Source: Burkholderiaceae bacterium
GTDB lineage: Bacteria > Pseudomonadota > Gammaproteobacteria > Burkholderiales > Burkholderiaceae_E
Assembly (NCBI GenBank): GCA_021166725.1
Contig: JAJPES010000051.1
Location: 1 to 42,635 of the forward strand
Reading direction: 5' to 3'
DNA: 42,635 nucleotides
Made by a program: the position numbers and the translations under genes. Below the pieces are notes generated by a model. The model was given only the letters and a program-made list of their open reading frames with translations. It made no database searches and was not told the DNA's origin. Positions 1 to 42,635 of this stretch are shown here, one piece after another (position 1 is the first letter of the stretch; every line of letters starts with the position of its first letter).

Positions 1-168
1 ATCGCGCGCATGGCACGCGACATGATGGGCGGCAACGGCATCTCCGACGAGTTCGGCGTCGCGCGACACCTGGTGAACCTCGAGGTGGTCAACACCTACG
101 AGGGCACGCACGACATCCACGCGCTGATCCTCGGGCGGGCGCAGACGGGGATCCAGGCGTTCAGCTGA
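1..168 (+). CDS. gcdH: Glutaryl-CoA dehydrogenase, C-terminal end (5' truncated)
   Basis: The frame is open from the first base and ends in TGA at 166-168, giving the last 55 residues of an acyl-CoA dehydrogenase. The segment reads [15 protein letters not shown], then [19 protein letters not shown]. The [10 protein letters not shown] and [14 protein letters not shown] wording is characteristic of the glutaryl-CoA dehydrogenase branch rather than of general acyl-CoA dehydrogenases. The Glu of YEGT lies at the position of the family's catalytic base. The enzyme oxidises and decarboxylates glutaryl-CoA to crotonyl-CoA in lysine, tryptophan and benzoyl-CoA type breakdown, which suits the benzoate-CoA ligase further right. 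The N-terminal part lies outside the window. A general acyl-CoA dehydrogenase is the only real alternative. Confidence 0.88.
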
Positions 169-322
169 GCGCGCAGCGCCTCGGCACCGGCTCGCCGTCC
201 GCGCGGGCGCGGGCGGCGCGCTGTCGTTCTCTCCCTGCAAATTCGTCGTCGACCCTTCCGCGGGACGCGCCGATCGCTTTCGCTAGACTTGGCGTCGTTC
301 GAATGCATCGAGGAGACGGCCC

Positions 323-1444
323 GTGTCGACGACTGCAAGCGGATCCAGTGTGACGATCCCGTTCCGCGCCGACCACGTCGGCAGCCTGCTTCGCCCCGCC
401 TGGCTCGCCGAGGAGCGCGCGCGCTGGCGGCGCGGCGAGGTCGACGCAGCCGCACTACACGCCGCCGAAGACCGCGCGATCCGGGAAGCCGTGCGGCATC
501 AGGAAGCAGTCGGCCTGCAATCGATCACCGACGGCGAGTTCCGCCGCGACTGGTGGCACCTCGATTTCCTGTCGCAACTCGACGGCGTGACGCTGAAGGA
601 GAACCCGGGTCCGAAGTTCGGCGTGGCGGCGACGTCCGAGCAGCCGCCGATCGCGACGGTTACCGGCCGCGTCGCCTGCAGTCGCCCGATCATGGCCGAT
701 CACTTCGCGTTCCTGAAGGAGCAGACGACGCGCACCGCGAAGATGACCATCCCTTCGCCGTCGATGCTGCACCTGCGCGGCGGCCGCGCGGCGATCTCCA
801 GCGACGTCTATCCCGACCTCGACGCGTTCTGGTCCGACGTTGCGCAGGCGTACCGCACGGCGATCCGCCATCTGGCCGACGCCGGCTGCCGCTACCTTCA
901 ACTCGACGACATCACGTTCGCCTACTTGTGCGACCCGAAGATCCAGGCGACCTGCCGCGCCAACGGCGATGATCCCGCCGCACTGCCGCGCACCTACGCG
1001 AATGCGATCAACGCGGCACTCGAAGACCGCCCCGCGGGACTGCACGTCACCATGCACACCTGCCGCGGCAACTTCCGCAGCGCGTGGGTCGCCGAAGGCG
1101 GCTACGACCCGGTGGTCGAAGCGATGTTCTCGACGAACGTCGACGGCTGGTTCATGGAGTTCGACAGCGTACGCGCCGGTGGCTTCGAACCGCTGAAGGC
1201 GCTTCCCGCCGGCAAGCGCATCGTCCTCGGCCTCGTCACGACGAAGTCGGGCGAACTCGAAACGAAGGAAGCGCTCAAGCGCCGCATCGACGAAGCCTCC
1301 CGCTTCGTCCCGCTCGAGAACCTGTGCCTGTCCCCGCAATGCGGCTTCTCGAGCACGCACCACGGCAACGCCCTCTCGCGGGAAGAGCAGTGGCGCAAAC
1401 TCGAGCGCGTGGTCGAAGTCGCCCGCGAGGTCTGGGGCGACTGA
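323..1444 (+). CDS. MetE C-terminal-like (cobalamin-independent) methyltransferase
   Basis: A 373-residue protein that starts at GTG 323, with AGGAGA at 311-316 just upstream. It matches the stand-alone C-terminal, zinc-binding domain of cobalamin-independent methionine synthase (YxjG/YxjH-like). The expected zinc ligands are visible: H245 and C247 in HTCRGN, E279 in FMEFDS and C340 in LSPQCGF. The N-terminal folate-binding half of full MetE is absent, as is usual for this subfamily. Related proteins transfer methyl groups to homocysteine or other thiols, or act in epoxide or corrinoid-linked metabolism, so the true substrate is unknown. No gene follows closely downstream; a large inverted repeat lies there instead. 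Confidence 0.85.
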   Translation: MSTTASGSSVTIPFRADHVGSLLRPAWLAEERARWRRGEVDAAALHAAEDRAIREAVRHQEAVGLQSITDGEFRRDWWHLDFLSQLDGVTLKENPGPKFGVAATSEQPPIATVTGRVACSRPIMADHFAFLKEQTTRTAKMTIPSPSMLHLRGGRAAISSDVYPDLDAFWSDVAQAYRTAIRHLADAGCRYLQLDDITFAYLCDPKIQATCRANGDDPAALPRTYANAINAALEDRPAGLHVTMHTCRGNFRSAWVAEGGYDPVVEAMFSTNVDGWFMEFDSVRAGGFEPLKALPAGKRIVLGLVTTKSGELETKEALKRRIDEASRFVPLENLCLSPQCGFSSTHHGNALSREEQWRKLERVVEVAREVWGD

Positions 1445-1515
1445 AGCACCCGAAAGCATTCATCCGGGAACGCGAAGCGCAACACCACGCCCCACGTGCG
1501 CAAGGCGGCTCGCTC

Positions 1516-1827
1516 GGCGCGAAGCGCGAGGGCTCGGGGCTTCTCGCTGGGCGGGCCGTGGCGCCTGCGGGCACGCCGACGTAACGGCTCCGCTTGCCGT
1601 GGCCGTCGGCGAGCCGGCTGCTGCCGAAAGGAAATTCGCGGGACCCGTCACGCCGCGGCGCGAAGCGCCGCTGCGTTGCGGGTGCGAATTTCCGAGGCAG
1701 AGCCGGGAAGCCCCCGCGTAGCGGGGGCCGAAGCCGTCGGCCGCGGCAAGCGGGGCCGTTGCGCCGGCGTGCCCGCAGGGCGCCGCGGCCCGCCCAGCGC
1801 AAGCCCCGAGCCCTTGCGCTTCGCGCC
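1516..1827. repeat. 312-bp imperfect inverted repeat in the gap between convergent genes
   Basis: This fills most of the 421-bp gene-free stretch 1445-1865. The outer arms are 1516-1610 and 1733-1827 (95 bases each). When one is reverse-complemented they agree at about 90% of aligned positions by hand (8 substitutions, 2 one-base gaps). The inner part folds further: GGAAATTCGC near 1630 pairs with GCGAATTTCC near 1683, and the centre is GCGGCGC-GAA-GCGCCGC at 1655-1671. The right arm carries an extra small hairpin (CCCCCGC-GTA-GCGGGGG). It lies between the 3' ends of the methyltransferase and the MaoC gene and could act as a bidirectional terminator or be a mobile palindromic element. No coding gene is supported here. 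Confidence 0.85.
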
Positions 1828-1865
1828 GCGCGCCGACCAACCGCGCGCAACCGACCGTGCGAGGG

Positions 1866-2321
1866 CTACGCGTACCGCCGAGCCACCGTCTCCGCGATGC
1901 ACACCGGCTTGTCTCCCCCTTCGCGCTCGATCGTCGCCTCGGTGACGATCTGCAGCCCCCCGTTCCCGAGGTCCTCCACCGCCGCCACCCTGAACCGCGC
2001 CCGCAGCCGACTCCCCGCCGGCACCGGCGCCGGAAAGCGCACTCGATTCAACCCGTAGTTCACGCTCATCCGAACGCCGCGCAACTCGATCGCGCTCTCC
2101 ATGAACATCGGCAGCAGCGACAGCGTCAGGTAACCGTGCGCGATCGTCGTGCCGAAGGGCCCCTTCGCGGCGCGCTCGCGGTCGACGTGGATCCATTGCC
2201 GGTCGCCGGTCGCCTCGGCGAAGGCGTCGATGCGCTGCTGCGTCACCTCGATCCAGTCGCTGACGGCGATTTCCTCGCCGACGCAGGCGGCGAGTTCGGC
2301 AAGACTTTCGAATACACGCAT
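1866..2321 (-). CDS. MaoC-family (R)-specific enoyl-CoA hydratase-like protein
   Basis: A 151-residue single hot-dog domain protein. Residues 33-48 carry the hydratase-2 motif (AFAEATGDRQWIHVD), with the catalytic pair D40 and H45 in place. GTTIAHGYLTLSLLP follows, as in MaoC/PhaJ-like hydratases. Family members hydrate short enoyl-CoA thioesters, feeding (R)-3-hydroxyacyl-CoA to beta-oxidation side routes or to polyhydroxyalkanoate synthesis. Upstream on the same strand, 27 bp away, is upp, so the two may be co-transcribed, although they share no pathway. The length fits the stand-alone family. The substrate cannot be read from sequence. Confidence 0.87.
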   Translation of the reverse strand: MRVFESLAELAACVGEEIAVSDWIEVTQQRIDAFAEATGDRQWIHVDRERAAKGPFGTTIAHGYLTLSLLPMFMESAIELRGVRMSVNYGLNRVRFPAPVPAGSRLRARFRVAAVEDLGNGGLQIVTEATIEREGGDKPVCIAETVARRYA

Positions 2322-2348
2322 TCCGATCCTTCCTCTTTTCGCTTCGTT

Positions 2349-2999
2349 TCAGTGCTTCGTGCCGAACAGCCGATCGCCCGCGTCGCCGAGTCCGGGGACG
2401 ATGTACGCATTCGCGTCGAGACGATCGTCGAGGGCGGCGACATAGACCGGCACCTGCGGGTGATGCGCCGCGAACACCGCCATCCCTTCGGGTGCCGCAA
2501 CCAGCGCCAGGAAGCGCACGGCGTCGGACGCGACGCCGCGATCGAGCAGCACCTGCACCGCGTGCGCCGCCGAGTGCCCGGTGGCGATCATCGGATCGCA
2601 GACGATGAAGACCCGTTCCGCGGTGTCGGGCAATCGCACGTAGTACTCGACGGGTCGGCGATCGGCGCCGCGATACAGGCCGATGTGACCGACGCGCGCC
2701 GCGGGAATCAGCTCGAGCAGTCCGTCTGCCATGCCGAGCCCGGCACGCAGGATCGGCACGATGCCGATCTTGCGGCCGGCGATCACCGGCGCGTCGAGCG
2801 CAGCCAGCGGCGTCTCGGTGCGGCGCAGGGTCAGCGGCAGGTCCCGCGTGATCTCGTAGCCCATCAGCAGCGTGATCTCGCGCAGCAGATCGCGAAACGT
2901 GCGCGTGGACGTCTCGCGATCGCGCATGTGCGTGAGCTTGTGCTGGATCAGCGGATGATCGACGATCCGCAGCGACGCAAAGCGCGGGTCGGTGCGCAT
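2349..2999 (-). CDS. upp: Uracil phosphoribosyltransferase
   Basis: A 216-residue protein of the usual length for Upp, with the normal start region ([21 protein letters not shown]). The PRPP-binding loop is at about 131-143 ([13 protein letters not shown]). The uracil-binding C-terminus ends in [16 protein letters not shown], close to the E. coli ending. It makes UMP from uracil and PRPP in pyrimidine salvage in the cytosol. The loop reads ATGHS where E. coli has ATGGS, a mild substitution. It lies between the MaoC gene (27 bp downstream) and the benzoate-CoA ligase (71 bp upstream), all on the minus strand. Confidence 0.95.
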
Positions 3000-3070
3000 G
3001 CTGCCGCGCCTTCTCGTGCCGCCCGTTCAGCCGCGCGACGAGGCGCGCGCGCCTGTTCCGCGACTCGCGC

Positions 3071-4744
3071 TCACCCGGTGAAGCCCTCGCGATCGCGCAG
3101 TCGGTAGCGCTGGATCTTGCCGGTGGCCGTCTTCGGCAACTCGTCGACGAACTCGACCCAGCGCGGATACTTGAACGGCACGAGCCGGTCCTTCACGTAC
3201 GCCTTGATCTCCTGCGCAAGCGCGTCGGTGGCGCGCGAAGGCTCCTTCAGCACGACGAAGGCCTTCGGCTTGAGCAGTCCGTCGGCGTCGCGCGAGCCGA
3301 CGACCGCGGCCTCGAGCACCATCGGATGCGAGGCAACCGCCGACTCGACCTCGAAGGGCGAAACATACTGCCCGCTCACCTTCATCATGTCGTCGGAGCG
3401 GCCCGCGTAGGTGTAGTAGCCGTCGGCATCGCGCTGGTACTTGTCGCCGCTGCGCGTCCAGACCCCCTGGAAGGTGTCGCGCGTCTTCTCGCGCTGGTTC
3501 CAGTACTGCGCAGCCGACGACGGCCCGCTGATGTACAGGTCGCCGACTTCGCCGTCGCCTACTTCGTGTCCGTCGTCGCCGACCAGCTTCAGCGTGTAGC
3601 CCGGCACCGGCTTGCCGGTGGTGCCGTAGCGCACCACCCCGGACTGGTTCGACAGGAAGATGTGCAGCATTTCGGTGGAGCCGATGCCGTCGAGGATTTC
3701 GACCTTCGTGCGTTCGGTGAAGCCCGTGCCTATACCCTTCGGCAACGCTTCGCCGGCCGACGTCGCCACGCGCAGCGACAGTTGCGAGGCGGCCGGGAAC
3801 GCCGCGTTGGCGAGCATGCCCGCATACAGCGTCGGCACACCGTAGAAGATGGTCGGGCGCTTGCCCATCGCCGCCAGCGCAGCGGGCGCTTCGCCGGTGA
3901 GCCGCTGGAACACCGCTTCCGGCGTGGGACGCTCGGCCATCAGCACGGTGGTGGCGCCGACCGACATCGGGAAGGTCAAGCCGTTGCCCAGGCCATAGGC
4001 GAAGAACAGCTTTGCCGCGCTGAAGACGACGTCGTCTTCGCGAATGCCGAGGACGGGGCGTGCATAGAGCTCCGCCGTTTCGATCAGGCTGGAGTGGACG
4101 TGCACCGTACCCTTGGGCGAGCCGGTCGATCCCGAAGAGTAGAGCCAGAAGCAGGGTTCGTCGGCGACGGTTTCGGCGCAGTCGTATTCTTCGCGACCGT
4201 CGGCCAGCAGCGCGTCGAAATCGACGCGCTTGCCGCCGGCCGCAATCGGGTTCGAGCCCGGCGCCGAGGAGACGACGACCGAGCGAAGCGACGGAATCGA
4301 ATCGATCGCGTCCTCGAACGACGGCAGCAGCGCCTGCGAGACGAGCAGCGCCGCCGCACGCGAGTCGCGCAGCATGTATTCGTAATCCTGCGGGCGCAGC
4401 ATCGTGTTCACCGCCACCGGCACGATCCCGGCCTTGATCGAACCGAGGAACGCCACCGGCCATTCGATCGTGTCGAGCATGCACAGCAGCACGCGCTCCT
4501 CGCGGCGCAGGCCGAGTCCGGCGAGCGACGATGCAAAGCGGTTCACCCGCGCGGCGAGATCGGCATAAGTGCAAGAGCCGCGATCGTCGACGTAGGCGAT
4601 GCGATCACCGCGACCGGCGCCGAGGTTGCGCTCGAGCAGGTCGTGCGCGGCGTTGTAGCTGCGCGGAACGCGGATGCGAGGCGGGCTCACGGAATGATCG
4701 GCACTCGAGATTTCGGCCACGGCGGTTTCCCTCCAGTTCGTCAT
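3071..4744 (-). CDS. bclA: Benzoate-CoA ligase (acyl-adenylate-forming)
   Basis: A 557-residue ANL-superfamily enzyme. The adenylate-binding loop is at 202-213 (YSSGSTGSPKGT), and the catalytic lysine near the C-terminus is K543 in PKTATGKIQR. The wording YGLGNGLTFPMSVGA and SNQSGVVRYGTTGKPVPGY matches the benzoate/4-hydroxybenzoate-CoA ligase group. It converts benzoate, ATP and CoA to benzoyl-CoA, the entry step of the aerobic box route and of anaerobic benzoyl-CoA reduction. The gene lies 51 bp downstream of the boxR-like regulator on the same strand, which strongly supports the benzoate assignment. A 2-aminobenzoate or 4-hydroxybenzoate specificity is possible. Confidence 0.88.
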   Translation of the reverse strand: MTNWRETAVAEISSADHSVSPPRIRVPRSYNAAHDLLERNLGAGRGDRIAYVDDRGSCTYADLAARVNRFASSLAGLGLRREERVLLCMLDTIEWPVAFLGSIKAGIVPVAVNTMLRPQDYEYMLRDSRAAALLVSQALLPSFEDAIDSIPSLRSVVVSSAPGSNPIAAGGKRVDFDALLADGREEYDCAETVADEPCFWLYSSGSTGSPKGTVHVHSSLIETAELYARPVLGIREDDVVFSAAKLFFAYGLGNGLTFPMSVGATTVLMAERPTPEAVFQRLTGEAPAALAAMGKRPTIFYGVPTLYAGMLANAAFPAASQLSLRVATSAGEALPKGIGTGFTERTKVEILDGIGSTEMLHIFLSNQSGVVRYGTTGKPVPGYTLKLVGDDGHEVGDGEVGDLYISGPSSAAQYWNQREKTRDTFQGVWTRSGDKYQRDADGYYTYAGRSDDMMKVSGQYVSPFEVESAVASHPMVLEAAVVGSRDADGLLKPKAFVVLKEPSRATDALAQEIKAYVKDRLVPFKYPRWVEFVDELPKTATGKIQRYRLRDREGFTG

Positions 4745-4795
4745 CGGATTATCGCGCGCACGGGATCCTTCTCGCGCGCGGCATTCGTCATCGCT

Positions 4796-5698
4796 TCAAC
4801 CCGCCCGTTCCTGCGGCAGGTGCGACGCCGTCGCCTCGACGAGCGCGAGCAGCTTCTCGAGGCTCTGCGCCTCGTCGGCGCCGCTGGTGTCGACGACGGC
4901 GTCGGCCAGCGCGTACAGTCGCTCTCGCTGCTTGAGGATCGTGCGCAACTCGGCCATCGCGTGCTCGCGTCCGCGAATGGGCCGCAGATCGCCCTGCGCG
5001 ACGACGCGGTCCATGTGATCTTCGGGCGAAGCGCGCAACCAGACGGTGAAGCAGCGCTCGCGCAGCAGCTCGTAGGTTCGCGGCTCGAGCACGAGCGAGC
5101 CGCCGGTGGCGATCACGCAGCGCCGGTGCGCGCGGGTGAGCCGGTCCAGCACCCGCGCCTCCGCCTCGCGGAAGGTGTCCTGCCCGTACATCGAGAAGAC
5201 GCTGCCGAGCGAGGCGCCCAGCTCGCGCTCGATCTGCTGGTCGAGTTCGTGGAACGGAACGCGCAGCCGGGCCGCGAGTTGCACGCCCAGGGTGGACTTC
5301 CCGGCGCCGCGCAGGCCCACCAGCGCAATTCGCCGCGAGCGCTCGCGGCTCGATTCGCCGAAGCGCTGCTGCAACTGCATCACCGCCTCGTGGCGCTGCT
5401 CCGGACGCAGGCCGCGCAGCAACTCGAGCGCCGTGACGATCTCGGCATCGAAGGATCGGTCGCTGATCAACTGCTCCACCGGACAGGCGAGCGCCTCGGC
5501 CACTCGGCGGATCAGCAGGATCGAGATGTTTCCGTCGCCCGACTCGAGCTGCGCGAGATAACGCTCGGACAGGCCGGAGAGTTCGGCGAGGCGCTTTCGC
5601 GTGAGGTGTGCTTCCTCACGTCGCTCGCGAACACGCCGACCCAACGCTTCGAGGAACGCGTTCTCGTCTTCCGGCTTGCTGCCCACCACGGAGACCAT
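4796..5698 (-). CDS. boxR: BoxR/BzdR-family regulator (HTH-XRE plus shikimate-kinase-like domain)
   Basis: A 300-residue fusion. Residues 20-72 form an XRE-type helix-turn-helix (RRVRERREEAHLTRKRLAELSG, then SERYLAQLESG). A linker leads to a shikimate-kinase-like domain (about 122-295) with the P-loop GLRGAGKS at 128-135 and IATGG at 196-200. This architecture is the hallmark of BzdR and BoxR, benzoyl-CoA-responsive repressors of benzoate genes. It sits directly upstream of the benzoate-CoA ligase and divergent from an alpha/beta hydrolase. I chose ATG 5698 because it gives the family length; a TTG at 5734 would add 12 residues. Neither start has a strong ribosome-binding site. Confidence 0.85.
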   Translation of the reverse strand: MVSVVGSKPEDENAFLEALGRRVRERREEAHLTRKRLAELSGLSERYLAQLESGDGNISILLIRRVAEALACPVEQLISDRSFDAEIVTALELLRGLRPEQRHEAVMQLQQRFGESSRERSRRIALVGLRGAGKSTLGVQLAARLRVPFHELDQQIERELGASLGSVFSMYGQDTFREAEARVLDRLTRAHRRCVIATGGSLVLEPRTYELLRERCFTVWLRASPEDHMDRVVAQGDLRPIRGREHAMAELRTILKQRERLYALADAVVDTSGADEAQSLEKLLALVEATASHLPQERAG

Positions 5699-5712
5699 GC
5701 AACATCGAGCGT

Positions 5713-5740
5713 CGGACAATGGAAGGACCTGCAATATAAC
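5713..5740 (+). promoter_or_regulatory. Putative sigma-70 promoter of the alpha/beta hydrolase, with TGCA elements
   Basis: The boxR-hydrolase divergent gap contains CGGACA (5713-5718), a 16-bp spacer and TATAAC (5735-5740). Two TGCA tetramers lie nearby at 5698-5701 and 5730-5733. TGCA repeats are part of the known BzdR operators, so binding by the adjacent BoxR is a reasonable inference. The -10 element ends only 4 bases before the hydrolase ATG, so the transcript would be almost leaderless. Confidence 0.45.
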
Positions 5741-5744
5741 TCAT

Positions 5745-6563
5745 ATGCGTAACCCTAACGAGCACTATTTTCACGTCGTCGTCGGCGCTCGGCGTCTCGA
5801 GTGCCGGTCGATCGGCGACCCCGGCTCGCGCTCGCCGACGCTCGTCTTCCTGCACGAGGGACTGGGCAGCATCGCGCTGTGGCGCGATTTCCCCGATCGG
5901 GTATGCGCATCGGCAGGGCTGCCGGGGATCGTCTACTCCCGCCGCGGCTACGGAGGATCGGAGCCGATCGACGCACCGCGAAGCACGCGCTTCATGCACG
6001 AAGAGGCGATCGACGTGCTGCCCGAGTTGCTGCGCGTGTTCGGCCTGGAACGACCGATTCTCGTCGGGCACAGCGACGGCGCCTCGATCGCGCTGATCCA
6101 CGCGGGCACCTTCGTCGAAGCCGACGCGGCAGTGGCCGTGCTCGCCCCGCACCTGTTCGTCGAGCCGGTGTGCACCGACGCGATCGCCGAAATCGCGCGG
6201 CGCTACGAAGCGCCGGGGCTGCGCGAGCAGCTCGGCCGCTACCACGACGACGTCGACGGAGCGTTCCGCCACTGGACCGCCGTCTGGCTGTCGGACGCCT
6301 TCGCCGCATGGAGCATCGAGAAGGAAGTCGCCTCGATCCGCTGTCCGATCCTCGCGATCCAGGGCGAGGACGACCAGTACGGCACGATGCGGCAGCTCGA
6401 TCGGATCGCCGAGTTGCAACCCGATGCGCAACTGCTGAAGCTGGCCGATTGCCGCCACAGCCCGCACCTGGATCGGCCCGACGAGGTCGTCGAGGCGGTT
6501 GCCGCATTCTGTCGCGCGATTGCCGCGAAGGAAGCTGCAGGCGGCGCAGGGCCGCACGGCTGA
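5745..6563 (+). CDS. Alpha/beta hydrolase, divergent from boxR
   Basis: A 272-residue alpha/beta hydrolase. The HEGLGS segment near residue 35 fits the oxyanion region. The nucleophile elbow is GHSDGAS (Ser after GH), and the late catalytic His is in DCRHSPHLDRPDEV with the acid probably in GEDDQYGT. There is no signal peptide or membrane segment. Similar hydrolases occur beside box and other aromatic-degradation genes, where they may act as thioesterases or ring-product hydrolases. That role here is inference from the divergent boxR and benzoate-CoA ligase. ATG 5745 is the first start in frame that gives a complete domain. Confidence 0.82.
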   Translation: MRNPNEHYFHVVVGARRLECRSIGDPGSRSPTLVFLHEGLGSIALWRDFPDRVCASAGLPGIVYSRRGYGGSEPIDAPRSTRFMHEEAIDVLPELLRVFGLERPILVGHSDGASIALIHAGTFVEADAAVAVLAPHLFVEPVCTDAIAEIARRYEAPGLREQLGRYHDDVDGAFRHWTAVWLSDAFAAWSIEKEVASIRCPILAIQGEDDQYGTMRQLDRIAELQPDAQLLKLADCRHSPHLDRPDEVVEAVAAFCRAIAAKEAAGGAGPHG

Positions 6564-6620
6564 CGCCGAACATCGACGCGGGCGGCCTACAATCGCTGCC
6601 TGCCGAAAACGGAGAAAGGC

Positions 6621-7955
6621 ATGCAGGTGCTGTGCGGAACCGACTTCAGCGACCGTGCCGACGAGGCTGCCGCGCTCGCCGCGTTGCTCGCGCAACGCAC
6701 CGGGGGCGAGCTGACGCTGGTGCACGTCCTCGACACGCGCAGCGTGCTGCTGGGCCCGGCGCCGGCGCTCGACGCGATCGAGGAGAACGCCAGAGAACGC
6801 CTGCAGGCAACTGCCGACGCCCTGCGCCGCACCGGCGTGACGGTGAACACCGAGTTGCCGGCGGGCTGGCCCGACGAGGCGATCGTCGCCGAGGCGAAGA
6901 AACGCGGCGCCGGGCTGCTCGTCCTGCCGGCGATCGGCCGGCGCGACGGCGTCGCCGTTCGCCTGGGCAAGACCTGCGAACGCGTGCTGCGCACGACCGA
7001 GACGCCGATGCTCGTGCTGCGCGACGCGCCGCCGCTTCTTTCGTGGCTGCGCAACGAACGCACGCTGCGCGTGCTCGTCGCCTACGACTTCACCCCGCAG
7101 GCCGACGCCGCGTTGCTGTTCGCAGCCCGGCTGGCCGAACTCGGCTCGTGCAAGCTGCTTGCCGCCTATGTCGACGACCCCCGGCGCGAGGCGACGCGCC
7201 TCGGATTGCTCGACGATCCGGCACTCGCGCGGCAACACCTGCGCGACGAGATCGTTGCCCGGATCGGTCGGGCGTTGCCGTCGCTACCCGTCGAAGTGAT
7301 GGTCTCCGCGCACGAAGGAGAGCCGGCAGCACGGCTCGCGCAACTGGCCGAGCGCGAACAGGCCGACCTGCTGCTGGTCGGCTCGCATCAGCGCAATGCA
7401 GTCGAGCGCCTGTTCACCGGCTCGGTCGCGCTCGAGCTGCTGCGCGACTCCGCGCTGAACGTGCTGGTGGTCCCCGGTGCCGCAGTCGCATCCGTCTCGC
7501 TGCTGCCGCCGGTGATCCGGCGCATCGTTGCGGCCACCGACCTGTCGCCGATCGGCAACCGCGCGGTTGCTCACGCGCTCGCTCTGGCCCCGTCGGGCGC
7601 CGAGGTGGTCGTCGTCCACGTGGTCAGCCCGAACCTGATGCGCAACGGACGCTACGGCCGACCGGTGCATCCGGAGTTCGCCCGCGAGCATGCAGCAGTC
7701 GTTGCCGAGCGGCGCCAGGCGCTCGAGGCGCTGGTCGCCGAACCCGGCAACACCAGGGTGCGCATCGACCTGGTCGAGAGCGATCGCCCCGACCGCGCGC
7801 TGCTCGAAACCATCGAACGCGAAGCAGCCGACCTCGTCTGCGCCGGAACCATCGGTCGCACGGGCCTGGGCGCGATGCTGCTCGGCTCCACCGCGCAGAC
7901 GCTGCTGCGCGGCACGCGACGGCCGATATTGCTGGTGCAGCCGCAGGAGCGGTGA
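6621..7955 (+). CDS. Universal stress protein with three tandem UspA domains
   Basis: A 444-residue protein made of three UspA repeats at about 1-135, 148-287 and 300-442. Each begins with a beta-strand plus Asp (LCGTDFS, LVAYDFT, VAATDLS). Only the third repeat keeps the full ATP-binding pattern G-2X-G-9X-G-S (GTIG ... LGS, about 409-423). The second has Q for the second Gly, and the first ends in GK. UspA proteins respond to starvation, oxidative stress or low oxygen; one- and two-domain forms are usual, and three is uncommon. GGAGAAAGG just before ATG 6621 is a strong ribosome-binding site, and a TACAAT -10-like element lies at 6588-6593. Confidence 0.85.
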   Translation: MQVLCGTDFSDRADEAAALAALLAQRTGGELTLVHVLDTRSVLLGPAPALDAIEENARERLQATADALRRTGVTVNTELPAGWPDEAIVAEAKKRGAGLLVLPAIGRRDGVAVRLGKTCERVLRTTETPMLVLRDAPPLLSWLRNERTLRVLVAYDFTPQADAALLFAARLAELGSCKLLAAYVDDPRREATRLGLLDDPALARQHLRDEIVARIGRALPSLPVEVMVSAHEGEPAARLAQLAEREQADLLLVGSHQRNAVERLFTGSVALELLRDSALNVLVVPGAAVASVSLLPPVIRRIVAATDLSPIGNRAVAHALALAPSGAEVVVVHVVSPNLMRNGRYGRPVHPEFAREHAAVVAERRQALEALVAEPGNTRVRIDLVESDRPDRALLETIEREAADLVCAGTIGRTGLGAMLLGSTAQTLLRGTRRPILLVQPQER

Positions 7956-7961
7956 AGAAAA

Positions 7962-8010
7962 GGGAAACCGGGGGAAACCGGAAACCGGGGTCAGACCACG
8001 GTTTCCCCCT
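7962..8010. repeat. REP-like palindrome and likely bidirectional terminator
   Basis: Between the convergent usp (stop 7955) and Sua5-family (stop 8018) genes, GGGAAACCGG is repeated in tandem. It is followed by the core AAACCGGGGTCAGACCACGG at 7982-8001, which runs on to TTT at 8004. GGGGGAAACCG (7970-7980) can pair with CGGTTTCCCCC (7999-8009), an 11-bp stem, or the core can fold on itself around GGTCAGACC. The core wording resembles repetitive extragenic palindromes common in betaproteobacteria. A terminator role for both genes is inferred from the position. Confidence 0.65.
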
Positions 8011-8017
8011 TCCCTTC

Positions 8018-8998
8018 CTACGAAGCAGCAGCAGCGCGTCGCAGCCGATCGCCCACCGCACGCCACTCGGGCGTGCGCGGGACGCGTTCGATGACGATGC
8101 GATCGCAGCCGGAGCGATCGAGGCGGCGCAGCGTGTCGTAGAGTTCGTGCGCGGTCGTTCGCGCGTCGTGCGACATCGCCAAGCCCACGTCGGCGATCGA
8201 GGCCGGCACCGAGCGCGACCACAGGGCGACGCTGCTGCCCTGCGAGCGCAACTGCGCCACCCGCGCGGGCACTTCCTCGGCGTCGACGACCTCGACCGGC
8301 GTGGCCGGCGCGTAATGCGCATCGAGCGTGCCGGAGGCGCGCGGCGCATGCGCGTCGCGCTCGAGCACCTCCTCGCCGAGCACCGCGGCCAGTTGCGCGA
8401 CCGAAATGCCGCCGGGGCGCAGCAGCACCGGACGGCCCCGACTGAGATCGACGATCGTCGATTCGACCCCCTCCTCGCACGGACCGCCATCGAGAATGAG
8501 CGGCGCATCGTCGCCGAGGTCTTCGACGACGTGTTCGGCGCGCGTCGGGCTGACGCGACCGAAACGATTCGCCGAGGGCGCGGCGATGCCGATCCCGCCG
8601 CGTCGCGCGAAAGCGTGCAACAGCGCGCGCGCCACCGGATGGGCAGGCGCGCGCAGCCCGATCGTCGACTCGACTCCGCAGGCCCAGGCAGGCGCGTCGG
8701 CGGCGCGCTTCAGGATCAGCGTGAGCGGCCCGGGCCAGAACGCTTCGGCCAGCCGCTGCGCGCGCTGCGACCACTCGGTCCAGGCCATCGCAGGGCCGTC
8801 GTCCAGCGCGTGCACGATCAACGGATGGCCGATCGGGCGCTGCTTGATCCGGTACACCGCAGCGACTGCGTCGCGGTTCGCCGCGTCCGCGCCGAGCCCG
8901 TAGACGGTCTCGGTGGGAAAGACGACGAGCCCGCCCGACGCGAGTCGCGCCGCTGCTTCCTCGATCGCCGCGGCGTCGGCCGGACGCACGAGCGTCAT
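8018..8998 (-). CDS. L-threonylcarbamoyladenylate synthase (Sua5/YrdC family)
   Basis: A 326-residue Sua5-type protein. The YrdC domain spans about 10-200, with the signature GGLVVFPTETVYGLGADA (22-39), KRAAD and SANRFGRVSPTRAEHV. The C-terminal Sua5 domain follows (about 215-326), beginning near PRASGTLDAHYAP. The enzyme makes threonylcarbamoyl-AMP from threonine, bicarbonate and ATP for t6A37 modification of ANN-decoding tRNAs. Its ATG (8998-8996) overlaps the purK stop by 4 bp in an ATGA, so the genes are translationally coupled. The earlier in-frame starts inside purK were rejected because they add unrelated sequence. Confidence 0.93.
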   Translation of the reverse strand: MTLVRPADAAAIEEAAARLASGGLVVFPTETVYGLGADAANRDAVAAVYRIKQRPIGHPLIVHALDDGPAMAWTEWSQRAQRLAEAFWPGPLTLILKRAADAPAWACGVESTIGLRAPAHPVARALLHAFARRGGIGIAAPSANRFGRVSPTRAEHVVEDLGDDAPLILDGGPCEEGVESTIVDLSRGRPVLLRPGGISVAQLAAVLGEEVLERDAHAPRASGTLDAHYAPATPVEVVDAEEVPARVAQLRSQGSSVALWSRSVPASIADVGLAMSHDARTTAHELYDTLRRLDRSGCDRIVIERVPRTPEWRAVGDRLRRAAAAS

Positions 8999-10212
8999 TG
9001 CCCGCGCTCCCCGATGCCGAGCGCTCGCTCGATTTCGTCGGCGACGGCGCTCGCCGCGTCGACCGACGCACCGAGTATCGTCACGTGGCCCATCTTGCGG
9101 CCGCGTCTCGCTTCGCGCTTGCCGTACAGATGCAGCTTGGCCGACGGATGCCGCAGCACCGCCGACCAATCGGGTTCGCGCATCGCATCCGTTCGATGCT
9201 CGAACCAGAGGTCGCCGAGCAGATTGAGCATCACGGCCGGCGCGAGCAGGCGCGGTTCACCAAGCGGCAGGCCGGCGAGCGCGCGCGCCTGCTGCTCGAA
9301 CTGGCTCGTCACGCAGGCGTCGATCGTCGCGTGGCCGGAATTGTGCGGACGCGGCGCGATCTCGTTGACGAGCAGCGTTGCATCGGCGAGCACGAAGAAT
9401 TCCACGCACAGCACGCCGACATACCCGAGCGCGTCGGCGATGCGCCGCGTCGCGTCGAAGGCGTGCTGCGCGAGCGACGGATCGATGCGCGCCGGAAACG
9501 TGGTGCGGGCGAGAATGCCGCCCCGGTGCACGTTGCCGGCGACGTCCCACGCGAGACTCGTGCCGTCGAACCCGCGCGCCAGCAGCACCGACACTTCGCT
9601 GTCGAGCGCGAGCCGCTGCTCGAGTACGCAGGGCACCGAACCGAGCTCGGCGAAGGCAAGGCATGCCTCTTCGGCATTCGCGACGAGGGCCTGCCCCTTG
9701 CCGTCGTAGCCCAGGCGCGCCGCCTTGACGATGCCCGGAAAGAGCGCAGCGGGCGCCTGGCGAACGTCCTCGACGCTGCGCAGCGGCCGGTACGGCGCGG
9801 TCGGCAGTCCCGCCGCGCGAACGAAGCCCTTCTCGGCGATTCGATCCTGTGCGATTCCCACGCTATCGGCCGACGGCGCGACGATCGTCCGCTCGGACAG
9901 TTGCTGCAACGCGCGCGCGGGAACGTTCTCGAACTCGGTCGTCACCGCCGCACAGGTTTCGCCGAGTTCGGCCAGCGCTGCAGCGTCGAGATAGTCGGCG
10001 CGCAGGTGGCGCTCGGCGATCGAGCCGGCCGGACTGTCGGCGCCGGGGTCGAGCACGCAGACGCGATAGCCGAGGCTTTGGGCGGCCATGCAGAACATGC
10101 GGCCGAGCTGGCCGCCACCGAGCATGCCGAGCCAGCTGCCGGGCGCGAGCGGCAGCGTGGGCCGACACGGCGGGGAGGCGTCGGCCTGGGCGCCTGGCGC
10201 AATCCGGTTCAT
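8995..10212 (-). CDS. purK: 5-(carboxyamino)imidazole ribonucleotide synthase
   Basis: A 405-residue ATP-grasp enzyme. An N-terminal nucleotide-type fold begins LGMLGGGQLGRMFCMAA, TTEFENVPARAL follows, and the ATP-grasp part includes GYDGKGQ and VNEIAPRPHNSGHATIDAC. PurK makes N5-carboxyaminoimidazole ribonucleotide from AIR, ATP and bicarbonate. PurE, 13 bp upstream, then converts that product to CAIR. The start at 10212 gives a family-length protein with a short Pro-rich N-terminal extension of about 25 residues before the conserved first strand. The stop overlaps the next start by 4 bp. Confidence 0.95.
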   Translation of the reverse strand: MNRIAPGAQADASPPCRPTLPLAPGSWLGMLGGGQLGRMFCMAAQSLGYRVCVLDPGADSPAGSIAERHLRADYLDAAALAELGETCAAVTTEFENVPARALQQLSERTIVAPSADSVGIAQDRIAEKGFVRAAGLPTAPYRPLRSVEDVRQAPAALFPGIVKAARLGYDGKGQALVANAEEACLAFAELGSVPCVLEQRLALDSEVSVLLARGFDGTSLAWDVAGNVHRGGILARTTFPARIDPSLAQHAFDATRRIADALGYVGVLCVEFFVLADATLLVNEIAPRPHNSGHATIDACVTSQFEQQARALAGLPLGEPRLLAPAVMLNLLGDLWFEHRTDAMREPDWSAVLRHPSAKLHLYGKREARRGRKMGHVTILGASVDAASAVADEIERALGIGERGQ

Positions 10213-10225
10213 CGTCGACGTGGCG

Positions 10226-10759
10226 TCACGCCGACGGCAACGTCGTGCTGCGCGCGGACTCGCTCTGCGCGCTGCGGAAAGCGACGAGCCGATCGGCCAA
10301 CGCCGGGTCGCCGACGGCCAGCATCGCCACCGCGTGCAGCGCCGCGTTCGCCGCGCCCGCCTCGCCGATCGCGAAGGTGGCGACAGGAATTCCGCGCGGC
10401 ATCTGCACGATCGACAGCAGCGAATCTTCGCCGCGCAGATACTTCGACGGACACGGAACGCCGAGCACCGGCACGATCGTCTTCGCCGCAATCATTCCCG
10501 GCAGGTGTGCAGCGCCCCCCGCGCCGGCGATGATCACCCGCAGGCCCCGCGCTCGCGCGCTCTCGGCATACTCGAACATTTCGTCGGGCATCCGATGCGC
10601 CGAAACGACGCGCGCCTCGAAGGGCACGCCGAATTCGCGCAGTACTGCGGCGGCGTGCTGCATCACGCTCCAGTCGCTGCTCGAACCCATGACGACGCCG
10701 ACCAGGGCATCGACCGCCTCCGTTGCCATGGGCTCGTTGCCGACGGAGATCTCGCTCAT
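10226..10759 (-). CDS. purE: N5-carboxyaminoimidazole ribonucleotide mutase, class I
   Basis: A 177-residue protein. [14 protein letters not shown] forms the nucleotide-binding start, [17 protein letters not shown] carries the conserved SAHR, and [20 protein letters not shown] and [20 protein letters not shown] are the family core. Class I PurE works with PurK, encoded immediately downstream, to form CAIR in purine synthesis. ATG 10759 is preceded by GGCGAG. A second ATG ten codons later would give a length nearer E. coli PurE, so the exact start is uncertain. It lies 28 bp after purC on the same strand. Confidence 0.95.
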
Positions 10760-10787
10760 CGCTCGCCGCTCTTCGGTCGTTCGTCGT

Positions 10788-11723
<936 letters not shown>

Positions 11724-11769
11724 CGGTCGTTGGCGCAAAAGCGCCATTCTGCCCGAACGGGCGGCGAAA

Positions 11770-12549
11770 TCAGGCGGCGAGGCCGCGCAGCCAGCCCAGG
11801 CCGCTGCGCGTTCCGTTGCGCGGACGGTATTCGCAGCCGACCCAACCGTCGTAGCCGAGTTCGTCGAGCAGCGCGAAAAGATACGGGTAGTGCAACTCGC
11901 CGACATCGGGCTCCGCGCGCTCGGGGACGCCGGCGATCTGGACGTGCCCGACGTCGGCGATATGTCGGCGAATCTTCGTCGACACGTCGCCCTCGACGAC
12001 CTGGCAGTGGTACAGGTCCATCTGCACCTTCAGGTTCGGCTCGGCGACCTCGGAAACGATCGCATGCGCGTCGGCCTGGGTGGTGAGGAAATAGCCGGGA
12101 ACATCGCGCCGGTTGATCGGTTCGATGAGGGCGGTGATTCCGGAACTCGCCAGCCGGCGGCAGGCCCAGCGCAGGTTGTCGACGTAGGTCGCACGCTGCC
12201 CGGCGCGCGGCACGTCGTCGCGCACGACGCCCGCCATCAGGTGCAGGCGCGTGCAGCCGAGCACGGACGCGTAGTCGAGCGCCTGGTCGATCGACGCACG
12301 GAACGCATCGACGCGATCGGGCAGGCTGGCGAGTCCGCGCTCGCCGGCCCGCGTCTCGCCCGCAGCCGCATTGAACAGCACCTGCTCGAGTCCGTTGGCG
12401 AGCAGCGCCGAGCGGATCTCGACGGCCGAATGTTCGTACGGAAACAGGAACTCGACAGCGCGGAAGCCGTCGCGCGCGGCGGCCTCGAAGCGATCGAAGA
12501 ACGGCAATTCGGTGTAGAGCCAGGAAAGGTTCGCGGCGAACTTCGGCAT
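11770..12549 (-). CDS. hyi: Hydroxypyruvate isomerase
   Basis: A 259-residue TIM-barrel of the xylose-isomerase-like family. It matches Hyi from the start ([24 protein letters not shown]) through [37 protein letters not shown] and [13 protein letters not shown]. The metal-binding acids in IEPIN, MDLYH and GCEY are present. It interconverts hydroxypyruvate and tartronate semialdehyde in glyoxylate and glycerate metabolism. AGGGAG lies 5 bases before ATG 12549. It is the first gene of the minus-strand run leading into purC (46-bp gap), and it diverges from a TauE-like exporter. Related 2-oxo-tetronate isomerases are the main alternative. Confidence 0.9.
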
Positions 12550-12661
12550 CGTTGCTCCCTGCGTGCCAGCGTCGGGGCGAGCGCGTTCCTTCATGATAGA
12601 GACCCGCGTGCCGCAGCACGACCACCGAACGAAAGCCGCTTCCCCTGTCGGGCCACTCACG

Positions 12662-13456
12662 ATGATCTGGATCGCCACCTACCTGCTCGCCGGCGCCGGC
12701 GTCGGCTTCCTCGCCGGGCTGCTCGGCATCGGCGGCGGCATGACGCTGGTACCGATCCTCGCGACACTGTTCGGCGCCCAGTCGCTCGCCCCCGAATACA
12801 CCGTGCACCTGGCGCTGGGCACCGGCATGGCGTCGGTGCTCTTCACGTCGAGCGCGAGCGTGCGCGAGCACCATCGGCACGCCGCGGTGGACTGGCGCAT
12901 CGTCGCGCGCATCGCGCCGGGAATGCTGCTCGGCGCGCTGTCGTCCACCCTGGCGGCCGGCTGGATCAGCCAGCGCGCGCTCGCCCTCGCCTTCGCCGTG
13001 ATCGTCTTCGCCGGCGCGACGCAGATCCTCGTCGGACGAAAGCCGAAGGCCGCGCGCGAGATGCCGGGCGCAATCGCGACCTTCTGCATCTCGTACCTGA
13101 TCGGCGTGATCTGCGGCCTCGTCTCAGCCGGCGGCGCCTTCCTCACGATCCCGTTCATGCTGTTGTGCGGCGTAACGATGCACCGCGCGATCGGCACCGC
13201 CGCGGCCATCGGCGTGCCGGTCGCGCTCATCGGCACGATCGGCTACGTGACGGGCGGCTGGCGCATCGACACGCTGCCGTCGATGTCGATCGGCTTCGTC
13301 TACCTGCCGGCGCTCGCGTCGCTGGTGGCGGCGAGCGTGCTGACCGCGCCGTGGGGGGCGCGAAAGGCGCATGCACTGCCCGTCGCGACGCTGAGGCGCG
13401 TGTTCGCAGGCTTGTTGTACCTGCTGGCGACGAGAATGGCGTTCAGCGCGTGGTAA
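12662..13456 (+). CDS. TauE/SafE-family membrane exporter
   Basis: A 264-residue polytopic membrane protein with about eight hydrophobic segments. It has the two-repeat layout of TauE/SafE anion exporters: [21 protein letters not shown] in the first half and [20 protein letters not shown] in the second. Family members move sulfite, sulfoacetate or other organosulfur anions across the inner membrane, but the substrate cannot be predicted here. The start is doubtful. ATG 12662 places the first helix at the N-terminus as is usual; an ATG at 12593 would add 23 polar residues. Neither has a good ribosome-binding site. Confidence 0.85.
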
Positions 13457-13522
13457 GAATGCCGCCGATTGCCGTTTCGGCGCAGCGCAAGACAACGCGC
13501 CGATGAACGAGGAGCAGCACCG

Positions 13523-13861
13523 ATGATCAGCGAACTCGTCTGGTTCGACCTTCCGAGCGGCATGCCCCGCGAAGAAGTGGTGGAGGGAATGCGCGCAGTG
13601 GCGCCGCGCTGGCGCGCCGACGGCCAGCTGATCCGCAAGACCTTCCTCTACGACGCCGCCAACGCCCGCACCGGCGCCCTGTATCTGTGGAAGACGAAGG
13701 CGGCCGCCGACGCCGCGCACGACGACACCTGGCTCGAGGGCGTGCGCACGAAGTACGGCAGCACGCCCACGCGGCAGTTCTTCGAGACGCCGCTCATCGT
13801 CGACAACGCGCTGGGGCAGACGATCGAAGAGGAACCCGGGCGCCGATCGTCGGCCGAGTGA
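13523..13861 (+). CDS. Small YdhR-like / dimeric alpha-beta barrel protein
   Basis: A 112-residue protein preceded by a clear GAGGAG at 13509-13514. The pattern LVWFDLPSGMPREEVVEGMRAVAPRWRADG, then LIRKTFLYDA and GALYLWKTKAAADAAH, suggests a ferredoxin-like dimeric alpha/beta barrel of the YdhR or antibiotic-monooxygenase type. No catalytic residue can be named. It lies 66 bp after the TauE-like gene on the same strand and may be co-transcribed with it. It converges on fba, and the 116-bp gap between them holds only a GGCGGCG/CGCCGCC stem without a T-run. Confidence 0.65.
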   Translation: MISELVWFDLPSGMPREEVVEGMRAVAPRWRADGQLIRKTFLYDAANARTGALYLWKTKAAADAAHDDTWLEGVRTKYGSTPTRQFFETPLIVDNALGQTIEEEPGRRSSAE

Positions 13862-13977
13862 GCCGCTGCCGGCGGCGGTTCACGGTCGAAGCGCCGCCAG
13901 ACGCAGCGTTTCGAGCCGCGAAGACTGCATTCGAGCTGGAAACGCCGCGTTCGGCAGAGAAATGCTGCGCCGCCGAT

Positions 13978-15042
13978 TCAGCGGACGACCTGCGCCAACT
14001 CGCCCTTCCTGTACCGGTCGATCATCACCGACATTGCAACCGGCCGGATGCGGCTCGCCTGCCCCTCGCAGCCGAACTCGCGATAGCGCGCAAGGCACAC
14101 CTTCTTCGCCGCCGCGTGCGCCGGCTTCAGGTATTCGCGCGGATCGAACTTCGACGGGTGCTCGGCGAAGAAGCGACGGATCGCACCGGTCATCGCCAGG
14201 CGGATGTCGGTGTCGATGTTGATCTTGCGCACGCCGAACCTGATCGCTTCCTGGATCTCCTCGACCGGCACGCCGTAGGTTTCCTTCATGTCCCCGCCGA
14301 ACTCGCGAATTTCGGCGAGCAGCTCCTGTGGAACCGAAGAAGAACCGTGCATCACCAGATGCGTGTTCGGAATGCGTCGGTGGATCTCCTTGATGCGATC
14401 GATCGCGAGGATGTCGCCGGTGGGCTTGCGCGAGAACTTGTACGCGCCGTGCGAGGTGCCGATGGCGATGGCCAGCGCGTCCACCTGCGTCTTCTTGACG
14501 AAATCGGCCGCCTGCTCCGGATCGGTGAGCAACTGCTCGCGCGTCATCTTGCCTTCCGCGCCGTGGCCGTCTTCCTTGTCGCCCTTCATCGTCTCGAGCG
14601 AACCGAGGCAGCCGAGCTCGCCCTCGACGGTGACGCCCACCGTGTGCGCCATCTCGACGACGCGCTTCGTAACGTCGACGTTGTACTCGTAGGAAGCGAT
14701 CGTCTTGCCATCTTCCTGCAGCGAGCCGTCCATCATCACCGACGAGAAACCCAGGCGGATCGCCTGCAGGCACACGGCGGGCGACTGTCCGTGGTCCTGG
14801 TGCATGACGACCGGAACGTTCGGGTAGCTCTCCACCGCCGCTTCGATCAGGTGGCGCAGGAACAGCTCGCCGGCGTATTTCCGCGCGCCGGCCGACGCCT
14901 GCATGATGACCGGCGCATCCGCCTCGCTCGCGGCAGCCATGATGGCCTGCACCTGCTCGAGATTGTTGACGTTGAACGCCGGGATTCCGTAGCCGTTCTC
15001 GGCGGCGTGATCGAGCAGCTGACGCATCGAAACCAGGGGCAT
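13978..15042 (-). CDS. fba: Class II fructose-1,6-bisphosphate aldolase
   Basis: A 354-residue class II aldolase of the long, Calvin-cycle-like type common in betaproteobacteria. Zinc and catalytic residues can be seen in VVMHQDHG (H81, D83, H84), [11 protein letters not shown] (140-150), GTSHGAYKF (H198) and LVMHGSSS (H232). It cleaves or forms fructose 1,6-bisphosphate in glycolysis and gluconeogenesis. GGAGG five bases before ATG 15042 fixes the start. A GATAAT -10-like element lies at 15131-15126 on the minus strand without a clear -35. Unlike the common gene order, pyk is separated from fba by an opposite-strand gene. Confidence 0.96.
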
Positions 15043-15198
15043 TGCGACCTCCGAAGTGAACTCGGCGCAGACCCCCGGGCCCCCTGACGGCATCGGGACG
15101 CTGCGCGAAACTCCCTCGGAGGTCGATTATCGCCCACCCGCCGATGCAAGGCACCGCAACTGCTGGCCCATCGGCATCGCCCGCACGACGACTCCCAG

Positions 15199-16902
15199 AT
15201 GTACCTGATCGCCTTCGCCACCGACTACGACGGAACGCTCGCGCACGAGGGGCGAGTCGCCGCCGACACGATCGGCGCCCTCGAACGCCTGCGCGACAGC
15301 GGACGAAAACTGCTGATGGTCACCGGGCGCGAGCTGCCGGACCTCGAACGCGTCTTCGACCGACTGGACCTGTTCGATCTCGTCGTGGCCGAGAACGGAG
15401 CCCTGCTCCACTGGCCGCAGACACAGCAAGAACGCCTGCTCGCGGAAGAACCGCCGACCGAGCTGGTGGAAGCGCTGCGGGCACGCGGCCTATCGCCGTT
15501 GTCGATAGGGCGAGGAATCGTCGCCACCTGGGAACCCAACGAGGGCGCGGTGATCGAATGCATTCGCGATCTCGGCCTGGAGTGGCAGATCATTTTCAAC
15601 AAGGGCGCGGTGATGATCCTGCCGCCGGGGGTGAACAAGGCGACGGGCCTCTCCGCCGGCTTGTCGGAACTCGGTCTTTCCCCGCTGAACGTGGCGGCCA
15701 TCGGCGACGCCGAAAACGACTACGCCTTCCTCACCGCATGCGGCTGCTCGATCGCCGTCGCCAACGCGCTCGAATCGATCAGGAAGAGCGCCGACCTCGT
15801 GACGCGCGGCGACCACGGCGCGGGCGTGATCGAAGCGATCGACGCGATCCTCGCGGACGACTCGCAAGCGATGGCGGCGGCGGCACATCGACGGCGCATC
15901 ACGCTGGGCGAAGACGACGACGCCGGGTTGACCGTCGACGGCGGCGCAGTGCTGATCGCCGGATCGTCCGGCATCGGCAAATCGACACTGGCGACCGCGC
16001 TCCTCGAGAAGCTCGCGGCGCAGGGGTTCCAGCTCTGCGTATTCGATCCGGAGGGCGACTACGACGATCTGGACGGCGCCGTCGTACTCGGCAACGCACG
16101 CAATCCACCGGCCGGCGACGAAGTCACCGACTTCCTGCGAAGGCCGGATGCCCCTCCCCTGGTGGTCAACCTGCTCGGATTCGAAGTGCAGGACCGTCCG
16201 GGCTTCTTTCGCGAGCTCGTCGCACGGATCGGCGACCTGCGCGGCGAGTTCGCCCGGCCGCATTGGCTGCTGATCGACGAGGCGCATCACATGCTGCCCG
16301 CGCCGTCGGACGTCGCCACCGCGTCGCTGCCCGCCGAACTCGCCGCGACCATCTACGTCACCGTCCATCCCGAACAGATGGCCCGACAGGTGCTCGACAG
16401 CGTGCGAACCTTCATCGGCGTGGGCGCGCAGGCGAGCGAGGCGCTGCGCAGCTTCTGCGAGACGATCGGGCTCGACGCGCCGCCGGTTCCCGCGGGCGAT
16501 GCACGCCAGGCGGTTCTCTTCTGGCGGCGCGACGGTTCCCGCGCGCCGAGCTGGCTGCGGCCCGACCGGCCGAAGCAGGGGCACAAACGGCATACGCGCA
16601 AGTACGCCGAGGGCGAGCTGGGCGCCGACAAGAGCTTCTACTTCCGGGGCCCTGCCGGCGAGCTGAACCTGCGCGCGCAGAACCTGATGCTGTTCCTGCA
16701 ACTGGCCGACGGCGTGGACGACACGACGTGGCTCTTCCACCTTCATCGGGGCGACTACGCACGATGGTTTCGCGAGGCGATCAAGGACGACCACCTCGCC
16801 GACGAGGCCGAAAGCCTGCAGGACGGTCGGGACCCCGCACGCACGCGGGCACAGATGCGCGAAATCGTCGAACGCCGGTACACCGCGCCGGCGAAGGGAT
16901 GA
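15199..16902 (+). CDS. HAD phosphatase fused to a P-loop ATPase domain
   Basis: A 567-residue fusion. Residues 1-225 form a Cof/HAD-IIB type phosphatase with all four motifs: TDYDGT (D9, D11), VTGR (T42), K147 in GVNKATG and GDAEND (169-174). Residues 245-450 form a P-loop ATPase with Walker A GSSGIGKST (255-263) and Walker B WLLIDEAHH (D360, E361), recalling HerA/DUF87-type enzymes. A further conserved-looking C-terminal part contains FYFRGPAGELNLRAQNL and FHLHRGDYARWF. No substrate is known to me. It is encoded opposite to, and between, pyk and fba. The start lacks a strong ribosome-binding site. Confidence 0.8.
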   Translation: MYLIAFATDYDGTLAHEGRVAADTIGALERLRDSGRKLLMVTGRELPDLERVFDRLDLFDLVVAENGALLHWPQTQQERLLAEEPPTELVEALRARGLSPLSIGRGIVATWEPNEGAVIECIRDLGLEWQIIFNKGAVMILPPGVNKATGLSAGLSELGLSPLNVAAIGDAENDYAFLTACGCSIAVANALESIRKSADLVTRGDHGAGVIEAIDAILADDSQAMAAAAHRRRITLGEDDDAGLTVDGGAVLIAGSSGIGKSTLATALLEKLAAQGFQLCVFDPEGDYDDLDGAVVLGNARNPPAGDEVTDFLRRPDAPPLVVNLLGFEVQDRPGFFRELVARIGDLRGEFARPHWLLIDEAHHMLPAPSDVATASLPAELAATIYVTVHPEQMARQVLDSVRTFIGVGAQASEALRSFCETIGLDAPPVPAGDARQAVLFWRRDGSRAPSWLRPDRPKQGHKRHTRKYAEGELGADKSFYFRGPAGELNLRAQNLMLFLQLADGVDDTTWLFHLHRGDYARWFREAIKDDHLADEAESLQDGRDPARTRAQMREIVERRYTAPAKG

Positions 16903-16945
16903 AATCGCCGGGCGCCATAGGGCGCCTCGACCTCGCCAGCAGGCG

Positions 16946-18388
16946 CTACCGTCCGTGCTCGCCGACCCGCACCACCTTCAGCGTGTTCGTCCCGCCCGAC
17001 TTGCCGATCGGTTCACCGATCGTCAGCGCGATGAGATCGCCCTTCTCGACTATGCCCGCGTCGAGCAGGCGCTGCTCGGCCTCGAGCAGCAGCGCTTCGC
17101 GCTCGACGGCGTGATAGGTCATCACGATCGGGTGCACCTCGCGATACAGGCACATCCGGCGGCGACTGCGCTCCTCGGGCGTGAGCGCGTAGATCGGCAC
17201 GCCCGAATCGATGCGCGACATCCACAGCGCGGTGGAGCCCGACTGCGTGAGCGAGACCACCGCCTTCACCTTCATGTGGTGCGCCACGAAGAGCGCGCTC
17301 ATCGCGATCGCCTGGTCGATCCGCGTGAAGGTACCGTCGAGGATCTCAGCGCCGAGCGAATGCCGCTCGGAGCGATCGGCCTCTACGCACACCCGAGCCA
17401 TCGCCTCGATGGTCTCCACCGGGTAGCGGCCGGCCGCCGTCTCGGCCGACAGCATCACCGCGTCGGTTCCGTCGAGCACCGCATTGGCCACGTCCGAGAC
17501 TTCGGCGCGCGTGGGCACCGGCGACTCGATCATCGACTCCATCATCTGCGTGGCGGTGATCGTGACCTTGTTCAGGTCCTTCGCCATGCGGATCATCCGC
17601 TTCTGCAGCGCCGGCACCGAGGCGTCGCCCACCTCGACGGCGAGATCCCCGCGGGCGACCATGATGCCGTCGCTCGCCTTCAGGATCTCCTCCAGGTTGC
17701 CGATCGCCTCGTAGCGCTCGATCTTCGCGATCATCAGTGCACGGCCGCCCGCCGCCCGCACCAGTTCGCGCGCCATGTACATGTCGGCCGCGTTCTTCGG
17801 GAACGACACCGCGATGAAGTCGGCGGCGAAGCGAACGGCCGTCTTGATGTCCTCCATGTCCTTCGACGTCAGTGCCGGCGCCGACAGCCCGCCGCCCTGC
17901 CGATTGATTCCCTTGCGATTCGACAGCGTGCCGCCTTGCAGGACCGTGCAGTCGATCGTGCGCGCGTCGACGCGATCGACCCGCATCGTGACGCGACCGT
18001 CGTTCAGCAGCAGCGTGTCGCCGACGCTCACGTCGTTGACGAGTTCGGGGTAGTCGAGGCCGACGCGCTGCTGGCTGCCGAGGTCGCAGTCGATGTCGAA
18101 GACGAAACGGTCGCCGACCTCGAGCTGGATCTTGCCGTCGGCAAACTTGCCGATGCGGATCTTCGGACCCTGCAGGTCGGCGAGCACGCCCACGCTCTGG
18201 CCGATCCGGTCGCCGATCTCGCGCACGCTGGCGACGACTGCCGAGTGCTCCTCGGCGGTTCCGTGCGAGAAATTCACGCGTACGACATTGACGCCGGCAC
18301 GCAGCATGCGCTCGAGCACTTCGGGCGAGGACGATGCCGGGCCGAGCGTGGCCACGATCTTGGTGGCGCGGGGAACGGGATGGAACAT
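16946..18388 (-). CDS. pyk: Pyruvate kinase
   Basis: A 480-residue pyruvate kinase. Landmarks are ATKIVATLGPASS at the start, VNFSHGTAEEH, the active-site stretch MIAKIERYEAI, GIMVARGDLAVEVG and ITATQMMESMI. The C-terminal regulatory-type domain ends in GGTNTLKVVRVG. It converts phosphoenolpyruvate and ADP to pyruvate and ATP. The start at 18388 fits family N-termini; an upstream ATG at 18460 would add 24 Arg-rich residues and overlap the nucleotidyltransferase stop. The nearest upstream neighbour on the same strand is the HprK-related operon, 68 bp away, so read-through from that operon is possible. Confidence 0.96.
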   Translation of the reverse strand: MFHPVPRATKIVATLGPASSSPEVLERMLRAGVNVVRVNFSHGTAEEHSAVVASVREIGDRIGQSVGVLADLQGPKIRIGKFADGKIQLEVGDRFVFDIDCDLGSQQRVGLDYPELVNDVSVGDTLLLNDGRVTMRVDRVDARTIDCTVLQGGTLSNRKGINRQGGGLSAPALTSKDMEDIKTAVRFAADFIAVSFPKNAADMYMARELVRAAGGRALMIAKIERYEAIGNLEEILKASDGIMVARGDLAVEVGDASVPALQKRMIRMAKDLNKVTITATQMMESMIESPVPTRAEVSDVANAVLDGTDAVMLSAETAAGRYPVETIEAMARVCVEADRSERHSLGAEILDGTFTRIDQAIAMSALFVAHHMKVKAVVSLTQSGSTALWMSRIDSGVPIYALTPEERSRRRMCLYREVHPIVMTYHAVEREALLLEAEQRLLDAGIVEKGDLIALTIGEPIGKSGGTNTLKVVRVGEHGR

Positions 18389-18456
18389 GGAGGCGACCGG
18401 GAATGCGGCAGTGAGCGGATCGGCCGGGCGCGACGCTCGCACCCGGCGGCGGGCAT

Positions 18457-19542
18457 TCATCCTAACGCAGTGGGGCGCGGAGGACGGAACAGTTTCGTCC
18501 AGAGATGCAGCGCGAGCAGGCGCGGCGGGAAGCGGCGCGTGAAATACCGCGCTCGCAAAGCGCGCTTGGCCCAGCGGCGCGAAGCAGTCACGGGACGATC
18601 GGGAGCCGCCGGCAGCAGCGAGCGCGCCACCAGCGCGTCCATCAGCGCCGTCGTCATCCGCGAAGGCTGCGCGCGGCGGGCCGCTTCACGAGCGGAGCGC
18701 TCGGGCACGGGTGCGTCGAGCAGGCGGCGCGCGTAGCGCAGCCCGTAATGCAGCGGACGCTGCAATCCGTGACGCGCCGTTGATTCCGCGAGTCGGTCGT
18801 CGAAAGCCGGGTCGCCGGCGCTCGCGCTCAACATCGCACCGAGGTCGAGCAGGTCGCGCATCTGGTGCCACAGGTCGGAGTCCTCGAACAGGTGGCAGCA
18901 CGTGTGCAGGAGCTGGTCGTGCGGTGCCAACACACGCAGCGCAGTGCCCGGCAACCCGATCGAAGCGTCGACGAGCGCCGCAGCATCGGGGCGCAAACGG
19001 CTCGAGACGGGTAGGATCGTGTGATGCAGGTCCACCGGCAACGGGCGCTCGGGATGCATCAGCGGCGGCAACTCGTGGCTCCACTCGCGGAAGTAGCGCT
19101 CGTCGTAGTCGCTGATCTCGCCGAAGCGCCAGCCGGCCGCCCTCAGCGCAGTTTCGGCGCGCCCGATCTCCGAGGCGCGGACGAGCAGGTCCACGTCGCT
19201 GGTGAGCCGGCCGCGCCCCCAGGCAGCGTCCTGCGCGACGTACGCACTTCCCTTGAGCAGCACGAGTTCGATGCCGAGCGGGCCCAGGACCTCGGCCAGG
19301 TGCTGCAGGTTCCAGCGTGTCATCGCGATCCGGTACTCGGCGATCGTGCGCTCGCTGCGCAACTGGCGCAGGACCGGCGCCGGCAGCGCATCGAGCGCCC
19401 CGGCCGCTTCGTAGCGCACGTGCAGCAGGCTGGCGACCGAGCCGAGCCTGGCGATGCGAACGAGGCGGTCCCATTCGCCGAGTGCAGGCTGCTCGGGCTG
19501 CAACGGATCGGACAACAACGAAAGCAGGCGCTGCGCGTTCAT
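18457..19542 (-). CDS. Uncharacterised nucleotidyltransferase-family protein of the HprK-related A operon
   Basis: A 361-residue protein. The first ~90 residues are helical. A minimal nucleotidyltransferase core follows, with ELVLLKGSAY (G98, S99) and SDVDLLV (D116 and D118, the metal-binding pair). Later LPVDLHHTI and a His-containing helical segment (LAPHDQLLHTCCHLFED) match the family often filed as uncharacterised nucleotidyltransferases. The C-terminus is Arg-rich. Its ATG overlaps the kinase stop by 4 bp (19539-19542), so it is the last gene of the operon that starts at 21502. Family members occur with HprK-related kinases and PqqD-like proteins. Transfer of a nucleotide to a protein or peptide is inference. 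Confidence 0.82.
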   Translation of the reverse strand: MNAQRLLSLLSDPLQPEQPALGEWDRLVRIARLGSVASLLHVRYEAAGALDALPAPVLRQLRSERTIAEYRIAMTRWNLQHLAEVLGPLGIELVLLKGSAYVAQDAAWGRGRLTSDVDLLVRASEIGRAETALRAAGWRFGEISDYDERYFREWSHELPPLMHPERPLPVDLHHTILPVSSRLRPDAAALVDASIGLPGTALRVLAPHDQLLHTCCHLFEDSDLWHQMRDLLDLGAMLSASAGDPAFDDRLAESTARHGLQRPLHYGLRYARRLLDAPVPERSAREAARRAQPSRMTTALMDALVARSLLPAAPDRPVTASRRWAKRALRARYFTRRFPPRLLALHLWTKLFRPPRPTALG

Positions 19543-20495
19543 CGGCGCGCGGCCTCGGCCGGGAACGCGACGACTTCGGTGTCGGCAAAGAGCGCGTCGA
19601 TGCATTCGAAGGCGTCGTCGAAGCTCGAGTACCGAAGCTCGTAGATCCGGGACTGCGCGAGCAGGTTCGTCAACGCAACGAAGCCGGCCTCGCCGAGCAG
19701 CGAATAGTTGAACGCGTTGCCGGAGAGCTTGACGAATGCGCGCGCCGGCTCCACCGGCTCGAAAGCCGCCGTCGCGCCGGCCTGGTAGCGGGGAAACACG
19801 ATGAACTCGGGCCGCGCGCTGCGCTTGCGCGCCGCGACGCTCTCCGGCGTGGGCGCGAGGTGCGCCACCGTTCCCTTGTGCGTGCCCGCGATGGACGGGC
19901 CGATCGGCCGTTCGGGCCAACGCGCGGCGATGCGCTCGATCGAGTCGTTCTTCAGGCACACCGGGCGCAGCACGGGCATGGCGCTTCCGCTGGCCGGATC
20001 GAGCGCGCAGAACTCGTCACTGAGCAGCCGGTAGCCGTGGCACATGAGTGCCGCGGTCAGCGTGCTCTTGCCGACGCCGGAAAAGGCGGGCATCAGCAAC
20101 GCGCGATCGCCGCGCGCGACGATGCCCGCATGCAGCACGAGCCAGGCATGTAGACGATGGGCGATCGTCCAGTTCAGTCCCCATTCGATCAGCGGCAGGT
20201 GCATCGCCAGCGGCAGCACCTGGAATGGCGACTCGCCATCGATGAAGATCCGCGCCCAGCCTTGGCCGAACAGCGCGCGTTGCACGTGGAGCGAGACGCT
20301 GACGTCGGCGAAGCCTGAGTCGGGTTCGATCGGGAAGGCGCCGTACAACGTACGCATTGCCTCGGCATGCGCAAGGTGCGTCGAATGGAACCGGGCAGCG
20401 CAGGCGCCCAGGTCGAGTGCCACGCCCGGTCCGGCGAGCCTTTCGAGCAGCGACGCCGGCGAGAGATCGGCGACGGTCGGCGCGCCGCGCATCAT
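19539..20495 (-). CDS. HprK-related kinase A
   Basis: A 318-residue protein with an HPr-kinase-like C-terminal half. LHAGIVARGDRALLMPAFSG (121-140) leads into the P-loop SGVGKST (139-145), followed by GYRLLSDE with D160 and E161. This matches the HprK layout of a His, a strand and a P-loop. The N-terminal ~110 residues are specific to the HprK-related branch and differ from HprK/P itself. No HPr or other PTS gene is present nearby. The preceding PqqD-like gene ends 4 bp upstream, and the following nucleotidyltransferase overlaps by 4 bp. ATG 20495 was chosen over a TTG at 20528, which would overlap the PqqD gene. The true substrate is unknown. Confidence 0.88.
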   Translation of the reverse strand: MMRGAPTVADLSPASLLERLAGPGVALDLGACAARFHSTHLAHAEAMRTLYGAFPIEPDSGFADVSVSLHVQRALFGQGWARIFIDGESPFQVLPLAMHLPLIEWGLNWTIAHRLHAWLVLHAGIVARGDRALLMPAFSGVGKSTLTAALMCHGYRLLSDEFCALDPASGSAMPVLRPVCLKNDSIERIAARWPERPIGPSIAGTHKGTVAHLAPTPESVAARKRSARPEFIVFPRYQAGATAAFEPVEPARAFVKLSGNAFNYSLLGEAGFVALTNLLAQSRIYELRYSSFDDAFECIDALFADTEVVAFPAEAARR

Positions 20496-20499
20496 GGAC

Positions 20500-20814
20500 T
20501 CAATGCTCGACGCAAGCCGGCGTGTCAACGAACTCGATCAGCTCGCAGCCATGCAACTCGGAGAGCGCCTTGTCGACGAGCGCGCGCGCCTCGTCGGCCG
20601 GAAAGCTGGAATCGGCGAGGTCGAGCGCGTCGACAAGCGCGACCACGGGCTGCGCCCCTCGCTCGGCGAACAGCGTGAGCAGCATCGCGGCTGCGCCGCC
20701 GACGATGTGCGTGCGCCACGAGCGGGGTTCGAACACAGCGAGGGAGTCGGCGGCCAGGGGACGCCGGCGCAAGCCCGCGCGCGCGCGGGCATATAGCGGC
20801 GCGTCGCCGCGCAT
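20500..20814 (-). CDS. PqqD-like protein of the HprK-related A system (RiPP recognition element type)
   Basis: A 104-residue protein with a PqqD-like winged-helix pattern: LAVFEPRSWRTHIVGGAAAMLLTLFA, a short loop, then VVALVDALD and DEARALVDKALSELHGCELIEF at the C-terminus. PqqD-like domains bind leader peptides and present them to modifying enzymes. In HprK-related A gene sets a PqqD-type chaperone is a regular member. It starts 7 bp after the stop of the Tat-exported protein and ends 4 bp before the kinase ATG. The N-terminus is Arg-rich. Sequence similarity in this family is always weak, so the call depends partly on context. Confidence 0.75.
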   Translation of the reverse strand: MRGDAPLYARARAGLRRRPLAADSLAVFEPRSWRTHIVGGAAAMLLTLFAERGAQPVVALVDALDLADSSFPADEARALVDKALSELHGCELIEFVDTPACVEH

Positions 20815-20821
20815 CCCGCTA

Positions 20822-21502
20822 TCAGCCCAGGCCGAGCACGCGCTTGATGTACGCGCCGATGCCGTCCCAACCGCCGGTGTAGCGGGCGACGCCCGGATGC
20901 AGCGAATGGAAGCAGCCGACCGAAGTGGCGACGCCGCCGATGGCCTCGGGTTCCCAGCTGTAGCCCAGCGGTTCGCCCGTCTTCGGGTCGACCTTGATCA
21001 GCGCCCAGCGCTTCTCGATCGGTGAGCCCTGCGCATTCGAGGTGTTCCAGTCGCCGCTGAACGATGCGTCCTTGCCGATGGCGCCGCCGTCACCGAAGCT
21101 CACGCGGGGCGTGCTCTTGGCCGACGCAATCATCGGACCGCCGCCTACGCCGCCGTCCACCCGCCAGAAGGTGGTGCGATCGGTGCCGAGCACGTACTTG
21201 CCCTCGATGAGCGTGTCCTGCGGCCCGTTGCCATTGAAGTCGATCTTGTGCAGCTCCAGGATGTCGACCTGCGCGCGCACCCATTCATCGGCATCGGGCG
21301 ACGTGGCGAGCTTCTCGGCCGCGTCGGCACGAGCTGCATCTGCGGCGTCCAGCCCCCTCTCGGTGCACAGCATCGATGCGGCGAACGAAGCACCGGGTCT
21401 GAGAGTCAACACCATCGGAGCCGCCGCACCCAGGCGCAACAGGTTGCGTCGGCGCGCTTCGTGCTGCCCTTGCGACGCGTTGGTCTCGCTCGAATTTTTC
21501 AT
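20822..21502 (-). CDS. Tat-type exported protein of unknown function, first gene of the HprK-related A operon
   Basis: A 226-residue protein. The N-terminus has a twin-arginine-like signal: RRRNLLRLG at 17-25, then a hydrophobic stretch APMVLTL, and a likely cleavage after ASFA at about 41. The mature part (about 185 residues) has two cysteines (C46, C197), a D-x-N-x-N-G loop (IDFNGNGPQ, 87-95) that resembles a calcium-binding loop, and Gly-rich stretches. I do not recognise the family. Its position as first gene, 7 bp before a PqqD-like protein, makes it a candidate substrate or partner of the kinase and nucleotidyltransferase. GAGGCGAAG precedes ATG 21502. Confidence 0.78.
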   Translation of the reverse strand: MKNSSETNASQGQHEARRRNLLRLGAAAPMVLTLRPGASFAASMLCTERGLDAADAARADAAEKLATSPDADEWVRAQVDILELHKIDFNGNGPQDTLIEGKYVLGTDRTTFWRVDGGVGGGPMIASAKSTPRVSFGDGGAIGKDASFSGDWNTSNAQGSPIEKRWALIKVDPKTGEPLGYSWEPEAIGGVATSVGCFHSLHPGVARYTGGWDGIGAYIKRVLGLG

Positions 21503-21513
21503 TGCTTCGCCTC

Positions 21514-21534
21514 GGGAATCCCCTGATAATTCCC
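21514..21534 (-). promoter_or_regulatory. Inverted repeat next to the ribosome-binding site of the exported protein
   Basis: GGGAAT (21514-21519) and ATTCCC (21529-21534) form a 6-bp perfect inverted repeat with a 9-base loop. In the minus-strand transcript it ends at the base before the GAGG of the 21502 gene, so it could affect translation start or bind a protein. The function is unproven. Confidence 0.35.
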
Positions 21535-21633
21535 TTGTGACAGTGCCGGATTAGGCGCGTGCCCCACTGAGGAACTCGCACACAAACCCCGCGTTCCGCC
21601 TGTCTCGAAAGGAACCGACTGTCCTATCATCCC

Positions 21634-21648
21634 TGCAAGTATCGTGCC
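21634..21648 (-). promoter_or_regulatory. Sigma-54 (RpoN) promoter of the HprK-related A operon
   Basis: On the minus strand the sequence is GGCACGATACTTGCA. It matches the -24/-12 consensus (GGCACG-N4-TTGCA) in every fixed position, including the required GG-N10-GC spacing; only the two bases before GG differ. The predicted transcription start is near 21623, giving a leader of about 120 bases before ATG 21502. The 237-bp gap 21503-21739 is visibly richer in A+T than its surroundings, as expected for a regulatory region. An upstream activator site is expected within 21650-21739 but I could not identify one. Confidence 0.72.
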
Positions 21649-21739
21649 CTGCGCACGCAAGGATTTGATTTGCAACAAAGGGATGAGAACCCAGCCTGCC
21701 CTGAGCAAGCGTTGTAAATTTCTCCGACGCCCAACTGTA

Positions 21740-22918
21740 TCAGGCGCGTTGCTCGAGCGCCTCAACGGCCGGTAGCGTCCGCCCCTCCAGAAACTCCAGG
21801 AACGCACCACCGCCGGTCGAGATGTAGTCGACGCGGTCGGCTACGCCGAAGCGCGAAATCGCAGCTACCGTGTCGCCGCCGCCGGCGATCGAATAGGCAT
21901 CCGATTGCCCGACGGCCTCGGCAACCGTGCGAGTGCCCTGCGCGAAAGCATCGAACTCGAACACGCCGACCGGGCCGTTCCAGACGATGGTGCCCGCCTG
22001 CTGCAGGAAGCCGGCCAGTGTTGCCGCCGTGCGCGGCCCGATGTCGAGAATCAGGTCGTCGTCGGCCACCTGCTGCACGGGCTTCGTAACCCCCCGCGCG
22101 GTGGCCGAAAACTCCTTCGCGCAGACGACATCTTCGGGAATCGGCACCGCGGCGCCGCGCGCGGACATCGCATCGAGCACCGCCCGCGCTTCGCCGGCCA
22201 TCTCGCGCTCGGCCAGCGAGCGACCGATCGGCAGACCCGCGGCCAACAGGAAGGTGTTGGCGATTCCGCCGCCGACGATCAACTGATCGACCTTCGAAGC
22301 GAGCGCCTGCAGGATCGACAGTTTGGTGGAGACCTTGGCGCCGCCGACGATGGCCACCAGCGGGCGACGCGGCGAACCCAGCGCGCGCCCCAACGCGTCG
22401 AGCTCGGCCGCCATCAACGGGCCGGCGCAGGCGATCGGCGCTACGAGCGCGAGCGCGTGCGTGGTCGCCTCGGCACGATGCGCGGTGCCGAAGGCATCGT
22501 TGACGTAGACGTCGCACAGCGCCGCCATCCTGCGCGCCAGGCCGGGATCGTCGCTCTTCTCGCCGACGTTGCAGCGGCAGTTCTCGAGCAGCACCACCTC
22601 GCCCGCGCCCACCGGGAAGTCGCCGTCGACCCAGTCGCTGACGAGACGCACTTCGCGTCCGAGCAGCTCCGCGAGCCGCGCAGCAACCGGTGCCAGCGAA
22701 TCCTGCGGGCGCACGACGCCCTCCCTCGGCCGCCCGAGATGCGACGTGACCATCAACGCCGCGCCCATCCGCAGGCAGTGCTCGATGGCGGGCAGCGACG
22801 CGCGGATGCGGGTGTCGTCCGTGATGCGCAGCGCATCGTCCTGCGGCACGTTGAGATCGGCGCGAATGAACACGCGCTTGCCGGCAACGTCGACTTCGTC
22901 CAGGCGTCGGAAATTCAT
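21740..22918 (-). CDS. pgk: Phosphoglycerate kinase
   Basis: A 392-residue enzyme of normal length. Landmarks are [15 protein letters not shown] (substrate-binding start), [50 protein letters not shown] and the nucleotide-binding [12 protein letters not shown]. It transfers phosphate between 1,3-bisphosphoglycerate and ADP. GGAGG precedes ATG 22918. Upstream by 54 bp is an unknown 106-residue gene and then gap, all on the same strand. Transcription probably ends after pgk, because a sigma-54 promoter for the next operon begins about 90 bp downstream. Confidence 0.97.
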
Positions 22919-22972
22919 GCGATTGCCTCCAGGTGCGCGCGCCGTGCGCATCGTGGCCCGCAAGGGCGCGCT

Positions 22973-23293
22973 CTACTGCGCCTCGTGCAGTTGCTGCTCG
23001 ATCTCGTGGCGCTCGCTGTCGTCGAGCAGGTCGAGCGGGTTGGCGCCGTCGTTCATCAGCCAGTCTTCGAAGCGACCGCGCCGCCCGTCGGACAGGCGCG
23101 CCGCCACCAGATGGTCGAGAGTGGCGCAGTCGGCGAAGAACACGAACTCGACGCCGCCCGCCTCGACGCTGCACTCGCCGACGGCGATCTGCACCCAGGG
23201 CCGGCGCGCGTCGCGCAGCCGCATCGTGCGCTTGCCGTCGACGATCTCGCGCAGCAGCGCCACTGTCTCGGCGGCGTCGAGTCGTTCGCTCAT
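22973..23293 (-). CDS. Unknown 106-residue protein between gap and pgk
   Basis: A small, acidic, soluble protein with no signal or membrane segment. AAGGAG lies eight bases before ATG 23293, and it starts 11 bp after the gap stop, so it is clearly translated as part of the gap-pgk operon. Features include VQIAVGECSVEAGGVEFVFF, an ADCATLDHL segment and a DGRRGRFEDWLMNDGANPLDLLDD stretch before a helical, Glu/Gln-rich tail. The wording recalls small uncharacterised DUF7693-like proteins from proteobacteria, but that is a weak impression. No function can be assigned. Confidence 0.72.
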   Translation of the reverse strand: MSERLDAAETVALLREIVDGKRTMRLRDARRPWVQIAVGECSVEAGGVEFVFFADCATLDHLVAARLSDGRRGRFEDWLMNDGANPLDLLDDSERHEIEQQLHEAQ

Positions 23294-23304
23294 CGGGCGC
23301 TCCT

Positions 23305-24315
23305 TCAGCGCGCGTTCATCCAGGCGACCGTGACGTCGAGCATGCGATTCGAGAAGCCCCACTCGTTGTCGTACCAGCTGTTGGCCTTCACCAGCCGACC
23401 CGACACCTTGGTGAGCGTCGAATCGAAGATGCTCGACGCCGGGTTGTGGTTGAAGTCGACCGACACGAGCTGCGCGTCGTTGTAGGCGATCACGCCTTTC
23501 AGCCTGCCCTGCGCAGCCTCGCGCATCGCCGCGTTCACCTCCTCGACGGAGGTCTCGCGCGACGCGATGAACGACAGGTCGACGATCGACACGTTGATGG
23601 TGGGCACGCGCATCGCATAGCCATCGAGCCGACCGTTGAGCTCGGGCAGCACCAGTCCGACGGCCGATGCGGCACCCGTCTTCGTCGGAATCATCGACAT
23701 CGTCGCCGACCGCGCGCGGCGCAGATCGGTGTGATAGACGTCGGTGAGGACCTGGTCGTTCGTGTAGGCATGGATCGTCGTCATCAGCCCGGTCTCGATG
23801 CCGATGCGCTCGTGCAGCACCTTGGCCATCGGCGCCAGGCAGTTCGTCGTGCACGACGCGTTCGAGATCACCGTCTGGCTCGCGCGCAGCACCTCGTGAT
23901 TCACGCCGTAGACGACGGTCGCGTCGACGTCCTTGCCGCCCGGCGCCGAAATGATCACTTTCTTCGCGCCGCCCTTCAGGTGCGCCGACGCCTTCTCCTT
24001 GCTGGTGAAGAAGCCGGTGCATTCGAGGACGACGTCGACGCCGAGCTCGCCCCAGGGCAGCTTCGACGGGTCGCGCTCCGACAGCACACGGATGCGGTCG
24101 CCATCGACGACGATGTTCTCGCCCTCGACCGACACCGTGCCGGGGAACTTCCCGTGCGCCGTGTCGTACTGGGTGAGATGCGCGTTGATCTTCGCGTCGC
24201 CGAGATCGTTGATTGCGACGATCTCGATCGGGTGCTTCTTGCCGTCTTCGTAGTGCGCGCGAAGGATGTTGCGGCCGATGCGGCCGTAGCCGTTGATCGC
24301 GATGCGGATGGTCAT
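23305..24315 (-). CDS. gap: Glyceraldehyde-3-phosphate dehydrogenase, type I
   Basis: A 336-residue GAPDH. It starts [17 protein letters not shown] (NAD(P)-binding GxGxxG-type loop). The catalytic cysteine is C155 in [13 protein letters not shown], the catalytic His is in [10 protein letters not shown], and the C-terminus contains [13 protein letters not shown]. The NAD loop ends in INDLGD, and the residue that sets NAD or NADP preference cannot be decided with confidence here. GGGGAA lies before ATG 24315. The gene is 64 bp downstream of tkt and 11 bp upstream of the 106-residue gene. Confidence 0.97.
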
Positions 24316-24379
24316 GACGAATTCCCCTGCAGTGATGAAACCGGATGGGGCGCGGTGCGCAGCTGGCGCGCCGCGGGAA

Positions 24380-26488
24380 TCAGATGGGCACGCGCCGCTT
24401 CAGCACGCGGCGCACCGTGTCCACGACGTTTTGCGGCGTGAAGCCGAAGTGGCGAAACAACTCGGCGGCCGGTGCGGATTCGCCGAAGGTGTCGATCGAA
24501 ACGACCGCCGCGCAACCGTATTTCCACCAGCCGTCGCCCACGCCCGCTTCGATCGCGACGCGCGGCGCACCCGCCCCGAGCACCGCGCCGCGGTAGGTGT
24601 CGTCCTGCCGGTCGAAGAGGTCGGCACAGGGCATCGACACGACGCGCACGTCGATGCCTTCGGCGGCGAGCAGCTCGCGCGCCTGCAGCGCGAGCGAAAC
24701 TTCCGAACCGGTGGCGATCAGCACCGCCGCCGGGTCGGCTGCGTCGCGAAGCACGTACCCGCCGCGCAGGATCGCGTCGACCTGGGCGCGCGAACGCGAC
24801 ACGAAGGGCAGCGCCTGCCGCGAGAACAGCAACGCGGCAGGGCCGTCGTCGCGTGCGATCGCGGCGGCCCATGCGCTGGCCGATTCGACGGCGTCGCACG
24901 GCCGCCAGACGTCGAGCCGGGGCACCAGGCGCAGCGACGCCGCATGCTCGATCGGTTGATGCGTGGGACCGTCCTCGCCCAGCCCGATCGAGTCGTGCGT
25001 GAAGACGAAGATGACGCGCTGCTTCATCAACGCCGCCATGCGCAGCGCGTTGCGCGAATAGTCGGAGAAGGTGAGGAAGGTACCGCCGTACGGAATGAAC
25101 CCGCCGTGCAGCGCGAGTCCGTTCAGGATCGCGCTCATGCCGAACTCGCGCACACCGAAATTGATGTGCCGCCCGGCCACGAAACCCTCCGTCGTGCGCA
25201 ACGCGCCGGAGCCCCGGAAATCGGTGAGGTTGCTGCCGGTGAGGTCGGCGGAGCCGCCGATCAGTTCGGGCAGCGCGGCACCGAAGTGGTTCAGCGCATT
25301 CTGCGAAGCCTTGCGGGTGGCAACCGATCCGCCCTTCTCCACCGCCTCGTCGACGGCAGCATCGAAAGCGTCGTCGTACGAAGCCGGAAGCCGACCCGCA
25401 ACGCGGCGCTCGAACTCCTGCGCGTCGGCCGGGTAAGCCTCCCGGTAACGCGCGAAGCGTTCGCTCCACGCGGCTTGCGCCCGCGCGCCGCGCGGGCGTG
25501 CGTCCCAGGCCCGGCGCACCGACTCGGGCAGCTCGAACGGAGCATGCGCCCAGCCGAGCGCGGCGCGCGTGGCCGCCACCTCGTCGGCGCCGAGCGGCTC
25601 GCCGTGCGCCTTGGCGGAACCGACCCGGGCGGGTGAGCCGCGGCCGATCTGCGTGCGGCATTGCACGAGCGTCGGCGCGAACACGCCGTCGCGCCCGTGC
25701 TCGCCCCAGTCGCGCGCGAGCGCGATCGCCGCGTCGAGCGCATCGACGTCGTGGCCGTCAACGTCGGGAATGACATGCCAGCCGTAGGCCTCGAAGCGCT
25801 GCTGCGTGTCGTCGGTGAACCAGTTGCGCACCGGTCCGTCGATGGAAATACCGTTGTCGTCGTAGAAGACGACGAGCCTGGACAGTCGCAGCGTGCCCGC
25901 CAGCGAGCACGCCTCGTGCGAAATGCCTTCCATCAGGCAGCCGTCGCCGGCGAACACCCAGGTGAAGTGGTCGACGATGGCGAGGTCTTCGCGGTTGAAG
26001 CGCTCCGCCAGCAACCGCTCGGCGAGCGCCATTCCGACCGCGTTCGCCAGGCCCTGGCCGAGCGGACCGGTGGTCGTCTCGACGCCGGGCGTAAGGCCCT
26101 GCTCGGGATGCCCGGGCGTTTTCGAATGCAGTTGCCGGAAGCGGCGCAACTCGTCGATCGGCAGGTCGTAGCCGGTGAGATGCAGCAATGCGTACAGCAG
26201 CATCGAACCGTGTCCGTTCGACAGCACGAAGCGGTCGCGATCGGGCCACTTCGGATCGGCGGGGTTGTGTCGGAGCGCATTGCCCCAAAGTGCAACGGCG
26301 ATCTCGGCCATGCCCATCGGCATGCCGGGATGCCCCGAATTCGCCTGCTGCACCGCGTCCATCGCGAGGGCACGAATCGCATCGGCCATCTCGCGACGCC
26401 GGTCGAGGCGCGTGGCATCGTCCTGCGGGCCGGCAGCCGCCGAAACCGTGGAATGGGGCTGCGTGGCGCTTTCCGTAGGGGATTCCAT
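24380..26488 (-). CDS. tkt: Transketolase
   Basis: A 702-residue transketolase. The thiamine diphosphate site is GDGCLMEG at 181-188, other marks are [18 protein letters not shown]-like [16 protein letters not shown] and the C-terminal TGSEVSLAL. It moves two-carbon units between sugar phosphates in the pentose phosphate and Calvin routes. The N-terminus has about 30 extra low-complexity residues before the conserved [13 protein letters not shown], so an internal start is conceivable, but AGGA lies upstream of ATG 26488 at a workable distance. It is first in the tkt-gap-(106 aa)-pgk run. Confidence 0.96.
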
Positions 26489-26521
26489 CGAGGGCGATCC
26501 TGGAGCCGAGATACGCCTTGC

Positions 26522-26527
26522 ATTCTA
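26522..26527 (-). promoter_or_regulatory. Likely -10 element of tkt
   Basis: On the minus strand TAGAAT lies about 34 bases before the tkt ATG, giving a plausible leader of roughly 27 bases. No convincing -35 hexamer is present at 16-18 bp. It sits in the divergent tkt/speDE region. Confidence 0.4.
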
Positions 26528-26548
26528 ACAAACGGGGGCGAGCCCCAC

Positions 26549-26578
26549 TGGCGAGCTCTACACAAATTCCTATATAAT
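26549..26578 (+). promoter_or_regulatory. Promoter of speDE
   Basis: A perfect TATAAT lies at 26573-26578, with a weak TGGCGA (26549-26554) 18 bp upstream. The local sequence around the -10 is strongly A+T-rich in an otherwise G+C-rich region. The predicted start near 26585 gives a leader of about 347 bases before the speDE ATG at 26932. Confidence 0.55.
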
Positions 26579-26602
26579 CAAAGGCTTTTCTCGCCGGCCT
26601 AA

Positions 26603-26750
26603 GCTCCGATCCGAGCCATTTCGGAGCGCGCGGGCGGCGACATTTCCACTGATCTGGATCCCCGAGGAAATACCGTGGGGATACTCAGGGACTGGCCGGA
26701 CGGTGACGTCCGGCTTCCCGGAGCCGAACCGGCGCCGGGGCCCGGGAGCC
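26603..26750 (+). promoter_or_regulatory. Structured leader of speDE, possible cis-acting RNA
   Basis: The 443-bp stretch 26489-26931 holds no supported gene. After the speDE promoter, four stems can be drawn. GCTCCGA/TCGGAGC is at 26603-26627 and ATCCCC/GGGGAT at 26658-26682. GCCGGAC/GTCCGGC with loop GGTGAC is at 26695-26714. The fourth, GGC-(T)-TCCCGG with CCGGGA-GCC, is at 26712-26750. The third and fourth share bases 26712-26714, so they exclude each other. This is the layout of an attenuator or riboswitch. I recognise no known class, and no terminator T-run is visible. Confidence 0.45.
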
Positions 26751-26931
26751 GCATCCCGCGCAAGGCCCATCGAGCGTGCGCGAAGGCTTTCCCGGAGCGT
26801 CCCGGAAGCGTCGGCGCCGCGGAGCACCCGTCCGCAGCGACCGCATCGACGCGCATCAGCCGTCGATGCATCCGGCGCGTCCGGGGGTCTTGGGGTCTTC
26901 ACCCTCTTCGGAGGGACTGGGTTGGAACGAA

Positions 26932-28332
26932 ATGCAGGGACTGCACCTCACTGCCGATCTGTACGGCTGCCGCTGCGACGCGTCGTTGCTTACCGATGCC
27001 GCAAGGCTCGCCGAAGTGTGCCGCGCGGCTGTGCGCAAGGCCGAACTCACGCTGGTCGACGAGAAGTTCTTTACTTTTCCCGATTACCAGGGTGAGCCGG
27101 GCGGCGTCACCGGGGCGGTCCTGCTCGCCGAGTCGCACGTCGCGGTCCACACCTGGCCCGAGCGCTCCGGCGTCACGCTCGATGTCTACGTCTGCAATTT
27201 CTCGACCGACAATTCATCGAAGGCCGAGCAGTTGCTCGACGACCTCATCGTGGCGTTCGCGCCGCGCCAGCAGAACACCAATCGAATCCTGCGCGGCTCG
27301 GAAGACCCCGATTCGGCCGAAGGCGAGTTGCTGCTGGAATGGCTGAACGCCGACAGCGCGTTCGGCTTTCGCGCGGCGCGCCGCCTCGAAACCGTTCGCA
27401 CCCCGTACCAGACGCTCGAGGTGTTCGACACGCCGCAGTGGGGCAAGCTCTTTCGCCTGGACGGCTGCTACATGACGTCCGAACGCGACGAGTTCTTCTA
27501 CCACGAGGCGATCACCCACCCGGCTGCGCTCGCCCACCCCGGCCCGGCGAGCGCGCTGGTGATCGGCGGTGGCGACGGCGGCTCCACGGAGGAGCTGCTC
27601 AAGCATCCTTCGATGCAACGCGTCGTGCTGGCCGAACTGGATGCCGAGGTGATCCGCGTCGCACGCGAGCACCTGCAGGAAGTGCACCGCGGCGCCTTCG
27701 ACGACCCGCGCGTCGAGTTGCGGATCGGCGATGGCTGGCAAACCGTCGAGGCGCTGGCGCGCGAAGCGGAGACGCTCGGGCACAGCGCCCAGGCACTCGG
27801 GCACAGCGCCCAGACGCTCGCGCACAGCGCCCAGACGCTCGCGCACAGCGCTCAGGCACTCGCGCACAGCGCTCGGCGCTTCGACCTCGTCGTGCTCGAT
27901 CTCACCGATCCCGACACGCCGGCGCACCGGCTGTACACGGCGGATTTCTTCCGCCTGCTCGGGCGCGTGATGAACCCGGGCGCTGCGGTCACGCTGCACA
28001 TCGGCTCGCCGCTGTATCGTCCCGACCTGGTCGGCCAGTTGCTGCGCGAGCTCGCAACCGTGTTCGCCATCGTCCGCCCGCTCGGACTGTACGTGCCGTT
28101 GTACGGCGCGTACTGGGGATTGTGCTGCGCATCCAACACGCTCGATCCGCTGTCGCTCGAACCCGAGGCGGCCGAGCGACGGCTGGCCGAGCGCGGCATC
28201 GGCGACCTGCGCTACTACAACGGCGACACGCATCGCGCACTGTTCGCGCTGCCGAACTTCTATCGCGAGCTGCTTCCCGGCAAGACCGGGGGTCGGGGCG
28301 CCACTGTCATCGAACTGGCACACGCGTCCTGA
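26932..28332 (+). CDS. S-adenosylmethionine decarboxylase / spermidine synthase fusion
   Basis: A 466-residue fusion. Residues 1-122 are a bacterial SpeD (AdoMet decarboxylase, short type), with the cleavage-site serine S68 in AESHVAVHTWPE that becomes the pyruvoyl group. Residues 140-460 are an aminopropyltransferase (SpeE) with the binding motif GGGDGG at 212-217 and the catalytic loop LDLTDPDTPA (D323). The two steps, decarboxylation of AdoMet and transfer of aminopropyl to putrescine, would be joined in one cytosolic protein. A 35-residue repeat (282-316) is inserted just before the catalytic loop. ATG 26932 has GGAACGAA upstream and matches SpeD N-termini; in-frame upstream ATGs lack a ribosome-binding site. 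Confidence 0.9.
   Translation: MQGLHLTADLYGCRCDASLLTDAARLAEVCRAAVRKAELTLVDEKFFTFPDYQGEPGGVTGAVLLAESHVAVHTWPERSGVTLDVYVCNFSTDNSSKAEQLLDDLIVAFAPRQQNTNRILRGSEDPDSAEGELLLEWLNADSAFGFRAARRLETVRTPYQTLEVFDTPQWGKLFRLDGCYMTSERDEFFYHEAITHPAALAHPGPASALVIGGGDGGSTEELLKHPSMQRVVLAELDAEVIRVAREHLQEVHRGAFDDPRVELRIGDGWQTVEALAREAETLGHSAQALGHSAQTLAHSAQTLAHSAQALAHSARRFDLVVLDLTDPDTPAHRLYTADFFRLLGRVMNPGAAVTLHIGSPLYRPDLVGQLLRELATVFAIVRPLGLYVPLYGAYWGLCCASNTLDPLSLEPEAAERRLAERGIGDLRYYNGDTHRALFALPNFYRELLPGKTGGRGATVIELAHAS
27775..27879 (+). repeat. Five-unit 21-bp tandem repeat inside speDE
   Basis: Five adjacent 21-bp units starting CTCG(G/C)GCACAGCGC encode heptads of the form L-(G/A)-H-S-A-(Q/R)-x (LGHSAQA, LGHSAQT, LAHSAQT, LAHSAQA, LAHSARR). 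The unit length keeps the reading frame. The repeat lies between VEALAREAET and RFDLVVLDLTD, where spermidine synthases normally have only a short link. Confidence 0.95.
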
Positions 28333-28370
28333 GCGGCGCGCATCGACTTCGTCTCGCGGTTGCGAAGATC

Positions 28371-29156
28371 GTGCGTCCGCGGGTGTTGATTCCCGACGCC
28401 GAACGGCTCGCCGTCGATGCCGGGCGGCTCGGCTTCGACGGCGAGCCGCCCGAACCTGACCGGTCCGTCCGGCTCGACGCGCAGCGCTCGCATCATCTGG
28501 TGCGCGTGCTTCGGCTCGCGGCGGGCGCAGCACTCGAGTGCTTCGACGGCCGGGGTGGGCGCTTCGAAGCGACGCTGGCGAGCGCCGATCCGCGCGGGTG
28601 CACCATAAGCGTCGGCGCGCGCCTGCCCTCCCGCACCGAGAGCCCGCTGCGCGTGACGCTGCTGCAGTGCGTCTCGGCCGGCGAACGCATGGACTGGACG
28701 ATCGAGAAGGCGGTCGAACTCGGCGTCACCGCGATTCGTCCGCTGTCATCCACCCATTCGCCGCAGCGACTCGACGCGACCCGCGCGCAGCGGCGTCGCG
28801 ACCACTGGCAGCGCGTCATCGAAGCTGCCTGCATGCAGTGCGGCCGCGACGTCCTGCCTCGGCTCCACGAGTTGCAACCGCTCGAGCGCTGGCTCGCCGG
28901 CGGAGAGCGACCGGCCGGTGCGCTGTCGCTGATGCTGGCGCCCGATGCCGAGCGCGCCTTTGGCGAGACCTCGTTCACTGCGGAGCGCGAGGTCGAACTG
29001 TTGGTGGGACCCGAATCGGGCCTGGACGAGCGCGAGTCGGCAGCGGCCCGCAGCGCGGGTTTCATCGCCGTTCGCCTGGGTCCGCGCACGCTGCGCACCG
29101 AAACGGCCGGCATGGCCGCGCTCGCGGCGCTACAGGCGCTTGCCGGCGACTTCTGA
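28371..29156 (+). CDS. rsmE: 16S rRNA (uracil-1498-N3)-methyltransferase
   Basis: A 261-residue SPOUT methyltransferase. An N-terminal PUA-like part contains QRSHHLVRVLRLAAGAALECFDGRGG. LLQCVSAGERMDWTIEKAVELGV and IEAACMQCGR follow, and the C-terminal knot contains LLVGPESGLDERE and RLGPRTLRTETAGMAAL. These match RsmE, which methylates U1498 of 16S rRNA using AdoMet. GTG 28371 is my best start, with GAAG a few bases upstream. The first ~25 residues before the conserved part are longer than in E. coli. It lies 38 bp after speDE on the same strand and converges with the barstar gene, 2 bp away. Confidence 0.93.
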   Translation: MRPRVLIPDAERLAVDAGRLGFDGEPPEPDRSVRLDAQRSHHLVRVLRLAAGAALECFDGRGGRFEATLASADPRGCTISVGARLPSRTESPLRVTLLQCVSAGERMDWTIEKAVELGVTAIRPLSSTHSPQRLDATRAQRRRDHWQRVIEAACMQCGRDVLPRLHELQPLERWLAGGERPAGALSLMLAPDAERAFGETSFTAEREVELLVGPESGLDERESAAARSAGFIAVRLGPRTLRTETAGMAALAALQALAGDF

Positions 29157-29158
29157 AG

Positions 29159-29569
29159 TCAAGCTTTGCGGTCCACCGAATAGAAGACGCGGAACGCGGT
29201 CTGCCGGTCGAAGAAGTAATCGGCCGCGTCGCGAAAGACGTCGAGCAGACGGTCGCGCGCCTTGCGATCGAAGGCGGCGGTTTCGGGAAGGTTCTCGAGG
29301 AAGACGACGAAACCCGGCTCGTCGGCGTCGTGCACGGGTTGCAGGCCGGTGACGCGGTTGTACAGCGCTTCGAAGCCGGCCGACCCCGGTGCCGGCAACG
29401 AAAAACCGACGGCGATCTCGCCGAGCACCGAATCGGCGTCGGTCGCACCGCGGCAATCGGCCTGCAGCACGCGCTGCTCCGCGCGGGCCGCGGCCGAACG
29501 CAGCGCGTTGCGGTCGTACGATTGCAGCGGCAGCACCGCATGCGGCGGAATGTTGCTGAGATTGCTCAT
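29159..29569 (-). CDS. Barstar-family protein
   Basis: A 136-residue protein with the barstar-like order: RNALRSAAARAEQRVLQADCRGATDADSVL at the start, PGSAGFEALYNRVTGLQPV in the middle, and a strand plus helix FVVFLENLPETAAFDRKARDRLLDVF before YFFDRQTAFRVFYSV. Barstar proteins bind and block barnase-type ribonucleases, but stand-alone relatives without a toxin are common. No ribonuclease gene is visible nearby, and its partner, if any, lies elsewhere. GGGAG precedes ATG 29569. The family match is good in pattern and modest in detail. Confidence 0.7.
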   Translation of the reverse strand: MSNLSNIPPHAVLPLQSYDRNALRSAAARAEQRVLQADCRGATDADSVLGEIAVGFSLPAPGSAGFEALYNRVTGLQPVHDADEPGFVVFLENLPETAAFDRKARDRLLDVFRDAADYFFDRQTAFRVFYSVDRKA

Positions 29570-29671
29570 CGGGCGGACTCCCGATCCGGCAAAGGCTCCG
29601 CCGCATGCTAATGGAGAACCGCCGCAGTGCCATCGTGCATTGCCACAGAACCGGGGCGGTGCAACGCAAGT

Positions 29672-31987
29672 TCAGTGTCCGCTCGATGCGCGCAGCCGTT
29701 GCGCTCCCCCGGCGGCGACCGGATCGTCCTGGGAGATCGCGTCGATCGCGCTGTCGACCGCGCTGTGCGGCGCCACCCGGCTCGCACGTCCCGTGGCGAA
29801 CCAGGAAACCAGCGTCGCGCGATCGAGCGGGCGCCCGAAGTCGGGAAAGCGCGACAGCACGAAGAGCTTGCGCGTCGGGCTGATCCACGCGATCGACACG
29901 GTGTGCGTCGAGCCTGCCTCGTCGGCGAACTCGATCAGGTCGCCTCGACGCAGCGCGTCGACGTCGGCATTCTCGGCCGGACGCTGCCCGGCGCCGTGCC
30001 GGCGCGCCGCGCCCTGCAACACCTCGCCGACGCTCGCGTCGAAACGCGCCACGCCGTCGTCGCCGATGCGGATTGCGCTCTGTGCCGACGGCATCGACCG
30101 GCCGGCGCCGATCTTGGCATCCTCGATGGCGCGCGTATGCCAGCGCAACAGTTCGTCGAAGAAACGCTGGCGCTCGTCATCGGCGATGCCCACTGCCTTC
30201 AGCGAGCTCAGCATCGGGCCGATCATTCTCGGCAGCAGCGACGCCAGTCGGGGAATGTCCTCGGGCACCTTCGGCGCCACGCTCCAGATCAGCATCTCGG
30301 CCGACTGCAGCGCCTGCGTCCAGCTGGCGCCACCGCATTCGCCCGAGATGCGCGCGTGCGCCAGTGCAAGCGACCACCACTTGTACAGGAACTCGCGTAC
30401 GAACGCGGGCGTCACCGGATCGATGCGCAACGCGATTTCCGCGCTCGCCTCCTCCTGCGCGACGGCGAGCGCTTCCATCCGCTCGGCCTGCCGCGTCAAC
30501 TCAAGCAAGCGCGCGGCGCGCCGCTCTCCTTCGGCGTGCGCCAGGGCGTCGAATCGCGCCATGGCCCCGTCGAAGACGCCCAGGTCATCGTCGAAGTTTC
30601 CGAGAATCCAGTCGACGATGCCTGCGACGCCGCTCACCAGCGTCGACTCCGGGCCGTAATCGGCGTCCGGGTCGGTGGCGAGATCGGTCACGCGGTCGAT
30701 CAGCCGGCGCATCGGATGCTGCCGGCGGGCGAAGAAGCTGCGGTCGAGCAGCGCCGCCTTCACCGCCACCACCTGCAGCCGCAGCAGTTGCTGCTTCACC
30801 GGGTCCGGCAGGCGGCGGTCGGCATAGATGTAATCGAAGACGAGCGAGACGATCTCGACGGTCAGCTGGTCGAGCGAAGAACCCTTGCTGCGCGCCTGGT
30901 CGAGCAGCTCGGTGACGAGCGGCGCCGCCCCCTCCCGCTCACGCGAAGAAGACTGCAGTGCATGCAGCGCCGCGATCAGCGGCGGCCGCACCATCGGCAT
31001 CGGCAGGTCGGCCATGCCGAAGGTATCGGGATCGGACAGCATTCGCGCCGCCGAGCGGCGCGCCACTTCCTGGTCGATCGACAGCTGCTCCACGAGATCG
31101 TCGAACGCGTGCAGGCGCTGCAGGCGCTCGCCCGGCAGCGCGAAATCACGAACCGCGCCTGACGGCCCGACCGCCGCTGCCAGGACGACCGATTGCGCGC
31201 CGGGAGCGGTCGCTGCCGGCGAATCGGGACGCTGCGCGGCAGCGGTCGAGTCGGGCCGTCGCGCATCGGCGCTGACGACGGGTCGAGGTCGGATCGTGGG
31301 CAGCACCCGCTGGCTGCGCAGCCGCTCGTTCACGCTGGCGTGCACGCCGGCGAGGCTCGTCGCCACGTGCGGCTCGAAAGCCTGCAACAACGCGGTGCGC
31401 ACCTCGGTTGCGGGTTCGAGTTCGTCGATCGAACGCTGCAGTGCCTCGAACACGACCTCGGGCGACGCGGGATAATCGTCCTCGTCGAACCAGTCGCGCC
31501 CGAGCAGCGCCGCCATGCGCGCGCGTACGCCGAGCACCTCGTCGGGGTCGAGCTGGCGGCGCGCCCGGCGCACCAGACGGTCGATTGCGAGTCGGTCCTC
31601 CATTGCGCTCTCGTCCACGAGAGCGAGACCGCCGGGGGGCACGCTCGCGGCGGCCTCCGGCGTCGCCGGTCCGCGATCGAACAGCCGCTGCTCGAACAGT
31701 TGCGCGAACGATTGGCGGAAGCGGTATTCGATGTCGTTGCGATGCATCCGCACGAGGGAGAGCGCATCCAGCAGCGCCTGCTGGCTCTCGCGCCCCGCCG
31801 CCTTCATCGCGGTGATGGTCAGCTCGATACTGAGCCGATCGAGCGCCTCGTCGATGAAGCGCGACAACTGAGCGAGCACCAGGTCGCGGCACTCCTCGAG
31901 CAGGGCAAGCCGGCGCCGCGGATCGAGTTGCTCGCCATCGCTTTCATCGGCGGCGGCGGACGATTCGCGGACATCGGCTGAGGTCAT
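29672..31987 (-). CDS. DUF1631 family protein
   Basis: A 771-residue soluble protein typical in length and wording of DUF1631, a family of unknown function common in beta- and gammaproteobacteria. The N-terminal part has LLEECRDLVLAQLSRFIDEALDRL and MHRNDIEYRFRQSFAQLFEQRL. The long helical middle includes LQRLHAFDDLVEQLSID and PMRRLIDRVTDLATDPDADYGPES. The C-terminal part has a small PilZ-like beta region (RGDLIEFADEAGSTHTVSIAWISPTRKLFVLS). Members may respond to cyclic di-GMP through such a region, which is inference. The 102-bp gap to the barstar gene and the 207-bp gap to maeB hold nothing that I can name. Confidence 0.85.
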   Translation of the reverse strand: MTSADVRESSAAADESDGEQLDPRRRLALLEECRDLVLAQLSRFIDEALDRLSIELTITAMKAAGRESQQALLDALSLVRMHRNDIEYRFRQSFAQLFEQRLFDRGPATPEAAASVPPGGLALVDESAMEDRLAIDRLVRRARRQLDPDEVLGVRARMAALLGRDWFDEDDYPASPEVVFEALQRSIDELEPATEVRTALLQAFEPHVATSLAGVHASVNERLRSQRVLPTIRPRPVVSADARRPDSTAAAQRPDSPAATAPGAQSVVLAAAVGPSGAVRDFALPGERLQRLHAFDDLVEQLSIDQEVARRSAARMLSDPDTFGMADLPMPMVRPPLIAALHALQSSSREREGAAPLVTELLDQARSKGSSLDQLTVEIVSLVFDYIYADRRLPDPVKQQLLRLQVVAVKAALLDRSFFARRQHPMRRLIDRVTDLATDPDADYGPESTLVSGVAGIVDWILGNFDDDLGVFDGAMARFDALAHAEGERRAARLLELTRQAERMEALAVAQEEASAEIALRIDPVTPAFVREFLYKWWSLALAHARISGECGGASWTQALQSAEMLIWSVAPKVPEDIPRLASLLPRMIGPMLSSLKAVGIADDERQRFFDELLRWHTRAIEDAKIGAGRSMPSAQSAIRIGDDGVARFDASVGEVLQGAARRHGAGQRPAENADVDALRRGDLIEFADEAGSTHTVSIAWISPTRKLFVLSRFPDFGRPLDRATLVSWFATGRASRVAPHSAVDSAIDAISQDDPVAAGGAQRLRASSGH

Positions 31988-32194
31988 CGGCGCTCGGCAT
32001 CGCGGCAGGACAGGTGCGAGGATGCTATGCGGCCCGTTTCGACGCGGTCAACGAGGGCGTGACGAGCGGCGTGCGCGACGCTGCGCAGGCACCCGGCGTT
32101 CCGACGAATGGCGCGCAACGCGTCGCGGACGGCGCAGCGCAGACGACCTGCAGCACCCCCGGAGCAGCGCGCGCCGGGCGGCGTGCGCCCACGC

Positions 32195-34483
<2,289 letters not shown>

Positions 34484-34570
34484 CCTGGTGCCCTGCCGAA
34501 CGAGGCGCCGATTATGTCAGGTTCGTTCGCGGCGGTTGCCGCGCAGCCGCGCCGATACAATGTGCGCAGC

Positions 34571-35767
34571 ATGACTGCACCACCGCCTGTACCGGGCCCG
34601 TATCCGCTCGCCCGCCGCACCGAAAGAATCGCTCCGTTCCATGTGATGCAGGTCGTCGCACGCGCTGCCGCGCTGCAGGCCGCCGGACATCCGGTCATTC
34701 ACATGAGCATCGGCGAGCCCGACTTCACGGCGCCCGAGCCGGTCGTCGCGGCGCTCGAACGCGCCGCCCGCGCCGGTCACACGCAGTACACCTCGGCCAA
34801 CGGGCTTGCCGCGCTGCGCGCCGCGATCGCCCGCGACTACGGCGTGCGATACGGCATCGACGTCGATCCGGCCCGTATCGTCGTCACGGCCGGCGCCTCG
34901 GCCGCGCTGTCGCTTGCCTGTTGCGCGCTCGTCGACGTCGGCGACGAAGTACTGATGACCGATCCGGGTTATCCGTGCAACCGCCATTTCGTCGCCGCCT
35001 TCGACGGCGTTCCTCGCCCGATTCCGGTCGGACCGGCCACCCGCTTCCAGCTCACCCGCGAAGCGATCGACGCGAACTGGGGTCCGGCCACGCGCGGCGC
35101 GCTGATCGCGTCGCCGGCAAACCCCACCGGCACGTCGATCCCCTTCGACGCGCTCGCGCGCATCGTCGAAGGCGTTCGCGCGCGCGGCGGCTTCACCATC
35201 GTCGACGAGATCTATCTCGGCCTGCACTACGACGAGCCGACGCATACCGCACTCGAACTCGGCGACGACGTCATCGTCTCCAACAGCTTCTCGAAGTACT
35301 TCCACATGACCGGCTGGCGCCTGGGCTGGCTCGTCGTTCCCGCGTCGCTCGCCGCCACCTTCGAGAAGCTCGCGCAGAACCTGTACATCTGCGCGTCCAC
35401 GCTCGCCCAGCATGCGGCGCTCGCCTGCTTCGACGACGAATCGCAGGCGGTATATCGCGAGCGGCGCGACGAATTCCGCCGGCGTCGCGACTACGTCGTT
35501 CCGGCGTTGAATGCGATCGGCCTGCCCGTTCCGGTCACGCCCGACGGCGCGTTCTATGCATGGGTCGATTGCGGCGCGCACACCGACGACAGCGCGCGCT
35601 TCGCCGACGAACTGCTCGAACGCACCTTCGTCTCCGTGGTGCCCGGCATGGACTTCGGCGTGCACGAAGCCGAGCGCCATTTGCGCATCTCCTATGCGAC
35701 GTCGATGGATCGCATCGAGGAGGCGGTCTCGCGCATCGGACGCTACCTGCAGCACGATCGGCGCTGA
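34571..35767 (+). CDS. Pyridoxal-phosphate aminotransferase, class I/II
   Basis: A 398-residue fold-type I aminotransferase. Marks are SIGEPDFTAPEPVV near 46, SPANPTG (181-187, N184), IVDEIY (D212), the Schiff-base lysine K242 in SNSFSKYFHMTGWR and the substrate-binding Arg in HLRISYA near the end. It probably uses aspartate, alanine or an aromatic amino acid with 2-oxoglutarate, but the exact pair cannot be decided from sequence. TACAAT at 34556-34561 ends nine bases before ATG 34571, so the transcript may be nearly leaderless; no ribosome-binding site is obvious. It lies opposite maeB. Confidence 0.9.
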   Translation: MTAPPPVPGPYPLARRTERIAPFHVMQVVARAAALQAAGHPVIHMSIGEPDFTAPEPVVAALERAARAGHTQYTSANGLAALRAAIARDYGVRYGIDVDPARIVVTAGASAALSLACCALVDVGDEVLMTDPGYPCNRHFVAAFDGVPRPIPVGPATRFQLTREAIDANWGPATRGALIASPANPTGTSIPFDALARIVEGVRARGGFTIVDEIYLGLHYDEPTHTALELGDDVIVSNSFSKYFHMTGWRLGWLVVPASLAATFEKLAQNLYICASTLAQHAALACFDDESQAVYRERRDEFRRRRDYVVPALNAIGLPVPVTPDGAFYAWVDCGAHTDDSARFADELLERTFVSVVPGMDFGVHEAERHLRISYATSMDRIEEAVSRIGRYLQHDRR

Positions 35768-35874
35768 ACTGCGGCGCGCTGCGCGCCTTGCCGCTCGCAC
35801 CCGCGGTCAGCGCGGTCCAGCCGGGTTCAGAAGGCGTGAACCGATCGGCCGTCGCCGACGGGTTCACCACGTTC

Positions 35875-37191
35875 TCAGAGCTCTTCCTGCGCCTTGGCCT
35901 CGGACAGCGTCGGCGTGTGCAACGCGCTGTACGCGGGTCGCGACGAAGAAGCGGACGGGGGCTCGACCGCGAGCGCCTTCGCGATGCGTTGCGGCGCTTC
36001 GGCCATCGCGATCTGCGTAGTGGCGGCGGGCACCACCGGCGACGGCGGAGTCGCATCATTGCGAGCGGCCGCGGCGATGCGCGCGCGTTCGGTGAGCACC
36101 TTGCTGCCGTAGCCGAAATCGTGCGGCAGCAGCGCCGCGCCGACGTAGGACTTCAGCGCGCCTTCGACGCTGCCCTCGCGCACCAGGTATTCCTTCAGGA
36201 TGCGCGAGCCGACCGTGATGTTCGCCACCGGGTCGAGCGCCGCGCGCGCCCCGCCGAAAGGCGCGAACTTGTCGAGATGCACGCGCGTGAGCACCTGCAT
36301 CAGGCCTTGCGCGCCGGCGGAGCTGCGCGCATTCGGATCGAAGCTCGACTCGATCGACATGACGGCGAGCACGAGATACGGATCGATTCGGAACTCGCTG
36401 GCGGCGCGGAACGCATGCGCGACGAAACGCTGCACGTCGCTCAGGTTCACGCGATAGCGGCGGGCGACGAAGCGCGAGATGTTGCGCTGTTCGGGGGAGA
36501 GCTTCAGCGGCGAGAGCGTGTCGCGCTCGGTCGCCACGGTTTCGAATTTCGGAGAGGACGCATCTTGCGCGAGAGTGGACGCGTCTTGCGCGAGGTCCGA
36601 ACCAGCCATGGGCGGCGGGGCCGGCACCGTTTCCTTCGCCGGTGTCGCGTCGAACGGCGGCGCCCGCGGTTCGACGTCCGACGACGCGATCGGTTTCACC
36701 ACGTCGCCCAACAGCGACAGGGCCTCGAGCGGCGACGCGGACGGCCAATGCTCGAACGCGCTCGTGGAGGCAGCCTGCAACAGGCGATCGCCGACGTGGC
36801 GAGAAGACACCTCGCCGCTGCGCTGCATCGCGCGCTGTTCGGCGCGCACCTGCAGCCAGCGGTCACCGATGCGAGCGACGGGCGCGCTTCGCGCATCGTC
36901 GCGATATCCCAGGGCGGCCTGCGCGGACAGTTCTCGATGCCCGGCGAACGCGATCGCATGGCCCGCGTTGTCCGCCGCGCGCCGGGCCACGTCGAACATC
37001 TGCACCAACCCCGACGAAGGCAACGACGCATCGACCGACGAAACATCGAACGACGTGGCGGCGCGCGGCAGAGGGATCGACGCGACGGCCACCAGCGCGG
37101 CCACGGGAGCGACGGCGCGCACGAAACGCGCCGCTCCGATGGTTCGCACGAGCACGGCGAACAACGCACCGACCTGATGCTGCTGCAGCAT
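35875..37191 (-). CDS. Lytic transglycosylase (SLT domain) with N-terminal membrane anchor
   Basis: A 438-residue protein. A hydrophobic segment at about 23-42 ([19 protein letters not shown]) is a signal anchor or signal peptide. A low-complexity periplasmic linker (about 45-230) includes two near-identical LAQDAS(T/S) heptads at 200-213. The SLT domain is at about 250-370, with the catalytic E281 in [14 protein letters not shown] and AGAQGLMQV. The tail is Pro/Ala-rich. Such enzymes cleave the glycan strands of peptidoglycan. GGAGTCTGG directly before ATG 37191 is a good ribosome-binding site. The promoter at 37423-37452 probably drives it. Confidence 0.87.
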
Positions 37192-37422
37192 CCAGACTCC
37201 TTCCGGCTTTCGCCGCGCGCACCGCCGGCATGGCGGTCGTCATCGAGCCCGCGTCAGATGCAATGCGGGCCTCTCTCTTCGATCGTTGCCCTTCGATGCT
37301 TTGCCGAAGGGATCTCACGCTTGCAGCAGTGCCGCTGCGTTGGCCTCGACGCGGATCGAGGCGCGATGTTTCGCCTGGCTGTGCAGCGACCGTCGGGCGA
37401 CGGCTCGGACGAAACGGTTCGG

Positions 37423-37452
37423 ATTCTATTGACCAACTCGCGAGTCGGTCAA
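37423..37452 (-). promoter_or_regulatory. Sigma-70 promoter overlapped by a 24-bp palindrome (operator candidate)
   Basis: On the minus strand TTGACC (37452-37447), an 18-bp spacer and TAGAAT (37428-37423) form a good promoter for the lytic transglycosylase, with a leader of about 225 bases. The -35 and spacer coincide with a palindrome at 37429-37452 whose arms are TTGACC-A-ACTCG and CGAGT-C-GGTCAA: 11 of 12 pairs match. This is the size and symmetry of a TetR-like operator, and a bound dimer would block the promoter. It also lies 44 bp upstream of ubiD on the other strand. The rest of the 305-bp gap 37192-37496 shows no gene. Confidence 0.6.
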
Positions 37453-37496
37453 CCGTAGGATTTCACGATGTGCAAACGATTGCACGGCGCGCGGCG

Positions 37497-39095
37497 ATGA
37501 CACAATGCCTTCGGCTCGGCCTCCTGGCGCGTACCTTGAAATACAACGACCTGCGCGACTTCGTTGAAAGACTCGATGCGATCGGAGAATTGCGCCGCAT
37601 CACGGTGCCGGTTTCGCCACGGCTCGAAATGACCGTGATCGCGGATCGCGTATTGCGCGCGGGCGGCCCGGCACTGCTCTTCGAGCGGCCGCACGAGAAC
37701 GGCCGCGACTACTCGATGCCGGTGCTGGCGAACCTGTTCGGCACGACCCGGCGCGTGGCGGCCGGGCTCGGCGCGGAGTCGACGCAGGCATTGCGCGAGA
37801 TCGGCGAACTGCTGGCCTGGTTGAAGGAACCGGAGCCACCACGCGGATTGCGCGACGCGTGGGACAAGTGGCCGATGCTGCGCCAGGCGATGAAGATGTC
37901 ACCGCGCGAAATCGACTCGCGCGTGCCGTGCCAGGAGGTTGTCCTCGAGGGCGCCGCGGTCGATCTGGCGAAGCTGCCGGTGCAGACCTGCTGGCCCGAC
38001 GACGCAGGCCCGCTGATCACCTGGGGGCTCGTCGTCACGCGCGGCCCGCAGCGCGCGCGACAGAACCTGGGCATCTATCGACAACAGGTCATCGGCGCCA
38101 ACCGGGTCATCATGCGCTGGCTCGCGCATCGCGGCGGCGCACTCGACTTCCGCGAGCACGCACGCGCGCATCCGGGCGAAGCCTTCCCTGTCGCCGTTGC
38201 GCTGGGCGCCGATCCGGCCACGATGCTCGCCGCGGTGACGCCGATCCCGGACACGCTTTCCGAATACGAGTTCGCCGGCCTGCTGCGGGGCGCGCGCACC
38301 GAGCTCGCGCGCTGCGTGGGCAGCACGCTGCAGGTTCCGGCGCGCGCCGAGATCGTGCTCGAAGGATCGATCCTCCCCGATCCCGATGGCGTTCGCACCC
38401 GCGCGAACGCGCAGGCGCTCGGCCACGAAGGCGAACTGCCGCCGAGCGCGTGCACCGGATGGGAGATGGCCGTCGAGGGGCCGTTCGGTGATCACACCGG
38501 CTACTACAACGAGCGCGAATGGTTTCCGGTGTTCGCCATCGATCGCATCACGATGCGGCGCGATGCGATCTATCACAGCACGTACACCGGCAAGCCGCCG
38601 GACGAACCGGCGATGCTCGGCCTGGCGTTGAACGAAGTGTTCGTTCCGATCCTTCGCCGGCAGTTTCCCGAGATCGTCGACTTCTACCTGCCGCCGGAAG
38701 GCTGCTCGTATCGCATCGCCATCGTATCGATGCACAAGCAGTATCCCGGGCATGCCAAGCGCGTGATGTTCGGCATCTGGAGCTTCCTGCGCCAGTTCAT
38801 GTACACGAAGTTCGTCGTCGTCGTCGACGACGACGTCGACGTGCGCGACTGGAAGGAGGTGATCTGGGCCATGACCACGCGCGTCGACCCGTCGCGCGAC
38901 GCGACGATCGTCGAGAACACCCCGATCGACTCGCTGGACTTCGCTTCGCCGGTATCGGGACTCGGCTCGAAGATCGGCATCGACGCGACCAACAAGTGGC
39001 CCGGCGAAACCACGCGCGAATGGGGACGCGCGATCAGGATCGACGCGCAGACCGAACGACGGGTCGATGCGATCTGGAGCGAACTCGGGTTGTAG
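37497..39095 (+). CDS. ubiD: 4-hydroxy-3-polyprenylbenzoate decarboxylase
   Basis: A 532-residue UbiD-family decarboxylase that uses prenylated FMN. The conserved start [63 protein letters not shown] and [16 protein letters not shown] agree closely with E. coli UbiD. It acts in ubiquinone synthesis. The start is doubtful: ATG 37497 adds 13 residues before the conserved LKYNDL, and a TTG at 37536 would begin exactly at that point; neither has a clear ribosome-binding site. The last 62 bp overlap the convergent VanZ-like gene. Confidence 0.94.
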
Positions 39096-40257
39096 CGCGT
39101 TCGCCGCTCCGGTCGGTGAGCAGCCAGGCGACGACGAAGGCGAGCGCGACGATGAGCGCCGGCGAAGTGTCGGGCGTGCGCCCCGGAATGGAGCGCTGCG
39201 CGAACTCGAGTGCGAGGAGCACGACCACGGCGAGCGAGCCGGCGACCGCGGCCGTTCGTGCGCGCGCCGATGTCCAGCGCAGCGCGAGCACCAGCACGAA
39301 AGCGAACCAGCAGAAATACAGCGTGAAGTCGAGCGCGGCCAGCAGATTGCCGCGGCCCACCAGCGGCCACCAGGAGAAGCGACCGCTGATCGCCCAGAAG
39401 GGATGGCCCGGCGCGAGCTCGTAAGCGAGGACCGACAACAACGCGAGCGCCGGCGCGATGCGCGCAAGGCGATCGTCGGCGGCGGGAACCAGCAGCGCGA
39501 GCGACACCGACGCGCCGAGCGCCGCGCCGGCAAGCTCGGACCAGGAAAGCGCATGCCACTCGAGCAGCGCCTGCAAGCCGATGGCGACGGCGAACGTCGC
39601 GACGAGCGCGACCGAGGCGCGCAGCCGGCGGCTGACCAGCGCGCGAATCGCCGCGGCGACGGCCATCCACGCGAAGGCGTGGCGGGCGACAGCCCACGCG
39701 TCGAAGGACGGAGCAAGGCGAAGGAATGCCAGGTTCGCGCGCACAGTGCCGATATCGAGCGTGAACCGCCATGGCACGGTCGACGCGGCGAGCCAGGCGC
39801 CCACGACGAGCCACGCCGCGAGCGTCACCGCAACGGCGGTGCCCCCGCTTCGCCCGTCGCGTCCGGGCAGGCGCCGCATCAGTGCGCCCATCAGCGGCAA
39901 CGCGGAGAATCCCAGCGTGGCGCCTGCCGAATTCGTCGCCCAGTCGATCCAGCTCGACACGCGCCCGCCGAGGCAGGCCTGCGCCAGTTCCATCGACAGC
40001 GAGAACACGACGATCGCCAGCCACATGACGACGCGCACCGACCCCGTCCGGTAAGAAGCGGCGAATGCGCCGGCGAGCAAACCGGCCGGAACGTAGGCGA
40101 CGAGATTGGCCAGCGCATCGCTGCCCGACCACCCGCCGTCGAGCAACGGCGCCGTGCAGGCCTTGGCCCAGCCCCCGGCGAGCGACTGATAGGCGACGAA
40201 CGCCAGGTACAGCACCAGCGCACCGGCCAGCGCGAAACGCCGCTCAGCCGTTCGCAC
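39034..40257 (-). CDS. VanZ-like family membrane protein
   Basis: A 407-residue inner-membrane protein with about ten hydrophobic segments. The VanZ-like part (about 15-125) contains [21 protein letters not shown] and [28 protein letters not shown], the pattern of conserved acid and Asn-Gly residues in this family. A second similar unit toward the C-terminus ([21 protein letters not shown] ... [21 protein letters not shown]) suggests an internal duplication. The function is unknown; distant relatives affect teicoplanin resistance. GTG 40257 has GAAGG nearby. The gene is divergent from hemN (99-bp gap) and its 3' end overlaps ubiD by 62 bp. Confidence 0.8.
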
Positions 40258-40341
40258 GAACCTTCGCCCAACGATGAATCTTCCCGAGCCGCGGCATCGC
40301 GCGATTATCGGCGCAGCCGCGGCGATCGGGTCCCGCGGCGA

Positions 40342-40347
40342 TATAAT
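40342..40347 (+). promoter_or_regulatory. -10 element of hemN
   Basis: A perfect TATAAT ends ten bases before the hemN ATG (40357), so the predicted start of transcription (near 40354) leaves a leader of about three bases. No clear -35 and no FNR-type TTGAT-N4-ATCAA site is visible in the 99-bp gap. Confidence 0.45.
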
Positions 40348-40356
40348 CCTGCGGAC

Positions 40357-41754
40357 ATGACTGCCGCCTCGCGCGAACCGCTGGTCATCGACGCCGAACT
40401 GCTCGAACGCTTCGGCGGCCGCGGACCTCGCTACACCTCCTACCCCACCGCCGATCGCTTCGACGAGCGCGTCGATGCTGCACGCTATGCGCGCGCGCTC
40501 GCGCAACGCGCCGACCGCCGCGGCGAGCCGCTCGGCCTGTACGTGCACATTCCGTTCTGCCGGGTGATCTGCTACTACTGCGCCTGCAACAAGATCGGCA
40601 CCAAGCACGTCGAGCAGTCCACGCCGTACCTCGAGGCGCTGCGCCGCGAGATGGGCCTCGTCACCGACCTCACCGGCCGCGGACAGACCGTGCGCCACCT
40701 GCACTTCGGCGGCGGCACGCCCACCTTCATGCCCGACGCGGAGCTCGGCCAGCTCTTCGATGCGATGCGCGAGCATTTCGAGTTCGCCGACGACGGCGAA
40801 TACTCGATCGAAGTCGATCCGCGCACGGTCGGCCCGCAGCGCATCCGCGCGCTGCGCAGCCTCGGCCTGAATCGCATCAGCCTCGGCGTGCAGGACTTCG
40901 ATCCCACCGTGCAGGCGGCCGTCAACCGCATCCAGTCGTACGAGCAGACGGTCGCGCTGATCGAGGCCGCCCGCGATTGCGGCTTCCGGTCGATCAACGT
41001 CGATCTCATCTATGGACTGCCGAAGCAGAACCCGGAGAGCTTTCGCGAGACGCTGCGCAAGACAATCGCGGCCGCACCCGATCGCATCGCGCTGTATCAC
41101 TACGCGCACCTGCCCACGCTGTTCAAGCCGCAGCGACGCATCTCCGAAGCCGACCTGCCCTCGTCGGAAGCGAAGGCGCGCATGTTCGAGACGGCGGTCT
41201 CGATGTTCGAGGCGGCCGGCTATCTGCACCTGGGGCTCGATCACTTTGCGCACGAGAACGACGAGCTCGCGATCGCGCAGCGCGAGGGACGGCTGCATCG
41301 CAATTTCCAGGGCTACTGCTCACACGATTCCGGCGACCTGATCGCGCTGGGCGTCTCGGCCATCGCGTCGGTGGGCGACGTTTACGCGCAGAACGACAAG
41401 GTGCTCGACGGCTATTACCGTCGCATCGAACGCGGCGAGCTGCCCGTCGTCCGCGGCATCGCGCTCGACGAAGACGACTTCGTGCGCCGCGAAGCGATCC
41501 AGTCGCTGATGTGCGATTTCTCGCTCGACTGGGACGCGCTCGACGCGCGTCGCGGCATCGACAGTCGCAAGTGGCTGGCCGATGCGCGGGCGTCGTTGAC
41601 ACCGCTGGTCGAAGCCGGCGCCGTGCGTGTCGACGAGCGCGGCATCGAAGTACTGCCGCGCGGGCGCCTGCTCGTACGTGCAGTGGCGATGGCCTTCGAT
41701 CGGCACCTGGCCGAGCGCGCGGCGGGCGGCGCGGGCTACTCGCGCATCGCCTGA
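40357..41754 (+). CDS. hemN: Oxygen-independent coproporphyrinogen III dehydrogenase
   Basis: A 465-residue radical-SAM enzyme. The 4Fe-4S ligands are C68, C72 and C75 in the CxxxCxxC of FCRVICYYCAC, and HFGGGTPTF follows (about 112-120). N-terminal RGPRYTSYPTADRF and C-terminal HRNFQGYCSHDSGDLIALG mark true HemN rather than HemW. It converts coproporphyrinogen III to protoporphyrinogen IX in heme synthesis without oxygen, which suggests that the organism can grow at low or no oxygen. The stop is directly followed by the ATG of the next gene (TGAATG), so the two are probably co-translated. Confidence 0.96.
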   Translation: MTAASREPLVIDAELLERFGGRGPRYTSYPTADRFDERVDAARYARALAQRADRRGEPLGLYVHIPFCRVICYYCACNKIGTKHVEQSTPYLEALRREMGLVTDLTGRGQTVRHLHFGGGTPTFMPDAELGQLFDAMREHFEFADDGEYSIEVDPRTVGPQRIRALRSLGLNRISLGVQDFDPTVQAAVNRIQSYEQTVALIEAARDCGFRSINVDLIYGLPKQNPESFRETLRKTIAAAPDRIALYHYAHLPTLFKPQRRISEADLPSSEAKARMFETAVSMFEAAGYLHLGLDHFAHENDELAIAQREGRLHRNFQGYCSHDSGDLIALGVSAIASVGDVYAQNDKVLDGYYRRIERGELPVVRGIALDEDDFVRREAIQSLMCDFSLDWDALDARRGIDSRKWLADARASLTPLVEAGAVRVDERGIEVLPRGRLLVRAVAMAFDRHLAERAAGGAGYSRIA

Positions 41755-42285
41755 ATGGCGCGAATTCCCTACGTTCCTGCCGACATCGCCGAACCGCGCG
41801 CGATCGTCGATGCCGTTCGCGCGCGCCGGGGCGGCGCGCTACTGCATCTCGATCGAATGCTGCTGCACAGTCCGGCGCTGGCTGCCGGCTGGAACGCTTA
41901 TCTCGGCGCCGTGCGCACGCAACTCACGCTGTCGCCGAAACTGCGCGAACTCGCCATGTGCGTGGTCGCCGTACTCAACGGCGCCGAATACGAATTCGTC
42001 CAGCACGCGCCGGAGTTCCGCAGGGCGGGCGGTACGCAGGCGCAACTCGACGCGTTGCGCGACCCCGATGCCGCCCGCACAGACGAGGCGCGCTTCGACG
42101 AGACCGAACGCGCCGCACTCGTCGTCGCGATCGCGAGCACGCGCACAGTGAAGGTGCCCGAAGCCGATTTCGCCGCGCTGGCCGCGCTGCTGGGCGAGCG
42201 CGCAACGGTCGAGTTCATCGCTACGGTCGCCACCTACAACATGGTGTCGCGCTTCCTCGTCGCGCTGGGCATCGAACCGGAATGA
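41755..42285 (+). CDS. Carboxymuconolactone decarboxylase / AhpD-like protein
   Basis: A 176-residue all-alpha protein. The central part KLRELAMCVVAVLNGAEYEFVQHAPEFRRAG has the family's E...YE...H pattern. Only one cysteine lies in this motif (MCVVAV), so the CxxC of AhpD peroxidases is missing and a disulfide-type peroxidase role is unlikely. The C-terminal helix ATVATYNMVSRFLVALGI is typical of carboxymuconolactone decarboxylase-like proteins. The start is immediately after the hemN stop. The function is not established. Confidence 0.82.
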   Translation: MARIPYVPADIAEPRAIVDAVRARRGGALLHLDRMLLHSPALAAGWNAYLGAVRTQLTLSPKLRELAMCVVAVLNGAEYEFVQHAPEFRRAGGTQAQLDALRDPDAARTDEARFDETERAALVVAIASTRTVKVPEADFAALAALLGERATVEFIATVATYNMVSRFLVALGIEPE

Positions 42286-42307
42286 TCTCCGCAGCCGTCG
42301 CGCCCGC

Positions 42308-42336
42308 TTGACAGGCGCTTGCAGGACGCGTACCCT
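42308..42336 (+). promoter_or_regulatory. Promoter and long leader of the cold-shock gene
   Basis: A perfect TTGACA (42308-42313) is followed at exactly 17 bp by TACCCT (42331-42336). The predicted start near 42343 gives a leader of about 155 bases, a usual length for cspA-type cold-shock leaders. A small hairpin CTGCCC/GGGCAG lies at 42385-42401. Confidence 0.6.
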
Positions 42337-42498
42337 GCGCGGCGCATACTGAACGAATGGTCCATCTTTGCGTGTCCAGCCGGCCTGCCCTTCCCGGGCA
42401 GCGCGTCTCGAATACCTGATTGTTCCTCTTGATCTGTCTGCCGCCGCGGCGAAGACGCCCTGGTGTATTTCCGAACGCGTAACGAATGGAGCGCAAAC

Positions 42499-42635
42499 AT
42501 GAGCAATCGAGTGACCGGCGTGGTCAAGTGGTTCAACGAGTCGAAGGGTTTCGGTTTCATCGCCCCCGATGACGGCAGCGCGGATCTCTTCGCGCACTTC
42601 TCCGAAATCCAGGGAAGCGGATTCAAGACGCTGCA
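42499..42635 (+). CDS. Cold-shock protein, CspA family (3' truncated by the window)
   Basis: The first 45 residues of a cold-shock domain protein, starting [20 protein letters not shown] and continuing [21 protein letters not shown]. The RNP1 motif (KGFGF) and RNP2 region (LFAHFS) are intact. Such proteins are RNA-binding chaperones that melt secondary structure after a temperature drop; some members are constitutive. GGAG lies eight bases before ATG 42499. The long leader and TTGACA promoter suit a cold-shock gene. Confidence 0.94.

Follow-up and report, generated by a model that had tools for sequence, protein, structure and literature searches.

A four-gene cassette with an HprK-related kinase as a candidate system for the modification of an exported protein

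An HprK-related kinase, a PqqD-like protein and a nucleotidyltransferase encoded next to an exported protein raise the question of whether the exported protein is the one on which the other three act. The genes lie in the window, i.e. the whole stretch of 42,635 nucleotides analysed here (contig JAJPES010000051.1 of a Burkholderiaceae bacterium). All four minus-strand ORFs that the first-pass annotation had placed at 18457-21502 were present in the ORF coordinates. The features are as follows.

20822..21502, minus strand: exported protein, 226 aa, with an RR signal (R18 R19), type I; the proposed substrate
20904..20906, minus strand: codon of Ser200 of the exported protein, the proposed modified residue (from ORF coordinates and alignment)
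20500..20814, minus strand: PqqD-like adapter, a proposed leader-binding RRE (TIGR04353, 38.3 bits, cutoff 35)
19539..20495, minus strand: HprK-related kinase A, PEPCK/HprK-like fold, with ATG at 20495 (TIGR04352)
18457..19542, minus strand: nucleotidyltransferase (NTase) family protein (PF14907, 163 bits, cutoff 31.2)

The tight spacing described earlier was also confirmed: the exported gene is separated by 7 bp from the adapter gene and the adapter gene by 4 bp from the kinase gene, while the NTase start and the kinase stop overlap by 4 bp (ATGA). We infer that the cassette genes act together as a single transcript; a scan of positions 18300-22000 found neither a sigma-70-type promoter nor an intrinsic terminator. 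The mechanical ORF of pyk has a 4-bp overlap with the NTase stop. The real start of pyk probably lies about 70 bp downstream of the mechanical one, because the G010 pyk match begins at residue 25 and the matches within the genus begin at residues 5-24 (one fragment excepted).

Families of the kinase, adapter and nucleotidyltransferase

The kinase and the adapter make up what is already named the HPr-rel-A system in NCBIfam: the two genes are adjacent and pass the cutoffs of TIGR04352 (306.7 bits for the kinase, cutoff 200) and TIGR04353. The PGAP pipeline applies these names in a Sphingomonas record. However, the NCBIfam entries as seen state no function or substrate, and the exported gene belongs to no family, being listed in records as 'hypothetical protein'. 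In the open-licence literature nothing was found on TIGR04352, TIGR04353, HPr-rel-A or PF14907.

The P-loop of the kinase reads SGVGKST, as had been noted, and its glycines and lysine were invariant in 20/20 aligned kinases, as the earlier reading of kinase activity required; the histidine and the Asp-Glu pair were likewise invariant in all 20 sequences. The likeness to HprK itself is distant. By profile, the kinase matched 1jb1 weakly (E 0.0016), with the histidine, the P-loop and the acidic pair aligned, but it scored far under the HprK cutoffs (13.4 of 33.3 bits for PF07475 and 11.8 of 240 bits for TIGR00679). The best 50 fold matches listed for the kinase model (VIA-align) included no HprK entries, although such entries may stand further down the list. 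The search of the kinase against PDB sequences gave 0 matches, and the search against phages gave no match.

The window adapter had no Pfam match of its own; among its 17 relatives PF05402 was matched by 6 and TIGR04353 by all 17. Compared with PDB sequences, the adapter profile gave no credible match: designed helical proteins came up, as did MarR-type regulators and further hits attributed to chance. The statement of the first-pass annotation that no known RiPP gene is near held in part: none of the four genes encodes a cyclase or protease, but the annotation of TIGR04353 itself is that of a PqqD family peptide chaperone. In the NTase, residues K97, G98, D116 and D118 were invariant in 11/11 aligned sequences, which include the conserved G and the D-x-D pair; its one match among PDB sequences was judged to be due to chance.

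Gene set and co-variation across kinase loci

For 116 kinase loci, profile searches detected the NTase in 111 and the PqqD-like adapter in 103. A match to the signal profile of the exported proteins was found in 102 of the 116 loci, directly upstream of the adapter in 94 of the 102, a count that is partly by construction since the profile was seeded with ORFs picked for their upstream place. In 7 further loci the exported gene was read by eye. An earlier hydropathy filter had given 72/116 upstream signals and missed the window itself; being too strict, it was replaced by the profile. A scan of genome contigs had given only 3 loci. All of the window-type exported matches adjoined a kinase (14/14), and both named plasmid cassettes examined carried the exported gene. 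Thus, exported genes with the same signal adjoin the kinase in most of the loci examined, the outcome on which the earlier reading of the neighbourhood depended. What is new here is that an exported gene belongs to the HPr-rel-A system across the phylum.

Absences were also observed. The exported gene was not found in six of the 116 loci (L146, L147, L154, L169 and the two sub-cutoff loci L170 and L171), and the NTase was not detected in 5. The adapter had no profile match in 13 loci, including seven of one family (L152-L158) that retain the kinase and the NTase, with the exported gene read or detected in six of the seven; in the Vibrio plasmid cassette no adapter is annotated. The system was found in 68/399 genomes of the order sample and 64/398 genomes of the phylum sample (about one in six), with a patchy spread. 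Within the genus, the cassette is an insertion between pgk and pyk in 2/18 genomes; 12 pgk-pyk stretches from 12 other genomes of the genus held no remnant of it by tblastn. A link to glycolysis by way of this position was therefore not supported.

We also observed that the type of the exported protein tracks the kinase tree, with 2 changes in 108 labelled loci compared to about 37 in shuffles. The distances among kinases and among exported proteins were correlated (r 0.81 and 0.63), and 0/2000 permutations reached values as high.

Signal and invariant serine of the exported proteins

Searches of Pfam, NCBIfam and PDB sequences with the window exported protein gave no match, and 0/9 exported proteins scanned exceeded any Pfam or NCBIfam cutoff. 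From the RR onward, the exported proteins span about 110-270 residues, and they evolve fast: the exported protein is 56% identical where pyk is 97% identical. In the alignment of 12 relatives of the window protein, R18, R19, P29, T33, C46, D72, W74, R76, G101, C197 and S200 were invariant. The signal had been called Tat-like, a description based on the RR motif and on a hydrophobic stretch visible in the sequence. The pattern RRx[FLVIM] occurs in 109/110 exported proteins, whose seeds had been picked for RR or RK/KR, and the genome has a TatC gene.

The mature parts fall into two types that are unrelated to each other, and a serine is invariant in either type. In type I, this serine forms part of [CAS]-x-x-S-[hydrophobic] close to the C terminus; the window protein is of this type, with CFHSL (C197-F-H-S-L) and the serine at Ser200. 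In type II, the serine comes shortly after the signal. Per exported family, the serine was invariant in 16/16, 17/17, 9/9, 12/12 and 53/53 sequences; two of the families have additional invariant serines. The strict motif C[WFYH]xS[FLIVM] was present within the last 35 residues of 39/110 exported proteins; over 300 shuffles the mean count was 0.16 and the highest 2, and the rest of the mature parts had 0. The C-terminal motif is generally missing from type II proteins, and regular-expression matches that occurred in the tails of some of them were considered chance and set aside. These patterns of conservation point to a likely target serine, Ser200 in the window.

Alignment of the window family with type II was confined to 26 signal residues. 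A conserved N-terminal region on unrelated cores is a RiPP-like trait, and the signal region is common to mature proteins that are otherwise unrelated, in the manner of a leader.

Proposed mechanism, precedents and alternatives

We consider it rather probable that the four genes form a protein-modification cassette, in which the adapter, kinase and NTase modify the exported protein at its invariant serine and the protein is then exported. What rests on computation is the makeup and synteny of the genes, the retained catalytic residues, the signal held in common, the invariant serine and the way in which kinase and exported protein vary together; binding by the adapter, the phosphorylation, the NTase reaction, the order of steps and the use of Tat are inferred. 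The RR signal of the exported protein, the proposed substrate, would double as a RiPP-like leader, which the PqqD-like adapter would bind and so present the substrate. The kinase would phosphorylate the invariant serine, once or several times (at Ser200 of the window protein), and the PF14907 enzyme would add a nucleotidyl or sugar group to the phosphoserine. The modified protein would then be exported, probably by Tat, and a signal peptidase would take off the leader. The first-pass annotation had suggested phosphorylation or nucleotidylation of a protein or peptide before or during export; this was partly supported, phosphate transfer to the predicted substrate protein ahead of its export being the reading that the sequences favor.

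The closest working precedents, by analogy, are the tailoring trios of lasso peptides and of linear polyphosphorylated peptides (LPP). The LPP systems of Bacillota combine an HprK-like kinase, a discrete RRE and an NTP transferase (PMC13381572), a trio that resembles the kinase, the adapter as a proposed RRE and the NTase of the window. Their precursors have 35-200 aa, a conserved N terminus and a variable C terminus, and undergo serine (poly)phosphorylation; the systems have their own SpI-like peptidase, MsbA-like exporter and YxxPxVL leader motif (PMC13381572). In contrast, the four window genes include no SpI-like leader peptidase and no MsbA-like exporter, and the exported protein carries an RR export signal at its N terminus. 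The [Y/W]xxP of the LPP and lasso leaders is missing from this signal, which reads A-A-A-P29.

In the lasso systems, the tailoring kinases of paeninodin, pseudomycoidin and Bsf are reported to have a His-Lys-Asp-Asp motif and to phosphorylate a conserved Ser, C-terminal in paeninodin and at core position 3 in Bsf; the RRE speeds phosphorylation, and an NTase is present (PMC9266682, PMC10368454). According to a review, deletion of PsmN removed hexose from pseudomycoidin, and PsmN was linked to hexose on phosphoserine (PMC9266682, PMC10368454). The window differs from the lasso systems in that its four genes encode no asparagine-synthase-like cyclase and no B2 protease, that the acidic pair is Asp-Glu, and that the proposed substrate is an exported protein.

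The points weighed against the proposed mechanism are the absences of the adapter and of the exported gene in some loci, the lack of [Y/W]xxP, the seeding of the signal profile with upstream ORFs, the extra invariant serines and the null result of the lppN deletion, which in a heterologous LPP system gave no detectable change (PMC13381572). The last of these, along with the 5/116 loci with no NTase detected, favors a reading in which the kinase does phosphorylate the exported protein, with the NTase either active elsewhere or performing no second step on phosphoserine. Given the presence of the NTase in 111/116 loci and the hexose loss upon PsmN deletion, we regard this as quite improbable. 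Somewhat less improbable, though still unlikely, is that both the kinase and the NTase act elsewhere, on a small molecule or a glycan precursor, with the exported protein as a functional partner at the surface rather than a substrate; the adapter of a peptide-chaperone family in 103/116 loci and the co-variation of kinase and exported-protein types argue against it, as does the phosphorylation of peptides by HprK-like kinases encoded beside an RRE and an NTase in the known cases cited above.

The six loci with no exported gene found could suggest that this gene is an accidental neighbor, a reading with hardly any probability left and rejected by synteny: 102/116 loci by profile and 7 more by eye, all 14 window-type matches next to a kinase, and both named plasmid cassettes examined. 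A separate proposal concerns role and is compatible with the modification mechanism, namely that the exported protein, once modified, serves as a toxin or bacteriocin in competition between bacteria. The patchy spread (68/399 genomes) and the fast evolution of the exported protein would fit; still, there is no fifth, immunity-like gene between pgk and pyk and no toxin family match, and we rate this role as very unlikely.

More broadly, and as a tentative proposal that we think may well not hold, the modification cassette could represent a pathway widespread among proteobacteria. In it, an export signal would serve as a RiPP leader, whole secreted domains rather than small peptides would receive (poly)phosphoserine, and the NTase would convert this to a link with a sugar or nucleotide, by which the protein might be attached to polysaccharide at the surface. 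For the HPr-rel-A system, named with no stated function, the analysis points to a probable substrate and to the residue probably modified, and adds a precedent from the bench. If the proposed mechanism is true, leader-guided tailoring by a kinase and an NTase, until now described for small peptides, would extend to exported proteins.

Gene content and genomic setting of the cassette

The first-pass annotation had described a four-gene minus-strand cassette, which proved to be real and conserved in the loci examined. In gene order from the exported protein to the nucleotidyltransferase (NTase), its spacing is a 7-bp gap, a 4-bp gap and a 4-bp overlap.

Genes of the cassette and its flanks
20822-21502, minus strand: exported protein; no match in Pfam, NCBIfam or, by sequence, PDB
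20500-20814, minus strand: PqqD-like adapter; TIGR04353, 38.3 bits (cutoff 35)
19539-20495, minus strand: kinase; TIGR04352, 306.7 bits (cutoff 200)
18457-19542, minus strand: NTase; PF14907, 163 bits (cutoff 31.2)
21740-22963: pgk, one flank of the cassette, with gap located beyond it
16946-18460: pyk, the other flank, with fba located beyond it

Adjoining fba, 15199-16902 (plus strand) codes for a protein that combines a HAD-IIB phosphatase region with a HerA/DUF87-like P-loop region. The translated ORF at 26776-28332 (plus strand), which we take to be spermidine-synthase-like, has a repeated H-S-A-Q-[AT]-L-[AG] stretch.

Among the 18 genomes of the genus, the pgk and pyk matches were about 200 bp apart or less in six (G003, G006, G008, G011, G012, G013), separated by the cassette in two (G000, the window genome, and G010), set apart by 0.95-11.4 kb of other DNA in six (G002, G005, G009, G014, G015, G016) and unreadable as a pair in four (G001, G004, G007, G017). 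The pgk-pyk gap is a site of varied inserts in the genus (loci L177-L179, L181, L187, L188); by eye, those of L177 and L179 have ABC-transporter-like and regulator-like ORFs.

The cassette evolves fast yet under constraint. Between G000 and G010, identity was 56% for the exported protein (dN/dS 0.56), 62-75% for the adapter, kinase and NTase (0.23-0.31), 87% for pgk (0.14) and 97-98% for gap, pyk and fba (0.03-0.06). The GC content of the cassette is similar to that of the surrounding DNA. Compared with its G010 counterpart (L043), the window cassette (18457-21502) has synonymous distances of 0.66-1.26, above the 0.25-0.56 of the flanks.

The exported gene among kinase loci

The kinase and adapter are already known as an NCBIfam system, HPr-rel-A. 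Among 61 relatives, the kinase family was found in 19 (14 over cutoff). It occurs in 68 of the 399 order genomes and in 64 of 398 genomes of the phylum sample (61 over cutoff). We examined 116 kinase loci, with two loci apiece from three genomes. By iterative profiles, all 116 had a kinase, 111 an NTase and 103 an adapter. The 13 loci where the adapter was not found by this profile include L152-L158, all of one family, and no adapter is annotated in the cassette of a named Vibrio plasmid record.

We seeded a signal profile with 73 ORFs chosen for their position upstream of the adapter; it had a match in 102 of the 116 loci, directly upstream of the adapter in 94 and elsewhere in or beside the cassette in eight. 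No match fell beyond the cassette surroundings among the 15,377 ORFs of at least 40 aa searched. An exported-type gene was read by eye in seven more loci, and none was found in six of the 116.

The mature parts fall into two unrelated classes, type I (including the window protein) and type II. Run genome-wide against 399 genomes, the window-type profile had 14 matches, one of them via the signal alone, and all 14 were at most 3.5 kb from a kinase. The type II profile gave 49 matches in 399 genomes, 45 of them beside a kinase; the remaining four (G122:C22, G101:C65, G141:C33, G215:C43) were to the mature domain only (TPGYWK...LLNA), without the RR signal, inside ORFs of 1046-2888 aa. Two named plasmid records carry the exported gene, signal present, as a 'hypothetical protein', with the type I motif in Sphingomonas and the type II motif in Vibrio. 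At L038, a single adapter is preceded by two type I exported genes in tandem.

The 64 flank genes of other loci include matches to an XrtA/PEP-CTERM-system sugar transferase (7), nucleotide-sugar dehydrogenase (6) and asparagine synthase (4), as well as glutamyl-tRNA reductase (7) and glycine dehydrogenase (5). Taken without a background count, these numbers offer no more than a lead to a role at the surface.

Leader-like signal and invariant serine of the exported proteins

In profile comparisons, the window family and another type I family aligned across both the signal and the C-terminal motif (probability 99.2); with type II, the alignment covered 26 signal residues only (probability 80.5). 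Judged from these alignments, a leader-like segment is common to unrelated mature parts. RRx[FLVIM] was present in 109 of 110 exported proteins, and a Thr or Ser within the hydrophobic stretch in 102.

One serine is invariant in the type I families (16/16 in the window family; 17/17, 9/9 and 12/12 in the others), located near the C terminus within [CAS]-x-x-S-[hydrophobic]. The 16- and 17-member families have no invariant serine besides it, and the 9- and 12-member families have two additional ones each. In type II, the invariant serine (53/53) stands shortly behind the signal, and 52 of 53 have a second serine three residues further on. The strict form C[WFYH]xS[FLIVM] occurred in the final 35 residues of 39 of the 110 proteins, compared to a mean of 0.16 and a maximum of 2 in 300 shuffles, and nowhere else in their mature parts. 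For example, the window protein has CFHSL, 30 residues from the C-terminal end, and its G010 relative has CAASL.

In the literature searched, we found no description of this family of exported candidate substrates, of the serine invariant in it or of the leader reading. The finding exceeds what could be seen in the first-pass annotation.

Kinase pairing and proposed modification

A quick tree was built from 115 kinases (108 labelled rows, 27 type labels having been assigned by hand beforehand); on it, the exported type changes twice, compared to a mean of about 37 for shuffled labels. Distances between kinases correlated with those between exported proteins in the window family (r = 0.81, 14 rows) and in type II (r = 0.63, 53 rows), with 0 of 2000 permutations as high in either. 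Common descent explains part of this correlation. Set against common descent alone are the two cassettes of the window genome: its second kinase locus, on a separate contig (L003, G000:C16), is an HPr-rel-A cassette with a type I exported protein of a subfamily other than the window's, and each exported protein pairs with its own kinase clade.

Three papers place the same trio of kinase, RRE (leader-binding adapter) and NTase in paeninodin- and pseudomycoidin-kind lasso clusters (PMC9266682), in Bsf (PMC10368454) and in LPP, the linear polyphosphorylated peptides (PMC13381572). According to these papers, the HprK-like kinase adds one or more phosphates to a conserved serine (PMC9266682, PMC10368454, PMC13381572). 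This serine is at the C terminus in paeninodin (PMC9266682); Bsf and LPP have it at core position 3 (PMC10368454, PMC13381572), a difference that parallels type I versus type II here. The papers also describe an RRE that accelerates phosphorylation in Bsf (PMC10368454). In pseudomycoidin they connect the NTase with hexoses carried on phosphoserine (PMC9266682), and in LPP the NTase showed no effect in the test host (PMC13381572).

The window NTase has a plasmid-borne relative, located near PqqD and lasso B2 genes. This location and the presence of the same trio in the lasso, Bsf and LPP systems led us to propose adapter-guided phosphorylation. LPP and lasso leaders carry a [Y/W]xxP motif that the predicted leader here lacks, which counts against this mechanism. 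Also against it are the 13 loci and the Vibrio plasmid cassette in which no adapter was found or annotated, and the six loci in which no exported gene was found. Going beyond gene content and conservation, we infer that the adapter would guide phosphorylation of the invariant serine of the exported protein, that the NTase would extend the phosphorylated serine, and that the protein would be exported after modification.
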